Of a stretch of DNA of 64,000 nt, positions 1 through 64,000 are shown in pieces. Source of the stretch: an uncultured Lactobacillus sp. (GTDB lineage: Bacteria > Bacillota > Bacilli > Lactobacillales > Lactobacillaceae); the NCBI RefSeq assembly GCF_944327175.1, contig NZ_CALVGT010000014.1, forward strand, positions 45,060 to 109,059, read 5' to 3'. Position numbers and translations under genes: made by a program. Each line of letters starts with the position of its first letter. Position 1 is the first letter of the stretch. The notes under the pieces are model-generated. The model ran no database searches. It saw only the letters and a list, made by a program, of their open reading frames with translations, and was not told where the DNA came from.

Positions 1-2
1 TC

Positions 3-179
3 CGCCGGCCGGGCTACCCGCAAGATCCCCAGTATTCCATGATCTGGGTTGATGCTCCGGATATCCGGCTCAGCTCAACCGCCATCCGCCGGGCCGTTTC
101 AACTGGGACCTCAATCCGCTATCTGGTACCGGACAAGGTCCGCGAATATATTGAAGAAAAGGGGCTTTACCGTGACTGA
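3..179 (+). CDS. nadD: Nicotinate-nucleotide adenylyltransferase, 3' end only
   Basis: This is the C-terminal 58 residues of NadD; the gene begins outside the window. NadD joins nicotinate mononucleotide and ATP to make deamido-NAD in the cytoplasm. What is visible is the end of the nucleotidyltransferase fold: the ISSTAIR-type signature, seen here as [14 protein letters not shown], followed by a [18 protein letters not shown] tail that is standard for the C-terminus of this family. The stop at 177-179 overlaps the GTG start of the next gene, an arrangement (nadD-yqeK-rsfS) conserved in Firmicutes. The identification relies on the tail motif and on the neighbours. Confidence 0.88.
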
Positions 180-765
180 TCCAGTTTTTAAGGAAACATA
201 TTCCCCCCTGTCCAGCAGTGAATTGGTGGCCAAGGAAAAGAGCATGATGGATGAAAAGCGCTTTGCCCACTGCGTCCGCGTCAGTGAAACTGCCCGGACT
301 CTGGCCAAATTGAACGGCTATGATGAAGACAAGGCGGCTTTAGCCGGTTTTGTTCACGACTATGCCAAGCAGATTCCAGTTGAAGAATACATCAAGGTCA
401 TTAAGGAAGAAGGATTTGACCCAGACCTTTTAAACTGGAACCGGGCGATCTGGCACGGGATCGTGGGCAGCTGGTTCATCAAGCGCGACCTCGGCATCAC
501 TGACCCGGAAATTTTGACCGCTGTCTACCGGCACACCACTGGGGACGTGGAAATGACCACCCTGGATCAGATCGTCTTCGTGGCTGACTATATCGAGCCT
601 GGCCGGACCTTTGCCGGCGTTGAAGAGGCCAGAAAGACCAGCTACGCGGATTTAGCTTCCGGGGTTGGCTATGAACTGGCCCACACTCTGGCCTTTTTAG
701 CCCAAAAGAGAAGCAAGATCTACCCAAGGACTTTGGCTGCTTACAATGTCTGGGCAGCTGAGTAA
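172..765 (+). CDS. yqeK: HD-domain hydrolase YqeK (symmetrical diadenosine tetraphosphatase family)
   Basis: A 197-residue metal-dependent HD-domain phosphohydrolase. YqeK proteins are known to split Ap4A symmetrically into two ADP. The metal-binding pattern is visible in order: an early His in [10 protein letters not shown], the HD pair in GFVHDYAKQ, a His in IWHGIVGSW, a His in YRHTTG and an Asp in [10 protein letters not shown]. The frame stays open upstream to 49, but that stretch is nadD in another frame; GTG 172 gives the usual family length and overlaps nadD by 8 bases, suggesting translational coupling. ATG 244 and 247 are possible later starts but would trim the first helix. Confidence 0.85.
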
Positions 766-807
766 AAATAGATTAATTGAAAAGTAACTAAACATTAGGA
801 GAAAAAT

Positions 808-1155
808 TTGAAGAGCGAAGAATTACTTGACTTAGTTTTAAACGCAATCAGCGAACGGCACGGGGAAGACACCGAAGCCTACGACATGCGCGGCATCAGC
901 ATTCTGGCTGACTACTTCGTGGCCACCAGCGCCACTTCCAGCCGCCAGCTGCACGCCATTGCCAACAGCATCATCGAAGCCTGCCACGAAGCTGGCTTCT
1001 ACGACTACCGGGTTGAAGGCAACCATGACTCAGAATGGCTCCTGGTTGACCTGGGCGACGTTGTTGTCAACATCTTCTCAGAAGATGCCCGGGCCTTCTA
1101 CAACCTGGAAAAGCTCTGGGCTGACGGCAAGCGCGTGGAAATTGAGGAAGACTAG
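808..1155 (+). CDS. rsfS: Ribosomal silencing factor RsfS
   Basis: A 115-residue RsfS/YbeB/Iojap protein. It binds ribosomal protein L14 and blocks joining of the subunits when nutrients are short. The family core is visible as the runs DMRGISILADYFVATSATS, VEGNHDSEWLLVDLGDVVVN and AFYNLEKLWADGKRVEIEED near the C-terminus. The start is a TTG at 808 preceded by an AGGAG at about 796-800; no ATG lies nearby in frame. It sits 42 bases after yqeK and 3 bases before tmcAL, so it belongs to the same transcription unit. Confidence 0.9.
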   Translation: MKSEELLDLVLNAISERHGEDTEAYDMRGISILADYFVATSATSSRQLHAIANSIIEACHEAGFYDYRVEGNHDSEWLLVDLGDVVVNIFSEDARAFYNLEKLWADGKRVEIEED

Positions 1156-1158
1156 GCA

Positions 1159-2313
1159 ATGAGCGTTGTCGGGATTGTAGCTGAATATAACCCTTTCCAC
1201 AGTGGCCATGAATTCCTGATGAACCAGGCCCGCTTGATCGCTGGCGATGATCCCATTATCGCGGTCATGTCCGGCAATTACGTGCAAAGAGGGGAAATGG
1301 CCATCCTGGACAAGTGGTCCAGGGCCCGCAGCGCCATTGAGGCCGGGGCTGACCTGGTCTTTGAGCTGCCTTTTTCCTATGCTGTCCAAGCTGCCGACAT
1401 GTTCGCTACCGGTGGGGTTGACCTTTTGACCCGCTTGGGAGCCAGGAACCTGGTCTTTGGGGTTGAAGACGCTAACTTGAATTTTGAATATTTCGGCGAC
1501 CGGATCTCCAAGATCCCCCGGCAAAGGCAGGAATTTGCTGACTACAGCCAGACTTATTCCACCCAGTACAACCAAATGGTGGCCCGGGAAGTCGGCCATG
1601 AAGTCAGCGAGCCTAACGCGATTTTGGGCCTGGCTTATGCCGTGGCTAATGCCAATCTAGGCTCGCCTTTAAAGCTCAGCCCGGTCAACCGGGTTGGGGC
1701 CGGCCATGATGACATCCTGCAAAGAGAAGCAGCTGTCCAAAGCGCCAGCGCTATCCGCAACCTCCTTTTAAACGGGGCCGAGTGGGCAGAACTGGAGCAG
1801 TGGCTGCCAAAAGGGGAAATTGCCGCTTTTGACCAGGAAAAGGTCCTGCCCAACTGGGAAATGCTCTTTCCATTTCTGAAATATCGGCTGGAATCAGCTT
1901 CAATCAAGGAATTGCAGCAGATTTACCAGATGAGTGAGGGCCTGGAATACAAGTTCAAGGCAGAAATTCACTTGGCTGAAAACTTTGCTGACTTCCTCCG
2001 CCGGGTCAAGTCCAAGCGCTACACCTATTCAAGGTTAAGAAGACTGAGTCTTTATACTCTTTTGAACGTGACTGAAGCCGATGTCTTAAAAAGCTATGAC
2101 CATGTTTCCACCATGCTTCTGGCTTACAGCAAGCGGGGGCGGAAATATTTAAAGCAGCAGCGGAAAGAATTCGCGGTTGACATCGTTTCCAAGGTGGACC
2201 GCAAGAATGCCCAAGAAGGGACCCTGGGCCTACAGGTCAGGGTTGACCGCTTATTTGAACAGATTGTTGGCGCTGACCAGAACTTTGGCCGGCGGCCACT
2301 CGAGGTAAATTAA
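1159..2313 (+). CDS. tmcAL: tRNA(Met) cytidine acetate ligase TmcAL
   Basis: A 384-residue nucleotidyltransferase-like enzyme (formerly YlbM). TmcAL activates acetate with ATP and installs N4-acetylcytidine at the wobble position of elongator tRNA-Met. The N-terminal nucleotide-binding signature is clear: [18 protein letters not shown], corresponding to the HxGH motif, then [30 protein letters not shown] run marks the middle region. ATG 1159 follows rsfS by 3 bases. The stop codon overlaps the ATG of the next gene (TAATG at 2311-2315). Confidence 0.9.
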
Positions 2314-2891
2314 TGCTAGAACTTTCATTTTTCCAAATCAAGAACAGCCGGGAGCCTTTGACCCAGATCTCAGCTGATTTGACTTTTGCTGACGGCTTTT
2401 ACCAGCGGGCCAAGGACCTGGTCTACGAGGTGAAAAGCGCCCACGTGGAAGGTCAGCTCTTTTATGACGAACCATTTGTGACTGGCAATTTCCAAGTGGA
2501 AGCCGATCTTCTGGTTCCGTCCTCCCGTAGCTTGGAAGCAGTGCCATTAAAGCAGAAATTCAGCTTCGTGGAAAATTATTCTGACCATGAACCGACCCAG
2601 GAAGAAAAGGAACTGGGCTTGATGATCATTCCGCTGGACGATGACCGCATTGACGTGCAGACGGCCGTGGAAGACAACATGCTCTTGAATATTCCAAGCA
2701 CGGTTTTGACCAAGGAAGAAGCTGAAGAAGATCTGTACCCAGAAGGGCAGGGCTGGGAAGTCATGTCTGAACAAGACTTCGCCGGCCAGAAGAAGGACCA
2801 GGTCAACCCGGCCTTCGCCCAGCTGCAGGGTCTTTTGGATAAGATGCAGGCTGAAGAAGACAAAGATAAAGCCGAAGACGAAGAAAAATAA
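2313..2891 (+). CDS. yceD: DUF177 (YceD) family protein
   Basis: A 192-residue YceD/DUF177 protein, a family tied to accumulation of 23S rRNA and normally cotranscribed with rpmF (ribosomal protein L32). The body contains a VEGQLFYDEPFVTGNFQVEA-like core and then an acidic low-complexity tail rich in E, D and K over the last 35 residues. The usual family cysteines are not obvious. The ATG overlaps the tmcAL stop. No rpmF follows; a transposon-related region begins within about 100-250 bases. Domain assignment is from pattern and position, not from a strong catalytic motif. Confidence 0.75.
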   Translation: MLELSFFQIKNSREPLTQISADLTFADGFYQRAKDLVYEVKSAHVEGQLFYDEPFVTGNFQVEADLLVPSSRSLEAVPLKQKFSFVENYSDHEPTQEEKELGLMIIPLDDDRIDVQTAVEDNMLLNIPSTVLTKEEAEEDLYPEGQGWEVMSEQDFAGQKKDQVNPAFAQLQGLLDKMQAEEDKDKAEDEEK

Positions 2892-3162
2892 TCTTCCCTT
2901 AAAAACAAGTCTTTTTCCAGAGAAAATTAATCTGGCAGGGGAGCTACTAATTAGTATCAAGTAATATAAAACTATATCGAAAAATATAGCATAATGTTCT
3001 TGTGAACGAAAACGAATTCTATTTAAGATAGAAAATAAGTGTGTTGCACCTATGATTTTAGTTAAAAGATGCAACGCATTTTTTGGTTCTTCTTCAAACG
3101 TATGTTTGTAAATAAACTGAAATACGTGCTAAAATATGCTTGTCGAAAAGAGGTGAAGAAAA
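2892..3162 (+). other. Intergenic stretch before tnpB: hairpin and promoter, possible transposon left end
   Basis: No gene is visible here. GTGTTGCA at 3041-3048 pairs over 8 bp with TGCAACGC at 3070-3077 and a run of T follows, so this is either a terminator or the subterminal hairpin of the transposon left end. A promoter candidate lies downstream: TTGTAA at 3106-3111, 18-base spacer, TAAAAT at 3130-3135. An AAGAGGTG ribosome binding site precedes the tnpB ATG. The DNA is clearly more AT-rich than the housekeeping genes on either side. The exact left boundary of the element cannot be fixed from this sequence alone. Confidence 0.4.
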
Positions 3163-4488
3163 ATGGCAATCAAAAGGACTCACGTATATCGTTTATATCC
3201 AGATGCTACTATGGCTCATGTCTTGGATCAGTGGTGTGACTATCGCCGTTATTGCTACAATAAGGCCCTAGAACTGTGGAATGCGACCTATTCGGAATAT
3301 CGTATGCTAGTCAGTCCAGAGATTCTGACGGAATTTAAGAAGCCAAAAGAAGAACGGCAATTTACTGAAGAGCAGAAGTTATTTATATCTAGATACTACC
3401 CAACCGCAGCACTGATTCAGAAAAAGCTTACGTCAAGCAAACAGTCATGGGAAAAGCAGGTCTCTTCTCGTATCCTGCAGCAAGCATGTGCTGACTTGGG
3501 CAAAGCGTTCAAGAAGTTTGCCAAAGATAAGGCGCTCAAAGTTAAAAGGGGTGCCGGACATCCCGTTTTTCAATCCAAGAAAGCCAAACGCCAAGGCTTT
3601 AAGTTGACTCAAGGCGTGGTGCTCGCAAAGGAAGGCAATCACGGGAAGCTGACCTTGCCCGTCCCAGCACCTTATAAGGGTGAGTGGCATAGCATAAGAT
3701 TTTCTGAAATCCCCAAAAATGCCGAATTTGGAACGGTAAGCTTTTACCGTGAACACGGCCATTACTACATGGCGGTTCCTTACAAGTATGAGACGCCACC
3801 ATACATTCACAAGCATACGGGTAAGAAGACAGGGATTGACGTCAATGTCAGTCATTTCAACGATGCAGAAGGAGAACACTATTTTCTGCACAAAGGAAAC
3901 AATGGCGCCGTCAATCTTGAGAGAGTCTATGAGAACATCAAGCACCAGCAGCGGATTCTGGCAAGAAAGCTGGAAGAAAATGGCCAGATTGCCGGGAAGC
4001 GCTCAAAAAGCTATCAAAAAGCGAGAATCAAGCTTCAGAAGCTTTACGAGCGTGCTCACCGAATGCAAGATGACGCGATGCACAAGTACACGACTCATCT
4101 TGTCAGAGAATATGATGCAATCTGCATTGAGGATCTGAACGTCAAGGGCATGCTAATGAGCCATGTCGCTTCAAAAGGCGTGCACCGTGCACTGTTTGGA
4201 CGCTTTCGCCGCTATCTCGAATACAAGTGCAAGTCAGCCGGGGTCAAATTGGTGATTGCCAATCGCTTTTATCCAAGCACCCAGCGCTGTGCAGTTTGTG
4301 GCAATATCAAGAAAAATGACGAAAAGATCACTCTTTCTGGCAATAAAAAGCATGGCACCAAGCACAATGACTATGTGTGCTACAACAAAAAATGTCCGAA
4401 CTACAACAAGGTTGTAGATCGGGACATGAACGCGATGATGAATCTTGCTTTTTTGATTGATCATCCAAGATACAATAAAGCATTGTAA
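3163..4488 (+). CDS. tnpB: IS605-family TnpB (OrfB), RNA-guided RuvC nuclease
   Basis: A 441-residue TnpB. The family uses a guide RNA made from the element's right end to cut DNA and is the ancestor of Cas12. All three RuvC acidic residues appear intact: D226 in TGIDVNVSH, E323 in CIEDLNVKGM and D421 in VDRDMNAMMNL. The zinc ribbon is intact, with CAVCGN followed by a CYNKKC pair. The helix-turn-helix N-terminus YRLYPDATMAHVLDQW is typical. No TnpA (Y1 transposase) gene is present, so the copy is solitary and could move only with help in trans. Base composition is lower in GC than the neighbours, as expected for transferred DNA. The 3' end runs straight into the structured region at 4489-4968. 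Confidence 0.93.
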   Translation: MAIKRTHVYRLYPDATMAHVLDQWCDYRRYCYNKALELWNATYSEYRMLVSPEILTEFKKPKEERQFTEEQKLFISRYYPTAALIQKKLTSSKQSWEKQVSSRILQQACADLGKAFKKFAKDKALKVKRGAGHPVFQSKKAKRQGFKLTQGVVLAKEGNHGKLTLPVPAPYKGEWHSIRFSEIPKNAEFGTVSFYREHGHYYMAVPYKYETPPYIHKHTGKKTGIDVNVSHFNDAEGEHYFLHKGNNGAVNLERVYENIKHQQRILARKLEENGQIAGKRSKSYQKARIKLQKLYERAHRMQDDAMHKYTTHLVREYDAICIEDLNVKGMLMSHVASKGVHRALFGRFRRYLEYKCKSAGVKLVIANRFYPSTQRCAVCGNIKKNDEKITLSGNKKHGTKHNDYVCYNKKCPNYNKVVDRDMNAMMNLAFLIDHPRYNKAL

Positions 4489-4968
4489 AAAAAGGGATCC
4501 GCAAAGATCCCTACGGGCAGGCTAATGGCCGGAATGCCATCTGTTACTTGAGCAGTTGCGTAAGTGGCTGTTTCGGTGCAGATGGCTCACCGGACGGGAA
4601 GCCGATAAGTTGCTTTGGCAGCGAATCGGTTTCTGCGACCACGCATGCAATTCCTCAAATGGAAGAACATGCGAGAAGCGAGTTCAGAACTCGTGAGACA
4701 GTTCGGTTGCTCATCTTCGGATAAAGGCATTGCTTGCGGCTTCGGCCGTACAGGTGATGTGAGCATATCGAGTGCAGAGATCGCCCACGCTGTCAATGCG
4801 AAAGCTTGGCAGTGAACGCTCGTGAGAGAAATGGAAGCCGGCAGAGTCCTATGTTATGTGCTGGGTATGTTCCAGCCAGGCATGTCGGTGCTGGAAGTAG
4901 AGATATCGATGATGTGATAGTCGCAAAGTTGAATATCTTGACCATAATGTGAACCAGCCGGTATCAAG
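4489..4968 (+). ncRNA. Candidate TnpB-associated guide RNA scaffold (omega RNA / reRNA)
   Basis: About 480 bases without a convincing gene but full of potential stems, directly after tnpB and more GC-rich than the DNA on either side. Visible pairs: GGGATC 4494-4499 with GATCCC 4506-4511; GCCATCTG 4536-4543 with CAGATGGC 4579-4586; CGAGTT 4679-4684 with AACTCG 4688-4693; a TTCCAGC/GCTGGAA pair near 4870-4897; and CTTGACC 4937-4943 with GGTATCAAG 4960-4968 (two-base bulge). TnpB guide RNAs are known to come from the 3' end of tnpB through the right end of the element. The length exceeds the usual 100-250 nt, so only the last part may be the functional scaffold. This role is inferred from position and structure. 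Confidence 0.4.
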
Positions 4969-5014
4969 CGCACATTCTTCCACATTTCTTATAGCACTTG
5001 TTTTTCTATGGGGC

Positions 5015-5043
5015 TTGTTAAAAAGCTAATTTTGGGCTATCCT
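5015..5043 (+). promoter_or_regulatory. Sigma-A promoter of the two-component operon
   Basis: TTGTTA at 5015-5020, a 17-base spacer and TATCCT at 5038-5043 make a good vegetative promoter. It lies about 80 bases before the response regulator ATG and just outside the presumed right end of the TnpB element. Confidence 0.65.
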
Positions 5044-5125
5044 AGAATTATTAAAATATACTTTAAGATTATACTTGGATTCAGCAGACCCAAATTAAAT
5101 CGACAGGATATGAGGGGATAAAAAC

Positions 5126-5839
5126 ATGCCGAAAATTTTAATTGTTGAAGACGAAAAGAACCTGGCTCGTTTCGTCGAACTCGAACTCCAGCACGAAGGC
5201 TATGAGACCGTAGTGGAAAACAACGGCCGCAAGGCTTTGGACCGCGCTTTGAGCGAAGACTTCGACGCGATCTTGCTGGACTTGATGCTGCCAGACTTGA
5301 ACGGTTTGGAAATTGCCCGCCGTGTACGGCAGAGCAAGACCACGCCGATCATCATGATGACGGCCCGCGACTCCGTGATTGACCGGGTATCAGGCCTGGA
5401 CCACGGGGCAGACGACTACATCGTCAAGCCATTTGCCATTGAAGAATTGCTGGCCCGCCTGCGCGCTGTCTTGCGCCGGGTCAAGATCGAAAAGGATGCT
5501 TCAAAGGACAAGCTGCCGCGGCAAAAGGTGGTCAAGTTCAAAGACCTGACCATTGAAACCGCCAACCGGATCGTTCACCGGGGTGACGGCAAGACCGTTG
5601 ACTTGACCAAGCGGGAATACAACCTGCTCATGACCTTGATCGAAAATAAGAACAATGTCGTTGGCCGTGACCAGCTCTTGAACAAGATCTGGGGACCGGA
5701 ATCAAACATCGAAACTAACGTTGTCGAAGTTTACGTACGTTACCTCCGCAACAAGATCGACATCCCTGGCCAGCCATCTTACATCAAGACGGTGCGCGGA
5801 ACCGGCTACATGGTAAGAGACGAGGACGACAATGCCTAA
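5126..5839 (+). CDS. arlR: OmpR-family response regulator (ArlR/LisR/CsrR type)
   Basis: A 237-residue response regulator. The receiver domain (residues 1-120) has the acidic pocket EDE at 8-10, phospho-acceptor D52 in LLDLMLPDLNG, the TAR signature at 79-81 and K101 in IVKPF. The C-terminal winged helix (about 140-233) includes VDLTKREYNLLMTLIENK and the VRTVRGxGY-like end IKTVRGTGYMV. It overlaps the histidine kinase gene by 8 bases, so both are one operon driven from about 5015. In relatives this pair controls envelope stress, adhesion and autolysis; the signal here is unknown. The symbol follows the closest-looking family and is provisional. Confidence 0.85.
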   Translation: MPKILIVEDEKNLARFVELELQHEGYETVVENNGRKALDRALSEDFDAILLDLMLPDLNGLEIARRVRQSKTTPIIMMTARDSVIDRVSGLDHGADDYIVKPFAIEELLARLRAVLRRVKIEKDASKDKLPRQKVVKFKDLTIETANRIVHRGDGKTVDLTKREYNLLMTLIENKNNVVGRDQLLNKIWGPESNIETNVVEVYVRYLRNKIDIPGQPSYIKTVRGTGYMVRDEDDNA

Positions 5840-7424
5840 GCAAAACGCCGCCAGCGGCAAGAAGGGGACCAGACACGTTTCACTGATCGTGAGATGGGTC
5901 AGCATCGTCGCGATGACGATCACGGTCTCCTTTCTTGTTTTCTCAGCTGTCGTCTACAATACGGTCAAACAGGAAGCCTTGAGCCAGCAGAAAGACACTT
6001 CCAATGAAGTCGTCAACGTCCTCCGCAAGCGCCTGGTCGGCATCGATGATGAGCTGGAAATCACTAACGTGGTCCAGCAATTATCTCCAAACACCAGACG
6101 GATCTTGAAGGGCGGGCCGGCTCTGTCAGAAAACAACAATGACAACATCAGCGTTTTTGGCGACACGGTCTTAAGTACCGTGACCAACCCTGACGTGACC
6201 GTGGCGATCTACAACCTCCGCAATGAGATCGTCTTCCATAACGGCGACAGCGCCCCTAAACTGGTCAAGTTCACCAGCGAAAGCAAGAGCGTAGTCAAGG
6301 AAGACAAGAAGGGGAAAAGTTCACTTTATGTCTACCGGAAGGTCAGAAACCGGACGACTCACAAATTGACCGGCTATATCGTCGTCAAGAACCAGATGAC
6401 TGGCTACAACCGCTTGATTTCTCGGACTTTGAAGGCCATGCTCTGGCTTTCAATCCTGGGGGTCAGCCTGGCGATTGTAATTTCCTACCTGGTTGTCCGC
6501 AGCGTCGTCAGACCGATCAACAAGATGTCTAAGGTGGCCAGGGAAGTCAACGCCGACCCGAACAGTACGGCCAGAATTCCCGAGCTGCACAGAAAAGACG
6601 AACTGGAAGAACTGGCCCTGTCCTTCAACATGATGCTGGACCGGATGCAGAAGTACATCGAGCAGCAGAAGCAGTTCGTCTCTGACGTCTCCCACGAATT
6701 AAGGACGCCTGTAGCGGTCATTGAGGGCCATCTGAGCATGCTTAAGCGCTGGGGCAAGGATGACCCGCAGGTCCTGGAAGAATCCATTGACGCCTCGGTT
6801 TCAGAGGCTGAGCGGATGAAGCACTTGATCCAGGAAATGCTGGACCTGACCCGGGCTGAGCAGATCAGCGTCCACTACCCGAACGCCATTGCTGAGCCGA
6901 TGGAAGTTTTGACCCGGGTAGTCGGGGACATGGGCATGGTTCACCCGGACTTCAAGATCTCCTTGGAAGTTGAGGACCTGGACCCGGATACCAAGATTCA
7001 GATCTACCAGGGCCACCTGGAACAGATTTTGATCATCTTGATTGACAACGGGATCAAGTACTCAACCGACCGCAAGGAAATTGCCGTGGCTGCCGGCCAG
7101 TCCGGCCAGGAAATGCAGATCGTTGTCCAAGACTACGGGGAAGGGATTTCTGACGAGGACAAGAAGAAGATCTTCAACCGCTTCTACCGGGTCGACAAGG
7201 CCAGAACCCGGGAAAAGGGCGGCAACGGCCTGGGCCTGTCAATTGCCCAGAAGCTGGTGGAATCCTACCACGGGACCATTGACGTTGAATCTGTCTTAGG
7301 CCAGGGGAGCCAGTTCAGAATCACCTTCCCGGTCTTGACTGAAGAAGAAGTCAAAGAATTGGAAAGCCGGGAAGAGCAAAAGCAAGCTGGAACTGAGAGT
7401 CCTAAGAAAGATCCGACAATTTAA
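5832..7424 (+). CDS. arlS: Membrane sensor histidine kinase, partner of the upstream regulator
   Basis: A 530-residue kinase. Membrane segments lie near residues 16-42 and 200-226 and enclose an extracytoplasmic sensor of about 155 residues. A HAMP linker follows (RSVVRPINKMSKVAREVN), then the HisKA helix with phospho-acceptor H288 in SDVSHELRTPVAVIEGH. The ATPase domain shows the N box (IDNGIKYS), the G1 box (DYGEGIS), the F box (IFNRFYRVDKAR) and the G2 box (GNGLGLSIAQKLVE). All catalytic boxes are intact. The tail is charged and probably disordered. It begins inside the regulator gene and ends just before a bidirectional terminator at 7441. Confidence 0.88.
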   Translation: MPKQNAASGKKGTRHVSLIVRWVSIVAMTITVSFLVFSAVVYNTVKQEALSQQKDTSNEVVNVLRKRLVGIDDELEITNVVQQLSPNTRRILKGGPALSENNNDNISVFGDTVLSTVTNPDVTVAIYNLRNEIVFHNGDSAPKLVKFTSESKSVVKEDKKGKSSLYVYRKVRNRTTHKLTGYIVVKNQMTGYNRLISRTLKAMLWLSILGVSLAIVISYLVVRSVVRPINKMSKVAREVNADPNSTARIPELHRKDELEELALSFNMMLDRMQKYIEQQKQFVSDVSHELRTPVAVIEGHLSMLKRWGKDDPQVLEESIDASVSEAERMKHLIQEMLDLTRAEQISVHYPNAIAEPMEVLTRVVGDMGMVHPDFKISLEVEDLDPDTKIQIYQGHLEQILIILIDNGIKYSTDRKEIAVAAGQSGQEMQIVVQDYGEGISDEDKKKIFNRFYRVDKARTREKGGNGLGLSIAQKLVESYHGTIDVESVLGQGSQFRITFPVLTEEEVKELESREEQKQAGTESPKKDPTI

Positions 7425-7440
7425 CAGAATTTAGAGCAAA

Positions 7441-7474
7441 GTAAAAGCCGCTTTCCAGCGGCTTTTACTTTTTT
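7441..7474 (+). terminator. Bidirectional terminator between arlS and yidC
   Basis: GTAAAAGCCGCT (7441-7452) pairs perfectly with AGCGGCTTTTAC (7457-7468) around a 4-base loop, with T runs after it on the + strand and A-rich sequence before it. It serves the two convergent units. Confidence 0.9.
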
Positions 7475-7513
7475 GTTTTGTCTTGTTTATTTTTGTGTTT
7501 TTTCTTTGGAAGC

Positions 7514-8476
7514 TTACTTCCGCTTTTGCTTGCCCTGGTTGCGCTTGCGCAGGTCACCGGACTTCGGCTGGCTGGTAGGCTTTTGTTCAGGGGCTGGCTT
7601 TAAGATCTGGTCAAGCTTGGCTTGGGTAACGACTTCCACGATCGGGCTGTCTTCCAGTTCCTTGGAAACCCGCTTCTTGGCCCGCGGCTGTACGATGAAG
7701 GTGGTGATCAGCTGCTGGATGACCATGACCAGGTTGCCGACTGCCCAGTAAAGGGCCAGGGCGCCGGAGAAGGATATGGAGAAGAAGAAGGTCATGATTG
7801 GGTTCATCAGCATGGTGGCCTGCATGGTCTTCTTCTGCTCTTCAGGGATGCCGATCATGGCCACGTAGCTTTGAATCAAGGCAAAAACAGTGGCGATGAT
7901 GGCCAGGACCATGGACTGGCTGGACAGGGAAATGCCGAAGAAGGTGGACTTAGCCAGGGCGTTTGAGTAAGCCACAGCCTGGTAGATCCCGATCATGATC
8001 GGCATTTGGATCAAGAGGGGTAGGCAGCCCATCCCGCCAGTCATAGAGACATTGTTCTTGGAATAGATCTCTCTTTGCAGACCACTCAAGGCCAGCTGCT
8101 GGTCAGGAGTCATGCCTGGTGTCTTCATGGCTTTTTGCAAAAGCTGCATTTGCGGCTGCAGGCGGTGCATCTTTTCCTGCTGCAGGGTGGCCTTGTGCTG
8201 CTGGTTCAGCATGAGCGGCATCAAGATCACTCTGACGACCAAAGTGATGATGACGATAGCCCAGCCGGCCCCGCTGGCCCCGCCGATAGCGTGGGCGATG
8301 TTGACGGTAATGTGCTGCAAAGGCAGGCCGATCCATTCATAGATCCAGTAGTAAGGGCCACTGGTCGGGGCCTTTAAGCTGCCGTTTTTGCTGGTCTGGC
8401 TGGCGCAGGCCGTAAGGAAAAGCGGCAAAAGGGCCAGCAGGCTGACAGGTAATAAACGTTTTTTGATTTTTTTCAT
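7514..8476 (-). CDS. yidC: Membrane protein insertase YidC (YidC2/Oxa1 type, lipoprotein)
   Basis: A 320-residue Oxa1/YidC insertase that places membrane proteins in the bilayer with or without SecYEG. The N-terminus is a lipoprotein signal: charged MKKIKKR, a hydrophobic run and lipobox LTAC with Cys at 24. Further membrane segments include WAIVIITLVVRVILMPLML and MGCLPLLIQMPIMIGIYQAV, the latter typical of the family. The basic C-terminal tail fits ribosome binding. I start at the ATG at 8476 because a GGAGAG site lies 12 bases upstream; the open frame to 8494 uses a TTG that overlaps that site. The opposite-strand neighbour arlS converges on it. Confidence 0.9.
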   Translation of the reverse strand: MKKIKKRLLPVSLLALLPLFLTACASQTSKNGSLKAPTSGPYYWIYEWIGLPLQHITVNIAHAIGGASGAGWAIVIITLVVRVILMPLMLNQQHKATLQQEKMHRLQPQMQLLQKAMKTPGMTPDQQLALSGLQREIYSKNNVSMTGGMGCLPLLIQMPIMIGIYQAVAYSNALAKSTFFGISLSSQSMVLAIIATVFALIQSYVAMIGIPEEQKKTMQATMLMNPIMTFFFSISFSGALALYWAVGNLVMVIQQLITTFIVQPRAKKRVSKELEDSPIVEVVTQAKLDQILKPAPEQKPTSQPKSGDLRKRNQGKQKRK

Positions 8477-8509
8477 TGAGTACTTTCTCTCCAAATTTAT
8501 AGGATCTGT

Positions 8510-8782
8510 CTAATATAATACATGAAAAGAATGCATTTGTTCCATTTCAGGCAGAACTTTTGTGTCTAAACGTGAAATTTGGGCATATGGCGCCGCGTTT
8601 GGCAACTCAGCTTTAAACTTGACCAGGTCAGTTGGCGTTCCTTGAATGACAATGGTGACCGTTCCGTCAGGGTTGTTTCTCACGCTGCCCGGCAGCTTCA
8701 TCTTCTGGGCCAGCATCTGCACGCTCCAGCGGAAGCCCACGCCTTGCACGACCCCATGCGCTAATAGTTCCCATGTTTGCAT
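8510..8782 (-). CDS. acyP: Acylphosphatase
   Basis: A 90-residue acylphosphatase, which hydrolyses carboxyl-phosphate bonds. The signature VVQGVGFRWSVQ contains catalytic R18, and VRNNPDGTVTIVIQG contains catalytic N36 in the second motif. ATG 8782 is chosen over the longer frame (to 8809) because AAGAAGG lies 8 bases upstream of it. It lies 34 bases upstream of yidC on the same strand, so the two may be cotranscribed. It is divergent from the SpoU methylase gene. Confidence 0.9.
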   Translation of the reverse strand: MQTWELLAHGVVQGVGFRWSVQMLAQKMKLPGSVRNNPDGTVTIVIQGTPTDLVKFKAELPNAAPYAQISRLDTKVLPEMEQMHSFHVLY

Positions 8783-8847
8783 TTTGCTTACCTTCTTTAT
8801 TTTTTGCAAAAAATCATTAAAATAGTATTTCTAAGGAGTATTTTATC

Positions 8848-9612
8848 ATGCAAGAAAGAACATCTGTCAATAATCCGCAAATTAAGGCCATCGGCAAGCT
8901 GAATCAGAAGAAATACCGCGAAGAAAGCGGCTATTACTTGATCGAAGGCTTCCACCTGGTTGAAGAAGCCTTAAAAGTAAGAGTCAAGTACCGGGAAATC
9001 CTGGCGACTGAAGAAGCGTTCAGCCGCTTGGAGCAACTGGGCCTGGTTTATGATGAAGGCAAGCTGATCAAGATTAGCCAAAGCGTGGCCAGCCACCTTA
9101 GCAGCACCAAAAATTCCCAGGACATCTTCATGACCGTCAAGATCAACCAGCCAGAGCATTTTGCCTTTAGCTACGGCAAGTGGGTCCTCTTAGACGACCT
9201 GGCTGACCCGGGCAATGTCGGTACCATTATCCGGACCGCCGACGCGGCCGGCTTTGACGGGGTGATCCTGTCGAACAAGACGGTTGACCTCTACAACCCA
9301 AAGGTGCAGCGGTCCATGCAGGGGAGCCAGTTCCACTTGAACTTGATCAAGGCTGACCTGTCCGAAGCCATTGCCAGCTTGAAGGCCGCGGACATTCCGG
9401 TTTATGCCAGCCTCTTGGACCCTGCCGCTAAACAATTGGGCGACTTTGCCCCAGTAGCCCAGGTCGCCCTAATCATCGGCAATGAAGCCCATGGGGTAAG
9501 CCCGGAAATCGCGGCTTTGGCTGATGAGAAGCTCTACATCCCGATTAAGGGCCGGGCTGAGTCTTTGAACGCCGCTGTTGCCGCCGGGATCATGATCTAC
9601 CACTTCAGCTAA
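8848..9612 (+). CDS. SpoU/TrmH-family RNA 2'-O-methyltransferase
   Basis: A 254-residue SPOUT methyltransferase using S-adenosylmethionine. An N-terminal substrate-binding domain (about 1-95, with YLIEGFHLVEEAL) precedes the knotted catalytic domain. The three SpoU motifs are present: LADPGNVGTIIRTADAAGFDGV (motif 1), VALIIGNEAHGVSPEI (motif 2) and ESLNAAVAAGIMIYH (motif 3). The layout matches RlmB/YsgA-type rRNA methylases; the target nucleotide cannot be read from sequence. AAGGAG sits properly before ATG 8848. It is divergent from acyP. Confidence 0.87.
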   Translation: MQERTSVNNPQIKAIGKLNQKKYREESGYYLIEGFHLVEEALKVRVKYREILATEEAFSRLEQLGLVYDEGKLIKISQSVASHLSSTKNSQDIFMTVKINQPEHFAFSYGKWVLLDDLADPGNVGTIIRTADAAGFDGVILSNKTVDLYNPKVQRSMQGSQFHLNLIKADLSEAIASLKAADIPVYASLLDPAAKQLGDFAPVAQVALIIGNEAHGVSPEIAALADEKLYIPIKGRAESLNAAVAAGIMIYHFS

Positions 9613-9624
9613 AAAGTATTTCGC

Positions 9625-9655
9625 TTGTATTTCGTAAGTAAAGTATGCTTAAATA
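9625..9655 (+). promoter_or_regulatory. Putative promoter and repeat operator of the HxlR gene
   Basis: TTGTAT, an 18-base spacer and TTAAAT form a plausible promoter. The start overlaps a direct repeat, GTATTTCG repeated at about 9616 and 9627, and a GTAAGTAAAGTATG run. Such short repeats are the kind of site an autoregulating HxlR protein could use. The operator role is inferred. Confidence 0.4.
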
Positions 9656-9690
9656 GATAACATGGAAACTAATTTGAGGAGGATTTCTCT

Positions 9691-10041
9691 ATGACAGAAT
9701 TAGCCGAACAGGACGCACCATGCTGTAAAAACGCTGAAAACTACGAAATGTGCGCCCGCTTCGTCAAGGCCTTTGAGATCATCGGCAAGAAGTGGAACGG
9801 TTTGATTATCAGCTCCTTGTGCGACACCAAGGCCATGCGTTTCCGGGACCTGGCCCACACGGTCGGTGCCTGCTCTGACCGGGTTCTGGTCGAACGCCTG
9901 CGGGAGCTGGAAGCTGACGGGATCGTCAAGCGGTCCAAGGATGAGGAAAAGAAGATCGTCCTTTACACTTTGACGCCAAAAGGGGCCGAATTAAAGCCAG
10001 TCTTCAACCAGGTTCATATCTGGGCTGACAAGTGGGCGTAA
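9691..10041 (+). CDS. HxlR-family transcriptional regulator
   Basis: A 116-residue winged-helix regulator with the HxlR core: FEIIGKKWNGLIISSLCD, MRFRDLAHTVGACSDRVLVERLRELEADGIVKR and VLYTLTPKGAEL. It carries cysteines at 11, 12 and 21 in front of the winged helix, plus two more inside it. Relatives such as YodB and HypR sense quinones, aldehydes or hypochlorite through an N-terminal Cys, so a redox or electrophile sensor is a reasonable inference. It is monocistronic: no partner gene lies next to it, and the T-box leader follows. Confidence 0.85.
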   Translation: MTELAEQDAPCCKNAENYEMCARFVKAFEIIGKKWNGLIISSLCDTKAMRFRDLAHTVGACSDRVLVERLRELEADGIVKRSKDEEKKIVLYTLTPKGAELKPVFNQVHIWADKWA

Positions 10042-10084
10042 AAACGACTTGCATTTAAGCAAGTTTTAGCCTATGATTTTAATT

Positions 10085-10303
10085 AATTACTAAGAACAAG
10101 ACTAGTAGCAAGTCCGGTCTTTGACAGGGAGGTTTCTTGGCAACTGAAAGGAAACCAAAGAGCAGCTTGCGAATTTCATCTTGCGAGTAGGATCTAATCA
10201 ATTCCGGCTGCCACCGTTATCGGTATAGAGCGTAGGCCTTTTTGGGCCTAAACTAGGGTGGTACCGCGAAGCTTCGTCCCTTTTGGGGGGCGGAGCTTTT
10301 TTT
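10085..10303 (+). promoter_or_regulatory. T-box riboswitch (phenylalanine) upstream of pheST
   Basis: The hallmark T-box sequence AGGGTGGTACCGCG is at 10255-10268 and its TGGT would pair with the end of an uncharged tRNA with discriminator A, as in tRNA-Phe. A terminator stem (AAGCTTCGTCCC with GGGGCGGAGCTT, then T run, about 10269-10303) follows directly. Upstream are stem I elements from about 10090; a TTC (Phe codon) in GCGAATTTCATC at 10175-10177 is the likely specifier. Uncharged tRNA-Phe should favour read-through into pheST. Confidence 0.9.
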
Positions 10304-10321
10304 GTTGAAAGGAGTAAGTAA

Positions 10322-11371
10322 ATGGATTTATTTGATCGATTGAAGGACCTGCGGGAGCAGGGGCTTGCTGAAATCAAGGAAGCAGAAAGCGAAAAGAGCC
10401 TGAATGACGTCCGGGTCAAGCTGGTCGGCAAGAAGGGGGAACTGACGCAAATTCTGCACCAGATGAAGGACATTGCTCCGGAAAAGCGGCGGGAAGTCGG
10501 CCAGAAGGTCAACGAACTCCGCGACCTCTTTAATGAAAACCTGGCTTCTGCCAAGGATAAGCTGATCGAAAAGGCCATTGAGGCCCGCCTGGAAGCTGAA
10601 AAGATCGACGTGACCCTGCCAGGGCGCAGAAAGCATGTCGGCTCCAAGCACCCGATCAGAATTATTCAAGACGACCTGGAACGCTTCTTCATCGGCATGG
10701 GCTACCAAGTTGTCCAAGGCCCGGAAATCGAAAGCGAACACTACAACTTCGAAATGCTGAACCTGCCTAAGGACCACCCGGCCCGGGACATGCAGGCTAC
10801 TTTCTACGTTGACGCTGACCACCTGCTGCGGAGTCAGACTTCACCAGTCCAAGCCCGGACCATGGAAAAGCATGACTTTGATAAGGGGGACCTCAAGATG
10901 ATCTCCCCAGGCAAGGTCTACAGAAGAGACGATGACGACGCCACCCACTCCCACCAGTTCATGCAGATGGAAGGGCTGGTTGTCGGCAAGAACATCTCCT
11001 TGAGCGACCTTAAGGGGACCTTAGAACTGGTGGCCAAACACGAATTCGGCCAGGACCGGGAAACCCGCCTGCGGCCAAGCTACTTCCCATTTACTGAACC
11101 GTCAGTTGAAATGGACGTTTCCTGCTTTGAATGCGGCGGCAAGGGTTGCGCGATCTGCAAGAACACCGGCTGGATCGAAGTTCTGGGTGCCGGGATCGTT
11201 CACCCGAATGTTTTGTCCGCTGCCGGCATTGACCCGGCCGTCTACTCCGGCTTTGCCTTTGGCCTGGGCCTGGATCGCTTCGCCATCTTGAAGTATGGCA
11301 TTGACGACATCCGCGACTTTTACAGTGACGACGTGCGCTTCTTGCAACAATTCCGTCAGGAGGAAGATTAA
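10322..11371 (+). CDS. pheS: Phenylalanine--tRNA ligase alpha subunit
   Basis: A 349-residue alpha subunit of the (alpha-beta)2 synthetase that charges tRNA-Phe. The N-terminal coiled coil (about 1-90) contacts tRNA. Class II motifs follow: [19 protein letters not shown], the [23 protein letters not shown] region at [17 protein letters not shown], RTHTSPVQxRTM (seen as [15 protein letters not shown]), and the C-terminal motif 3 [25 protein letters not shown] precedes ATG 10322. The stop overlaps the pheT start (TAATG). Expression is set by the T-box upstream. Confidence 0.96.
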
Positions 11372-13782
11372 TGTTAGTTTCTTACAATTGGTTGAAAGAT
11401 TTCTTGAATATGGATGGCGTGGACCCTTACGCCTTGGCTGAAAAACTGACCCGGTCCGGGGTTGAAATCGCCTCAACGGTTCACCCGGAAGAAGGCTTGA
11501 GCAAGCTGGTCGTGGGCCACATTTTGACCTGCGAGAAGATCGAAGGGACCCACCTCAACAAGACCATGGTTGACGTTGGCGAAGATGAAGCCCGCCAAAT
11601 CGTCTGCGGGGCACCTAACGTGGCCGCCGGCCAGGACGTGATCGTAGCTCTGCCAGGGGCACATTTGCCAGGCGGGATCAAGATAAAGAAGGGCAAGTTG
11701 CGTGGGATTGAATCCAACGGGATGATCTGCGGCCTGCAAGAACTCGGCTTCAGCGACTCCGTTGTTCCGCCGAAGTACGCTGACGGCATCTGGGTTTTCC
11801 ATGATCCGGACCTCAAGCCTGGTGACTCTGTCTTTGAAGCTCTGGGGATGGACGACTACGTTTTGGACTTCGACATTACTCCAAACCGGGCCGACACTTC
11901 CTCAATGGAAGGGGCAGCTTACGAAGTTGGTGCCTTGATCGACCAAAAGCCAAAGATCGAAGACCTTGTCCTTAAAGAAGACGGGGCAGACTGGACTGGC
12001 GACTTTACTGCCGCTGCCGATGAAAAGATTGCGCCGAAGTACTACTTGCGAAAGCTGACCGGGGTCAAGATCGCTGAAAGTCCTCTTTGGCTGCAGGCCC
12101 GCTTATGGAATGCCGGCATCCGCCCGATCAATAACGTGGTCGACGCGACCAACTATGTCATGCTCTTGACTGGCCAACCAATGCACGCTTACGACGCCAA
12201 GCTTTTTGACAAGACCAAGAAGATCGAAGTCCGCCTGGCCAAGGAAGGCGAAAAGCTGCAGCTCTTAAATGAAAAAGAAATCGACCTGGACCCGCAAGAC
12301 ATCGTCATCACTGACGGTGAACAGGCAGTCGGCTTAGCCGGCGTAATGGGCGGCTTAAACAGCGAAGTTACTGAAGGGACCACTGACGTGATCCTGGAAG
12401 CCGCTGTCTTTGACCCAGCCTTGACCAGAAAGGCAGCTCTGCGGCATGACAACCGGACTGACGCTTCAGCTTTGTTTGAAAAGGGAATCAACTGGGACAA
12501 CACCCAAAAGGCTTTGGATGCCTGTGCTTTGATCTTGCGGGCAAATGCCGGCGCCACTGTCTTAGCTGGTGAAATCAAGGCTAGCGACCAGGATAAGGAG
12601 CCAGTTGTCATCACCACTACTGCCTCCCGGACCAACAAGATCCTGGGCACTAACCTGTCCATGGACGAAATCGTCAAGATCCTGGGCAAGCTGAACTTCC
12701 CGGTTGAAGTAAAGGGCGACGAATACACGGTAACTGTGCCAAACCGCCGCTGGGACATCTTCATTGACTCTGACATCTTTGAAGAAGTCGGCCGGATTTA
12801 CGGCTACGACAACATCAAGTCCACCCATCCGGCTACCGGTGAACTGACTGGCGGCTACGCGGCTGATGAAGTCAAGGTCCGCCACCTGCGCCAATTGCTG
12901 GAAGGGCAAGGGCTCAGCGAAACGATCAACTACTCCCTGACTTCTGAAGAACTAGCCACGACTTTTGTCAAAAAGGCCCTGGCCCCAGTCAAGGTCAACT
13001 GGCCGCTGAACTCAGCCAGAACCACCATGCGGCAAAACTTGATTTGCGGCCTTTTGGACACGGTTGCCTACAACTTTGCCCGTAAGCAAACTGATCTGCA
13101 GCTCTTTGAAAACGGCCGCGTCTACGACATGGAAGGCGGCGACTACCACGAACACGAACACCTGGCAGCCGCTTACGTCGGCCTGGCCGGGGAAAGCAAC
13201 TGGCAGCACAAGGACGAAGTCGTTGACTTCTACTACGTCAAGGGGCAGCTAGAAGACGTATTTGAAATGATCGGCGTTAAGGACGTGGAATACCGGGCAG
13301 AAGCAATTAAGGGGATGCACCCGACCAGAACTGCTGGCATCTACGTAAATGATGAATACATCGGTCTGATCGGCCAAATCGCCCCGGTTTTGACCATGAC
13401 TGACAAGAACTTTGCTGGCAAGGAAATCTACGTTTACGAACTGAACCTGGATGCCTTGCTGCCTCTCATGGCCAAAGGTGTCAAGTCTAAGCCGGCTCCG
13501 AAGTACCCAGCCGTGCAACGGGACCTGTCAATTTTGGTTGACGAAGATGTTACTAATGCCCAAGTTGAAAGCTGCATCAAGGAAAATGCCGGCAAGTACC
13601 TGGTCAGCGTTGAAGTTATCGACGTCTACCAAGGGTCCCACTTGGCCGCCGGCAAGAAGAGCCTGGCTTACCGCTTGACCTTCTTGAATGAGGCAGAAAC
13701 CTTGACTGACGCGGTTGTCACTAAGGCAACCGACAATGTTCAAGCTGCTTTGGAAGAAAAATTAGAAGCAAACATTCGTTAA
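11371..13782 (+). CDS. pheT: Phenylalanine--tRNA ligase beta subunit
   Basis: An 803-residue beta subunit of the phenylalanyl-tRNA synthetase. Visible domains in order: an EMAP/tRNA-binding OB fold (about 40-150, VVGHILTCEKIEGTHLN), the B3/B4 editing domain (about 200-400, with ATNYVMLLTGQPMHAYD), the B5 domain (about 410-480, RRWDIFIDSDIFEEVGRIYGY), a catalytic-like core and a C-terminal FDX-ACB anticodon-binding domain (about 710-803, KYPAVQRDLSILVDEDV). Length matches the family. It shares the pheS transcript and overlaps pheS by one base. Confidence 0.96.
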   Translation: MLVSYNWLKDFLNMDGVDPYALAEKLTRSGVEIASTVHPEEGLSKLVVGHILTCEKIEGTHLNKTMVDVGEDEARQIVCGAPNVAAGQDVIVALPGAHLPGGIKIKKGKLRGIESNGMICGLQELGFSDSVVPPKYADGIWVFHDPDLKPGDSVFEALGMDDYVLDFDITPNRADTSSMEGAAYEVGALIDQKPKIEDLVLKEDGADWTGDFTAAADEKIAPKYYLRKLTGVKIAESPLWLQARLWNAGIRPINNVVDATNYVMLLTGQPMHAYDAKLFDKTKKIEVRLAKEGEKLQLLNEKEIDLDPQDIVITDGEQAVGLAGVMGGLNSEVTEGTTDVILEAAVFDPALTRKAALRHDNRTDASALFEKGINWDNTQKALDACALILRANAGATVLAGEIKASDQDKEPVVITTTASRTNKILGTNLSMDEIVKILGKLNFPVEVKGDEYTVTVPNRRWDIFIDSDIFEEVGRIYGYDNIKSTHPATGELTGGYAADEVKVRHLRQLLEGQGLSETINYSLTSEELATTFVKKALAPVKVNWPLNSARTTMRQNLICGLLDTVAYNFARKQTDLQLFENGRVYDMEGGDYHEHEHLAAAYVGLAGESNWQHKDEVVDFYYVKGQLEDVFEMIGVKDVEYRAEAIKGMHPTRTAGIYVNDEYIGLIGQIAPVLTMTDKNFAGKEIYVYELNLDALLPLMAKGVKSKPAPKYPAVQRDLSILVDEDVTNAQVESCIKENAGKYLVSVEVIDVYQGSHLAAGKKSLAYRLTFLNEAETLTDAVVTKATDNVQAALEEKLEANIR

Positions 13783-13785
13783 TAG

Positions 13786-13814
13786 TTGACTTTCCCGGAA
13801 TTAAACTCTAATAT
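13786..13814 (+). promoter_or_regulatory. Promoter of greA
   Basis: TTGACT (13786-13791), a 17-base spacer and TAATAT (13809-13814) give a near-consensus vegetative promoter right after the pheT stop. Confidence 0.8.
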
Positions 13815-13852
13815 TTAACAATGCATAATGCGTTAAATAAAGGAGAATCAAA

Positions 13853-14341
13853 ATGCCTGAAAAAACCTATGAAATGACTGCCGAAGGCAAGAAGCAGCTG
13901 GAAGAAGAACTGCAGACCCTGAAGTTTGTCAAGCGGCCGCAAATCGTGGAACGTTTGAAGATTGCCCGTTCTTACGGGGACTTGTCTGAAAACTCAGAAT
14001 ACGACGCAGCCAAAGATGAGCAAATGCGGCTGGAAGAAAGAATCGATGCCGTCACCGAACAATTGAAGTATGCTGTCGTTGTCGACACTGATGCAGTTGA
14101 CCCCGACGAAGTAAGTATCGGCAAGACCGTTACGGTTACTGAAGTCGGCGAAGACGAACCGGAAACTTATGAAATTGTGGGGAGCAGCCAGTCTGACCCA
14201 TTCCATGGCAAGGTTTCCAACGAATCTCCGATCGGCAAGGCCCTGCTTGGTCACAAGAAGGGTGAAACAGTCAAGATCAACGTTGACTCAGCCAACGTCA
14301 GCTACGATGTCGTAATCAACGACGTTAAGACGACCGACTAA
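13853..14341 (+). CDS. greA: Transcription elongation factor GreA
   Basis: A 162-residue GreA, which enters the RNA polymerase secondary channel and stimulates cleavage of backtracked RNA. The N-terminal coiled coil (about 1-78) carries the signature [16 protein letters not shown] with the acidic tip residues [10 protein letters not shown]. The C-terminal FKBP-like domain has the [13 protein letters not shown] motif, here [19 protein letters not shown]. It has its own promoter at 13786 and terminator at 14342, so it is monocistronic. Confidence 0.96.
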
Positions 14342-14376
14342 AAAGGCGCTGTCCACCCGGACAGCACCTTTTTTTG
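14342..14376 (+). terminator. Terminator after greA
   Basis: AAGGCGCTGTCC pairs with GGACAGCACCTT (one mismatch) around a short loop, followed by a run of T. It may also serve the convergent YfhO gene. Confidence 0.88.
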
Positions 14377-14392
14377 CGCTCTGTTTTACTGT

Positions 14393-16975
14393 TTAGATTC
14401 TCTGTTTCTTTTTCAAAAGCAAGTAGACAGCCAAAGTTACCAAGCTGATCACGCTGCCGGCAATCAAGCTGACCGGCAAATAGACCAGGGTCAGCTGGTG
14501 CTTGCCCCCCTTTAAGTTGAAGGCCAGGAGGCTGGAGGCATATTGGCTGGTCTTGACCCGTTTGCCGTTATCATAGACCAGCCAGTTCTTGGAATAAGGA
14601 ATGGTCGTGATCCAGAGCTTCTTTTGGCTCTTAAAAGTCTGGCTGGAAATTTTCAAACCCGTCTGCTTTAACTTGAGTTCTGGCTTTTTCAGCTGTTTGA
14701 TCCCGGCCTTGAAGGCGGAATTGTTGAAGTGCCAGAAGAGGAGGCCGGTTAAGTCCAGGGTCGAATTGGTCAAGTTGAAAGTGACCTTGATCCTGGTCTT
14801 TTTATTTTGGCTGGCAATGTTGACCAGGCGAATCTGCCCGTCCCGGCTCTCGTAGTTATAGAAGATGTTGTTGACGCTCAAGCTGGCGGTCTTGAAGTCA
14901 AAGCCGTCCGGGAGCTGCAGGTAGTAAGAGTCATCGCTTTTTGGCGTCAAGATGAAGGTGACAGAAGCCGGCTTAGCTGAGTTGGCCTTCTTAAAGGCCA
15001 GGGGGTTGGACTGGTTGACTTTCAAGCTGGTCAGCTTGACCTGGCTCTTGACCTTGCTGAAAAGCTGGCCGGACAGACCCAGGCTCTCCCAGAGCCTTTG
15101 CTGGTTGTAAATTGGGTTGTTGTCTAGGAACTTGACCTTTTTCTGCCGGCTCTGGCTGGCAAAAATGACTGGCAGGGCCTGCTTGTTTTCCAAAATGCTG
15201 ATTTGCTTAAACTGCTTTTTGGGATAATAGCTGTTTAAATCGGCCCGGTGGTTTAAGTTGTCATAAGGCATCCGCTGGGCAGCCGAGACGCCGTCATAAG
15301 AATAATTCGGCTCCAGGTAGTACTTGACTCCTAAGAAGGCATCAGTTAGGAGAGTTCCGCCCTGGTTGGTATAAGAGTTGCTGTTATGGACGTAGCCCAA
15401 GCGGCTGAGCAGGTTGGAGGTGCTGGAATTGCTGATGGAGTTGAAGGTGGTAATCCCGTAATAGCTGCCAGTGAAGGGGTCATCATCCGACCGGCTGAAG
15501 CTCTTTTCCGTTCTGTAGAGGCTGGAGTCGGTCTTGGCCAGGTAGCTGGTGGCCTGGTTGACGTTCTCTTCAAACTTGGCATAGTTCTTGTTTTCCTGGT
15601 AGGAAATCGCGTTTAATGAAAAAATCAAGTTGACCGTAACTTCAGAAACGACTAAAAGCAGGGCGTAGTGGCCGGCTAGGTAGTGCTGGCCGTAGATGAA
15701 GAGAATGAAGAGCAGGCTGGCTAAAAGAAAGAGGCCAGTCGAGATTTTCCCGTCTTGCCGGATGAATTCCAGCTTATTAGGGTCAATAGCCAGGTAAACA
15801 GAAAGGCAGGCTCCTAAAAGAGCCGCCAGGACCTTCTGTTTGAGGTTGAAGGCAGGCTCTCTGTCCATATTTTCCAGGGCCAGGTTCAAGGCATAGAAGG
15901 AGACCAGGAAGCTGAACCGGGCCGGGTACCAGACTGGGAACTGGCCTAAATGCCAGATCAAAACCAGAGGTGTAAAGGACAGCGAAAGGACTAAGAAGGC
16001 CAAAAGCAGGCCCCGGGCCAGTTTTTCCCGCTTGCTGAACTTGGAATTAAAGATAAAGAGCAGGGCCAGGAGGGTAAAGCAGGAGCTGATGAAGATGTTG
16101 GGCAGGCCGTCCGACATTTCATGGAAGCTGTAGGCCCCGTCAACTAATTTAGCGGCCAGCTGGTAGGGCGGGAACTGGAAATTCAGCTTCCAGCTGATGT
16201 CGGCATCGGTTTTGCCGGCTAAAAGCTCTAAAAAAGTCGGCCAGAGGCTGATCCCGGCCAGGCAGCTGCCAAAGAAGCTGCGCTTGAAGTAGGTCCAAAA
16301 GCGGGCTTTTGGCTCCCTATTTGTGGCCAGGCCCACCAGCAAATAGAGCAGGCCAAAGAGCAGGGTCATGTAGCCGGTATAGAAGTTGGTCAGCCAGAGC
16401 AGGAAGGTGACCAGGACCAGGTGATTTTTCTTCCCGGCCAAAAGGCGGTCAATTGCATTTTGCAGCCAGGGCAAAAGGACCAGGCTGTCCAGCCACATCA
16501 AGTTCAAATTGTTGGCAACCACAAAGCCGCAGAGAGCAAAGGCCAGGCTGGCAGCCAGAACGTATTCTTTAGCCAGCTTGTACTTCTTCCCCCAGACCAG
16601 GTAGGCCGACAGGCCGCTGGCCCCGATCTTGCAGGAGATGACCAAAAGGATTCCCTGAGGCAGGAACTTCTGCGGGAAAAAGAGCAAGAGCAGGTTGAAG
16701 GGACTGAGCAGGTAGTAGCTGTCCGTCCCTAGCATGGAGCCGCCCAGGCCGCTGGCAAAGCTGTAAATCAACTTGCTTGGGTCTTTAAAGAGCTTTTGCT
16801 GATAGTAGGCCAGGAAGTCAACGTACTGCTGGCCCAGGTCGACGGTCAGGATATTGCCCTTCTTGCTGATGAAGTAGCCGGCAAAAATCAAGGCCGGCAG
16901 GGCAAAGGCCAGGCAGGCATAAAGCTGCCTAAGGCTGAATTTTCGAAAAAAACGTTTTATTTTGGACATGTACAT
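14393..16975 (-). CDS. YfhO-family multi-spanning membrane protein
   Basis: An 860-residue YfhO-type protein. The N-terminal two thirds hold about 12-13 hydrophobic segments with the family opening FALPALIFAGYFISKKGNIL and, soon after, DLGQQYVDFLAYYQ. A large extracytoplasmic C-terminal region follows (about 470-830), closed by a last membrane helix and a KKKQR tail. YfhO proteins resemble GT-C glycosyltransferases; in other Firmicutes they take part in glycosylation of lipoteichoic acid or other cell wall polymers. The substrate here is unknown. A GAGGAG site lies about 14 bases before the ATG at 16975; an internal ATG two codons later is equally possible. No operon partner is adjacent. Confidence 0.8.
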   Translation of the reverse strand: MYMSKIKRFFRKFSLRQLYACLAFALPALIFAGYFISKKGNILTVDLGQQYVDFLAYYQQKLFKDPSKLIYSFASGLGGSMLGTDSYYLLSPFNLLLLFFPQKFLPQGILLVISCKIGASGLSAYLVWGKKYKLAKEYVLAASLAFALCGFVVANNLNLMWLDSLVLLPWLQNAIDRLLAGKKNHLVLVTFLLWLTNFYTGYMTLLFGLLYLLVGLATNREPKARFWTYFKRSFFGSCLAGISLWPTFLELLAGKTDADISWKLNFQFPPYQLAAKLVDGAYSFHEMSDGLPNIFISSCFTLLALLFIFNSKFSKREKLARGLLLAFLVLSLSFTPLVLIWHLGQFPVWYPARFSFLVSFYALNLALENMDREPAFNLKQKVLAALLGACLSVYLAIDPNKLEFIRQDGKISTGLFLLASLLFILFIYGQHYLAGHYALLLVVSEVTVNLIFSLNAISYQENKNYAKFEENVNQATSYLAKTDSSLYRTEKSFSRSDDDPFTGSYYGITTFNSISNSSTSNLLSRLGYVHNSNSYTNQGGTLLTDAFLGVKYYLEPNYSYDGVSAAQRMPYDNLNHRADLNSYYPKKQFKQISILENKQALPVIFASQSRQKKVKFLDNNPIYNQQRLWESLGLSGQLFSKVKSQVKLTSLKVNQSNPLAFKKANSAKPASVTFILTPKSDDSYYLQLPDGFDFKTASLSVNNIFYNYESRDGQIRLVNIASQNKKTRIKVTFNLTNSTLDLTGLLFWHFNNSAFKAGIKQLKKPELKLKQTGLKISSQTFKSQKKLWITTIPYSKNWLVYDNGKRVKTSQYASSLLAFNLKGGKHQLTLVYLPVSLIAGSVISLVTLAVYLLLKKKQRI

Positions 16976-17060
16976 TAAGAATTAGCTAACTCCTCTTCTG
17001 AATGATAGAATTGCTTAGGTCTTTTTGCTAAAATTACTTGTTAGTGAGGATGGTTTTATC

Positions 17061-19175
17061 GTGAGTTATTTTAGAAAGAATAGCGGAACTGGCAACAGTA
17101 GTCAAACCGCAAACACCCCTCTCAGAATGAAGATTCTGGTCGGGGTCATCGTAATTTTGTTCGCGGCCTTAATCGGCCAATTAGCACACTTGCAGCTCTT
17201 TTACGGTTCGCGCTTTTCCGCGGAGGTCAATGCCACCGACGAAAAGACCATGACCAAGTCTGTCCCCCGGGGGGTCATGTACGACTCCCAGGGCCGGATC
17301 CTGGTCGGCAACAAGGCTGAAAACGCGATTACTTACATGCGCAGCTTGTCGGCAAGTTCCAAAGAGATGTACAAGGTTGCTAATACCCTTAGTAATTATA
17401 TAAAAATTACCGACGAAAAGCCGACAAAAAGACAAATTGCCGATTACTACCTGGCTGACGAAAGCCGTGCTAAGAAGGTCCTGGCCGCCTTGCCCAAGTC
17501 GCAGAAGAAGTCGAGCCTGTCGAATTCAGAGGTCAACGACAACGAAGTGGCTTATGTTGAAAACACCATCAAGCCGTCTTTAACCAGCCAGGAAAAGACA
17601 GCTGCCCTCTTGTATAACAAGATGTCAGGGGCGACGACCTTGTCGACGATCAACTTGAAGAGCAACGGCCTCAGCAACAAGGAAATCGCCCAGGTCGGCG
17701 AGCACTTGTCCTCCATGCCGGGGGTCGGGATCGGGACCGACTGGAACCGCTACTACCCGAACGGGTCTTCAATCAAGAGTATTATCGGGTCAGTTTCCAC
17801 GACCAAGACCGGTTTGCCGAGTGACAACCTCCAGTACTACCTGGTTAACGGCTATTCCAGAAACGACCGGGTTGGGACTTCTTACCTAGAAAAGGAATAT
17901 GAAGCCCTTTTGAAGGGGACCAAGGCCAGCTACAAGGTCACCAGCAACTCTAATAACAAAATCACCAAGACCAAGCAAGTTTACAAGGGCCAGTCCGGGG
18001 CCAGCTTGAAGTTGACGATTGACGCCAAGTACCAGGCAGCCGTAACCAAGGCCCTTAAGCAGCAGTTTAACTCAGCCTTGAGCGCCGGGGCAGCCAGCCT
18101 GTCCAGCGGTGCTTACGCTGTTGCCATGAACCCGAATACGGGGGCTGTCCTGGCCATGTCCGGGATCAGCTATGACCCGTCAACGCGCAAGATTTCTGAC
18201 AACGCCCTGGGCAACATCAACCAGTCCTTCGTTATGGGTTCCGCTGTCAAGGGGGCCCAGGTGGCCGGGGGCTTGATCAACAAGGTCATCACGCCAACCA
18301 ACAACACCCTGCCGGATACGGCTATCTACCTGCCGGGTTCCCCGGTCAAGAAGTCTGTTTACCCGGTTGGGATCTTCAGCTCCTTGACAGCAGCAAGCGC
18401 TTTGGAAGTATCATCCAACATTTACATGATGCAGCTGACCCTGCGTTGGGTAAAGGCCAGCTATGTGGCCAAGCAGTACATCCACATGCCGCAGACGGCC
18501 TTTGAAACCTTGAGAAACAACTTCAAGATGTTTGGCCTGGGGCAAAAGACCGGGATCGACCTGCCGGGTGAAAGTTCCGGGATTGAAGGGGCGTCAACCA
18601 ACTCAAACGGGATCATTCTGTCCGGGTCAGTCCTCGACGAATCCTATGGGAACTACGATGCCTACACCCCGATTCAACTGGCCCAGTACATTTCAACGAT
18701 TGCCAATGGAGGCTACCGGATGCAGCCTTACGTTGTCCAGTCTATTGGCCGCACCAGCAGCGACGGCAAGCATTTCTATGCTTACTACAACAAGAAGCCA
18801 ACCGTCCAGTTCAAGATTCCTTGGGCAAAGGATGAATTAGCCGTCATCAAGCAGGGGCTCTACCAGGTTGTCCACGGCACAAACGGTTGGGGGACGGCTC
18901 ACGCCCTGAAGAATGTCAAGCCATCGATCTCGGCCAAGACCGGGACGGCCCAGACTTTCTACTACAATACCAAGACCAGAAAGTCGACCGATACAGAATT
19001 GATCAACGAAACCATGGTCGGCTGGGCTTCCTCCAACAATCCGCAGATTGCCTTCGCGATTATTTTTGCCGGCATTGATCCGGACAAGGAAGGCAGCTAC
19101 AACAAGAACATGGCCAAGGCGATGGTGACGACTTACTACAAGATGCATAAAGGGAAGTTTTCAAGCACAAATTAA
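17061..19175 (+). CDS. pbp2B: Class B penicillin-binding protein (PBP2b-like transpeptidase)
   Basis: A 704-residue peptidoglycan D,D-transpeptidase. After a short cytoplasmic tail, one membrane anchor (about 30-52, MKILVGVIVILFAALIGQLA) leads to a PBP dimerisation domain and then the transpeptidase domain. Active-site motifs: S394 in GSAVKGA (SxxK), SSN in EVSSNIYMMQ, and K626 in AKTGTAQT (KTG). GTG 17061 is chosen because GAGGATGG lies about 10 bases upstream; the frame is open to 17025 but without a site. In lactobacilli this protein supports septal or peripheral wall growth. It is divergent from the YfhO gene. Confidence 0.88.
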   Translation: MSYFRKNSGTGNSSQTANTPLRMKILVGVIVILFAALIGQLAHLQLFYGSRFSAEVNATDEKTMTKSVPRGVMYDSQGRILVGNKAENAITYMRSLSASSKEMYKVANTLSNYIKITDEKPTKRQIADYYLADESRAKKVLAALPKSQKKSSLSNSEVNDNEVAYVENTIKPSLTSQEKTAALLYNKMSGATTLSTINLKSNGLSNKEIAQVGEHLSSMPGVGIGTDWNRYYPNGSSIKSIIGSVSTTKTGLPSDNLQYYLVNGYSRNDRVGTSYLEKEYEALLKGTKASYKVTSNSNNKITKTKQVYKGQSGASLKLTIDAKYQAAVTKALKQQFNSALSAGAASLSSGAYAVAMNPNTGAVLAMSGISYDPSTRKISDNALGNINQSFVMGSAVKGAQVAGGLINKVITPTNNTLPDTAIYLPGSPVKKSVYPVGIFSSLTAASALEVSSNIYMMQLTLRWVKASYVAKQYIHMPQTAFETLRNNFKMFGLGQKTGIDLPGESSGIEGASTNSNGIILSGSVLDESYGNYDAYTPIQLAQYISTIANGGYRMQPYVVQSIGRTSSDGKHFYAYYNKKPTVQFKIPWAKDELAVIKQGLYQVVHGTNGWGTAHALKNVKPSISAKTGTAQTFYYNTKTRKSTDTELINETMVGWASSNNPQIAFAIIFAGIDPDKEGSYNKNMAKAMVTTYYKMHKGKFSSTN

Positions 19176-19196
19176 TAGTTAATTTAGCAAGATAAC

Positions 19197-19225
19197 TTGC
19201 TCTTTGCCCTTGAAAATGTTATGAT
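19197..19225 (+). promoter_or_regulatory. Promoter of rpmG
   Basis: TTGCTC (19197-19202), a 17-base spacer and TATGAT (19220-19225). Confidence 0.6.
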
Positions 19226-19261
19226 TGTACAGTCAGATATTAATTGTAGGTGGTGAAAATA

Positions 19262-19411
19262 ATGGCAGACAACATCATTTTAGAATGCACCGAATGTGGC
19301 GACAGAAGTTACTTATCTAAGAAGAACAAGCGTAAGCATCCGGAACGTTTGACCTTGAAGAAGTATTGCCCAGTTGAAAGACAGGTAACTCTTCACCGCG
19401 AGACTAAGTAA
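19262..19411 (+). CDS. rpmG: 50S ribosomal protein L33
   Basis: A 49-residue L33 of the large ribosomal subunit. It opens [19 protein letters not shown] and continues with [18 protein letters not shown], the family pattern. Only three of the four zinc-ribbon cysteines are present (C9, C12 and one near 36), because the second CxxC reads CPVE. GTAGGTGG gives a ribosome binding site before ATG 19262. It has its own promoter and is followed by a terminator at 19420. In Bacillus the order rpmG-yqgN-yqgP-yqgQ is the same. Confidence 0.93.
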
Positions 19412-19417
19412 TAAAAG

Positions 19418-19447
19418 ATAGCAGGTCGAAAGGCCTGTTTTTTTTAT
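19418..19447 (+). terminator. Terminator after rpmG
   Basis: CAGGTC (19422-19427), GAAA loop, GGCCTG (19432-19437), then a run of eight or more T. Confidence 0.85.
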
Positions 19448-19465
19448 TTTGCAGGAAGAGAGGGC

Positions 19466-20038
19466 GTGATTGCTTTGATGGACAAGAAAACTTTCCGCTC
19501 CTGGCAAAGGCAAAGGCTGGCGGATTTTGCCAAGAGTCCAGCTAAAAAACAGCAAGACCGGGAATTGACGGCGCTAGCCTTAGAGAACCCAATGGTCCAG
19601 CAAGCGGAAAAAATCGGCGTAACCCTGCCCCTGCCGCTGGAAGTGGATATAAGCGGCTTGATTAAAGAGCTTAGGCAAGAGGGCAAGGAGCTCTATTTGG
19701 CCAAGTGCCATCCCGGCTGGCAGCTGGACTTTTTAAGATGGGACGAAGATGCTCCCTTAATGCAGACCAAGTTTGGGGTCTGGGAGCTGGCTGAAGAGAA
19801 GGAAGCCGACAACGATTTGGACCTGCTATTTGTCCCCGGCCTAGCCTTCAGCCCGGCGGGCAGGAGCCGGATCGGATTTGGCGGGGGCTACTACGACCGC
19901 TTTTTGGCTAAAAATCCCGTCAAGACCCTGGCCCTGGTCAATTCAGCCATGTACTTCAAGACTCCTGCCTGGCCAATGAAAGACCATGACATAGCCATGG
20001 ATGATTTGATACTTGTAAAGGAGGCCGGCGATGAATAA
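19466..20038 (+). CDS. yqgN: 5-formyltetrahydrofolate cyclo-ligase
   Basis: A 190-residue enzyme that converts 5-formyl-THF to 5,10-methenyl-THF with ATP, feeding one-carbon units to purine synthesis. The signature near the C-terminus reads FVPGLAFSPAGRSRIGFGGGYYDRFL, with the RxGxGxGxYD-type loop that binds ATP. The start is uncertain: GTG 19466 and ATG 19478 are both in reach of the GGAAGAGAGGG sequence at about 19454-19464. The 3' end overlaps the rhomboid gene by 8 bases. Confidence 0.9.
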   Translation: MIALMDKKTFRSWQRQRLADFAKSPAKKQQDRELTALALENPMVQQAEKIGVTLPLPLEVDISGLIKELRQEGKELYLAKCHPGWQLDFLRWDEDAPLMQTKFGVWELAEEKEADNDLDLLFVPGLAFSPAGRSRIGFGGGYYDRFLAKNPVKTLALVNSAMYFKTPAWPMKDHDIAMDDLILVKEAGDE

Positions 20039-20702
20039 TCTGCGGCGTAATTATATGACAACCGCGCTGGTTGTAGTCCTCTTTGCCGTTTTCCTGGTGG
20101 AAACATTTATGGGAGGCTCTGAGAGCACTTCTGTTTTGCTGAAAATGGGGGCCATGTTCAACCCGGCCGTGGTAATGGAAGGACAGTGGTGGCGCCTTTT
20201 TACCGCCCAGTTCCTCCATATCGGGATCATGCACATTGCCTCAAACGCGATCATGATCTACTATATCGGCCAATATGCTGAACCGGTTTTCGGCCACTGG
20301 CGCTTTTTGCTGATTTACCTGCTCTCAGGGGTCGGCGGCAGCCTTCTGACCCTGGCCTTTGGCAATGACCAGGCTATTAGTGCCGGGGCCTCAACTGCCC
20401 TTTTTGGCCTTTTTGGGGCCATGACCTGTGCCGGCTTTAAGGACAAAGACAACGCTCTTTTGTCATTTTTAGGCCGGCAGGCGCTAGCTTTGGCGGTGAT
20501 CAACCTGGTCTTAGACATTTTCATGCCTGACGTGGACATTCTGGGCCACCTTGGTGGTTTGATCACCGGGGCCTTGCTGGCAGTTATCCTGGGGGACGCG
20601 ACCTACCGGGGCTACAGCAAGGGCGGCCGGCTCTTGGCCGCGGCCGGCTTGATTGTCTATGTGGTTTTGACTTTGCGTTTGGGAATGGCAGTGACGGTAT
20701 AA
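20031..20702 (+). CDS. gluP: Rhomboid-family intramembrane serine protease
   Basis: A 223-residue rhomboid with six to seven hydrophobic segments. Catalytic residues are visible: S121 in SAGASTALFGLFGA and H173 in ILGHLGGLITGALL. The oxyanion region QWWRLFTAQFLHIGIMHIASN is typical of loop L1 and the following helix. Bacillus GluP/YqgP also has a long soluble N-terminal domain, which is missing here. Its substrates are unknown. It is translationally coupled to yqgN upstream and yqgQ downstream (TAATG at 20700-20704). Confidence 0.88.
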   Translation: MNNLRRNYMTTALVVVLFAVFLVETFMGGSESTSVLLKMGAMFNPAVVMEGQWWRLFTAQFLHIGIMHIASNAIMIYYIGQYAEPVFGHWRFLLIYLLSGVGGSLLTLAFGNDQAISAGASTALFGLFGAMTCAGFKDKDNALLSFLGRQALALAVINLVLDIFMPDVDILGHLGGLITGALLAVILGDATYRGYSKGGRLLAAAGLIVYVVLTLRLGMAVTV

Positions 20703-20929
20703 TGACTGTTTTGAAAAATCTTTACGATGTCCAGCAGCTTTTGAAAAAATACGGCATCCTGGTCCACTTGGGCAAGCGGAAGTGGGACATCGAATTAATG
20801 GCGATTGAATTAGACAATTTGTATAAGGCCGGCCTCTTAGAGAAAAAAATCTATTTAAACGCGAAACTAGTCTTAAAGCATGAGCACGAGTACGAAGAGC
20901 GGCTTGAACGGGAAAAAAGGCTGGACTAG
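20702..20929 (+). CDS. yqgQ: YqgQ family protein (DUF910)
   Basis: A 75-residue YqgQ-type protein of unknown function. The family pattern is seen in LYDVQQLLKKYGILVHLGKRKWDIELMAIELDNLY. It is mostly helical and charged, with no membrane segment. The start overlaps the rhomboid stop. In many relatives the glucokinase gene follows; here the rhodanese gene follows instead, 63 bases later. Confidence 0.85.
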   Translation: MTVLKNLYDVQQLLKKYGILVHLGKRKWDIELMAIELDNLYKAGLLEKKIYLNAKLVLKHEHEYEERLEREKRLD

Positions 20930-20992
20930 CTAGCCCCAGGCTGAATTTAGCGTTATTATAAGATAAGACTTGCAAGAAGGAGCTTTTTTCAC

Positions 20993-21394
20993 ATGACCAA
21001 TTTTTTAATCGTTCTTGACGTCATTTTGGGTGTCATCCTGCTGGGCTTTCTGGGCTTCTGGGCCTACAACCGGATCCAGGCCAAGCGCCTGGGCGGGGAA
21101 CTGACCAACGAAGAATTCAAGGCCGGGATGCGGAAGGCGCAGATCATCGACGTCCGCGAAGCCGATGAGTTCAAGCATGAACATATTGACGGGGCAAGAA
21201 ACATCCCTTACACCATGTTCAAGTACCAATACTCAGAACTGCGGCCAGACCTGCCGGTCTATCTCTACTCGGACTCTTTGACCATGACCCTGCGCTGCGC
21301 CAGTATTCTGCGCAAGCACAATTTTGCCAAGATCTTTTACCTCAAGGACGGCTTCTCCCAATGGGATGGCCGCAAGAAGGCAGCCAAGAACTAA
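20993..21394 (+). CDS. yqhL: Membrane-anchored rhodanese-like protein
   Basis: A 133-residue protein with one N-terminal membrane helix (about 4-25, FLIVLDVILGVILLGFLGFWAY) and a rhodanese domain (about 42-128), recognised by IIDVREADEFKHEHIDGARNIPY and the end YLKDGFSQWDG. The active-site loop, normally a Cys followed by a short glycine-containing stretch, reads YLYSDSLTMTLRCA, so the catalytic Cys appears to be absent and sulfur transfer is doubtful. AGAAGGAG precedes ATG 20993. It could act as a binding domain instead. Confidence 0.83.
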   Translation: MTNFLIVLDVILGVILLGFLGFWAYNRIQAKRLGGELTNEEFKAGMRKAQIIDVREADEFKHEHIDGARNIPYTMFKYQYSELRPDLPVYLYSDSLTMTLRCASILRKHNFAKIFYLKDGFSQWDGRKKAAKN

Positions 21395-21400
21395 GCTGAA

Positions 21401-21437
21401 AGCTTGCTGAGAAAATTTCTCAAGCAGGCTTTTTTGG
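21401..21437 (+). terminator. Terminator between the rhodanese gene and miaA
   Basis: GCTTGCTGAGA pairs with TCTCAAGCAGGC (with G-U and one bulge) and is followed by T6. Confidence 0.75.
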
Positions 21438-21474
21438 TTTATGATGATAGAAGAGAAAATTGCAGGAGGATTTT

Positions 21475-22401
21475 ATGCAAAAAGTAGTGGCTATCGTCGG
21501 GCCGACCGCCGTGGGCAAGACCAGCCTGGCCATCGAGCTCGCCAAGAAACTGGACGCAGAGATCGTCTCCGGGGACTCCATGCAGATCTACCGGGAAGTA
21601 GCCATCGGCACGGCCAAGGCCAGTCCCCAGGAGCAGGCAGAAATCAAGCATTACCTGGTGGACGCCCATTCGGTCTTTGAAGACTTTTCCGTTAAAAATT
21701 TCGTCGATGAAGCCCGGTCTGCCATCGGAGAAATCGCGGGCAAAGGCAAGCTGCCCATCATTGCCGGCGGCACCGGCTTTTACGTCAATGCCCTCTTAAA
21801 CGACATGCAGCTGGGCGACAAGGAAGAAGAAGCAGCCAGCGTGGATCCGGAATGGGAGGACTTTTTAGCAGCCAAGGGCCCCCAGGCCTTGTGGGAGGAA
21901 TTAAACAAGAGAGACCCAGAAGCTGCTAAGAAGATCCCGGTAGCCAACAGCAGAAGAATCCTCCGGGCTCTAAGCGTGATCAGCCGGACGGGCGGGCTTT
22001 TTTCCAAGCAGCAGGCTGAAATCAAGCCCCGCTACGACTACTTGATCATCGGCTTAAACGGTGACCGGGAGGCCATCTACCAGCGGATCAACCAGAGGGT
22101 GGACTTGATGATGGAGGCCGGGCTGTTAGAAGAGGCCCGCTTTGTCTACGAGCACCGGGCCGGCGAGCACCAGGTCCTGCAGGCCATCGGCTATAAGGAA
22201 TTTTTCCCTTATTTTGCAGGCGAAGCCAGCTTGGAAGCCTGCGTGACGACCTTGAAGACGGCCTCAAGACGGTATGCCAAACGGCAGCTAACCTACTTTA
22301 GAAACAAATTGCCAGTTGAGTGGTACGACCCCTTGACCGACCCAAACTGCGCGAATAGAATTGCTGTCAGAATAGAAGAATGGATGAAGGAAGAAAAATG
22401 A
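21475..22401 (+). CDS. miaA: tRNA dimethylallyltransferase
   Basis: A 308-residue MiaA, which adds a dimethylallyl group to A37 of tRNAs reading UNN codons. The P-loop IVGPTAVGKTSLAIELA is at the N-terminus, followed by SGDSMQIYREVAIGTAK and GGTGFYVNALL, all standard. The C-terminal part shows RYAKRQLTYFRNK. ATG 21475 is chosen because GGAGGA lies just ahead; a TTG at 21460 lies upstream of that site. Its stop overlaps the ATG of ynbB (ATGA at 22398-22401). Confidence 0.95.
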   Translation: MQKVVAIVGPTAVGKTSLAIELAKKLDAEIVSGDSMQIYREVAIGTAKASPQEQAEIKHYLVDAHSVFEDFSVKNFVDEARSAIGEIAGKGKLPIIAGGTGFYVNALLNDMQLGDKEEEAASVDPEWEDFLAAKGPQALWEELNKRDPEAAKKIPVANSRRILRALSVISRTGGLFSKQQAEIKPRYDYLIIGLNGDREAIYQRINQRVDLMMEAGLLEEARFVYEHRAGEHQVLQAIGYKEFFPYFAGEASLEACVTTLKTASRRYAKRQLTYFRNKLPVEWYDPLTDPNCANRIAVRIEEWMKEEK

Positions 22402-23654
22402 AAAAATTACCAGATGAATTAAAGGCAATCCTGGCTGAAGTTGACCAGGAAATCGCACCCCGCCTGCGGGAAATTGACGACCAGGTGGTCTATAACCAGG
22501 AAAAGGTCCTCAAGGCCTTTGTCGACCACCAGGTGGCAGAAGCCGACCTCAAGGGGACCAACGGCTACGGGGATGACGATATCGGCCGAGACAAGCTGGA
22601 AGCTATCTATGCCCAGGTTTTCCATACTGAAGACGCGCTGGTGCGGCCTCAGTTCGTTTCCGGCACCCACACCTTGGCCGTGGCATTAGACGGCAACCTT
22701 TTGCCAGGTGAAACTTTGACCTACCTGACCGGGATGCCTTATGACACTATGCAGCAGGTGATCGGCCTGGCCCCGAAGAAGCGGGGGACCTTGATTCAAA
22801 AGGGGATCAACTTCTCTTACGTGCCTTTAAACGCAGAAGGCGGGGTTGACTATGAGGAAGCAGAAAAGGTCCTTAAGCGCGACCAGCCGCATATTGTGGT
22901 CATCCAGCGGTCCAGAGGCTATGATACCCGGCAGAGCTACACGGTTGACCAAATTAAGGAAATGACTGCTTTTGTCAAAAAGGTCAGCCCAGAGAGCCTG
23001 GTCTTTGTCGACAACTGCTATGGGGAGTTTTCTGAAAAGCATGAGCCGACTGAATACGGGGTCGACTTCATGGCCGGCTCCTTGATCAAGAACGCCGGCG
23101 GCGGGATCGCCCAGACTGGCGGCTACATCGTCGGCAAAGAAGAACTGGTCGAAAACGCGGCCATCCGCTTGACGGCACCGGGGATCGGCAAGGAAGAAGG
23201 AGCTACCTTGACCAACATGCACGAGTTCTATGAAGGCTTCTTCCTGGCCCCGCATACGACGGGTGAAGCCATCAAGGGGATGATCTTCTCGGCTGCCCTT
23301 TTGGAAAAGATGGGCTGTGAAGTCACGCCGAAGTGGGATGAGCCGCGGACTGACCTTATTCAGACGATTATCTTCAATGATCCGGAAAAGATGATCAATT
23401 TCACTAAAGAAGTCCAGAAAAATTCGCCAATTGACTCCTTTGTTGAGCCGATCCCCAGCGACATGCCCGGTTACGAAGATAAAGTCATCATGGCCGCCGG
23501 CAATTTCGTCTCTGGTTCAACCATGGAATTCTCTGCAGATGGTCCTATCCGGCCACCTTACGCCCTCTACATGCAGGGTGGTCTAACTTATGCTCACGAT
23601 AGAATAGCGGTTACAAATGCCGTAAGTCATTTATTTTTTAAGGAAAAAGGCTAA
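22398..23654 (+). CDS. ynbB: YnbB family PLP-dependent enzyme (methionine gamma-lyase-like, 'aluminium resistance')
   Basis: A 418-residue fold-type I PLP enzyme of the YnbB family. Visible marks are RPQFVSGTHTLAVALDGNL, VIQRSRGYDTRQSY, FVDNCYGEFSE and the PLP-lysine region GSLIKNAGGGIAQTGGYIVG. The natural reaction of the family is not settled. It overlaps miaA by 4 bases. In Bacillus the order is ynbB-glnR-glnA; here glnA follows with no glnR between. Confidence 0.88.
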   Translation: MKKLPDELKAILAEVDQEIAPRLREIDDQVVYNQEKVLKAFVDHQVAEADLKGTNGYGDDDIGRDKLEAIYAQVFHTEDALVRPQFVSGTHTLAVALDGNLLPGETLTYLTGMPYDTMQQVIGLAPKKRGTLIQKGINFSYVPLNAEGGVDYEEAEKVLKRDQPHIVVIQRSRGYDTRQSYTVDQIKEMTAFVKKVSPESLVFVDNCYGEFSEKHEPTEYGVDFMAGSLIKNAGGGIAQTGGYIVGKEELVENAAIRLTAPGIGKEEGATLTNMHEFYEGFFLAPHTTGEAIKGMIFSAALLEKMGCEVTPKWDEPRTDLIQTIIFNDPEKMINFTKEVQKNSPIDSFVEPIPSDMPGYEDKVIMAAGNFVSGSTMEFSADGPIRPPYALYMQGGLTYAHDRIAVTNAVSHLFFKEKG

Positions 23655-23670
23655 AAGTCCTTTTTTATTA
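23644..23670 (+). terminator. Weak terminator after ynbB
   Basis: AAAAAGGCT and AGTCCTTTTTT can form a short stem around TAAA, followed by T. It overlaps the end of ynbB. Confidence 0.45.
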
Positions 23671-23689
23671 AAGAAGTCTTTAGACCAAT

Positions 23690-23718
23690 TTGACCTCAAG
23701 TGGGCAGAGTGGTATCTT
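23690..23718 (+). promoter_or_regulatory. Promoter of glnA
   Basis: TTGACC (23690-23695), a 17-base spacer and TATCTT (23713-23718). No GlnR operator (TGTNA-N7-TNACA) is visible nearby. Confidence 0.72.
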
Positions 23719-23752
23719 TAAAGCATCGATTAGCACAGAGCCAATTGATTAG

Positions 23753-25129
<1,377 letters not shown>

Positions 25130-25164
25130 AATTCAGAATACGATATTTATCATTGACTAATCAG

Positions 25165-25196
25165 AAAGTCTGCCTTTTGGGTAGGCTTTTTCTTAT
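25165..25196 (+). terminator. Terminator after glnA
   Basis: AAGTCTGCC and GGTAGGCTT form a stem with G-U pairs around TTTTG, followed by T5. Confidence 0.7.
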
Positions 25197-25381
25197 GAAG
25201 AAATCAGACTTAATTATCTTAAGCTGGCAGGCTCTTGCTAGCGCTTTATTGCTGAATTATGAAAAAAAGGCAAAGAGATTTTTGTCAGCCTTAGCGCAGG
25301 AGGGAGAAATATGGTAAAATCTAACTTGTTTTTAAGCAAAAATCATTGATTGAATAGATTGAGACCGAAGAAGGTTTTAAA

Positions 25382-26602
25382 GTGAGCAACAAGAGCGCAA
25401 GTAGTTTCCCGGCCAAAGCGGGGCGGATGGAGAAGGAAAAGGGCAAGTCGATTTATTCCAAAGACGTCATCTTAGTCATGACCGCCTCTTTCCTGTTTTT
25501 GTTCGGGACCATGTTCAACAACCCATTGATCAACGGCTATGCAGAAAGCCTGGGGGCCAGCAGCATTTTAGCCGGGGTGATCGTGGGGATTATGAGCTTC
25601 GCGGCCATGTTTCTCAGACCAATCGCCGGCAACTTGACTGACAAATTCTCCAAATACCAGCTGTCTTTTATCGGCGGGGTGCTGATCCTTATCGGAATCG
25701 TGGGCTATATCATTTCACCTAATGGGGAGCTCCTGCTCTTGTTCAGAATCATCAACGGGACCGGCTTTGTCCTTTGCACCGTCTGCATGACCACCTGGAT
25801 CGCCTTCCTGGTTCCCCGCCAGCACGTCGGGGCGGCCATGGGCTTGTACGGGCTGATGAATGCCTTGGCCATGTCTATTGCCCCGGCCATCTCCATCAAT
25901 CTCTACAAGGTAATTGGCTACCGGGAAACCATGATGCTGCCAGCCGCAGCGACTTTGATCATGATCATCATCATCCAGTTCGTCGGCAACCGGGCTGTAC
26001 CTAGTCCCCGGCAAAAAGAAAAGAAGCAGTTCAAGCTGATCTCCGTCAATGCTTTGCCAGTGGCACTTTTGATGACCTGCTTCGGTATCCCTTACTTCGT
26101 CACCCAGGCCGACATCGTGACTTACGTGGCCAAGATGCACATGCCAGTGGCAGTAGGGAGCTATTTTTTCATCTACGCTATCGTCTTGCTCTTGATCCGG
26201 ACCTTCCTCAAGAACTACTTTGACACGGTCCGCTTCGGGGTCTGGTTCTGGCTGAGCCTGGTGGCTACGGCCATCTACCTGGTCTTACTGGCTTACATGA
26301 ACAGCAACTGGATGATGGCTTTAGGGGCAGCTGGGATGGCGGTCGGCTATGGCTTGATTTACTCAGTATTGCAGTCAACGGCCCTGCTTTTGTCACCGGC
26401 TAATGAACAGGGGCTGGGCAGCTCTACCTTTTACCTGGGCCTGGACATTGCCATGGCCTTTGGACCAATGCTGGCTGGGGTGGTGGCCAAGGCCCTGCCA
26501 GGCCGCTGGTTCTACCTGGTTCAGCTGATCGTGGTGCCGCTGGCCTTGATCGTTTACCTGGTTTGGCGTAAGCGCTTGAATGGGGCAATTGATAATCATT
26601 AA
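25382..26602 (+). CDS. MFS transporter (12 membrane segments)
   Basis: A 406-residue major facilitator. Twelve hydrophobic segments are visible after a charged 25-residue N-terminus. Family marks include FLRPIAGNLTDKFSKYQLSF (the loop 2-3 motif, normally GxLaDrxGrr) and GLGSSTFYLGLDIAMAFGPML in the second half. It resembles YwoG/drug-efflux type facilitators, but the substrate cannot be read from sequence. The start is GTG 25382 with AAGAAGG 8 bases ahead; an in-frame ATG 15 codons later is an alternative. It is followed by a terminator at 26611. Confidence 0.85.
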   Translation: MSNKSASSFPAKAGRMEKEKGKSIYSKDVILVMTASFLFLFGTMFNNPLINGYAESLGASSILAGVIVGIMSFAAMFLRPIAGNLTDKFSKYQLSFIGGVLILIGIVGYIISPNGELLLLFRIINGTGFVLCTVCMTTWIAFLVPRQHVGAAMGLYGLMNALAMSIAPAISINLYKVIGYRETMMLPAAATLIMIIIIQFVGNRAVPSPRQKEKKQFKLISVNALPVALLMTCFGIPYFVTQADIVTYVAKMHMPVAVGSYFFIYAIVLLLIRTFLKNYFDTVRFGVWFWLSLVATAIYLVLLAYMNSNWMMALGAAGMAVGYGLIYSVLQSTALLLSPANEQGLGSSTFYLGLDIAMAFGPMLAGVVAKALPGRWFYLVQLIVVPLALIVYLVWRKRLNGAIDNH

Positions 26603-26610
26603 AATCCAAA

Positions 26611-26640
26611 AATTAAGCCAGCCGCCAGGCTGATTTTTCT
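26611..26640 (+). terminator. Terminator after the MFS gene
   Basis: CAGCC (26619-26623), GCCA loop, GGCTG (26628-26632), inside an A-tract and T-tract that extend the stem. Confidence 0.75.
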
Positions 26641-26702
26641 TTTGCCCGCTAATTGGCTATAATGGTCGTTAGCGTAAAATTTTTGGAAGGAAGGCAGCAA
26701 TA

Positions 26703-27074
26703 ATGGAAAGCGAAAAATTGAAGGCAGACTACATCAATTGGGTGGTGGGGCAGACGGTTTTTAACCCCTGGTCAGACACGGTTGTCCAAGTTGAAAATGA
26801 ACTGGTTGATGCATACGGCCGCAAGCCTTTCGTCCTGGTCGAAAAGAGCGGGGATAAATATACGGTAACTGATGACGGCTACCTCATGTACAAGTACAAT
26901 CCTACGGAAGAAAACGAGGATTTAAACGAGTACGCGGCCGGGATGGTCATGGATGCTGGTTTTGACTTTGATGAAGACAATGCCGTGATTGCGCAGACGG
27001 TCAGTGAAGAAAGTTTGCCAGGCGCCATCAGCGCTTTGATGCAGCTGGAAATCATGATTTCTTTTATTGCTTAA
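26703..27074 (+). CDS. DUF1828-like hypothetical protein
   Basis: A 123-residue acidic protein without signal or membrane segments. The run FVLVEKSGDKYTVTDDGYL resembles the TDDG core of DUF1828 proteins, whose function is unknown. A TATAAT at about 26657 and GGAAGGAAGG at about 26685 provide expression signals. It is 26 bases before the APC permease gene and probably cotranscribed with it. The C-terminal half is not recognised. Confidence 0.6.
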   Translation: MESEKLKADYINWVVGQTVFNPWSDTVVQVENELVDAYGRKPFVLVEKSGDKYTVTDDGYLMYKYNPTEENEDLNEYAAGMVMDAGFDFDEDNAVIAQTVSEESLPGAISALMQLEIMISFIA

Positions 27075-27100
27075 GAAGTAAGGAGGAAGAATATAAAAGT

Positions 27101-28552
27101 ATGGATTCTTTAGATGAAACCGGCAAGCGGAAATATATTTCCTGGCCGGTGATCGCTCTGATGGACTTCGTGACCGTGATTGGTTTCGATGACATCATCT
27201 ACAATTTTCAAAACCAGGGCCTGGCTGTGGTCAGTGACTGGGTTTTGCTCTTGGTCTTGTTCGTCATTCCTTATGAAATGATGGTCGGTCACCTGGGCAG
27301 CGTTTTTGCCAAAGAAGGGGGCGGTTTGTCCTCCTGGATCCGGCATACCTCTGGCGACAAGATGGGCTACATTACTGCCTGGTGCTACTGGGTGGTTTCT
27401 CTGCCTTACCTAGTTGACGTGGCCAACTCAACCGTCATTTCCTTTGCCTGGCTCTTTAAGGGGCGGGCGCTGGATGATAGTGAAATGTCCAACTGGGTCT
27501 TTGCCTTGTTCACGGCTTTGATCTTCGTGGCCTTCATTTTCTTCCAGCATAAATTTGCCAACTCCCTGCAATGGCTGTCCATTATCGGGGGCGGGGCCAT
27601 GTTTGTAATGACCATTCTTTTTGTCATTATGACCTTTGCCTACCTGGGCGAGGGGCGGTCGGTAGCGACCCAGCCCTTCCACTTCAAGAACTTCTTGCCG
27701 ACTTTTGACATGAAGTTCATGATGTCCCTGGGGCTCTTGATTTTTGCCATGAACGGCAGCGAATTCGTCGCCCCTTATGTCAATGAAATGAAAAATGGTC
27801 CCCGGGACTTCCCGAAGGCCATGTACATGCTGGCCGCGATGACGGGCTTCTTGACTATCTTTGGTTCCTTCAGTTTAGGTGTCTTCTTTAATGCCCACAA
27901 GCTGCCGGATGACCTCAAGATGAACGGGTCCTACTACGCCTTCCAGGCCATGGGGGACCAGTTTGGGATGGGCAACTTCTTCTTGTATGCCTTCATCATC
28001 ACCCAAGCCCTCTACATGCTGGCCCAGCTGGCGGTATTGGTTGACGGCGGGGCCCGGATCTTCCTGTCTGACACGGCCAAGCAGTACCTGCCAAAGCAAT
28101 TGACCAAGGTGGACAAGAACGGCCTGCCAATCAACGGCTACTGGCTGACCACCTTCATTTGCTCAGTTTTGCTCTTCTTGAGCTCAACTTTGCCAACGGT
28201 GAACGACATCTTCAACCAGCTTTTGAACTTGAACGGGATCGTATCACCTTACGTGACCGGCCTGCTTTTCTGGGCCTTCATCAAGGTGCGGATGCATGAA
28301 GAAGATTACCCGTCAGCTTACGTCTACATCAAGAACCGGAAGTTTGCCATCTTTGTCGGCTGGTGGTGCTTGATCGTGACTCTGACCGGGGCTACCTTCG
28401 GGATTGTCCCAATCGATGCTAAATTCGGGACGGCCAAGTGGACCCACATGCTGATTCTTAACATCGTTGAACCTCTCTTCATGATTGCTCTCGGCGTAAT
28501 TTTGCCGCTCATTGCCAAGTGGCAGAGAAAGCGCGACGGTGAAGAAGGGTAA
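27101..28552 (+). CDS. APC-family amino acid permease
   Basis: A 483-residue permease with about 12 membrane segments. The N-terminal FVTVIGFDDIIYNFQNQGLA and VFAKEGGGLSSWIRHTSGDK follow the pattern of glutamate:GABA antiporter-like APC proteins, where the second run is EG-G-ys-W. A cytoplasmic basic tail (KWQRKRDGEEG) ends the protein. The substrate is unknown. The AAGGAGG site lies about 15 bases before ATG 27101, which is a long spacing, and no alternative start is visible. A strong terminator follows. Confidence 0.83.
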   Translation: MDSLDETGKRKYISWPVIALMDFVTVIGFDDIIYNFQNQGLAVVSDWVLLLVLFVIPYEMMVGHLGSVFAKEGGGLSSWIRHTSGDKMGYITAWCYWVVSLPYLVDVANSTVISFAWLFKGRALDDSEMSNWVFALFTALIFVAFIFFQHKFANSLQWLSIIGGGAMFVMTILFVIMTFAYLGEGRSVATQPFHFKNFLPTFDMKFMMSLGLLIFAMNGSEFVAPYVNEMKNGPRDFPKAMYMLAAMTGFLTIFGSFSLGVFFNAHKLPDDLKMNGSYYAFQAMGDQFGMGNFFLYAFIITQALYMLAQLAVLVDGGARIFLSDTAKQYLPKQLTKVDKNGLPINGYWLTTFICSVLLFLSSTLPTVNDIFNQLLNLNGIVSPYVTGLLFWAFIKVRMHEEDYPSAYVYIKNRKFAIFVGWWCLIVTLTGATFGIVPIDAKFGTAKWTHMLILNIVEPLFMIALGVILPLIAKWQRKRDGEEG

Positions 28553-28583
28553 AAAAATAGATTCAGTTAAAATAATTGACCAA

Positions 28584-28617
28584 AAGAAAAAGAGAAGCAA
28601 TTTGCTTCTCTTTTTTA
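28584..28617 (+). terminator. Terminator after the APC permease
   Basis: AAAAAGAGAAGCAA pairs with TTGCTTCTCTTTTT around one or two bases and ends in T6. Confidence 0.9.
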
Positions 28618-28750
28618 CTTGCTGTCATGCAAGGCTTGCTTGTTTAAAGACCGAAATTCTCCTAAGCTGAAGGGGGGAAAGCTGAAGTTCATCAAGGAAG
28701 TCGCTGACGAAGTTTGGGGCGAATAACAGTAAACTGACTAAGTAATATAG
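28618..28750 (+). other. Intergenic remnant without an intact gene
   Basis: Between two terminators lies coding-like sequence with the local codon style: one frame reads a KLKGGKLKFIKEVADEVWGE end closed by a TAA at about 28725. No start or ribosome binding site fits it. It may be the last piece of a deleted gene; I do not recognise the family. Confidence 0.3.
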
Positions 28751-28751
28751 A

Positions 28752-28790
28752 CAAAAACTCCTGTGCAAGCTAAATGCACAGGAGTTTATT
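28752..28790 (-). terminator. Terminator of degV
   Basis: AAACTCCTGTGCA (28755-28767) pairs perfectly with TGCACAGGAGTTT (28775-28787). A-rich sequence on its left gives the T run on the minus strand, right after the degV stop. Confidence 0.88.
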
Positions 28791-28815
28791 TGTTGCTTAT
28801 TCTATTTTTGCTTAA

Positions 28816-29745
28816 CTAAAATTTTTCGCCGACTTCAGCAGATTCAACATCCGGCAGAGGTTGGCCGTTTTGGTCAAAGTAGCTGTCCAGGTCCCGGCAC
28901 CAAATAATGGCGATGGTGTTTTTCCCGCAGTGAACGCCGACAACAGGACCGATGATGGACCGGTCGAACTTGTCCTTTGGGAAAGCAGCTTGATAATCTC
29001 TAAGCCATTCCTCGCCCCGGTCCGGGTTGGCCGCGTCAAAAATCGTGGCTTGGATCGGGTAGTCCTTGTTTTCCGTCAATTCACGGAAGTCATTTTGGAC
29101 ATGCTTGTAGGCCCGCTTGTATTGCCGCTCCTTGGCAATAGCGGAGATATGGCCAGTCTTTTGCACGTCCATGGCTAGGATTGGCGTAATGTGGAGTAAG
29201 GTGCCGATAAAGCTGGCCGCGTTTGACAGGCGGCCGGTCCGCTTGAGATGGGCCAGGTTGTCGACCAGGAAACGGACGCCGATCGTCTTGCGCAGGTCTT
29301 CCAGGTCCTTCATGATGAGGTCGATGCTGGCTCCCGCATTAACCAGGCGGGCAGCCAAAATGGCGCAGTCAGCCAGGCCGGCACAGGTCGTACGGCAGTC
29401 AAAAGGATGGATCTTGATCCGGTCTTCTTCAGACGCGTAGTTGACCAGGTTGTTGTAGGAGCTGGAGATCCCGCTGGACAATGGCAGGATGATTACGTTG
29501 GTGTAGCCTTCTTCCACGTAGCGGTCGACGAATTCCATGATCTGACCCAAAGATGGCTGGGAAGTGGTCGGCAGGGTCTGGCTGCTGGAGATTTTTTCAT
29601 AAAATTCTTCATAGCTGATATCGACTAAGTCGTAATAGGTCTTTCCGTCCCAAATCAAGGGAATCGGAACCACGTCAATGTGGTATTTTTCTTGTTGCTC
29701 CTTGCTCAGGTAAGCAGAACTGTCAGTTAAAACAGCAATTTTCAT
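28816..29745 (-). CDS. DegV-family fatty-acid-binding protein
   Basis: A 309-residue DegV protein, related to FakB, which presents bound fatty acids to the FakA kinase. The N-terminus IAVLTDSSAYLSKEQQEKY holds the TDSS motif. QTLPTTSQPSLGQIMEF and VIILPLSSGISSSYNN are the other two conserved fatty-acid-binding runs. The C-terminal VVGVHCGKNTIAIIW is typical (VGxHxGPG region). GGAGG lies 6 bases before the ATG at 29745. The gene is monocistronic with its own terminator. Confidence 0.9.
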   Translation of the reverse strand: MKIAVLTDSSAYLSKEQQEKYHIDVVPIPLIWDGKTYYDLVDISYEEFYEKISSSQTLPTTSQPSLGQIMEFVDRYVEEGYTNVIILPLSSGISSSYNNLVNYASEEDRIKIHPFDCRTTCAGLADCAILAARLVNAGASIDLIMKDLEDLRKTIGVRFLVDNLAHLKRTGRLSNAASFIGTLLHITPILAMDVQKTGHISAIAKERQYKRAYKHVQNDFRELTENKDYPIQATIFDAANPDRGEEWLRDYQAAFPKDKFDRSIIGPVVGVHCGKNTIAIIWCRDLDSYFDQNGQPLPDVESAEVGEKF

Positions 29746-29924
29746 ATTTTTCCTCCGAGCATTTTTAGTCTAAAAACTTTTATACTGATTATATTTTAGT
29801 GAAAAATGGACGATTGGGCAAGAAAACGGAGCAGGGAAAAGAATGCCTTTTCAAACTAGAAAAAAGAGTTATGATATTAAATAGGAGAAGAATAACATTT
29901 ATTACGCGAATGGGGGCGAGCGCT

Positions 29925-30266
29925 ATGGAAGACATCTTTTTTACGGTAACTGGCTGCAACCACTACTACGGCACGGAAGCTTTCAAGCCGAAAATGAAGG
30001 TAACCTTGTACAAGGAACCTGACAACAAGTATGACAAGGAAGCCATCCGGGTCGAAGCCCGGGCCCTGGGCAAGATCGGCTACGTGGCCAACAGCCCGTA
30101 TACGGTCTTGGGCGAAAGCCGCAGTGCCGGCCGCCTGTACGACTTGATTGACGACGGGGCGACGGGGCGGGTGCTCTACGTCCTGCCGCACGGTCTGGTC
30201 TGCGAGCTGGAAGAGACCGGTTTTGAAAAAGTTAAAAAGATTTATAAAAAACACAGACAATACTAA
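29925..30266 (+). CDS. Stand-alone HIRAN domain protein
   Basis: A 113-residue protein made almost entirely of a HIRAN domain: FFTVTGCNHYYGTEAFKPK, then VTLYKEPDNKYDKEAIRVE and a KIGYVANSPYTVLGES run. HIRAN domains in larger proteins such as HLTF bind the 3' end of DNA; small free-standing versions occur in many bacteria and are unstudied. The frame is open from 29799. ATG 29925 starts the conserved domain and has a GGGGGCGAG just ahead; an ATG at 29910 lacks a well-spaced site. The start is moderately sure. Confidence 0.78.
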   Translation: MEDIFFTVTGCNHYYGTEAFKPKMKVTLYKEPDNKYDKEAIRVEARALGKIGYVANSPYTVLGESRSAGRLYDLIDDGATGRVLYVLPHGLVCELEETGFEKVKKIYKKHRQY

Positions 30267-30277
30267 TTTGCCGTGAA

Positions 30278-30328
30278 AAATCCTGCTTGGAAGTTCAATG
30301 TTGCTTTCAAGCAGGATGTTGCTTTTTT
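30278..30328 (+). terminator. Terminator after the HIRAN gene
   Basis: TCCTGCTTG (30281-30289) pairs with CAAGCAGGA (30308-30316) and a T6 run follows at about 30323. Confidence 0.72.
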
Positions 30329-30482
30329 AAAGAAAATATCTACCGGCAAATTCCAAACAATAGGTTGACTATGCATGGTCTGTGTTAATAGCATTAAAGC
30401 TTTTAGTAAAAAATTCCCTTTAAAAATGCAGAAATGGTGCTAGAATAGTAACAATTATTTTCTTAGAGGGTTAAAAGACACT

Positions 30483-30925
30483 ATGAAAAAACTGATTGAC
30501 CTCCACCTGCACTTAGATGGCTCCGTGCCTCACTAAACCGTCCGCAAACTGCTGGCTAAAGGAGGCAAAAGCCTGCCGGAAGCTGGATGAATACCTGGAT
30601 AAGTTCGACTTCCCCTTGTCCTTAATGCAGACGGCATTACTTTAGAATGCTGTGCCAGCTCAAATTTGAATACCAAGGTTTTTGACCAGATCGCTGAATA
30701 TCCGCTCCGCTCTATGCTGGGGAAAAAATTACGGGTGACCTTGAACACTGACAACATGACGGTTTCAGCTACCAACCTGCCACATGAATACCAGCTTATG
30801 GAATAGCAGGGCTTGACCGAATCCGAAGAAAGCTCTATTTGAACTCGGTTAGAGCGGCTTTTGCCAGCCAGGAGGAGAAAGACCGCCTATTACTTTACTG
30901 GAAAAATAAACGTCAAGAATTTTAG
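30483..30925 (+). pseudogene. add: Adenosine deaminase remnant with internal deletion, frameshifts and stops
   Basis: The start reads MKKLIDLHLHLDGSVPH, the metal-binding HxHxDGS motif of adenosine deaminases, and is stopped by a TAA at 30534. A shifted frame continues with KLDEYLDKFDFPLSLMQT. The text then jumps to ITLECCASSNLNTKVFD, IAEYPLRSML and LRVTLNTDNMTVSATNLP, which are C-terminal motifs of the same enzyme, and ends with LNSVRAAFASQEEKDRL. About half of the expected 330-340 residues are missing, including the catalytic Glu region, and several stops interrupt the rest. The gene cannot make an active enzyme. Confidence 0.88.
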
Positions 30926-30934
30926 AACGAAGAA

Positions 30935-30966
30935 AACTGCATCCCTGGGGATGCAGCTCTTTTGAT
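30935..30966 (+). terminator. Terminator after the adenosine deaminase remnant
   Basis: CTGCATCCC (30937-30945) pairs with GGGATGCAG (30948-30956), then CTCTTTT. Confidence 0.75.
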
Positions 30967-31052
30967 TAGTTGTTGATGTTAAGCTGTAAAGTGTTAAGTA
31001 CTAAATTAGATTGAATCTGTTGTTTGTTATCTTATTTCTTTTTGTCTGTATC

Positions 31053-31721
31053 TTATTGGTACAGTGCCGTTGACAGGTAGCGTTCCCCGTTGTCCGGCGC
31101 TACAGTGACCACCTTCTTGCCAGCACCCAGCTTTTTAGCCAGTTCAATAGCCCCGTGGATGTTGGCTCCGGCAGAAATCCCTGGCAAAAAGCCTTCCAGG
31201 CGGGCAACTTCTCTGGCCATTGCAAAGGCATCATCACTGGAAACTTCGACAATCCCGTCGTAGATGGACTGGTCTAAATTCTTTGGAATGAAGCCAGCAG
31301 AGATCCCTTGAATCTTGTGCGGCCCCCTCTTGCCTTCCTTTAAAACCGGGGATTCTGCAGGTTCCAGGGCGTAGACCTTGACGTCACCGGCCTTCTTTAA
31401 GGCCCGGCCGATCCCGGTCAAAGCCGCCAGGCAGCCAGTTTTTTCTTTGAAGATTGATAAGTTGAGCAGATGATTGTCTCCGCTTTTGTTGACAAAAATG
31501 AAGAGGGCAAAAAGTATTACACCGGCTAGAAGCAGGATCCAGGCCAGATTACTGCTGCCGATTAAGGACAGGGCGTAGATGATGGTGAAAAGAGTCAAGC
31601 CCAGCAGGATCAAAGCAGGAGCATCAAATTTTTCCTGCCGGCTGACAACTTGGTTGCGGATGTAAAGCTGGCCGCCAACCATGCTGACCAAAGCCAGGGG
31701 CAAAAGCAGCCAAAAGATCAT
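31053..31721 (-). pseudogene. In-frame chimera of an MFS transporter piece and the C-terminus of cysteine synthase
   Basis: A 222-residue open frame built from two unrelated genes. Residues 1 to about 98 are three hydrophobic segments of a DHA2/EmrB-type drug transporter, ending in the typical loop HLLNLSIFK. From about 101 the text is the second half of CysK: LTGIGRALKKAGDVKVYALEP, KIQGISAGFIPKNLD, GFLPGISAGANIHGAIELAKKLGAGKKV and VAPDNGERYLSTALY. The PLP-binding Lys and the N-terminal half of CysK are missing, as is most of the transporter. A deletion joined the two in frame near 31420-31430. No ribosome binding site stands out, and a function is unlikely. Confidence 0.85.
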
Positions 31722-31743
31722 CCGCCGACCTTTCTAATAACAC

Positions 31744-31781
31744 AAAAAGGCTGTCAGCGATAGCTCCGCGACAGCCTTTTG
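31744..31781 (-). terminator. Terminator of pepX
   Basis: AAAAGGCTGTC (31745-31755) pairs with GACAGCCTTTT (31770-31780). It lies between the pepX stop and the chimera and works on the minus strand. Confidence 0.85.
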
Positions 31782-31835
31782 ATTTATTTCCATTAAAGTT
31801 ATTCTAGCATAAATTACTGTTTTTTGCCTGAGCAA

Positions 31836-34214
31836 TTATTTCCGGTAAAGCAAAAGGGTAGTTTCAGCCAGGTCGATAGTGTAGTCTTCCGGGTCAAGTG
31901 GCCGCTTGGTCATGCCCTGGTCAGTTGAGTAGATGATCAAGCCTAACTTAGCGCCAGCTGGCAGGGTGTAGTAGGTCGGCTGCAGGTCAAATTCCAAGTC
32001 GACAAACTGGCCTGGCGTTAACTTGCTTGGCTGCTTCATGTCCTGGTAGTTTTGCAGGTTCATGTGGGACTTGGTGATCAGCTTGGCCTTAGTGGCCTTG
32101 TCTGGGACGAATTCCTGTAGGGAGTCTGCTCCAAAGCGGAAGCCAAATGGCTGGTTTCCTCTGGCAAAAATCTTTGGCGTAGCCGTCAGCCGCTGCCGGG
32201 TCTCCAGGTCAACCAGGGCAACGGACAGCTGGCCGACAGTCTTGTTAGCCGCGACCCGGACCCGAACCTTCGGCCGGCCGACCAGGGTAGTCGGGTGGAG
32301 GAATTCCTCGCTTTCAAAGCGGAGGCTAGCCTTGGCCCATTTTTCCTCCCCGCTGATAAACTGGTATTCCCAGTCAGTTTCGCTGATGCCGGCCTGCTTG
32401 AATTCTGTCCCGCCCAAGTCGGTAAAGGTCAGCTGGCCCTGGCCGTTTTCAACCGTTGACAGGTCGCCGTCAGCCGTTGGCGAATAGAGGCTGGCCTCGC
32501 CCAGGTCGTTGGACCAGTCGCCTTCTTCGTGCCACTTGTCAGCTTCCAGGTTGTCCTGGATCATGACCTTTGGCCATTGCTCATAAGCCCCGTTTTCCAC
32601 TTCCAAAAGCTCGTGGACGAACCAGAGGTTCATGAGGTCGGTGAAGTCGATGGAAACCAGGTTGTTCATGTTGTAGTGCGGCCCTTGATGCAAGAAGAGG
32701 TGGGATTCAACTGGCAGTTCTTTGACCTTTTGCCAGATCTTGTAGACGTTCTTCGGCTTGACGTTCCAGTCATTTAAGCCGTGAACGGAAATCCAGGAGC
32801 ATTTGATACCGTCAGCATGGTGGCGGTAGTTTCTGGCCTCCCAGAAGTCAGAATACTGGCCGCTCGCCCGGTCTTGTTTTTCAAACAGGTCAGCCTGCTC
32901 TTTTTCATAAGCCTTTTTGGCGGTAAAATTGCCCCCATCCCAGAGGTTGGACTGGCAGACTTCAGCCAATTTGTCCAGGTCTTCACCCTGGCATTCACCA
33001 GGAGCAATTACCAGGCCGTGTTCCCGGTAGTAGTCATACCATGAAGAAATAGCGGCTTCAGAAACCACCGTCTTCAGCCCCTTGACCCCGGTAGTGGCAA
33101 TCGCAATTTGCAAAGTGCCCAGGTAGGAGCGGCCAGTCATGCCGACATTGCCGCTACACCAGCTGGCCTTGGTCTCAAAGCGGCGGGTTCGGTCGGTGTA
33201 GGCCACCCGGTCGCCAGTCAGCCATTCAATGACTTCTTTTTGAGAGATGGTTTCTTCGGGTGCCCCGGTAATCCGGATCCCGTCCCCGTGCCGGTTGCCG
33301 ATAGCTCCGGAGAAGACAGAGGCAAAGCCCCGGGCCAGGAGGTATTCGTTTAAGCCGTAAGAAGACTTGCCGGTGGCCAGTTCAGTGGCTGGCACGTCCT
33401 GGTCACTTGGAGCCGGGCTCTTGACCAAAGGCTTGGCCACATATTTAGGATTAGTCCAGCAGGTCGCGTCAGTCAAGTTCTCATCGACATTGTGGTTGCT
33501 TTTTTCATTTTCAATGATCCCGCCAAAGTATGGTGAAGCCGTGTAAAGGGCTGGGACTTTCAGCTGGTCCTGGCTTTCGACTGGCCGGAAAACCGTGACT
33601 GGTAAAAGGTCGCCAAGCCCGTCGCCATCAGTGTCCAGGTCGCTTTGGACATAAACCACTTCCCGGATGACCTGGCTTGTGTCAAAAACTGGCAGGGACT
33701 TGCCGTTAAAGAACATATACTTGCCTTCCCCCCAGAACTGGGTGAAGTAGCCCTTGCCGGCCATGACGTCCAAAAGGATCTGCCCGTTTTTGCTCCGGGT
33801 GTTGAGCAGGCGGTAGAAGGCAAAAAGCAAGTCTTCCTTGCTGGTCAAGTCCTTAAAGGCCGGCAGGGCATGCTTTTTCCCGCAAGTCAAAGGATCAGTC
33901 AAGCTGTAGTCGTAGTTTGGGTGGTAGCCTAAAAGCTGCAAGGCGACGTTGGCAAACTGGCTAGCGGTGATGGCGGTTGGCGTCTCCAGCAGAAAGGCAG
34001 CCAGGTCGGTCTGGTCATCAACGGCAAATTCCGCCAATTTGGCGTCTTTAGCCTGGCGGGTCGTGGCTTCCGCCAGAACATTCCCGGTTAAGACGGCCAG
34101 GAGCTCACCAAAGGAAAGGGAAGAGTAGTTTTCCGGCAAAAAGTTGATCGCCCGCATTTCCTCTGTAGCTTTTTGTGGACTGGTTTCAACGTAGGCATAT
34201 TGATTGTATTTCAT
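31836..34214 (-). CDS. pepX: Xaa-Pro dipeptidyl-peptidase
   Basis: A 792-residue PepX (family S15), a cytoplasmic serine peptidase that removes Xaa-Pro dipeptides from casein-derived peptides. The catalytic Ser is S363 in [12 protein letters not shown]. An N-terminal helical domain (about 1-160) begins [20 protein letters not shown] and resembles the form known from L. delbrueckii. The alpha/beta-hydrolase core continues with [18 protein letters not shown] and [11 protein letters not shown] (His region), and a C-terminal jelly-roll domain follows. The ATG at 34214 follows an AGGTAAAGC sequence. It is monocistronic, with a terminator at 31744. Confidence 0.96.
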
Positions 34215-34399
34215 GCTTTACCTCATCTTTATAACTTTGTATCTTTGTATCTTTACATTTATAGGTTGTTGAATCTTTTGCTTTTTCCAGTTTATTAGCT
34301 GTTTTTTAAGCAAGTTCTCAAGTTAATGCAAGCAAACCGCTTCCTCTTTGTCAAGGAAAAAATGAATAAGAAAAAAAGCAACTTTTTTCTGAAATATGT

Positions 34400-34428
34400 T
34401 TGACAATTAATCCCTAGTCTAATATACT
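34400..34428 (+). promoter_or_regulatory. Promoter of tRNA-Arg
   Basis: TTGACA (34400-34405), a 17-base spacer and TATACT (34423-34428): near-perfect consensus, about 25 bases before the tRNA. The remaining sequence from 34215 is AT-rich and holds nothing else that I recognise apart from the pepX promoter region. Confidence 0.88.
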
Positions 34429-34452
34429 TAATTTGTTGCGTCAGAGCATAAC

Positions 34453-34526
34453 GGTTCGGTAGCTCAGCTGGATAGAGCAACGGTCTTCTAAACCGTGGGT
34501 CGTGAGTTCGAATCTCACCCGAATCA
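34453..34526 (+). tRNA. tRNA-Arg (anticodon TCT)
   Basis: A 74-base cloverleaf. The acceptor GGTTCGG (34453-34459) pairs with CCGAATC (34519-34525), with discriminator A at 34526. The anticodon stem ACGGT/ACCGT encloses loop CTTCTAA, giving anticodon TCT for AGA codons. The T arm is GTGAG-TTCGAAT-CTCAC. CCA is not encoded. It has a consensus promoter upstream and a terminator downstream, so it is a single-gene unit. Confidence 0.96.
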
Positions 34527-34541
34527 TGATTGCAACTAGAG

Positions 34542-34573
34542 AAATCACTGAGGCTTGCCTCGGTGATTTTTTG
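34542..34573 (+). terminator. Terminator after tRNA-Arg
   Basis: AATCACTGAGGC (34543-34554) pairs with GCCTCGGTGATT (34557-34568), one G-U, then T6. Confidence 0.88.
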
Positions 34574-34714
34574 TTATATCCGCATAATAATTTGCCAGGC
34601 TCGCAAAAGTAAACTATAATGAAATAAATAATAAACGTTTGTTCGAGCAATCCTGGCCACTTGGCCGGGTCCTTTTTATTTGTTCGCGATTTTTGACACA
34701 AGGCAGGAAATGTA

Positions 34715-36853
34715 ATGACGACGGTAATTTTAGCAGAGAAGCCCAGCCAGGCCCGGGCATACGCGGCAGCTTTTGCCCAGAGCCAGAAGGGGGAGGGGCA
34801 GATCAAAGTGGCTGACCCGATTTTGCCGGCAGACACGGTGATCACCTATGGCTTTGGCCACCTGGTGGAAATGGCCTTGCCGGAAGCCTATGACGCCAGC
34901 TACAAGCACTGGTCTTTAAAGAAGCTGCCAATTTTTCCAGACCGGTACAAGTATCTTGTTCCCCGGGACAAGAAGAAGCAGTTCAATATTGTCGCTAATT
35001 TGCTCAAGCGGGCAGATACGATCGTGATTGCCACTGACAGTGACCGGGAAGGGGAAAACATCGCCTGGTCCATTATGCGGCAGGCAGGAATTGACTTAAA
35101 GCAGAAGAGGCTTTTCCGCCTTTGGATCAATTCTTTGGAAAAAGCCGCGATTCGTGAAGGCTTCCAGAACTTGCGGCCAGGCTGGGACTACTACTACCGC
35201 TATAAGGAAGCCCAGACCCGGCAGATCAGCGACTGGCTGGTCGGGATGAACGGCAGCCCTTTATTTACCTTGCTGCTAAGAAAGCAGGGGATCAAGGGAA
35301 CCTATTCCATCGGCCGGGTGCAGACGCCGACTTTGTACATGGTCTACAAGCGTGACCAGGAGATCGCCAATTTTAAGCCAGAGAAGTACTGGCTGCTCAT
35401 GTCAGATTTTTGGCAGGGGAGAAAGAAGTTTACCGGCCGGCTTTTGCCAGAAACGAAATTTAAGAGCCCGGCAGAACTGGAGCAATTTTTGCTTTCTAAA
35501 AGCGGAAGTTTAGGCAAGCAGACCGGCCGGGTGGCTAAGGTAGACAAGGAGCAAAAGAGCCTGGCCAGCCCCCGCCTCTTCTCTTTGTCCAGCCTGCAGA
35601 CGGAAGCCAACCGCCGCTTCCACGCCTCAGCCAGCCAGGTTTTGCAGGCCGTGCAGAATTTGTATGAAAACAAGTTTTTGAGCTACCCGCGGACTGACTG
35701 CAACTATATTACGGACAATGAGTATGCCTACCTGGCCCAGAACCTGGACCGCTACCAGGGGCTTTTGCCAAATTCTGCAGAAATTAAAGAGCAAATGAAG
35801 CCCTTAAAGGCGGAGAAGCGCTATGTCGACTCCAGTAAGGTTCAAGAGCACCACGCTATCATCATGACCAAGACCGTGCCTAGCCAGGCACAACTGGGCA
35901 AAATCTCCAAGCTGGAAGGACAGGTCTATGACCTGGTCTTGCGGCGAACTTTGGAGATGTTTTTAAAGGCCTATGTCTATGAGAAGACCACGGCTTTGAT
36001 TAATGTCGGCCAATTGACTTTTAAAGCCAGCGGCAATGTCAGCGTGAACTTGGGCTGGAAGATTTTGGAAGGGCCAGTGAAAGATGCCCAGCTGCCAGCT
36101 CTGGAAGTTGGCCAGGAACTGACAGCTAAATTGAAAGAGCAAGAAGAAGAGACCAAGCCTCCAGCCAAGTTTACGGAAGGGAGCCTGATCACGGCGATGA
36201 AGACGGCCGGCAAGACCCTGGATGATGAAGAAGCCCAGGCCATTTTAAAGGACGTGGAAGGGATCGGGACCGAAGCCACCCGGGCCAGCACCATCGAAAT
36301 TTTGAAGAAACGAGGCTACATGCAGAGCCGGCAAAACAAATTGTCGGTCACCCCGGAAGGAACTATCCTTTGTAAGGCGGCAGAAGCTGAGCCGCTTTTA
36401 GTCAGCGCGCAGATGACGGCCCAGTGGGAAAAGGCCTTAAAGCAAGTCGGAGCCAAAGAACGGAGCCAGGATAACTTTTTAGGGCAGATCAAGAAATTCA
36501 TTTCAAAGATGATCACGGAATTGCCAGGCAAGATCCAAGTTGACCAAGGCCTGCAAGAAGAAGCTCAAACCTGGCAGGTCAAAGCCGCGGCAATCGGCCC
36601 TTGCCCGGTCTGCAAGAAAGGCGAGATCACTGATAAGGGTAAGTTTTACGGCTGCACTAATTACCGGGGCGGCTGCCACTTTACCCTGCCCAAGAAATTT
36701 GCTGGCAAGAACATGGGCAAGCGGATCGTAAAGACTTTGATCAGCAAGGGCAAGACTGACAAGCTGGACGGTTTTGTCTCTAAAAAGAGCGGGCAGCGGT
36801 ATTCAGCCAAGCTGCAGCTGGAGGGGGACAAGCTGTCTTTGTCTTTTGACTGA
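34715..36853 (+). CDS. topB: DNA topoisomerase III (type IA)
   Basis: A 712-residue type IA topoisomerase. The TOPRIM domain opens TTVILAEKPSQARAYAAAFA and includes the acidic triad in ATDSDREGENIAW. The family runs IGRVQTPTLYMVY and FLSYPRTDC are present, the latter with catalytic Y324. The C-terminus carries a zinc ribbon, CPVCKKGEITDKGKFYGC, and a basic tail. It is a chromosomal-length TopB; such enzymes decatenate and unknot DNA. CAGGAAA lies before ATG 34715. No mobile-element neighbours are seen, so a chromosomal rather than plasmid role is likely. Confidence 0.93.
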   Translation: MTTVILAEKPSQARAYAAAFAQSQKGEGQIKVADPILPADTVITYGFGHLVEMALPEAYDASYKHWSLKKLPIFPDRYKYLVPRDKKKQFNIVANLLKRADTIVIATDSDREGENIAWSIMRQAGIDLKQKRLFRLWINSLEKAAIREGFQNLRPGWDYYYRYKEAQTRQISDWLVGMNGSPLFTLLLRKQGIKGTYSIGRVQTPTLYMVYKRDQEIANFKPEKYWLLMSDFWQGRKKFTGRLLPETKFKSPAELEQFLLSKSGSLGKQTGRVAKVDKEQKSLASPRLFSLSSLQTEANRRFHASASQVLQAVQNLYENKFLSYPRTDCNYITDNEYAYLAQNLDRYQGLLPNSAEIKEQMKPLKAEKRYVDSSKVQEHHAIIMTKTVPSQAQLGKISKLEGQVYDLVLRRTLEMFLKAYVYEKTTALINVGQLTFKASGNVSVNLGWKILEGPVKDAQLPALEVGQELTAKLKEQEEETKPPAKFTEGSLITAMKTAGKTLDDEEAQAILKDVEGIGTEATRASTIEILKKRGYMQSRQNKLSVTPEGTILCKAAEAEPLLVSAQMTAQWEKALKQVGAKERSQDNFLGQIKKFISKMITELPGKIQVDQGLQEEAQTWQVKAAAIGPCPVCKKGEITDKGKFYGCTNYRGGCHFTLPKKFAGKNMGKRIVKTLISKGKTDKLDGFVSKKSGQRYSAKLQLEGDKLSLSFD

Positions 36854-37033
36854 TTTTCAAAACAGCGATTTCGAAAAAGAGTTAACAATTTCGTTACAAA
36901 TGAAATAGTGCGCGAAAACTGTGGTAAAGTGGGGAAAGGCATTTATTGCTAAAAGTGTAAATTATCTGGGTGCTTTTTGTTAAAATTGTAGAACTATGAG
37001 TTTTGTATTTTTAGAGGTGAAGGGAAGAGTTTG
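36854..37033 (+). promoter_or_regulatory. Upstream region of the secreted-protein pair with GTGG repeats
   Basis: This AT-rich 180-base stretch has GTGG at 36921 and 36929, inside CTGTGGTAAAGTGGGGAAAGG, with a third weaker AAGG after it. The pattern is like the tandem GTGG boxes in front of mraZ operons. A GAGGTGAAGGGAAGAG sequence before ATG 37034 supplies the ribosome binding site. No clear -35/-10 pair stands out. Confidence 0.35.
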
Positions 37034-38836
37034 ATGAGACGTTTTGCCCTGGGCATGATGACCAGCGCGGCCCTAATGGCCGGCCTGGCTAGTCAGGCGC
37101 AAGCAAGCAGCAGTAAAGACTACAGTAAGAATACGAAGACCGATCTTGTGACCAAGATCATGGGAGATAAGAGCTACCAGGTCTATTCCTCGCTCAAGCT
37201 GGAAGAGGTAACTAAGAAGGTCAAGACAAAGACCAAGGAAAAGAAGAAGTACACGGTCAAGAAGAAGATTGCCTACAAAAAGAAGGGGAAGACCAAGTAC
37301 AAGACAGTCAAGCAGGTTAAGTACAAATTAGTGACCAAGACGGATTACAAGAACGTGAAGAAGAAGGAGTGGAAGTTCGGCAAGAAATTGACCAAATCTG
37401 CTGACTTCAGATATGCTCACGTCCAGTCCAAGTCCTACAAGGTCAAAGATGGCAAGCGCTACTATTACATCTATGTTGACGGCCGGCCGGTCGGCTACGT
37501 GAATGAGAAGGCTTTTGCCCTTTCTAAGGCTAATGTGGTTTCCCGGGTCAGCTTGGTTAACAACCCGTCTGATTCAGTTGGCTTTAATGCTGAAGACGCG
37601 ATTAACTACGTGACTGACAAGCACGGCAGCCTGGTTGACAATGACTCAGTGGAAATCAGCTGCAAGTCTGCTAAATTACATATTTCTGACACAGGCTATG
37701 TATCCAGCAAGAAGGCCGGGACGGCAGTTTTGACCTTCAAGTATGGCAAGGCCAAGGCGACTAGCAAGCTGACGGTGCGGGGGGATGCTAAAGAGGGGAT
37801 TAGTTCCGCCAATGTAACGCCAGTAAAAACTGACTTGACAGAGATCAAGACCTGGTCAGCCAGCGACATGGCCAGCATATCTTCGTCTTCAACTATTACT
37901 TCAGAAGACGCGGTTTCTAGTTCCCACAATTATTGGGCGACTAACATGTCCGGCAACAGCAAAGGCGCGGATATCGAAACTATCTTCTATCATCCGGCAG
38001 TTTTGAGCGCTCCAGGTTCAAGAAACCTGGAGGCCAAGGTGTCCAGCGCTGTTCAAGGGATCGACTTTTATGACAACGATTTGGTGACCAGCAACTTGGA
38101 CTTAGGCCAGGCTGACAACCGGGAAGCCCGGGGCCACATGGTTTACTACAACATGCGCGGAGTCAAGAAGTACAACTGGCAGCTGATTCCAAGCAAGATG
38201 CTGAGCTTCAACACTTGGCTGAGCTACATCAAGAATATCAAGGTCAGCCCGTATATGAAGCTGGGTCATGGCCAATCAGTCGGCAGCACCAAGAAGTATG
38301 TCTACGTTTTGGCCAACTGGAATCGGTCCAACAACTGGTCCAACTCTCAGGAACTGCTTCGGGTCAAGAAGTCAACCATGGAAATTGACAAGATCTGGAC
38401 TTTCAAGGTTTGGAACGGGTCAGCCAAGTATCCGCGGATTTTCCTCAACGCGGACGTGATTGATGACAATACCTTGATTGCTCTCTTCCACAACGCTTCT
38501 AAGCACCGCTATGAATACTGGAAGATCAGCAGAACTGGGGACAAGTTTACGGCCAAGGAGGTCGGAGCCACTGGCAGTGACCTTATCAGCAATTCCGCTG
38601 AAGTCCAGGGCTTTGTTTGGGACAGCGCCTATGACGTTTATTATATTGCCTTTAACGACTACCTCTTTAAGATCGGGGCAGGCTTAGATGGCGAAACGGA
38701 AGCCGGCAAGCTTTTGAACTACTACAAGTTTGACACTGGCCGGGAATTTGAAGGCTTGGGCAGCTACAAGGGCGAGCTCTACGTCAACTTGAACCATCCG
38801 ACGGAAACTTTGAAAGTAGACCATATTACAAAATAG
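37034..38836 (+). CDS. Secreted lysine-rich surface protein, paralogue 1
   Basis: A 600-residue exported protein of no family that I can name. A signal peptide ends near residue 25 (MAGLASQAQA|SS). Residues about 55-118 are a low-complexity, strongly basic run built from K, T, Y and V. An SH3-like module follows (about 125-165: AHVQSKSYKVKDGKRYYYIY, then VDGRPVGYVNEKAF). An Ig-like region (about 170-250) has AINYVTDKHGSLVDNDSV and AGTAVLTFKYGKA. The last 330 residues are rich in aromatic and beta-strand sequence (LGHGQSVGST, EVQGFVWDSAYDVYYIAFND) and may form a propeller-like fold. There is no LPxTG anchor, so it may bind wall polymers by charge. The next gene is a paralogue. Confidence 0.75.
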   Translation: MRRFALGMMTSAALMAGLASQAQASSSKDYSKNTKTDLVTKIMGDKSYQVYSSLKLEEVTKKVKTKTKEKKKYTVKKKIAYKKKGKTKYKTVKQVKYKLVTKTDYKNVKKKEWKFGKKLTKSADFRYAHVQSKSYKVKDGKRYYYIYVDGRPVGYVNEKAFALSKANVVSRVSLVNNPSDSVGFNAEDAINYVTDKHGSLVDNDSVEISCKSAKLHISDTGYVSSKKAGTAVLTFKYGKAKATSKLTVRGDAKEGISSANVTPVKTDLTEIKTWSASDMASISSSSTITSEDAVSSSHNYWATNMSGNSKGADIETIFYHPAVLSAPGSRNLEAKVSSAVQGIDFYDNDLVTSNLDLGQADNREARGHMVYYNMRGVKKYNWQLIPSKMLSFNTWLSYIKNIKVSPYMKLGHGQSVGSTKKYVYVLANWNRSNNWSNSQELLRVKKSTMEIDKIWTFKVWNGSAKYPRIFLNADVIDDNTLIALFHNASKHRYEYWKISRTGDKFTAKEVGATGSDLISNSAEVQGFVWDSAYDVYYIAFNDYLFKIGAGLDGETEAGKLLNYYKFDTGREFEGLGSYKGELYVNLNHPTETLKVDHITK

Positions 38837-38866
38837 TTGAGTTTAATGATTGTGAGTGTAAGAAGA

Positions 38867-40456
38867 ATGAAATTGAGGAAGACACTGGCCTTTTCAGCAG
38901 CTCTTGTAGCTATTGGCTTTTCGCTGAAAGCTGGTCAGCCAGTTGAAGCAGCTAGTGAACAACTGTCAACCAAGGTGATTGACGGGAAGAAGAACTACGG
39001 GATCTATTCCAGCTTAAAGCAGGTGAAGGTCAAAACTGGCAAGGGCAAGAAGAAAAAGACCAAGCTGGTTTGGAAGTTTGGCAAGAAGATGGCCACTACA
39101 AAAGAATTCAAGCTAGCCCATGTTCAGTCCCGATCCTACAAACTCGCCCGGGGGAGACGGTATTACTATGTCTATGTTGACGGCCGGGGAGTCGGCTATG
39201 TCAGCGAGCGGGCTTTTGCCAGAAGCAAGATGTCTTTGGTCAAGAGCGTCAGCTTGGTTAACAACAAGCTGGATACCAACGGCTTTGTGACGACTGATGC
39301 TATCAACTATGTGACAGACAAGCACGGCAGCGTGGTTGACGTTAATTCGGTGAAGCGGTCGGCCGACCGGATTTCTGAAAAGACGCCTGGCCGGTATGTG
39401 GTGACTTACCGCTATGGCAAGGCCAGCGGGAAGGTCACAATGACGGTCAGAAGCGATGCCAATGAAGGAATTTCCAAGGCCGATGCCAAGCTGGGCAAGG
39501 GCGGCAGCGTGGGCAAGACCTGGTTCCCGCATGAACTGGCTTTTAGAGGCAACTACAGTGCCCAGGTCTTCCCACATACTTACGTGGGGACCGACAAGAA
39601 GGGCAAGAAGACGGCTAAATTGACTACCAAGTTTTATGAGCCGAATTCTTTGAGCCTGCTGGAAGGCAGCCAGGAAACCAATGTCCGGGGCAATGTCCAG
39701 GGATTGGACGTTTATGGCCGGGATATAGTCACGACCAACTTTTATGGCGGGCCTGAATCATCCATGGACGGAGCCCGGGGGCATATGGTGCTTTATCAAT
39801 TGAATCAAGTGCCAAAGTATGCTTTGCAGTATATTCCAACTAAGACTTTGAATTACCAGCTTTGGAAGAATTACGTCAAGAGCATCAAGATCAGTCCGTA
39901 CATCAAACTTGGCCATGGCCAGTCTGTTGGGTCAACGTCACGCTATATTTATGAACTGGCCAACTGGAACCATACCAAGAAACTGCGGTCAAACGAGCTT
40001 TTGCAGGTCGACAAGAGGGATATGCAGGTTAAGCGGATCTGGACTTTTGCCGTAAGCAATGGCAAGCGAGAAAACAACCGCTATTTCTTAAACGCGGACG
40101 TGATCGATGACCATACCATGCTGGCCTTGTTCCACAGCAAGTCCAAGCACCGCTTTGAAATCTGGAAGATCACCCGGACGGGCAACAGCTTCAAGGTTAA
40201 GGAAGCGGCAGCCACGAATGGTGACTTGATTTCCAACTCCAGCCAGGTGCAGGGCTTTACTTACAATGTTGCCCACAAGTGCTACTACATTGCCTTTAAC
40301 GATTATCTCTTCAAGATTGACGCTAAGGGCAACCTGGCCAACTACTACCGCTTCAACGCCAAGCGGGAAGTCGAAGGCCTGGCTTCTTACAAGTCAAAGA
40401 TTTACATTGCCATGAACAAGCGGGCGGAAGTTCTTGACTCCAACATGGCGAAATAA
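38867..40456 (+). CDS. Secreted lysine-rich surface protein, paralogue 2
   Basis: A 529-residue exported protein with the same layout as its upstream neighbour: signal peptide (MKLRKTLAFSAALVAIGFSL, cut near GQPVEA), a much shorter basic linker (KVKTGKGKKKKTKLVWKFGK), the SH3-like module (AHVQSRSYKLARGRRYYYVY), an Ig-like domain (AINYVTDKHGSVVDVNSV) and the long C-terminal domain (IKLGHGQSVGSTSRYIYELA, SQVQGFTYNVAHKCYYIAFN). The frame is open from TTG 38837. ATG 38867 gives a clean signal peptide, but ATG 38846 is possible and neither has a strong ribosome binding site. The gap to paralogue 1 is only about 30 bases, so they are cotranscribed and arose by tandem duplication. Confidence 0.72.
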   Translation: MKLRKTLAFSAALVAIGFSLKAGQPVEAASEQLSTKVIDGKKNYGIYSSLKQVKVKTGKGKKKKTKLVWKFGKKMATTKEFKLAHVQSRSYKLARGRRYYYVYVDGRGVGYVSERAFARSKMSLVKSVSLVNNKLDTNGFVTTDAINYVTDKHGSVVDVNSVKRSADRISEKTPGRYVVTYRYGKASGKVTMTVRSDANEGISKADAKLGKGGSVGKTWFPHELAFRGNYSAQVFPHTYVGTDKKGKKTAKLTTKFYEPNSLSLLEGSQETNVRGNVQGLDVYGRDIVTTNFYGGPESSMDGARGHMVLYQLNQVPKYALQYIPTKTLNYQLWKNYVKSIKISPYIKLGHGQSVGSTSRYIYELANWNHTKKLRSNELLQVDKRDMQVKRIWTFAVSNGKRENNRYFLNADVIDDHTMLALFHSKSKHRFEIWKITRTGNSFKVKEAAATNGDLISNSSQVQGFTYNVAHKCYYIAFNDYLFKIDAKGNLANYYRFNAKREVEGLASYKSKIYIAMNKRAEVLDSNMAK

Positions 40457-40477
40457 CTAAATTTAAATATCTATGAA

Positions 40478-40513
40478 AAGTACTAAGTAGAATTGTCCGC
40501 TTAGTATTTTTTA
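40478..40513 (+). terminator. Terminator after the secreted-protein pair
   Basis: TACTAAG (40481-40487) pairs with CTTAGTA (40500-40506), followed by T6. Confidence 0.7.
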
Positions 40514-40641
40514 ATCTTGGAATTAATAATTCAGTGCCAATAATACACGCTTAATGGCATAAGTGATGATTATTATTAATAAATTATTAAAATGAAACTG
40601 GATTTTTTTAGAAAGGTGGTAAATTAAAGAAGCATACTTAA

Positions 40642-40689
40642 ATGCGGCAAGAGCAAATTTTGGGGAAGATAAAAACTTTGGAGGAGTAA
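40642..40689 (+). CDS. Possible 15-residue upstream peptide coupled to the MFS gene
   Basis: ATG 40642 opens a short frame (MRQEQILGKIKTLEE) whose TAA stop at 40687-40689 overlaps the ATG of the next gene by one base. The last codons also form the GGAGGAG ribosome binding site of that gene. It may be the end of a lost regulator or a chance frame; AGAAAGGTGG upstream lies too far away to be its own site. Confidence 0.25.
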   Translation: MRQEQILGKIKTLEE

Positions 40690-41903
40690 TGAAAAAATAC
40701 AAATATATTTTTTACTATATCAGCATCTTGTATACGGTGGGGACCTCGCTATGGAGCGGAACGATCTACCTGTTCATGCGGCATAGGGGCTACAGCTACA
40801 GCTTGATCAATCTTTTTTTGGAGATTTTCTGGCTGGTTACCTTTTTTGCCGAAATACCATCCGGCTACATTGCTGACAAATTTGGCTATTTAAAAACAAT
40901 TATGGCCAGCGGGATCATCAGAGCCTTAGGTTTGGTGATTTTGGCACTCAGTCCCATGAATTTATTGTGGATGACAGTCAGCGGGGTCTTGACCGCGCTG
41001 GGGGATTCCCTGCAATCGGGCACCATGACTTCCTGGATTGCCAACAAGGCAGTTGAGCATGGCGAAAAAGACCAGCTTGGCGTTATTTTCTCTGGCTACA
41101 GTCTTATCGGCACGCCCTTGACTATGGCTGCCACCTTCGTTGGGGCTAATATTTTAGGCAATATCCGCCTGGATCTGCCATTGCTCATTGGCGCGGCCTT
41201 CTTGCTCTTAACTAGTTTGACCATCATCCCCCTCTTGAAATATGACAGCCAAAACCTGGCTGAGGCGGAAGAAGGGATGCCGAAGCTGAACTTGGTTGCC
41301 GATGTAAAATACACGGTCAAGAAAGAGCAGAAGACTTTTGCCTGGATCTTGCTGCTGCTTCCCGTGGCAATTATTTCAGCTGGCCCGCTTGACCAGTGGC
41401 AGATGTACTTTCAAAGGGGCAAGACTGTTAATTCCGGGACGATTTCTGTCTTAATGAGTCTGTCCGGGATGCTGGCGATTTCCCTTTACAACCGCTATGT
41501 GTCTAAAAAGCCGCTGTCTAATAGGGGGCAGACCCGCTTGATTGTTGTCGGCACGGTTATGATGGCTGCTACTTTGCTCGGCGTGGTTGGTCTGAAAAGC
41601 TGGTATTATGGGTCTCTCGCCTTGTTCATGTTCCATACCATGTTTGGCAGCTTGGAAAACATGCTGGGCGGCATTGTTTTGCAAACGACGATTCAAACAG
41701 AGAACCGCCGAGCGACTATTATGTCGGTTGCCAATGCCTTGGATGCGGGCGCCGAAGTCGTGATTTTGGCAATTAACGGTTTTTTGTCAGACCGCTATGG
41801 CATCGGCTTTGCCTGGGTAAGTCTAGCTGCTGTCGGTTTGCTGATCTTTTTGCTGGCAATTTTTGGCATACAGAGTAAAAAGTTGGAAGTTGAGGAAATT
41901 TAA
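40689..41903 (+). CDS. MFS transporter
   Basis: A 404-residue major facilitator with 12 hydrophobic segments. The opening runs LWSGTIYLFMRHRGYSYSLI and EIPSGYIADKFGYLKTIMAS are typical; the latter is the loop 2-3 motif. A glycine/serine-rich SGMLAISLYNRYVS and FGSLENMLGGIVLQTTIQ appear in the second half. It resembles multidrug/macrolide efflux-type facilitators, but the substrate is unknown. GGAGGAG is immediately before ATG 40689. It is followed without a gap by a DUF2087 gene, suggesting a two-gene unit. Confidence 0.85.
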   Translation: MKKYKYIFYYISILYTVGTSLWSGTIYLFMRHRGYSYSLINLFLEIFWLVTFFAEIPSGYIADKFGYLKTIMASGIIRALGLVILALSPMNLLWMTVSGVLTALGDSLQSGTMTSWIANKAVEHGEKDQLGVIFSGYSLIGTPLTMAATFVGANILGNIRLDLPLLIGAAFLLLTSLTIIPLLKYDSQNLAEAEEGMPKLNLVADVKYTVKKEQKTFAWILLLLPVAIISAGPLDQWQMYFQRGKTVNSGTISVLMSLSGMLAISLYNRYVSKKPLSNRGQTRLIVVGTVMMAATLLGVVGLKSWYYGSLALFMFHTMFGSLENMLGGIVLQTTIQTENRRATIMSVANALDAGAEVVILAINGFLSDRYGIGFAWVSLAAVGLLIFLLAIFGIQSKKLEVEEI

Positions 41904-42158
41904 ATGGAGATTACAGGATTTTTCAAGGACGGCCGCCTGCAGGTCATTCCCCGCAAGCAAAAGGCGAAAGATGCCTTGTTTGATGCTTTGATTGACCGCT
42001 TTGAATTTGGCCGGGATTATACTGAAAAGGAAGTCAATGAGATTTTGACGGCAGTCTATGACGACTACGCGATTTTGCGCCGCTACTTGGTTGACACTGG
42101 CCGCTTGGAACGGGACCCTTATGGCCATCATTACTGGCGGGCAGAAAAGGAAGTTTGA
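41904..42158 (+). CDS. DUF2087 domain protein
   Basis: An 84-residue protein that consists of the DUF2087 domain: FFKDGRLQVIPRKQKAKDALF, GRDYTEKEVNEILTAVYDDYA and LRRYLVDTGRLERDPYGHHYW. This domain often sits at the C-terminus of ArsR-type regulators and is thought to bind nucleic acid; here it stands alone. It begins directly after the stop of the MFS gene, with AGTTGAGGA inside that gene as a likely ribosome binding site. A terminator follows. Confidence 0.85.
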   Translation: MEITGFFKDGRLQVIPRKQKAKDALFDALIDRFEFGRDYTEKEVNEILTAVYDDYAILRRYLVDTGRLERDPYGHHYWRAEKEV

Positions 42159-42169
42159 TTTTATGCCAT

Positions 42170-42198
42170 TTAAGATCACCGAAAGGTGGTCTTTTTCT
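42170..42198 (+). terminator. Terminator after the DUF2087 gene
   Basis: AAGATCACC (42172-42180), GAAA loop, GGTGGTCTT (42185-42193), then TTTC. Confidence 0.85.
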
Positions 42199-42212
42199 TA
42201 CGATTTTTAATT

Positions 42213-42289
42213 AAAAGCGAATTATCTAACCGTATTTACGGACAATAGTTCACCTTTCTCTTTAAAAAAAGCCCGTTTTCTGTTATCCT
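42213..42289 (+). promoter_or_regulatory. Promoter and PurBox-like sites of the purEKB unit
   Basis: AAAAGCGAATTAT (42213-42225) matches the PurBox AWWWCCGAACWWT at 11 of 13 positions. ATAGTTCAC (42245-42253) is a weaker inverted partner, placed as in PurR operators. A promoter follows: TTTAAA (42261-42266), 17-base spacer, TATCCT (42284-42289). PurR control is inferred from these matches and from the genes. Confidence 0.5.
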
Positions 42290-42316
42290 AAGGGAAAGCA
42301 GACAGGAGGAATAATC

Positions 42317-42808
42317 GTGACTAGTAGAATCAGTGTTGTAATGGGCTCTAAGTCAGACTGGGGCTATATGCAGGAAGCTTGCAAGCTGCTCGACAAGTTC
42401 GGGGTTGACTACGACAAGGAGGTTATTTCAGCGCACAGAATGCCGGAAGAAATGTTCGCCTTTGCCCAAAAGGCAGCAGAAAACGGCACTAAGGTGATCA
42501 TCGCTGGTGCTGGCGGGGCTGCCCATCTGCCAGGCATGATTGCCGCCAACACTCCCTTGCCGGTAATTGGCTGCCCGGCCAAGACCAGCGCTTTAGGCGG
42601 GATGGACTCCCTTCTTTCCATCGTGCAAATGCCAGCCGGCATCCCTGTAGCGACGACCGCCATCGGCCCGGCCGGTGCCAAGAACGCGGCTCTTTTAGCC
42701 ATGCAGATCTTAGGCATCGAAGATAAAGAACTCCAGCAAAAGATCGTGGACTACCGCAAGGAAATGCACGACCAAGCCAAAGAAAGCAGTGCAGACCTTG
42801 TCTATTAA
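42317..42808 (+). CDS. purE: N5-carboxyaminoimidazole ribonucleotide mutase
   Basis: A 163-residue class I PurE that converts N5-CAIR to CAIR in purine synthesis. Family marks: VVMGSKSDWGYMQEACKLL, ISAHRMPEEMFAFA, IIAGAGGAAHLPGM and LPVIGCPAKTSALGGMDSLLS. The start is a GTG at 42317 with CAGGAGGA 7 bases ahead. It overlaps purK by about 20 bases, typical of coupled expression, and PurK supplies its unstable substrate. Confidence 0.96.
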   Translation: MTSRISVVMGSKSDWGYMQEACKLLDKFGVDYDKEVISAHRMPEEMFAFAQKAAENGTKVIIAGAGGAAHLPGMIAANTPLPVIGCPAKTSALGGMDSLLSIVQMPAGIPVATTAIGPAGAKNAALLAMQILGIEDKELQQKIVDYRKEMHDQAKESSADLVY

Positions 42809-43922
42809 AATCAAGCCCGGCCAAACTATCGGCATCATTGGCGGGGGACAATTAGGGCAAATGCTGGCTTTTGATGCCAAGGCCAGCGGGATGAAGGTCA
42901 TCATCCTGGACCCAACTCCGGCTTGCCCGGCTGGCCAAGCCGCTGACGACCAGATCGTCGCTAAATACAGTGATATCGACGCCATCCATGAACTGGCCCG
43001 GCGAAGCGACGTCTTGACCTATGAATTTGAAAACGTGGACCTGGATGCCCTGGAAAGCGTCAAGGACCAGGTCTTTATCCCGCAGGGGACCAAGCTCCTT
43101 TACACGACCAACAACCGGATCCGGGAAAAGACTTTTATCCAAAGTGCTGGCTGTGAAGTGGCCAAGTTCAGAGCGGTCAAGAACCGGGCTGACCTGGATG
43201 CTGCTGTTAATGATTTGAGTCTGCCTGCTGTTTTAAAGACCTGTGAAGGCGGCTATGACGGCAAAGGCCAGGTTGTTTTAAAAGAAGCTGCCGACTTGGA
43301 CAAGACTGCTGATGTCTTAGCCTGCGGTGACTGCATTTTGGAAAAATTCGTCGACTTCCGCATGGAAGCCTCCGTCATGGTCGGCCGCAACTGCGATGGC
43401 CAAGTCACGGTATTCCCGGTTAGCGAAAATGTCAATCAGGGCGAAATCCTGCATGAAAGCATCGTTCCGGCCCGGATCTCTCCGGCCTTGGCCAAAGAGG
43501 CCCAGGACGCTGCCGTCAAGATTGCTGAAGCCATTGACCTGCGCGGGATCTTGGGCGTGGAAATGTTCATCACTAAAGACGACAAAATCGTCATCAATGA
43601 ACTGGCTCCCCGGCCCCACAATTCCGGTCACTACTCGATTGAAGCCTGCAACTTCTCCCAGTTTGCCGTCCACAACCGGGCAATTTGCAACTGGCCTTTG
43701 CCAAAAATCAAGCTGCTCAGCCCGGTCGTCATGGTCAATGTTTTAGGCCAGCACGTTGCCGGGACTGAAAAGCTGATTGCTGAAAAGCCGCAGTGGTCCT
43801 TCCATGACTATGGCAAGGGCGAAGTCCGCAGAGACCGGAAGATGGGACACGTGACGATCTTGACTGATGATGTCGATAAGACCCTGGCTGAGATTGCCGA
43901 GACTAAAGTTTGGGATGTATAA
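42789..43922 (+). CDS. purK: N5-carboxyaminoimidazole ribonucleotide synthase
   Basis: A 377-residue ATP-grasp enzyme that carboxylates AIR using ATP and bicarbonate. The N-terminal GIIGGGQLGQMLAFDAKASG is the family opening. The ATP-grasp domain shows ILEKFVDFRMEASVMVGR, GILGVEMFITKDDKIVINELAPRPHNSGHY and a C-terminal small domain. The start is uncertain between GTG 42789 and TTG 42798; neither has a clear site of its own because the gene begins inside purE. Confidence 0.95.
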   Translation: MQTLSIKIKPGQTIGIIGGGQLGQMLAFDAKASGMKVIILDPTPACPAGQAADDQIVAKYSDIDAIHELARRSDVLTYEFENVDLDALESVKDQVFIPQGTKLLYTTNNRIREKTFIQSAGCEVAKFRAVKNRADLDAAVNDLSLPAVLKTCEGGYDGKGQVVLKEAADLDKTADVLACGDCILEKFVDFRMEASVMVGRNCDGQVTVFPVSENVNQGEILHESIVPARISPALAKEAQDAAVKIAEAIDLRGILGVEMFITKDDKIVINELAPRPHNSGHYSIEACNFSQFAVHNRAICNWPLPKIKLLSPVVMVNVLGQHVAGTEKLIAEKPQWSFHDYGKGEVRRDRKMGHVTILTDDVDKTLAEIAETKVWDV

Positions 43923-43965
43923 TTAAAAAGCAGATTATTGTTAATTTTTTAAAGGTGGAAAATAA

Positions 43966-45258
43966 ATGATTGAACGCTATACCCGACCAGAAATGGGCGC
44001 CATTTGGACTGATGAAAAGAAGTATGAATGCTGGCTGGCAGTAGAAATTGCTGCTGACGAAGCCTGGTCCAAGCTTGGCCACATTCCGGCAGAAGACGTG
44101 GAAAAGATCAAGCAGAACGCCAAGTTCAGCGTTGACCGCATCAACGAAATTGAAGCCGTGACCCACCACGACGTCATCGCCTTCACCCGGACCGTTTCTG
44201 AATCATTGGGGCCGGAAAAGAAGTGGGTGCACTACGGTTTGACCAGTACTGACGTGGTTGACACTGCCCAGGGTTACCAACTGAAACAGGCTAACGACAT
44301 CCTCCGCAAGGACATCCAGGACTTTATCGACATCTTGGCTAAACGCGCCCTTGAATTCAAGGACACGGTCTGCATGGGCCGCACCCACGGCATTCACGCT
44401 GAACCAACTACTTTCGGCTTGAAGTTCGCCCGCTGGTACTCAGAAATGAAGCGGAACCAGGAACGCTTTGAACATGCTGCCCGTGGGGTGGAAGCTGGCA
44501 AGATCTCCGGTGCCGTTGGGACTTTCGCTGAAGTTGACCCGGAAGTTGAAGCATATGTCTGCAAGAAGCTGGGCTTACGTGCCCAGGAAATTTCAACCCA
44601 GGTCCTGCCGCGTGACCTGCACGCTGAATACATTGCCGCCATTGCCCTGGTCGCAACTTCTTTGGAAAATATCGCTACGGAAATCCGTTCTTTGCAAAGA
44701 ACTGAAATCCACGAAGTTGAAGAACACTTCGCTAAGGGGCAAAAGGGTTCTTCCGCCATGCCGCACAAGCGCAACCCGATCGGTTCTGAAAACATCTGCG
44801 GGATGGCCAGAGTTCTCCGCGGCAATGTCGTAACTGCCTACGAAGATGTAACCCTGTGGCACGAAAGAGACATCTCCCACTCAGGTGCTGAACGGGTAAT
44901 CCTGCCAGACAGCACCATCGGTCTTGACTACATGCTCAACCGGATGGGCAAGATCCTGGCCAACTTGGACGTCTTCCCTGAAACCATGAAGAAGAACATG
45001 GACAAGACTTTGGGCTTGATCTACTCTGGCCGTGTTCTGCTCAAGCTGGTTGAAAGCGGCATGAGCCGGGAAGCTGCCTACGACTTGATCCAGCCATACA
45101 CGGCCAAGTGCTGGGCTGAACAAGTTCCATTCCGGCCTCTCTTGGAAACAGACCCAACCATTCAAAAGCAACTGACTAAGGCTGATCTTGACGATGCCTT
45201 CGACTACCACTGGCACCTGCGCCACGTCGACGACATCTACAAGCGCCTGGGTTTGTAA
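43966..45258 (+). CDS. purB: Adenylosuccinate lyase
   Basis: A 430-residue enzyme that splits SAICAR and adenylosuccinate, releasing fumarate; it therefore acts in both IMP and AMP synthesis. The fumarase-superfamily signature is [35 protein letters not shown] and [10 protein letters not shown] are the other two active-site regions. AAAGGTGG precedes ATG 43966. It closes the purEKB unit, with a terminator at 45328. Confidence 0.97.
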
Positions 45259-45327
45259 TAAGTGTAAAAAGGCAATAATTTTCAATGCGATTGCCAATAT
45301 AAAAAGGATAGAGAAATTTAGATAATC

Positions 45328-45358
45328 AAAAGCGACTCATAAAATGAGTCGCTTTTTT
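45328..45358 (+). terminator. Terminator after purB
   Basis: AAAAGCGACTCAT pairs with ATGAGTCGCTTTT around a short A-rich loop, followed by T. It separates purEKB from purC onward. Confidence 0.9.
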
Positions 45359-45432
45359 GTTCGTATTTTCATTGATATATCTTTCGTTTTTAGATTATAC
45401 CAAAAAAAGAATAAGGCTATTTCCGCCTTTAA

Positions 45433-45495
45433 ACGGAACGCTAGATAAAAAATGTTCGTTAATCACTTGACCAAACTTTTTTAAGTTGTTATCCT
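45433..45495 (+). promoter_or_regulatory. Promoter and PurR operator of the purCSQLFMNHD operon
   Basis: AATGTTCGTTAAT (45451-45463) is, on the minus strand, a 12 of 13 match to the PurBox AWWWCCGAACWWT. An inverted partner AACGGAACG lies 11 bases upstream at 45432-45440. The promoter TTGACC (45467-45472), 17-base spacer, TATCCT (45490-45495) begins directly after them. Another GTTCGTG copy is at 45545. PurR acts as an activator in lactic acid bacteria, which fits the upstream position. Confidence 0.65.
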
Positions 45496-45569
45496 TAGTT
45501 CAAGAAAGAAATTACGAATATTAATTCCTGTTTATATTATTATAGTTCGTGTTAATCGGAGGGGAAAAA

Positions 45570-46292
45570 ATGGCAGAATTGCTTTATCAGGGTAAGACTA
45601 AGGAAATGTGGACCACTGACGATCCAGAAGTGCTCCGCGCTGTTTACAAGGACGACGCTACCGCTTTGGACGGCTTGAAGCACGATGTCTTCCAAAACAA
45701 GGGCGAACTTGACGCGGAAATTTCCAGCCTGGTTTTCGAATATTTGATGAAGCATGGGGTTAAGACGCACTTTATCAAGCGCTTGTCTAAAAACGAACAA
45801 TTGGTCAAGAAGGTCAAGATGATCGACCTGGAAGTCGTTACTCGGAACATCGCGGCTGGATCATTCTGCAAGCGTTATGGCTTGAAGGAAGAAGGCGAGA
45901 AGCTGGACACTCCAGTTGAAGAACTCTTCATGAAGAGCGACGCCCTGCACGACCCACTGATGAATGAATCAGATGCCATTGCCTTCCACCTGCTGACTCA
46001 TGAAGAACATGAACAGATCTGGGAAATCTCCCGCCAGGTCAACCAACTTCTGACTAAGCTCTTTGCCGATGCCGGCATGCTGCTAGTTGACTTCAAGGTT
46101 GAATTCGGGACCCTGCCAAATGGTGAAGTCGTCCTGGCTGACGAATTCTCACCAGACAACTGCCGCCTGTGGGACATGGAAACCAAGGACCACATGGATA
46201 AGGACGTTTACCGCCGGCAAATCGGCAATCTGATCGATGTTTATGAAAGAGTTTTGGCTCGTTTGAAGGATGCTTTGGCCAAGGAGGATTAA
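45570..46292 (+). CDS. purC: Phosphoribosylaminoimidazole-succinocarboxamide synthase
   Basis: A 240-residue SAICAR synthetase that joins CAIR and aspartate with ATP. Seen: LLYQGKTKEMWTTDDPEV, VTRNIAAGSFCKRYGLKEEG, LVDFKVEFGTLPNGEVVLADE and FSPDNCRLWD. ATG 45570 has GGAGGGG just ahead; the open frame from 45549 contains that site and was not used. It is the first gene of an eight-enzyme-plus operon with tight spacing. Confidence 0.96.
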   Translation: MAELLYQGKTKEMWTTDDPEVLRAVYKDDATALDGLKHDVFQNKGELDAEISSLVFEYLMKHGVKTHFIKRLSKNEQLVKKVKMIDLEVVTRNIAAGSFCKRYGLKEEGEKLDTPVEELFMKSDALHDPLMNESDAIAFHLLTHEEHEQIWEISRQVNQLLTKLFADAGMLLVDFKVEFGTLPNGEVVLADEFSPDNCRLWDMETKDHMDKDVYRRQIGNLIDVYERVLARLKDALAKED

Positions 46293-46296
46293 GCAA

Positions 46297-46545
46297 ATGA
46301 CTACTGTACGGATTTACGTTACTTACAAGCAATCAGTTTTTGACCCGCAAGGTGAAGCCATTGCCAACTCAATTCACTCCTTGGGCCACGATGAAGTCAA
46401 GGCTGTCAAGGTTGGCAAGTTCTTTGACGTAACTATTGAAGAAAAGGACAAGCCTGTAGCTGAAACTGTTAAGGAAATCTCTGAAGAGCTGCTGGTTAAC
46501 TTCAACATGGAAACCTACAGCTACAAGATCTTGGAGGAAGAATAA
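46297..46545 (+). CDS. purS: FGAM synthase subunit PurS
   Basis: An 82-residue PurS that bridges PurQ and the small PurL in formylglycinamidine ribonucleotide synthase. Marks: [20 protein letters not shown]-like opening (seen as [20 protein letters not shown]), then [21 protein letters not shown] 46297 has AAGGAGG 7 bases upstream. The stop overlaps the purQ start (TAATG). Confidence 0.95.
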
Positions 46546-47219
46546 TGAAGTTTGCGGTAATCCAATTCCCGGGCTCCAACTGCGACATCGACCTCTACGA
46601 AGCCCTGCACACAGTCTGCGGAGCTGACGTGGCTTACGTTCCTTCCAAGGAAAGCAGTCTGGACGGCTTTGATGCTGTCATGCTGCCAGGGGGCTTTTCA
46701 TACGGGGATTACCTGAGAGCAGGTGCTATTGCCCGCTTTACCAACATCATGCCGGCCATTGTCGAAATGGCCAAGGCCGGCAAGCCAGTCTTCGGGACCT
46801 GCAACGGTTTCCAGATCTTGACTGAAGCTGGCCTTTTGCCAGGGGCCTTGAAGAAAAATGACTCTTTAAAGTTTGTTTGCAAGACGGTTGAACTGGAAGT
46901 AGTCAATAACGACACCATCTTTACTTCTGAATACCAAAAGGGCGAGAAGATCAACCTGCCGATCGCGCACGCTGACGGCTCCTTCTACGCCGACCCTGAA
47001 ACCTTGCAGAAGATCGAAGACAACGGCCAGGTCGTTTTCCGCTACTCAAAGGAAAACCCGAACGGCTCATTGAACAATATTGCCGGGATCACCAACGAAA
47101 GAGGCAATGTCTTAGGGATGATGCCTCACCCGGAACGGGCAGTCGAAGCCCTCTTGGGCAACACCGACGGCTTGCGCCTGTTTAAGTCAATTTTGGACCA
47201 CGCGGAGGTAAAAGCGTAA
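46545..47219 (+). CDS. purQ: FGAM synthase glutaminase subunit PurQ
   Basis: A 224-residue class I glutamine amidotransferase that feeds ammonia to PurL. It has [38 protein letters not shown], the nucleophile Cys in [19 protein letters not shown], and the His/Glu pair in [14 protein letters not shown]. It overlaps purS and purL by one base at each end. Confidence 0.96.
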
Positions 47220-49441
47220 TGATGCAGGAAATGACTCCAGAAGAAATCAAAGAAAAGAAGCCTTATCTCGATTGGAGCTTGTCGGAAGAAGAATACGACT
47301 ACATCTGTGACAAGCTTTTGCACCGCTTGCCAAACTACACTGAAACCGGCCTTTTCTCAGCCATGTGGAGCGAACACTGCTCATACAAAAAGTCTAAGCC
47401 AGTTCTCCGTCTCTTCCCAACCAAGGGTCCCCGCATTTTGCAAGGGCCTGGTGAAGGGGCAGGGGTTGTTGACATCGGTGACGGCCAAGCTGTCGTTTTC
47501 AAGGCTGAAAGCCACAACCACCCAACTGCCGTTGAACCTTACCAAGGGGCAGCTACTGGGGTCGGCGGGATCCTGCGTGACGTCTTCAGCATGGGTGCCC
47601 GGCCAGTTGCAACTCTGGACTCTCTGCACTTTGGGGAATTAGATGACGCCCACACCCGCTGGCTCTTAAACGAAACTGTCGCCGGCATCGGCGGCTACGG
47701 CAACTGCATGGGGATCCCAACTGTCGGCGGCGAACTCACTTTTGATGACATCTACAAGGGCAACCCGGTCATGAACGCCATGAGCGTTGGCCTTTTGGAC
47801 GTCAAGGACATGCAAAAGGGCCTGGCGCAAGGTGAAGGCAACGCAGTGATGTACGTTGGGGCCAAGACTGGCCGGGACGGGATCCACGGGGCAACTTTTG
47901 CTTCTCACTCATTTGACTCAGAACATGAAAGTCAGCGCTCAGCTGTCCAAGTCGGCGACCCCTTCATGGAAAAGCTGCTGCTTGAAGCCTGCCTGGAATT
48001 GACCCAAAAGCACGCTGACTGGCTGGTCGGCATCCAGGACATGGGGGCAGCCGGGATCGTTTCCTCAAGTTCAGAAATGGCTTCAGAAGGCAAGTCCGGC
48101 ATGGAACTGAACCTGGACCTGGTACCGCAAAGAGAAAGCGGGATGTCAGCCTATGAAATCATGCTGAGTGAATCCCAGGAAAGAATGCTGCTCTGCGTCA
48201 AGAAGGGCCACGAAGAAGACGTCAAGAAGATTTTCGACTTCTACGACCTTGACGCCGTTGTTATCGGCCGGATTACCAGCGGCCACAACTACGTTTTGCG
48301 CCACCAGGGCGAAGTAGTCTGCGACATCCCGGTAACCAGCCTGACTGAAGACGTCTTGGAAGAAGCTAGCGAAGAAAAGCAGCCGCAGCACATGATCGAT
48401 GACGCGGCTAAGCCAGCTTGGGAACCAAAGATTACTGATTTAGCGAAGACCTTCAAGCAAATGCTGGCTCAGCCAACCATTGCTTCTAAGGAAATGCTCA
48501 CTCAGACCTACGACTCCATGGTCAGAACCAGCACGGTTGTCGGGCCTGGTGAAGACAGCGGCGTTTTGCGGGTTCGCGGCACCCACAAGGGGATTGCCAT
48601 GACCACTGACGGCAACGGCCGCTTTATCTACCTGGACCCGGAAATTGGCGGCAAGCGGGCCGTTGTTGAAGCAGCTGGCAACATCATCGCCGGCGGGGCA
48701 GAACCTCTGGCCATCACTGACTGCTTGAACTTCGGTAACCCGAACGAACCAGAAGTCTTCTGGGAACTCCACCACTCAGTCATGGGGATCGCCAAGGCCT
48801 GTGAAGTCTTGGAAACTCCAGTTGTTTCCGGTAACGTTTCCCTTTATAACGAAACTGACGACAAGTCCATCTACCCAACCCCAATGGTCGGCATGGTGGG
48901 TCTGGTCAAGAACCTGGACCACCTGGTCAGAGACAGCTTCCAAGAAGCAGGTGACGACCTTTACCTGGTCGGCCAAACTGGGGCAGACTACGCCGGCTCA
49001 GAACTGCAAAAGATGCTGATCGGGGAAATCTCCGGGTCCTTGAACGATTTGGACTTAGACCATATTAAGGACTACCAGAAACGCCTTTTGGCTCAAATGG
49101 AAGCCGGCCATGTGGCCAGCGCCCACGACTTAAGCGAAGGCGGCCTGGCTGTCAGTCTGGCTGAAAGCAGCTTTGGCCAGGGGATCGGGGCAGAAGTTGC
49201 CTGCGACTTGACCAGTGCCGAACTCTTCAGCGAAACTCCAGGCCGCTTCCTGGTTAGCGTGCCAAGTGAATACTCAGCCGAATTTGCTGCAGCTTTGGCA
49301 GCTGACGCGGTCAAGATCGGCCAAACGGCTGGCGATAGCCTAAAGCTGACCTTGAAGGACCAAGCAGCCGACTTGCCGGTAGCGGAATTGAAGCAAATTT
49401 GGGAGGAAGCCCTGCCATGCCTTATGAAATCAAAGGATTAA
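47219..49441 (+). CDS. purL: FGAM synthase large subunit PurL (small type)
   Basis: A 740-residue PurL of the Gram-positive three-subunit enzyme. It has [36 protein letters not shown] (ATP-binding), [33 protein letters not shown] and in the second half [20 protein letters not shown]. The lack of a fused glutaminase domain fits separate PurQ and PurS upstream. Two ATGs in a row begin the gene at 47219. Its 3' end overlaps purF by 25 bases. Confidence 0.96.
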
Positions 49442-50895
49442 ATGAAGAATGCGGCGTTTTCGGGATCTACAATGTCCCTGACGCGGCCAACGTGACCTAC
49501 TTTGGTCTCCATGCCCTCCAGCACCGGGGCCAGCAGGGGGCCGGGATCGTGGCTAGCGATGGCCAGAAGCTCCGCCAGTTCCGCGACCGGGGTCTCTTGT
49601 CAGAAGTCTTCTCCAACCCGGCTGACCTGGACTTTTTAAAAGGGAACATGGCTATCGGCCATGTCCGCTACGGTACTGCTGGTTCAGACTCCCTGGCCAA
49701 TGTCCAGCCCTTCCTCTTCCACTTCCAGGACGGGGAAATCGCTCTTTGCCACAACGGGAACTTGACCAATGCCAAGACGCTCAAAAAACGCCTGGAAGAT
49801 TCTGGGTCAGTCTTTCAGTCAAGCTCTGACACGGAAGTCTTGATCCACTTGATCCGTCGCAAGGTTCGCATGCCTTTTATCGAAGCCTTGAAGGCCAGCT
49901 TGAACGAAGTCAAGGGGGGCTTTGCCTTCCTCTTGATGACCAATGACACCCTCTATGCTGCCCTTGACACTAACGGCTTCCGGCCGCTGGTTTTAGGGCA
50001 GATGGACAACGGCAGCTATGTCGTGGCCAGCGAATCCTGCGCCCTTGACGCGGTACACGCCCAGCTGGTCCGGGACGTGCAGCCAGGTGAACTCATCATT
50101 ATTAACAAAGACGGGATCAAGATCGACCACTACACGACTGAAACCCAGCTGGCTGTCTGCTCAATGGAATACATCTACTTTGCCCGGCCAGACTCCATTA
50201 TTCACGGGGTTAACATCCACACCGCCAGAAAGCGGATGGGGATGCTGCTGGCCAAAGAGCAGCCTGCTCCAGAAGATGCGGACATGGTCATCGGGGTGCC
50301 GAACTCCTCACTGTCTGCCGCGACTGGTTATGCGGAAGCAGCTGGTCTGCCTTATGAAATGGGCTTGATCAAGAACCAGTACATTGCCCGGACTTTCATC
50401 CAGCCGACCCAGGCTCTGCGTGAGCAGGGGGTTAAAATGAAGCTGGCTCCTGTCCGCGGGGTGGTCAGCGGCAAAAATATCGTGGTCGTTGACGATTCAA
50501 TCGTCCGCGGGACGACTTCCCGGCAGATCGTGCAGATGCTGAAAGAAGCCGGGGCCAAGTCAGTCCACATGCGGATTGCTTCTCCGCCTTTCAAATACCC
50601 GCACTTCTACGGGATTGATATTTCTGAAAGAAAAGACTTGATGGCGGCCAAGTACAGCGTCAGCGACATGTGCAAGCTGATCGGGGCCGACAGCCTGGGC
50701 TTTTTAAGCATTCCAAGCCTGATCAAGGCAGTCGACATGCCGGATGCCGGCGACGCGCCAAACGGCGGCCTTACGGTTGCCTACTTTGACGGCAAGTACC
50801 CGACTCCTTTGTACGACTACGAAGAACAAATCAAGGAACCGCTGAATGTGGTACCGGTTGAAGAAGTTTTAAAGAAGCAAAACAGAGGTGAATGA
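49417..50895 (+). CDS. purF: Amidophosphoribosyltransferase
   Basis: A 492-residue PurF, the committing step: PRPP plus glutamine to phosphoribosylamine. The protein carries an 11-residue propeptide ([11 protein letters not shown]) before nucleophile C12 in CGVFGIYN. The glutaminase domain has [14 protein letters not shown] and VRYGTAG. The PRTase domain has [20 protein letters not shown], the PRPP loop. ATG 49417 was chosen because GGGAGG lies about 11 bases upstream; TTG 49399 precedes that site. It overlaps purL and purM. Confidence 0.96.
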
Positions 50896-50897
50896 TC

Positions 50898-51932
50898 GTG
50901 AATCGCTATAAGGATGCAGGCGTTGACGTTAATGCCGGCTATGAACTGGTAAGGCGGATCAAGGGGGCGGTAGCCTCAACCAAGCGGCCAGGCTACGTCG
51001 GCAATATCGGCGGCTTTGGCGGCCTGTTTGACCTTGATCCCCTGGGCTATGACCACCCGGTCCTGGTTTCCGGGACTGACGGGGTCGGCACCAAGCTAAT
51101 GATTGCCCAAAAGATGGACAAAAATGACACCGTCGGTATTGACGTGGTGGCTATGTGCGTCAACGACGTTCTGGCTCAAGGGGCAGAACCGCTCTTCTTC
51201 CTGGACTACATCGCCTGCGGGCACAATGATCCAACCCTCTTAGCATCAGTTGTCCAGGGCGTGGCTGAAGGCTGCAAGCAGGCCGGAGCTAGCTTGATCG
51301 GCGGTGAAACCGCGGAAATGCCGGACATGTACGCCCCAGATGAATACGACCTGGCCGGTTTTACGGTTGGGGTGGCCGAAAAAGACCGCCTTTTGTCAGT
51401 TGACACTCCGCAAGCTGGTGATGTTCTCTTGGGCCTGGCTTCAAGTGGGGTCCACTCCAATGGCTTTTCCTTGGTCCGTAAGATTCTCTTTAAGGACCAT
51501 GACGCCAAGCTGACTGACAAGCCAGCTGACCTTAAGGGCAAGAGCGTGGGCGAAAGTCTCCTGGCTCCAACCAGAATCTACATTAAGTCCGTTTTGCCTT
51601 TGATCAAGCAGGGCCTGGTTCACGGCGTGGCTCATATCACCGGGGGCGGCCTCATTGAAAACGTGCCGCGGATGTTCAATGACGGCCTGCGAGCAGAAAT
51701 TAGCGCTGGCAGCTGGGAAGTCCCGGACATCTTCAACTACCTCAAGCAAGTTGGCAATTTGTCAGATGATGACTGCTGGCAGACCTTCAACATGGGTCTG
51801 GGGATGATCCTGGCAGTACCAGCTGACAAGAAGGAAGAAGCCAAGCAGCTGCTTTTGGAAAGTGGCGAAAAGATCTTTGAAGTTGGCCGTTTGAGTGAGA
51901 GAACTGACGGCGAGAAGATCATTATCAAATAG
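50898..51932 (+). CDS. purM: Phosphoribosylformylglycinamidine cyclo-ligase
   Basis: A 344-residue AIR synthetase that closes the imidazole ring with ATP. Seen: YKDAGVDVNAGYELVRRIK, VSGTDGVGTKLMIAQ, GIDVVAMCVNDVLAQGAEPLFFLDY, IGGETAEMPDMY and HITGGGLIENVPRM. The start is probably GTG 50898, which has AGAGGTG 8 bases upstream; ATG 50892 is in frame but lies almost on that site. The preceding purF stop overlaps the region. Confidence 0.94.
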   Translation: MNRYKDAGVDVNAGYELVRRIKGAVASTKRPGYVGNIGGFGGLFDLDPLGYDHPVLVSGTDGVGTKLMIAQKMDKNDTVGIDVVAMCVNDVLAQGAEPLFFLDYIACGHNDPTLLASVVQGVAEGCKQAGASLIGGETAEMPDMYAPDEYDLAGFTVGVAEKDRLLSVDTPQAGDVLLGLASSGVHSNGFSLVRKILFKDHDAKLTDKPADLKGKSVGESLLAPTRIYIKSVLPLIKQGLVHGVAHITGGGLIENVPRMFNDGLRAEISAGSWEVPDIFNYLKQVGNLSDDDCWQTFNMGLGMILAVPADKKEEAKQLLLESGEKIFEVGRLSERTDGEKIIIK

Positions 51933-51940
51933 GTAAAATA

Positions 51941-52522
51941 ATGAAAGTAGCAATTTTTGCATCCGGCAACGGAACTAATTATGAAGTTCTGGCCGAATAT
52001 TTTCAAAAGGGTGACCTGCCCGGCGAACTTGCCCTGCTCTTTTGTGACCATCCGGACGCTCCGGTGATTAAGCGGGCGGAAAAATTCCACACCCCGGTAG
52101 TGACCTTTACGGTCAAATCCTGCGGTGGCAAGCAAAAGTACGAAGAAAAAATCCTTCAAGTCTTAAAGGACTACCAAATTGACTTTATTGCCCTGGCTGG
52201 CTACATGCGGGTAATCGGGCCAACGGTTTTGAATGAATATGAAGGTAGAATCGTCAACCTTCACCCGGCTTATTTGCCGGCTTACCCAGGCCTGCACTCA
52301 ATTGAGCGGGCCTTTGCCGACCACCCAGCTGAAACCGGGGTAACGGTTCACTATATCGACTCTGGCCTGGACTCTGGTCCGGCCATTGCCCAAAAGCACG
52401 TGCCGATCTACGACGACGACACGGTTGATACTCTGGAAGCAAGAATTCACGAATGTGAACACCACCTGTATCCAGAAGCCTTGAGAAAAGCTTTGCTGAA
52501 ATTTGAAGAGGAGAACAAATAA
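51941..52522 (+). CDS. purN: Phosphoribosylglycinamide formyltransferase
   Basis: A 193-residue GAR transformylase using 10-formyl-THF. It has VAIFASGNGTNYEVLAEYF, the folate-site region DFIALAGYMRVIGPTVLNEY, NLHPAYLPAYPGLHSIERAF with the catalytic Asn/His, and GVTVHYIDSGLDSGPAIAQK with the catalytic Asp. It starts 8 bases after purM and ends directly before purH. Confidence 0.95.
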   Translation: MKVAIFASGNGTNYEVLAEYFQKGDLPGELALLFCDHPDAPVIKRAEKFHTPVVTFTVKSCGGKQKYEEKILQVLKDYQIDFIALAGYMRVIGPTVLNEYEGRIVNLHPAYLPAYPGLHSIERAFADHPAETGVTVHYIDSGLDSGPAIAQKHVPIYDDDTVDTLEARIHECEHHLYPEALRKALLKFEEENK

Positions 52523-54064
52523 ATGAAGCGTGCACTTGTAAGTGTTTCAGACAAGACTAACTTGGTTCCTTTCGTCAAGGGCCTGGTAGCCAATGATTAC
52601 GAAATCGTGTCAACTGGGGGTACCAAGCGGGTTTTGGACGAAGCCGGCATCCCAACTATTTCAGTTGAAGATGTAACTGGCTTACCAGAAATTCTTGACG
52701 GCCGGGTTAAGACCTTGAATCCCTACATCCACGGCGGCCTCCTGGCCCGACGGGAATTGCCGGAACACGTGGCAACCTTGAAGGAACACAAGATTACGCC
52801 AATTGACCTGGTTTGCGTTAACCTCTACCCATTTAAGCAGACTATTGAAAAAACTGACGTGACCCTGGCTGAAGCCATCGAAAACATTGATATCGGCGGC
52901 CCAAGCATGGTGCGGTCAGCTTCCAAGAACTACCGCGACGTGACTATCGTGGTTGACCAAGCCGACTACGACCAGGTTTTAGCTGAAATTGAAGAAGATG
53001 GCTCTACCAGCCTGGAAACCCGGGCTAAGTTGGCGGCCAAGGCCTTCCGTCTGACTGCTTCATACGATGCCCTGATCTCCCAATACCTGACTGAAAAGGC
53101 CGGCGAAACTGCTCCGGAAAAGCTGACTTTAACTTACGACTTAAAGGAAGCAATGCGCTATGGGGAAAACAGTCACCAAAAGGCCTGGCTTTACGAAGAT
53201 GCCCTGCCAAAGGCCTTCTCCGTTCTGCAGGCTGAACAATTAAACGGCAAGCAGCTGTCCTATAACAATATCAAGGATGCTGACGAAGCCTTGAGATGCG
53301 TCCGCGAATTCAGCAAGCCAACTGTCGTGGCCATGAAGCACATGAACCCATGCGGGATCGGTCAAGGGGACACTTTGGAAGAAGCCTGGGACCGGGCATA
53401 CGCGGCTGACTCAGTATCAATTTTTGGCGGGGTAATTGCTTTGAACCGGAAGGTTGACCTGGCAACTGCTGAAAAGATGCACAAGATCTTCCTGGAAATT
53501 ATTATCGCTCCAGACTATGATGAGGATGCTTTGGCCGCTTTGAAGACCAAGAAGAAGAACCTGCGGATCCTCAAGCTGGATTTCAGCAAGAAGGACGAAG
53601 CAACCCGCAAGGAAACTGTCTCCGTCATGGGTGGTTTGCTGGTCCAAGACCAGGACGTTCTGGACGAAAACTTTGCTGACTGGGAATGCGTAACTAAAGC
53701 CAAGCCAACCCAAGAGCAGCTGGAAACTCTCCTCTTTGCCTGGAAGGCGGTCAAGCACACCAAGTCTAACGCCATCGTCGTGGCCAACAATGAACGGACT
53801 TTGGGCGTTGGTGCCGGCCAGCCAAACCGGATCGACTCTGAAAAGATTGCCATCGACCACGCGGCAGAAGCCTTGGACGACCGGGCAGTCATTGCCAGCG
53901 ATGCCTTCTTCCCATTCAGCGACTGCGTTGAATATGCCGGCAAGCACGGCATCAAGGCCATCGTGCAACCAGGCGGGTCAGTCCGTGACCAGGAATCCAT
54001 CGACATGGCTAACAAGTACGGCATTGCCATGGTCTTCACCGGCGTTCGTCACTTTAGACACTAA
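52523..54064 (+). CDS. purH: Bifunctional AICAR transformylase / IMP cyclohydrolase
   Basis: A 513-residue two-domain enzyme that performs the last two steps to IMP. The N-terminal IMP cyclohydrolase part (about 1-195) has [19 protein letters not shown] and [19 protein letters not shown]. The transformylase part has [47 protein letters not shown] and the end [27 protein letters not shown] is directly upstream of ATG 52523. Confidence 0.97.
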
Positions 54065-54079
54065 AAGGGCTGATAAAAA

Positions 54080-55345
54080 ATGAAAGACAAGCTGAAAATT
54101 TTGGTAGTCGGGTCTGGCGGCCGGGAATTCGCCGTTGCCCGCGCTTTGAAGAAGAGCCCGCATGTTGCTGAAGTCTTCTGTGCTCCGGGCAATAGTGGGA
54201 TGGCCGCGATTGGCGTCAAAGCTACCGGCATTCCAGAAAACGACTTCAAGGCCTTGAAGGACTTTGCTATTAAGGAAGACATTGCATGGACCTTTGTGGG
54301 TCCCGAAGATGCCTTGGTAGCCGGGATTGTTGACTACTTCCACGCTTTTGACCTGAAGATCTTCGGGCCAAATGCCAGGGCAGCCCAATTGGAAGGGTCA
54401 AAAGACTATGCTCTGCAGTTTATGGAAAAGTACCAGGTGCCGCACCCGCGTTATGAAACCTTCCAGAATGCAGAAACTGCCATTAGTGCCTTGCCAGACT
54501 TTGGCCTGCCAGTCGTTTTGAAAGAAGACGGCCTGGCCGGCGGGAAAGGCGTGGTCATCGCTGAAGACCAGGAAACGGCGGAAAGTACTTTGACGGAAAT
54601 GTTTGCTAAGGGGCAAAAGCAGGTAGTTCTTGAAGAATTCCTGACTGGCCCGGAATACTCCGTCTTTGCCGTTATGCAGGGGGGCAATTACCGCCTCCTG
54701 CCTCTGGCTCAGGACCACAAGCGGGCCTATGACGGCGACAAGGGACCGAACACCGGCGGGATGGGGTCATACAGCCCGGTTCCGCAATTGAGCCAGGCTG
54801 AATACCAGGAAATCGTTGACCAGTTGGTTGAGCCAACGGCCAAGGGGCTTCTCGCTGGCGGCTATGACTACCACGGCGTTTTGTACCTGGGCCTCATGAT
54901 GACTAAGCAGGGGCCGAAAATGATCGAATACAATGTCCGCCTGGGCGATCCAGAAACAGAAGTTGTTTTGCCGCGCTTGAAGAGCGACTTTGCGGAACTG
55001 GTTGATGCCTGCGTAAATGATGAGGAAATGCCAGCCGTTGAAGAAAAGGATGAGGCAGTCCTCGGCGTCATTTTGGCCGCTGAAGGCTATCCGAAGAAGC
55101 CGCTCAAGGGGCAAGAACTGGGCCAATTGCCAGCTGAAGCCGGTATTTTCGTTGACTATGCCAACGTAACCGGCCCGGCTGATAATTTGACCGGCAGCGG
55201 CGGCCGGATCTTAATGGTCCGGGCTGAAGCTGCTGACTTAAACGAAGCGCAAGAGCACGTTTATGCCTACCTGGCCAAGCTGAATATCCCGCAGACTTTC
55301 TACCGGCGCGATATCGGCTACCGGGCAACCGGCAAGAAGTTTTAA
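54080..55345 (+). CDS. purD: Phosphoribosylamine--glycine ligase
   Basis: A 421-residue GAR synthetase of the ATP-grasp superfamily. It has ILVVGSGGREFAVARALKKS, VGPEDALVAGIVDYF, LPVVLKEDGLAGGKGVVIAE, LAQDHKRAYDGDKGPNTGGMGSYSP (shortened here to its core GPNTGGMGSYSP) and EYNVRLGDPETEVVLPRL. It is the last gene of the operon and is followed by a terminator at 55353. Confidence 0.97.
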   Translation: MKDKLKILVVGSGGREFAVARALKKSPHVAEVFCAPGNSGMAAIGVKATGIPENDFKALKDFAIKEDIAWTFVGPEDALVAGIVDYFHAFDLKIFGPNARAAQLEGSKDYALQFMEKYQVPHPRYETFQNAETAISALPDFGLPVVLKEDGLAGGKGVVIAEDQETAESTLTEMFAKGQKQVVLEEFLTGPEYSVFAVMQGGNYRLLPLAQDHKRAYDGDKGPNTGGMGSYSPVPQLSQAEYQEIVDQLVEPTAKGLLAGGYDYHGVLYLGLMMTKQGPKMIEYNVRLGDPETEVVLPRLKSDFAELVDACVNDEEMPAVEEKDEAVLGVILAAEGYPKKPLKGQELGQLPAEAGIFVDYANVTGPADNLTGSGGRILMVRAEAADLNEAQEHVYAYLAKLNIPQTFYRRDIGYRATGKKF

Positions 55346-55350
55346 AGCTA

Positions 55351-55380
55351 GAAAAAAGGAGCCATTAGCTCCTTTTTATT
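55351..55380 (+). terminator. Terminator of the purine operon
   Basis: AAAAAGGAGC (55353-55362), CATTA loop, GCTCCTTTTT (55368-55377). Confidence 0.92.
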
Positions 55381-55481
55381 TTGCCCAAAGAAAAATTAAA
55401 TAAAAATGATAAACAAGCTTGACTTTAAGGAGAAAGTCAAATAAAATAAAAGCAACTTAAAATTAAAAGGAGCTGAGAATT

Positions 55482-55620
55482 ATGAAATGCCAAATGTGTC
55501 AACAAATGAATAATGCCATACTGTTCTCATCTTCCGTCATTACTCTCTTGCAAATTATGTAGAGCTTTGTGTGAGCTCTTCTTCGTCTGCATTTGTGAGT
55601 GAGCTCAATGATCCGGATTA
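55482..55620 (+). pseudogene. Short remnant after an intact ribosome binding site, possibly comFC-like
   Basis: AAAAGGAGC stands 10 bases before ATG 55482, which opens MKCQMCQQMNNAILFSSSVI and stops after about 26 codons. A shifted frame gives KLCRALCELFFVCICE. The spacing of Cys pairs is like the zinc-binding start of ComFC competence proteins, but the match is short and may be chance. GTGTGAGCTC and GAGTGAGCTC occur as near-direct repeats downstream at about 55570 and 55598. Nothing else in 55381-55722 looks like a gene. Confidence 0.3.
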
Positions 55621-55658
55621 AGAGTCTTCACTCACAGGATGAGTGAAGACTTTTTTAA
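55621..55658 (+). terminator. Terminator before livJ
   Basis: AGTCTTCACTCA (55623-55634) pairs perfectly with TGAGTGAAGACT (55640-55651) and T6 follows. It could be an attenuator of the liv operon or the terminator of the lost gene upstream. Confidence 0.8.
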
Positions 55659-55724
55659 TTTAGGTTTAAGTGTTAAGAAAGAATTTGGAATCTAATATAT
55701 TTGATTGAAATGGGGAAATTCATT

Positions 55725-56918
55725 ATGCAATTCAAGAAAGCTTTCGGCTTAGCAGCCGCAACCATGATGTCCGCTGCAGCCCTGACTGGCTGTGCAACTG
55801 CCAAGACCAGCTCAAACTCTGGTAATAAGGCCAGCGACAACACGATCAGAATCGGGGTCAACCTGGAACTTTCTGGTGCAGTTGCCAGCTACGGCCAACA
55901 AGAAAAGAAGGGGGTTGCTTTAGCAGCTCAAGAAATCAACAAGAAGGGTGTTAAGATCGGCGGCAAGACTTATAAGGTTAAGCTGTATATCAGTGACAAC
56001 AAGTCATCCACTTCAACTGCTGCTTCTGTAGCAGCTCAGCTTGCTAACAGCGACAAGATCGTTGCTCAAGTTGGGCCAGCAGCTACGGCTTACGCAACTG
56101 CTTCAATTGCCAACCTGACCAAGGCCGGCGTGCCAATGGTTGGTCCATCAGCAACCGCTGCTGAATTCACCCAAACCAAGAGTGGCCAGACCCAAAAGTA
56201 CGCTTTCCGTGCTTGCTTTATCGACCCGTTCCAGGGTAAGAAGGCTGCGGACTTCATGTACAACACTTTAAAGAAGAAGAGTGTGGCTATCATGGCTGAC
56301 AACTCAACTGACTACGGTACTGGTCTGACTAAGTCCTTCACTAAAGAATTTACCAAGCTTGGCGGCAAGGTCGTTACTACCCAATACTTCCAGTCAGGTG
56401 ACAAGGACTTCAACTCAACTCTGACTACCATCAAGGGCAAGAAGCCAGAAGCAATCTACCTGCCAGGTTACTACACTGAAATTGGTCTGGTCCTCAAGCA
56501 GGCCCGCGAAATGGGCTTAAACGTTCCAGTTGTTGGTGGTGACGGGATGGGCTCACCAAAGCTTGCTCAAATCGCTGGCAATAAGAACGCAACCAACGTT
56601 TACTACACTACCCACTTCTCAACCAAGTCCAAGGAACCAGAAGTTGTCAAGTTCTTGAAGGCTTACAAGGCTAAGTACGGTGAAGAACCAGCAACCTTCA
56701 GCTCCCTGGCATACGACTCAGTTTACATGATTGTCGACGCAGCCAAGAATGAAGGCGAAGTATCTTCAAGTGCTATCCAAAAGGGCCTGGCAAACCTGAA
56801 GAACTTCAAGGGCGTAACTGGGAACATCACCATGGACTCCAAGCACAACCCGCAAAAGTCAGTCGTTGTTGAACAAATGACTGACGGTAAAGTATCAAAG
56901 GCTTACACGGTTAAGTAA
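55725..56918 (+). CDS. livJ: Branched-chain amino acid ABC transporter, substrate-binding lipoprotein
   Basis: A 397-residue periplasmic-binding-protein type I (Leu/Ile/Val-binding) lipoprotein. The signal MQFKKAFGLAAATMMSAAAL ends in lipobox LTGC with lipid-bearing C23, then a Ser/Asn-rich linker. The mature part opens IRIGVNLELSGAVASYGQQE, which is the family ligand-binding start. Further runs are AQVGPAATAYATASIANLTK and AIYLPGYYTEIGLVLKQARE. ATG 55725 was chosen; ATG 55710 and 55701 are upstream in frame. It sits 61 bases before livH and is the first gene of the operon. Confidence 0.92.
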   Translation: MQFKKAFGLAAATMMSAAALTGCATAKTSSNSGNKASDNTIRIGVNLELSGAVASYGQQEKKGVALAAQEINKKGVKIGGKTYKVKLYISDNKSSTSTAASVAAQLANSDKIVAQVGPAATAYATASIANLTKAGVPMVGPSATAAEFTQTKSGQTQKYAFRACFIDPFQGKKAADFMYNTLKKKSVAIMADNSTDYGTGLTKSFTKEFTKLGGKVVTTQYFQSGDKDFNSTLTTIKGKKPEAIYLPGYYTEIGLVLKQAREMGLNVPVVGGDGMGSPKLAQIAGNKNATNVYYTTHFSTKSKEPEVVKFLKAYKAKYGEEPATFSSLAYDSVYMIVDAAKNEGEVSSSAIQKGLANLKNFKGVTGNITMDSKHNPQKSVVVEQMTDGKVSKAYTVK

Positions 56919-56979
56919 TTAATTTTTGATTTAATATTTTAGCCGGTAATGCCACAGGCAAGTCAAGGAGGTTTTAAAC

Positions 56980-57858
56980 TTGCAAACATTTTTCCAGCAA
57001 TTGATAAATGGGCTCTCCCTCGGCAGCATTTATGCTTTGCTGGCTTTGGGATACATGATCGTTTACGGGATCTCAAAGCTGCTTAACTTCGCCCACGGGG
57101 ACGTCTACATGCTAGGTGCTTACTGGGGTTACTACACGATCAACTACCTGCACTTTGGCTTTATCACCGCCTTGATCACGGCTATGATTGTCTGTGGCTT
57201 GGCCGGTGTGATTATTGAAGCAGTTGCCTACCGGCCCTTGAGAAACGCGCCCCGGGTGGCGGCCTTGATTACGGCCATTGGTGTTTCATTCTTCCTTGAA
57301 AACGGGATGTCCTACCTGGTAACTTCAGACACCCGGAACTTCCCTCAGGTCATTAAGCGGAAGACTTTTGACCTGGGCGGGGTGACGATTTCCAACATCC
57401 AGCTGATCATCCTGGTTACGACCTTGATCTTGATGCTGGGCTTGATGTACATCATCAACTACACCAAGACCGGGCGGGCCATGCGGTCAGTTTCAACTGA
57501 CTACGACGCAGCCAGCTTGATGGGGATCAACATCAACCACACGGTTTCAATTACTTTTGCCCTGGGCAGTGCCTTGGCTGGGGCGGCCGGCGTTCTGATC
57601 GGCTTGTACTACAACTCAATCGACCCGTTGATGGGGATGACGCCAGGGATCAAGGCCTTCGTTGCCGCCGTACTCGGCGGGATCGGGTCCATCCCAGGCG
57701 CGGCTGTCGGCGGCTTCTTGATTGGTCTTCTGGAAACGGCTGTCCAGGCCATGGGCTTCTCAGCCTTCAGAGACGCGGCTGTCTATATCGTTTTGATTGT
57801 TATCCTGCTTGTTCTGCCGGGCGGTCTGTTTGGTAAGAAGCAAGTTGAAAAGGTTTAG
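56980..57858 (+). CDS. livH: Branched-chain amino acid ABC transporter permease LivH
   Basis: A 292-residue permease with about 8 membrane segments. The family start LINGLSLGSIYALLALGYMI and VYGISKLLNFAHGDVYMLGA are clear. The EAA-like loop includes GININ and AFVAAVLGGIGSIPGAAVGG. The start is TTG 56980 with AAGGAGG 8 bases ahead. Confidence 0.94.
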   Translation: MQTFFQQLINGLSLGSIYALLALGYMIVYGISKLLNFAHGDVYMLGAYWGYYTINYLHFGFITALITAMIVCGLAGVIIEAVAYRPLRNAPRVAALITAIGVSFFLENGMSYLVTSDTRNFPQVIKRKTFDLGGVTISNIQLIILVTTLILMLGLMYIINYTKTGRAMRSVSTDYDAASLMGININHTVSITFALGSALAGAAGVLIGLYYNSIDPLMGMTPGIKAFVAAVLGGIGSIPGAAVGGFLIGLLETAVQAMGFSAFRDAAVYIVLIVILLVLPGGLFGKKQVEKV

Positions 57859-57872
57859 GAGGAAGAAGTCAG

Positions 57873-58847
57873 ATGAAGAAAAACTGGAAATACAATCTTT
57901 GCTGGCTGCTCCTCATGGTGGCAGGATTTTACTTGATCAACACCTTGATGCTGACCGGCGTGATCAATACCTTCTTGGAAAACATGCTGGTAACGATTGG
58001 GATCAACATCATTCTGGCGGTCGGGCTGAACCTGGTCATCGGCTTTTCTGGTCAATTCTCATTGGGCCACGCAGGCTTCATGGCCCTGGGGGCTTACGCC
58101 ACCGGGATCATGACCCAGACAATGAACTCAGCAGGTGGCTTTTACCTGTCAGTTCTGGTCGGGGTAGTTCTGGCAATTATCGTTGCCTTGCTGGTTGGTA
58201 TTCCGACTCTGCGCCTGCACGGCGACTACTTCGCCATCGCGACGATGGGGGCAGCGGAAATCATCAGAATCGTGATCAACAATATGAAGATCACCAACGG
58301 GGCAGCTGGTTTGTTCAACATTCCCCAGTTCGCGACCTGGGATGTGGTTTACATCTTTGTTTGTTTGACCACGATCGTAACTGTCAACTTCATTCACAGC
58401 CGGGACGGCCGGGCGGTTATTTCCATCCGGGAAAACGAAATCGCGGCTGAAGCCATGGGGGTTAACACGACCAAGTGGAAGTTGTCAGCCTTTGTTTTAG
58501 GGGCGGCAACGGCAGCTATCGCCGGTTCCCTGTACGCTTCTTACCTACAGACGATCGTGCCATCCAGCTTCGGGATCATGGAATCAATCAATATCTTGAT
58601 CTTCGTGGTTCTTGGCGGTCTGGGCAGCATTACCGGGACCTTCGTGGCCACCACCCTCTTGGGCGTTTTGGACGCGGCCCTGCAAAGCCTAGGAGTTTTG
58701 CGGATGGTCTTCTACGCAGTTGCCTTGATTATCATCATGATCTTCAAGCCAGGCGGTCTGTTTGGTAAATGGGAATTCTCTTTCAAGCGCCTGTTGACGA
58801 AAAAGCAAGACGGCGACATGAAAGAAGCTGGAAAAGAAAGCAAGTAG
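57873..58847 (+). CDS. livM: Branched-chain amino acid ABC transporter permease LivM
   Basis: A 324-residue permease and partner of LivH. It has 8-9 hydrophobic segments and family runs ILAVGLNLVIGFSGQFSLGH, AGFMALGAYATGIM and IRENEIAAEAMGVN. The C-terminal tail after KPGGLFGKWEF is charged. AGGAGGAAG lies properly before ATG 57873, which begins 14 bases after livH. Confidence 0.94.
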   Translation: MKKNWKYNLCWLLLMVAGFYLINTLMLTGVINTFLENMLVTIGINIILAVGLNLVIGFSGQFSLGHAGFMALGAYATGIMTQTMNSAGGFYLSVLVGVVLAIIVALLVGIPTLRLHGDYFAIATMGAAEIIRIVINNMKITNGAAGLFNIPQFATWDVVYIFVCLTTIVTVNFIHSRDGRAVISIRENEIAAEAMGVNTTKWKLSAFVLGAATAAIAGSLYASYLQTIVPSSFGIMESINILIFVVLGGLGSITGTFVATTLLGVLDAALQSLGVLRMVFYAVALIIIMIFKPGGLFGKWEFSFKRLLTKKQDGDMKEAGKESK

Positions 58848-58862
58848 TGAGGAGGAACTGAA

Positions 58863-59639
58863 ATGACAGATGCTTTAAACGCGGACCACATCACCAAAGT
58901 CTTTGGCGGTTTGACCGCGGTCGACGATGTTTCTCTGCACGTAGGCGAAAAAGAACTGGTTGCCCTGATCGGACCAAACGGGGCCGGGAAGACCACCTTC
59001 TTCAACTGCCTGACCGGGGTGGCACCAGCCACAACCGGGACGGTCAAGATTGGTGGCCAGGAAGTCAAGAAGAACACCAAGGCCTACAAGGTGGCCCAGA
59101 TGGGGATTTCCAGAACTTTCCAGAACATCCGCCTCTTCAGCCAGTTGTCCGTTTTGGAAAATGTCTTGATCGCCTTGACCAACCATTATAAGGAAAACTT
59201 CTTGACGGCAGTTCTCCGCCTTCCTGCTTACTATAAGACGGAAGAAGCCATGGAAGAGCGGGCCAAGGAACTTTTGAAGGACTTTGACCTGGAAGATGTC
59301 ATGTACTTCCCGGCCGGCAGCCTTCCATACGGGACCCAGCGGCGGGTGGAAATCGTCCGGGCCCTGGCTACTGACCCCAAGATCATCTGCCTGGATGAAC
59401 CAGCCGCGGGGATGAATCCGGAAGAAACGGCTGACTTGACCAGATTGATCAAGCGCCTGCAGACTGAATACGGGATTGCTGTTCTCTTGATTGAACACGA
59501 CATGTCCCTGGTCATGAACCTGGCGGAAAGAATCTATGTGTTAGCCGAAGGCAAGCTGCTGGCTAAGGGGACGCCAAGTGAAATCCAAAATGACGAAGCC
59601 GTTATCAACGCTTACCTCGGAGGTGGAGCAGATGTCTAA
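58863..59639 (+). CDS. livG: Branched-chain amino acid ABC transporter ATPase LivG
   Basis: A 258-residue ABC ATPase. Walker A is GPNGAGKTTFFNCLTG; the Q loop follows in GISRTFQNIRLFSQLSVLEN, which is typical of LivG; the signature is LPYGTQRRVEIVRALA; Walker B is KIICLDEPAAGMNPEE; the H loop is IEHDMSLVM. AGGAGG precedes ATG 58863. It overlaps livF by 8 bases. Confidence 0.95.
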   Translation: MTDALNADHITKVFGGLTAVDDVSLHVGEKELVALIGPNGAGKTTFFNCLTGVAPATTGTVKIGGQEVKKNTKAYKVAQMGISRTFQNIRLFSQLSVLENVLIALTNHYKENFLTAVLRLPAYYKTEEAMEERAKELLKDFDLEDVMYFPAGSLPYGTQRRVEIVRALATDPKIICLDEPAAGMNPEETADLTRLIKRLQTEYGIAVLLIEHDMSLVMNLAERIYVLAEGKLLAKGTPSEIQNDEAVINAYLGGGADV

Positions 59640-60348
59640 AGAAATTTTGAAAGTCGACCAGCTCTCAGTCAATTACGGGGCAATCAAGGCGGTCCGCGAT
59701 GTCAGCTTTGACATTAAGGAGGGCGAAATCGTCACCTTGATCGGGGCCAACGGGGCCGGCAAGTCGACCATTTTGAAGACTATCTCCGGTCTTTTGAAGC
59801 CGGCTAATGGCGAAATCGTCTTTCTGGGCCAGTCCCTGGCTAAGCTGACCGCGCCTAAGATTGTGGCTGCCGGGGTTTCCCAGGTACCAGAAGGCCGGCG
59901 GATTTTTGCCGGGATGACGGTTAAGGAAAACCTGCAGCTGGGTGCTTACCTCCGAAAGGACAAGGACGGGGTGGAAAAGGACATGGAAGCCATGTTCAAG
60001 CGCTTCCCGATCTTGAAGGAACGGCAAAAGCAAGACGCCGCAACTCTTTCCGGCGGGGAACAGCAGATGCTGGCCATGGCCCGGGCCTTGATGGCGCGGC
60101 CGAAGCTGCTCTTGCTGGATGAACCATCTATGGGTTTGGCGCCAATCTATATCCAGGAAATTTTTGACATTATTAAAAGCATCAACAAGGAAGGCATGAC
60201 TGTCCTCTTGATTGAACAAAACGCCCGGCAGGCCCTCAGCATTGCCAACCGGGGCTACGTTTTGGCCTCAGGCGAAGTCAAGATGACCGGCAGCGGGCAG
60301 GCCCTGCTCAACGATCCAGCCGTGCAAAAGGCCTACCTTGGTGGTTAA
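59632..60348 (+). CDS. livF: Branched-chain amino acid ABC transporter ATPase LivF
   Basis: A 238-residue ABC ATPase. Walker A is GANGAGKSTILKTISGLL; VSQVPEGRRIFAGMTVKENL is characteristic of LivF; the signature is LSGGEQQMLAMARALM; Walker B is LLLLDEPSMGLAP. ATG 59632 has GGAGGTGG upstream inside livG; the longer open frame from 59578 is livG sequence in another frame. It ends the liv operon, with a terminator at 60353. Confidence 0.95.
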   Translation: MSKEILKVDQLSVNYGAIKAVRDVSFDIKEGEIVTLIGANGAGKSTILKTISGLLKPANGEIVFLGQSLAKLTAPKIVAAGVSQVPEGRRIFAGMTVKENLQLGAYLRKDKDGVEKDMEAMFKRFPILKERQKQDAATLSGGEQQMLAMARALMARPKLLLLDEPSMGLAPIYIQEIFDIIKSINKEGMTVLLIEQNARQALSIANRGYVLASGEVKMTGSGQALLNDPAVQKAYLGG

Positions 60349-60352
60349 AAAG

Positions 60353-60398
60353 AATAACCTTCGAAAGCGGGAAACTGCTTTCGAAGGTTATTTTTTCT
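60353..60398 (+). terminator. Terminator of the liv operon
   Basis: AATAACCTTCGAAAGC (60353-60368) pairs perfectly with GCTTTCGAAGGTTATT (60377-60392), then T run. Confidence 0.93.
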
Positions 60399-60506
60399 TT
60401 ATTTCTTATCTGCTAGGAAAAGGCTGATCCTTCGGGTATAATTAGTTTTAGATTAAGAAAAACAGTTAATAATGAAATGAGATTTAATATAAATAGGAGG
60501 AAAAAG

Positions 60507-61658
60507 ATGGCGGGATTCAACACCAGGCTGGTCCACCAGCCCCGGCAAAATGACAATCAAACAGGGGCTGTTGCCGTGCCAGTATACAAGGCGACCACTT
60601 TTGCCTACCCAAAAATCGGGGCGCAAGTAAAGTATGACTACTCCCGGTCAGGCAACCCGACCAGAAATGCCGTTGAAGAACAGCTGGCCAGCCTGGAGGG
60701 CGGCGACCGGGCTTTTGTTTTTGCCAGCGGGATGGCGGCAATTCACGCGGCTTTGGCAATTTTTGAAGCAGGGGACCATATCGTGATCGGTGACCAGATC
60801 TATGGGGGCACCTTCCGGATCGTCTACCAGTACTTCAAAGACCGGGGCTTGGAATTCACGGCAGTTGACACCCGGGATTTGGCGGCAGTAGAAAAAGCCA
60901 TCCAGCCGAATACCAAGGCAGTCTACTTTGAGCCGGTGACTAACCCGCTTTTGCAGGTGACCCCAGTTTCCGAGATTGCCCAATTAGCCCATAGGCACGG
61001 TATTCTGGCCATTACCGACAACACCTTCCTTAGCCCTTATCTTTTGCGGCCGCTTGAATATGGGGCAGACCTGGTCGTTCACAGCGCGACCAAGTACCTG
61101 GCCGGCCACTCTGATGTCAGTGCCGGGGCCGTCATTGCCAAGGGAGAAGAGCTGGCTGACCGGGTCTATTTCGTGCAAAATGCCATTGGGGGGATTTTGT
61201 CGCCGGAAGATTCCAATGACCTTGCCCGGGGGATCAAGACCCTGTCTTTGCGCTTAGACCGGCAGATGGAAAATGTCCAGGCGATTATTGAATTTTTGAA
61301 AAAGCAGGCCGGAATCGCCAAGATCTACTATCCAGGTGACCCGGACCTAGCCGGCTATGATGACCTGCGCAAAGAAGCCAAGGGAGCGGGCGGGGTCTTC
61401 TCCTGTGAACTGGACAAGGAAATTTATGACCCGGTAGTTTTCGTCAACAGTCTGAATCTGTTCAGCCTGGCAGTAAGCTTAGGGGCGGTTGAAAGCCTGG
61501 TCGAACTGCCAAGCAAGATGAGCCATGCTGAATTGTCAGAAGAGGAGCAGCTGACCGCCGGCATCAAGCCGGGCCTTATCCGCTTTGCCGTGGGTATTGA
61601 GGATGCGGCGGACCTGATCGCCGACATTGACCAGGCCCTGGCCAAGGCTAAAAGATAA
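60507..61658 (+). CDS. Cystathionine beta/gamma-lyase family PLP enzyme
   Basis: A 383-residue Cys/Met metabolism PLP enzyme, intact. The PLP lysine is K196 in VHSATKYLAGHSDV. The Tyr/Arg region YDYSRSGNPTRNAVEEQLAS, ASGMAAIHAALAI and the Asp in ITDNTFLSPYLLRP are all present. The family includes cystathionine gamma-lyase, beta-lyase and gamma-synthase, which differ by few residues, so the exact reaction is not assigned. AGGAGG is well placed before ATG 60507. A related, broken gene follows 26 bases later. Confidence 0.87.
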   Translation: MAGFNTRLVHQPRQNDNQTGAVAVPVYKATTFAYPKIGAQVKYDYSRSGNPTRNAVEEQLASLEGGDRAFVFASGMAAIHAALAIFEAGDHIVIGDQIYGGTFRIVYQYFKDRGLEFTAVDTRDLAAVEKAIQPNTKAVYFEPVTNPLLQVTPVSEIAQLAHRHGILAITDNTFLSPYLLRPLEYGADLVVHSATKYLAGHSDVSAGAVIAKGEELADRVYFVQNAIGGILSPEDSNDLARGIKTLSLRLDRQMENVQAIIEFLKKQAGIAKIYYPGDPDLAGYDDLRKEAKGAGGVFSCELDKEIYDPVVFVNSLNLFSLAVSLGAVESLVELPSKMSHAELSEEEQLTAGIKPGLIRFAVGIEDAADLIADIDQALAKAKR

Positions 61659-61684
61659 CGGATTTGAGGAAATGGAGAAAAAAG

Positions 61685-62811
61685 ATGACAGAAAAAGATA
61701 ACCGGTCTTTTGAGACCATCGTAGCGGAAGCTGGCAGTATCAAAGACGGTGCTAATCCGGTTGCCCAGCCCCTTTACTTGTCGGCCTGTTACCGGCACCC
61801 AGACTTGGACCAGGCGGTCAACTTTGACCGCTTGCAGGGCTTTACTTATTCCCGGGTGGAAACCCCCAACCGGAAAACTGTGGAAGGGACCCTGGCCAAA
61901 CTGGAAGAAGGCTATCAAGGCTTTGCTGTGGCCAGCGGGATGGCCGCTGTCCAGCTGGTCTTGAGCGTATTGAAGACCGGGGATGAGGTTGTCAGCTTAG
62001 ACGACCTTTACGGTGGCGACTTCCGCTACTTCCGCCACCTGGAAGACCACTTCCAGATCAAGTTCAAGCTCTGGAACGGGGAAGCTTTGGAAAATTTGCG
62101 GGAACTTTTGAGTCCAAAGACCAAGCTGGTCTGGCTGGAAACCCCGTCCAACCCAATGATGAAGAGCGTGGACATCCAGGCCGTGGCCGATGCCGTTCAT
62201 GACTACAACCCGGACATCCTGGTCGCCGTTGACAATACTTTTTACACGCCATATTACCAAAAGCCGCTGACCCAAGGGGCAGACGTGGTTATTCACTCAG
62301 CCACCAAGTACCTGGGCGGGCACAACGACATTTTAGGCGGGATCGTGGTGGTCAAGGATCCGGTCTTGGCTGACTTTTACTTCCAATACACGATCACGGT
62401 TGGCGATACCATGTCGGCTTTTGACAGCTGGCTTTTGACCAGAAGCTTGACGACTCTTCCTTTAAGAATGCAGCAGCACACGGCCAGCGCGAAAAAGATC
62501 GTTTCCTTCCTGGAGCAGGCCCCGCACGTGGAAAAGTCCTCTATCCAGGCAAGGCGGGGATGATCTCCTTTTATTTGGACAGCGACGAAGAAGTCGACCG
62601 GGTACTCAAGAGCGTCAAGCTGATTACTTTCGCGGAAAGCCAGGGCGGGGCGGAAAGCTTCTTGACCATTCCTTACTACCAGACCCATGACGACGTTGAT
62701 GAAGACCAGCGCCTGCGGCTGGGGATTACGCCGCGGCTTTTGCGGCTCTCAGTTGGCCTGGAAAACGCGGATGACTTGATTGCCGACCTGACCCAAGCCT
62801 TAGGGGAATAA
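61685..62811 (+). pseudogene. Second cystathionine lyase family gene, one-base frameshift
   Basis: A paralogue or homologue of the gene before it, with ASGMAAVQLVLSVL, VDNTFYTPYYQKPL and PLP K208 in HSATKYLGGHNDIL. The frame is intact to about 62536 (APHVEK), after which a single base seems to be missing: inserting one G after 62536 restores VLYPGKAGMISFYL and then the frame to 62811, ending TQALGE. As read, the product is 293 residues in place of about 376 and lacks the C-terminal domain. GGAGAAAA precedes ATG 61685. It could be a true mutation or a sequencing error. Confidence 0.85.
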
Positions 62812-62819
62812 AAGAAATA

Positions 62820-62854
62820 AAAAAACAAGTTCCAGTTTTTGGAACTTGTTTTTG
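62820..62854 (+). terminator. Bidirectional terminator
   Basis: AAAAACAAGTTCC (62821-62833) pairs with GGAACTTGTTTTT (62841-62853) around AGTTTTT. It serves the lyase pair and the convergent ArsC-like gene. Confidence 0.9.
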
Positions 62855-62855
62855 C

Positions 62856-63212
62856 TTATTTCCAGGTCTGCTCATAGACCTCTTCTTTAAAGCCGCAGGT
62901 TAAGTGCTGGTCGTCAACGACCAAGGGGCGCTTGATCAGCTTGCCGTCTTTAGACAAGAGATCAGCGGCTTCTTCTATTGTCATGTCTGGCAACTTGTCT
63001 TTTAGGCCCATTTGCCGGTAGTGCTGGCCGCTGGTATTGAAAAAGTAGCGCAGGCCGCGGTCCTGGTACTTGGTCAGCCAGGACAAGAGCTGGTCTTTTT
63101 CCGGCGGAGTCTCTACCAGGTCCTGGAAGTCATAGCAGATACCCTTGTCGTCAAACCACTTCTGGGCCTTGCGGGAAGTGGAGCAGCGCTTGTATCCATA
63201 GAATTTTGGCAT
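62856..63212 (-). CDS. ArsC/Spx/MgsR family protein
   Basis: A 118-residue thioredoxin-fold protein. The N-terminal KFYGYKRCSTSRKAQKWF has a single Cys in a CSTS motif instead of the CxxC of classical Spx, and NTSGQHYRQMGLKDKL and GKLIKRPLVVDDQHLTCGF follow the ArsC-like pattern. This is the YffB/YusI-like or arsenate-reductase-family type; whether it reduces a substrate or regulates RNA polymerase cannot be told. Its ATG at 63212 has a GAGGGAAA site upstream on the minus strand. It is divergent from rplU. Confidence 0.85.
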   Translation of the reverse strand: MPKFYGYKRCSTSRKAQKWFDDKGICYDFQDLVETPPEKDQLLSWLTKYQDRGLRYFFNTSGQHYRQMGLKDKLPDMTIEEAADLLSKDGKLIKRPLVVDDQHLTCGFKEEVYEQTWK

Positions 63213-63301
63213 ATTTTTCCCTCGATTTCTTCCTTCAAATTATCTCTTTTGAGTTTAACGCAAAAAATCCGGCAAAAACAGGAATTTGCCTGACAAAAGA
63301 C

Positions 63302-63331
63302 TTGAGCCAGGCGGGTAAAGCGTGCTATACT
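63302..63331 (+). promoter_or_regulatory. Promoter of the rplU-rpmA operon
   Basis: TTGAGC (63302-63307), an 18-base spacer and TATACT (63326-63331). Confidence 0.72.
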
Positions 63332-63337
63332 AACAGA

Positions 63338-63445
63338 GTTGCAATTTGAGTGATACCTCGATTCTGCAACCGCGCAGATAAGGTTGACAAGCCTGCTTTG
63401 GGCAGCACCTTTGATGGCGAGTCTAAGTAATTTTATACGGAGGTG
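63338..63445 (+). promoter_or_regulatory. Ribosomal protein L21 leader
   Basis: A leader of about 110 bases precedes rplU with the pattern CTGCAACCGCGCAGATAAGG, then GACAAGCCTGCTTTGGGCAG and CACCTTTGATGGCGAGTC, which matches what I know of the Firmicute L21 leader. It is thought to let L21 control its own operon. An ATACGGAGGTG gives the rplU ribosome binding site. Confidence 0.7.
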
Positions 63446-63450
63446 TACTA

Positions 63451-63762
63451 ATGTACGCAGTTATTAAGACCGGTGGCAAGCAATACAAGGTTGCCGAAGG
63501 CGAAAGTATCTTCGTTGAAAAGCTTGATGTACAAGCTGGCGAAGAAGTTGTTTTTGACCAAGTTATCCTGGTAGCTAATGGTGACGACGTTAAGGTTGGT
63601 ACTCCATTAGTTAAAGGTGCTAAGGTTACTGCTAAAGTTGAAAAGCAAGGTAAGGAAAAGAAGGTTGTAACTTTCAAGTACAAGCCTAAGAAGCACTCAC
63701 ACAGCAAGTATGGTCACCGTCAACCTTACACTAAGGTTACAGTTGAAAAGATTGAAGCTTAA
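63451..63762 (+). CDS. rplU: 50S ribosomal protein L21
   Basis: A 103-residue L21 of the large subunit. It has [40 protein letters not shown] and near the C-terminus [20 protein letters not shown]. Codons are those of highly expressed genes. rpmA follows after 18 bases, with no ysxB gene between. Confidence 0.97.
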
Positions 63763-63780
63763 TTCAGAGGTGAAATGATT

Positions 63781-64000
63781 ATGAATATTTTAGGTATGAA
63801 ATTATTTGCCCACCACAAGGGTGGCGGTTCTACTGCCAACGGTCGTAACTCAGCTGGTCGTCGTTTAGGCGCTAAGGCTGGTGACGGTCAAACTATCCAC
63901 GCAGGTACTATTATTTACCGTCAACGTGGTACTAAGATTCACCCAGGCAAGAACGTAGGTCAAGGTGGAGACGACACTTTATTTGCACTTGTTAACGGCG
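63781..64000 (+). CDS. rpmA: 50S ribosomal protein L27, truncated by the window end
   Basis: The first 73 residues of L27, cut by the end of the window. It opens [20 protein letters not shown], then [20 protein letters not shown] and [20 protein letters not shown]. The nine residues before AHHKG resemble the N-terminal extension removed by the Prp (YsxB) protease in Firmicutes, with cleavage after the aromatic LF pair. ATG 63781 has CAGAGGTG upstream; the ysxB gene is not next to it. Confidence 0.96.

What the first reader, a model, noticed from the sequence alone, without database searches (positions are those of the whole stretch)
3163..4968. Solitary TnpB with intact nuclease residues and a long structured 3' non-coding region
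The TnpB has all three RuvC acidic residues and both Cys pairs, so it could still cut DNA. It is followed by about 480 bases with no gene and at least five clear stems. That is longer than known omega RNAs (about 100-250 nt), so it may hold an extended scaffold or a second element.
Basis: partly seen in the sequence, partly recalled or inferred. Interest (0 to 1): 0.7.

Follow-up and report, generated by a model that had tools for sequence, protein, structure and literature searches.

The report
Oversized guide RNA beside TnpB nuclease
A small DNA-cutting protein carried by a jumping gene in a Lactobacillus-like bacterium is followed by a folded guide-RNA region about 2.7 times the usual length, apparently an enlarged version of the normal guide-RNA frame, which could show how such guide RNAs grow.

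Summary
TnpB (3163-4488) has an intact RuvC triad and two Cys pairs; the non-coding region behind it folds better than any of 100 shuffles (z -5.2). The unit is longer than reported: empty sites in two relatives put the element at about 2943-4996, so the RNA runs to the element's right end.

Most likely it is one extended omega-RNA (reRNA) scaffold of about 485-509 nt in an IS607-type element that lost tnpA. A relative (82% TnpB) has tnpA, tnpB and the same RNA (530 nt); a third copy is RNA only. Across the three, 11 base pairs changed on both sides (5.0 expected; 0 of 500 shuffles). The terminal pseudoknot known from IS607 reRNAs can form and co-varies among 15 elements; its only 5' partner in the window lies 471 nt upstream, which argues against a second element. 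Related TnpBs have 3' regions of median 186 nt.

The Rfam core motif (Transposase-1) of most relatives is not recognisable here. TnpB of this clade sits on a long branch nested among shorter-scaffold relatives, so RNA enlargement went with fast protein change. Transcription and cleavage are untested. New variant of a known kind; interest about 0.5.

The parts
2943..4996 (+). IS607-type element without tnpA; ends accurate to about 1-3 bases
   Evidence: Empty sites in G065 (L074) and G075 (L075): window GGGGA|GCTACT...ATAGCA|CTTG, empty GGAGGACTTG and GAAGACTTA
3163..4488 (+). tnpB, 441 aa, RuvC triad D226/E323/D421 present
   Evidence: dN/dS 0.05 against L052 (one pair, synonymous sites near saturation)
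4489..4997 (+). extended omega-RNA (reRNA) scaffold, 509 nt from the stop codon to the fixed right-flanking C; from the first hairpin (4513) it is 485 nt
   Evidence: fold z -5.23; 11 pairs changed on both sides in three copies; same stretch in L052 and L073
4513..4533 (+). first hairpin of the scaffold; loop bases GCUA 4521-4524 are the 5' strand of the terminal pseudoknot
   Evidence: GCTA occurs only here in 4489-4991 of the window
4536..4586 (+). extra hairpin with two pairs changed on both sides
   Evidence: helix 5
4592..4640 (+). extra hairpin with three pairs changed on both sides
   Evidence: helix 6
4642..4760 (+). further predicted hairpins (4642-4673, 4675-4718, 4727-4760); one pair changed on both sides, in the last
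   Evidence: helices 7-11; mostly invariant, so weak evidence for the first two
4788..4814 (+). extra hairpin with three pairs changed on both sides
   Evidence: helix 13
4992..4995 (+). UAGC, 3' strand of the terminal pseudoknot, at the element's right end
   Evidence: in the pseudoknot-free consensus these bases pair instead with 4818-4821 (helix 14)
4998..5017 (+). predicted guide: first 20 host bases after the right-flanking C
   Evidence: inferred from the boundary and the IS607 rule that the right-flanking base belongs to the scaffold (PMC10711439 section 25)

Best explanation
This is a non-autonomous IS607-type element (tnpA lost) whose TnpB looks like a working RNA-guided DNA nuclease and whose 3' region is one single, greatly enlarged omega-RNA (reRNA) scaffold of about 485-509 nt. 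As in other IS607 elements, the RNA would be cut from the tnpB transcript, bound by TnpB, closed by a pseudoknot between the first hairpin loop and the last bases of the element, and carry as guide the first about 20 host bases beyond the right end. TnpB would then cut copies of the insertion site that lack the element and so help the element to be kept or copied back. The extra hairpins are a lineage-specific enlargement of the scaffold that went with fast change of the protein. Shown here: boundaries, conservation in three copies, co-varying stems, pseudoknot complementarity, nested position on a long branch. Inferred: transcription, processing, guide use, cutting, and that the extra hairpins are part of the working particle.
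For: Empty sites and boundaries. Same RNA behind the nearest tnpB, which also has tnpA, and as a third copy at another locus. Fold z -5.23 window, -7.61 L052. 168 pairs, 97.0% of cells paired, 11 pairs changed on both sides against 5.0 +/- 1.5 in shuffles (0 of 500) and 0-2 in slid structures. Loop-tail complementarity in 15 elements: 171 against 147.6 +/- 6.0, 0 of 3000 shuffles; five types, 1 of 120 permutations reaches it, the observed one. Only one GCTA in the window's 4489-4991. The fixed base C after ATAGCA in all three long copies at three host sites. RNA differs from L052 at 83 of 485 ungapped columns while synonymous sites of tnpB differ at 71%. Nested on a long stem among shorter-scaffold relatives.
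Against: No transcript data. Three copies only, two of them 94% alike, so most of the covariation is one comparison; one measure (further pair types) was reached by 28 of 500 shuffles. The structure was derived from these same sequences. The pseudoknot-free consensus pairs the tail with 4818-4829 (helix 14), without any double-sided change; this excludes the pseudoknot at the same time. Loops and tails were delimited by eye. The Transposase-1 core motif of most relatives is not found in window, L023, L073 or L077. The profile of the long form matches the relatives only weakly and in two short pieces (best E 0.016 at the right end, 0.52 near 4815-4842).
Confidence: 0.75

Rival explanations
1. 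Two pieces: an ordinary short omega-RNA at the 3' end (about 4815-4997) and a separate structured RNA (about 4490-4815) of other function or origin, such as a nested element or intron remnant.
For: The Transposase-1 motif is absent. The 3' part alone can fold back on itself (helix 14). The two short similarities to relatives lie in the 3' part.
Against: The tail's only GCUA partner in the window is at 4521. No Rfam family, introns included, at E up to 1 in window 2800-5200. No copy of the middle part (4676-4838) without the rest: covariance model R1 finds 3 of 75 genus genomes, all three known full-length copies.
Confidence: 0.12
2. A decaying element: the RNA was once a scaffold and is now inert, kept only by recent descent.
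For: tnpA is gone; the only IS607-type tnpA match in this genome (E up to 1e-5) is fused to an RNase H. One relative keeps the RNA without tnpB.
Against: Open tnpB with intact triad, dN/dS 0.05 against L052; co-varying stems. These speak for long-term selection, not for present activity of this copy.
Confidence: 0.09
3. An exapted, regulator-like TnpB (TldR-like) that acts on the response regulator next door.
For: Solitary gene just upstream of a response-regulator gene (5126-5839).
Against: The triad is intact, whereas TldRs have lost it (recalled). Two relatives lack the element at this site and other copies sit at other loci, so it is a mobile insertion.
Confidence: 0.02

Closest known systems
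IS607 TnpB with RAGATH-18-derived reRNA, ISFba1 (PMC11061315: outline and abstract, sections 5 and 10, passages)
   Same: TnpB of an IS607 element, structured RNA behind it, pseudoknot between an early hairpin loop and the 3' end, G-rich motif before the target
   Different: Its scaffold is 187 nt; here about 485-509 nt. RAGATH-18 is not matched here. Its TAM is AGGAG; here the host bases are GGGGA plus C
IS607 TnpB ISXfa1 (PMC10711439: passages, sections 25 and 26)
   Same: Right-flanking base fixed and part of the scaffold; pseudoknot required for activity
   Different: reRNA about 150 nt
Lactobacillaceae IS607-type TnpBs with Rfam Transposase-1 RNA (RF03014), e.g. L024
   Same: Same protein family (about 50% identity), same right-end sequence ATAGCA, same first hairpin and pseudoknot letters
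   Different: 3' region 181 nt in L024; Transposase-1 motif present there and absent here
IStrons: IS607 or IS605 element with group I intron (PMC4227781, passages)
   Same: IS607-type tnpB beside a large structured RNA, often without ORF A
   Different: No group I intron match here at E up to 1

Membership tests
TnpB RNA-guided endonuclease | full-length TnpB homology with RuvC D-E-D triad | tested here: met
   catalytic identity of the residues recalled
TnpB RNA-guided endonuclease | RNA-guided DNA cutting | not testable with these tools
   needs an assay
IS607-type element | serine-recombinase tnpA in front of tnpB | tested here: inconclusive
   absent in the window copy; present in the nearest relative L052
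IS607-type element | clean insertion with defined ends, empty site in relatives | tested here: met
omega-RNA (reRNA) of IS607 TnpB | structured RNA that ends at the element's right end, next to a host-derived guide | tested here: met
   structure and boundary; transcription not testable
omega-RNA (reRNA) of IS607 TnpB | pseudoknot between early hairpin loop and 3' end | tested here: met
   complementarity and covariation in 15 elements; a competing helix exists
Rfam Transposase-1 RNA (RF03014) | match to the family model | tested here: not met
   window none at E up to 1; L073 and L077 none; L023 none; profile test negative
RAGATH-18 RNA | match to the family model | tested here: not met
   no match of any Rfam family at E up to 1 in window 2800-5200
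IStron / group I intron | group I intron core | tested here: not met
   no Rfam match at E up to 1; splicing not testable

The most novel reading that the evidence does not exclude
The enlarged RNA is a rebuilt class of omega-RNA: the usual core motif has been replaced by a large multi-helix domain that co-evolved with a fast-changing TnpB and adds a function of its own (for example new target-motif recognition, stability, or docking to another cellular RNA or protein), a natural case of an RNA-guided nuclease growing its RNA part.
Probability: 0.25. Interest if true: 0.75.

Novelty: new variant of a known kind. Interest (0 to 1): 0.5.

Why it matters
How guide-RNA scaffolds grow and shrink together with their nucleases is open. 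Here related elements of one family span roughly 130-290 nt, 384 nt (L077, next to a tnpB fragment) and 509-530 nt, with the same pseudoknot principle, so the step from a small to a large scaffold can be tested by swapping RNAs and proteins between relatives.

Tried and rejected
A hidden Transposase-1 motif with an enlarged apical loop (suggested by eye) failed a profile test built from 12 distinct motif pairs (30 of 51 loci matched the pattern): 47, 77, 60 and 10 of 300 shuffles scored at least as well for window, L023, L077 and L073. Introns or other known RNA families: no match in window 2800-5200 at E up to 1; in L073, L077 and L023 no match within the 3' region. The normal-length relative L041 lacks Transposase-1 too, so its absence is not special to the long form. 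Spread: no match of the RNA in plasmids or phages; no match of the protein in phages at E 1e-60; none of protein or of a 26-base RNA pattern in viral contigs; plasmid TnpBs at most 47% identical at that limit; in 395 order genomes only the own TnpB at E 1e-100. Covariance model R1 (4676-4838): of 18 sources scanned only window, L023 and L073; 1 of 397 family genomes, the own one; 3 of 75 genus genomes. L077's RNA has no second copy in 75 genomes. Orientation of minus-strand loci was wrong and was redone; lengths come. Promoter and terminator scans were at chance level.

Full report
Setting. The genus is Lactobacillus-like by inference: plasmid relatives of the TnpB are in Lactobacillus, Ligilactobacillus and Limosilactobacillus. 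This TnpB has one match in its own genome (E up to 1e-40).

The protein. The 441-aa ORF 3163-4488 is a TnpB by NCBIfam and Pfam; the RuvC triad and two Cys pairs are present. The nearest relative is L023 = L052 (contig JAEDAG010000008.1), 81-82% identical; dN/dS of that pair by Nei-Gojobori is 0.05, with synonymous sites near saturation.

The element. L052 carries an IS607-type tnpA (MerR-like and Resolvase domains) directly in front of tnpB. The window copy lacks it; similarity to L052 begins only at about 3145, just before the start codon. Two relatives, G065 and G075, have the same flanking genes without the element. They place it at about 2943-4996: window GGGGA|GCTACT...ATAGCA|CTTG, empty GGAGGACTTG and GAAGACTTA. 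The base after ATAGCA is C in the three long copies, at three different host sites, as expected for the fixed right-flanking base that belongs to the IS607 scaffold (PMC10711439 section 25). In 38 of 40 distinct flanks of the wider family that base is G; the other two are L023 and L093.

The RNA. From the stop codon to that C is 509 nt. Fold z-scores: -5.23 for 4489-4990, -7.61 for L052, -3.38 for L077. A third copy, L073 in G065, is 94% identical (482 of 514 columns) and has no tnpB; upstream of it is a short open frame that looks like the start of a DDE transposase, and downstream a nuclease-like gene (both names recalled). On the three-sequence alignment A1, 168 pairs give 97.0% standard cells (95.3 in shuffles, 0 of 500) and 11 pairs changed on both sides, against 5.0 +/- 1.5 in shuffles (0 of 500) and 0-2 in slid structures; 'further pair types' was reached by 28 of 500. 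The structure came from these same sequences, which favours it over the slid controls, and two of the three are close, so most changes are one comparison. Between window and L052 the RNA differs at 83 of 485 ungapped columns, while synonymous sites of tnpB differ at 71%.

One RNA or two. Known IS607 reRNAs are closed by a pseudoknot between an early hairpin loop and the last bases (PMC11061315 section 10); breaking it ruins activity (PMC10711439 section 26). In 15 related elements loop and tail are complementary in different letters: GCUA/UAGC, GCUGUA/UGCAGC, UAGCUGUA/UACAGCUG, GUUC/GAAC, GCCU/AGGU; score 171 against 147.6 +/- 6.0, 0 of 3000 shuffles; for five distinct types only the observed pairing of 120 permutations reaches the score. 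Loops and tails were delimited by eye, and the elements are not independent. In the window GCTA occurs once in 4489-4991, at 4521 in the first loop; L073 also has one, L052 two that lie 15 nt apart. So the tail's partner is 471 nt away, and the whole stretch lies inside one scaffold. Against this, the pseudoknot-free consensus pairs the tail with 4818-4829 (helix 14), which shows no double-sided change and excludes the pseudoknot at the same time.

How unusual. Of 54 related loci (some near-identical copies; L023 and L077 included, window and L073 not), 51 show the right-end pattern I set; the lengths have quartiles 181, 186 and 193.5, and the 90th percentile is 274. The shortest value (129, L083) is too low because its reading frame runs into the scaffold, and L086's (143) is a wrong first match. 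L077, a tnpB fragment with about 77% identity, has 384; L023 has 530. Rfam Transposase-1 hits 8 of 10 loci and 2 of 4; the window, L023, L073 and L077 have none, but neither has L041. My search for a hidden copy of that motif failed. A tree of 47 proteins nests window and L023 inside shorter-scaffold TnpBs (support 0.997, 0.948, 0.746) on a stem of 0.82; distance from the clade's ancestor is 1.02-1.06 against 0.30-0.50 for the nine others. Of 150 positions that are invariant in eight relatives and agree between window and L023, 24 changed; 71 of the 150 lie in 321-440, the C-terminal RuvC and zinc part, and only 6 of those changed; 16 residues are inserted. Long branches can mislead such trees.

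Spread. The RNA is found by covariance model in 3 of 75 genus genomes, G000, G060 and G065, the same three as by DNA search (where at most 4 candidates per genome were scored), and in 1 of 397 family genomes, the own one (a sample, with stricter filters).

Literature. Eight paper searches were run. Their listings showed no TnpB scaffold near 500 nt and no study of a Lactobacillus TnpB RNA, but only open-licence papers are held, lists were capped, and most papers were seen as listings only. Fanzor scaffold lengths of 75-150 nt come from passages of PMC11423790, ISDra2's about 150 nt from passages of PMC8612924.

Verdict. The finding is real, and its bolder half, the extended scaffold, is the better supported. 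It is a new variant of a known kind. What the extra hairpins do is open; my most likely view is that they are peripheral additions to a working scaffold.

Noticed in passing
L101:443-1801, minus strand (G000 contig C22, outside the window): A 452-aa ORF fuses an IS607-type TnpA (MerR-like HTH plus Resolvase) in frame to RNase HI (Cauli_VI plus RNase_H domains). Full-length matches at 95% and 91% occur in G060 and G075, so 3 of 75 genus genomes have it: a kept transposase-RNase H fusion.
   Followed up: partly
L024-L100, right ends of related IS607 elements: In 26 of 40 distinct insertions an ATG lies 4-14 nt after the right end, against 56 of 320 control windows: these elements seem to insert into Shine-Dalgarno sequences, which fits the published TAM AGGAG (PMC11061315).
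   Followed up: partly
window 4682-4707: A stretch of the RNA matches 26 of 27 positions of a site in many relatives (45 of 59 other genomes, E about 1e-4 to 4e-4 each), recalled as 23S rRNA. L052 and L073 match it less well, so it may be chance.
   Followed up: partly
L073 (G065:C117:7156-7673, minus strand): An RNA-only copy of the scaffold, 94% identical, without tnpB, at another locus; possibly a deletion product next to an insertion sequence.
   Followed up: partly
L052 (JAEDAG010000008.1): The record is titled Faecalicatena absiana (Lachnospiraceae), yet a contig of the same length with the same match coordinates belongs to G060, placed in the window's own genus. The title is probably wrong or the assembly mixed.
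   Followed up: no
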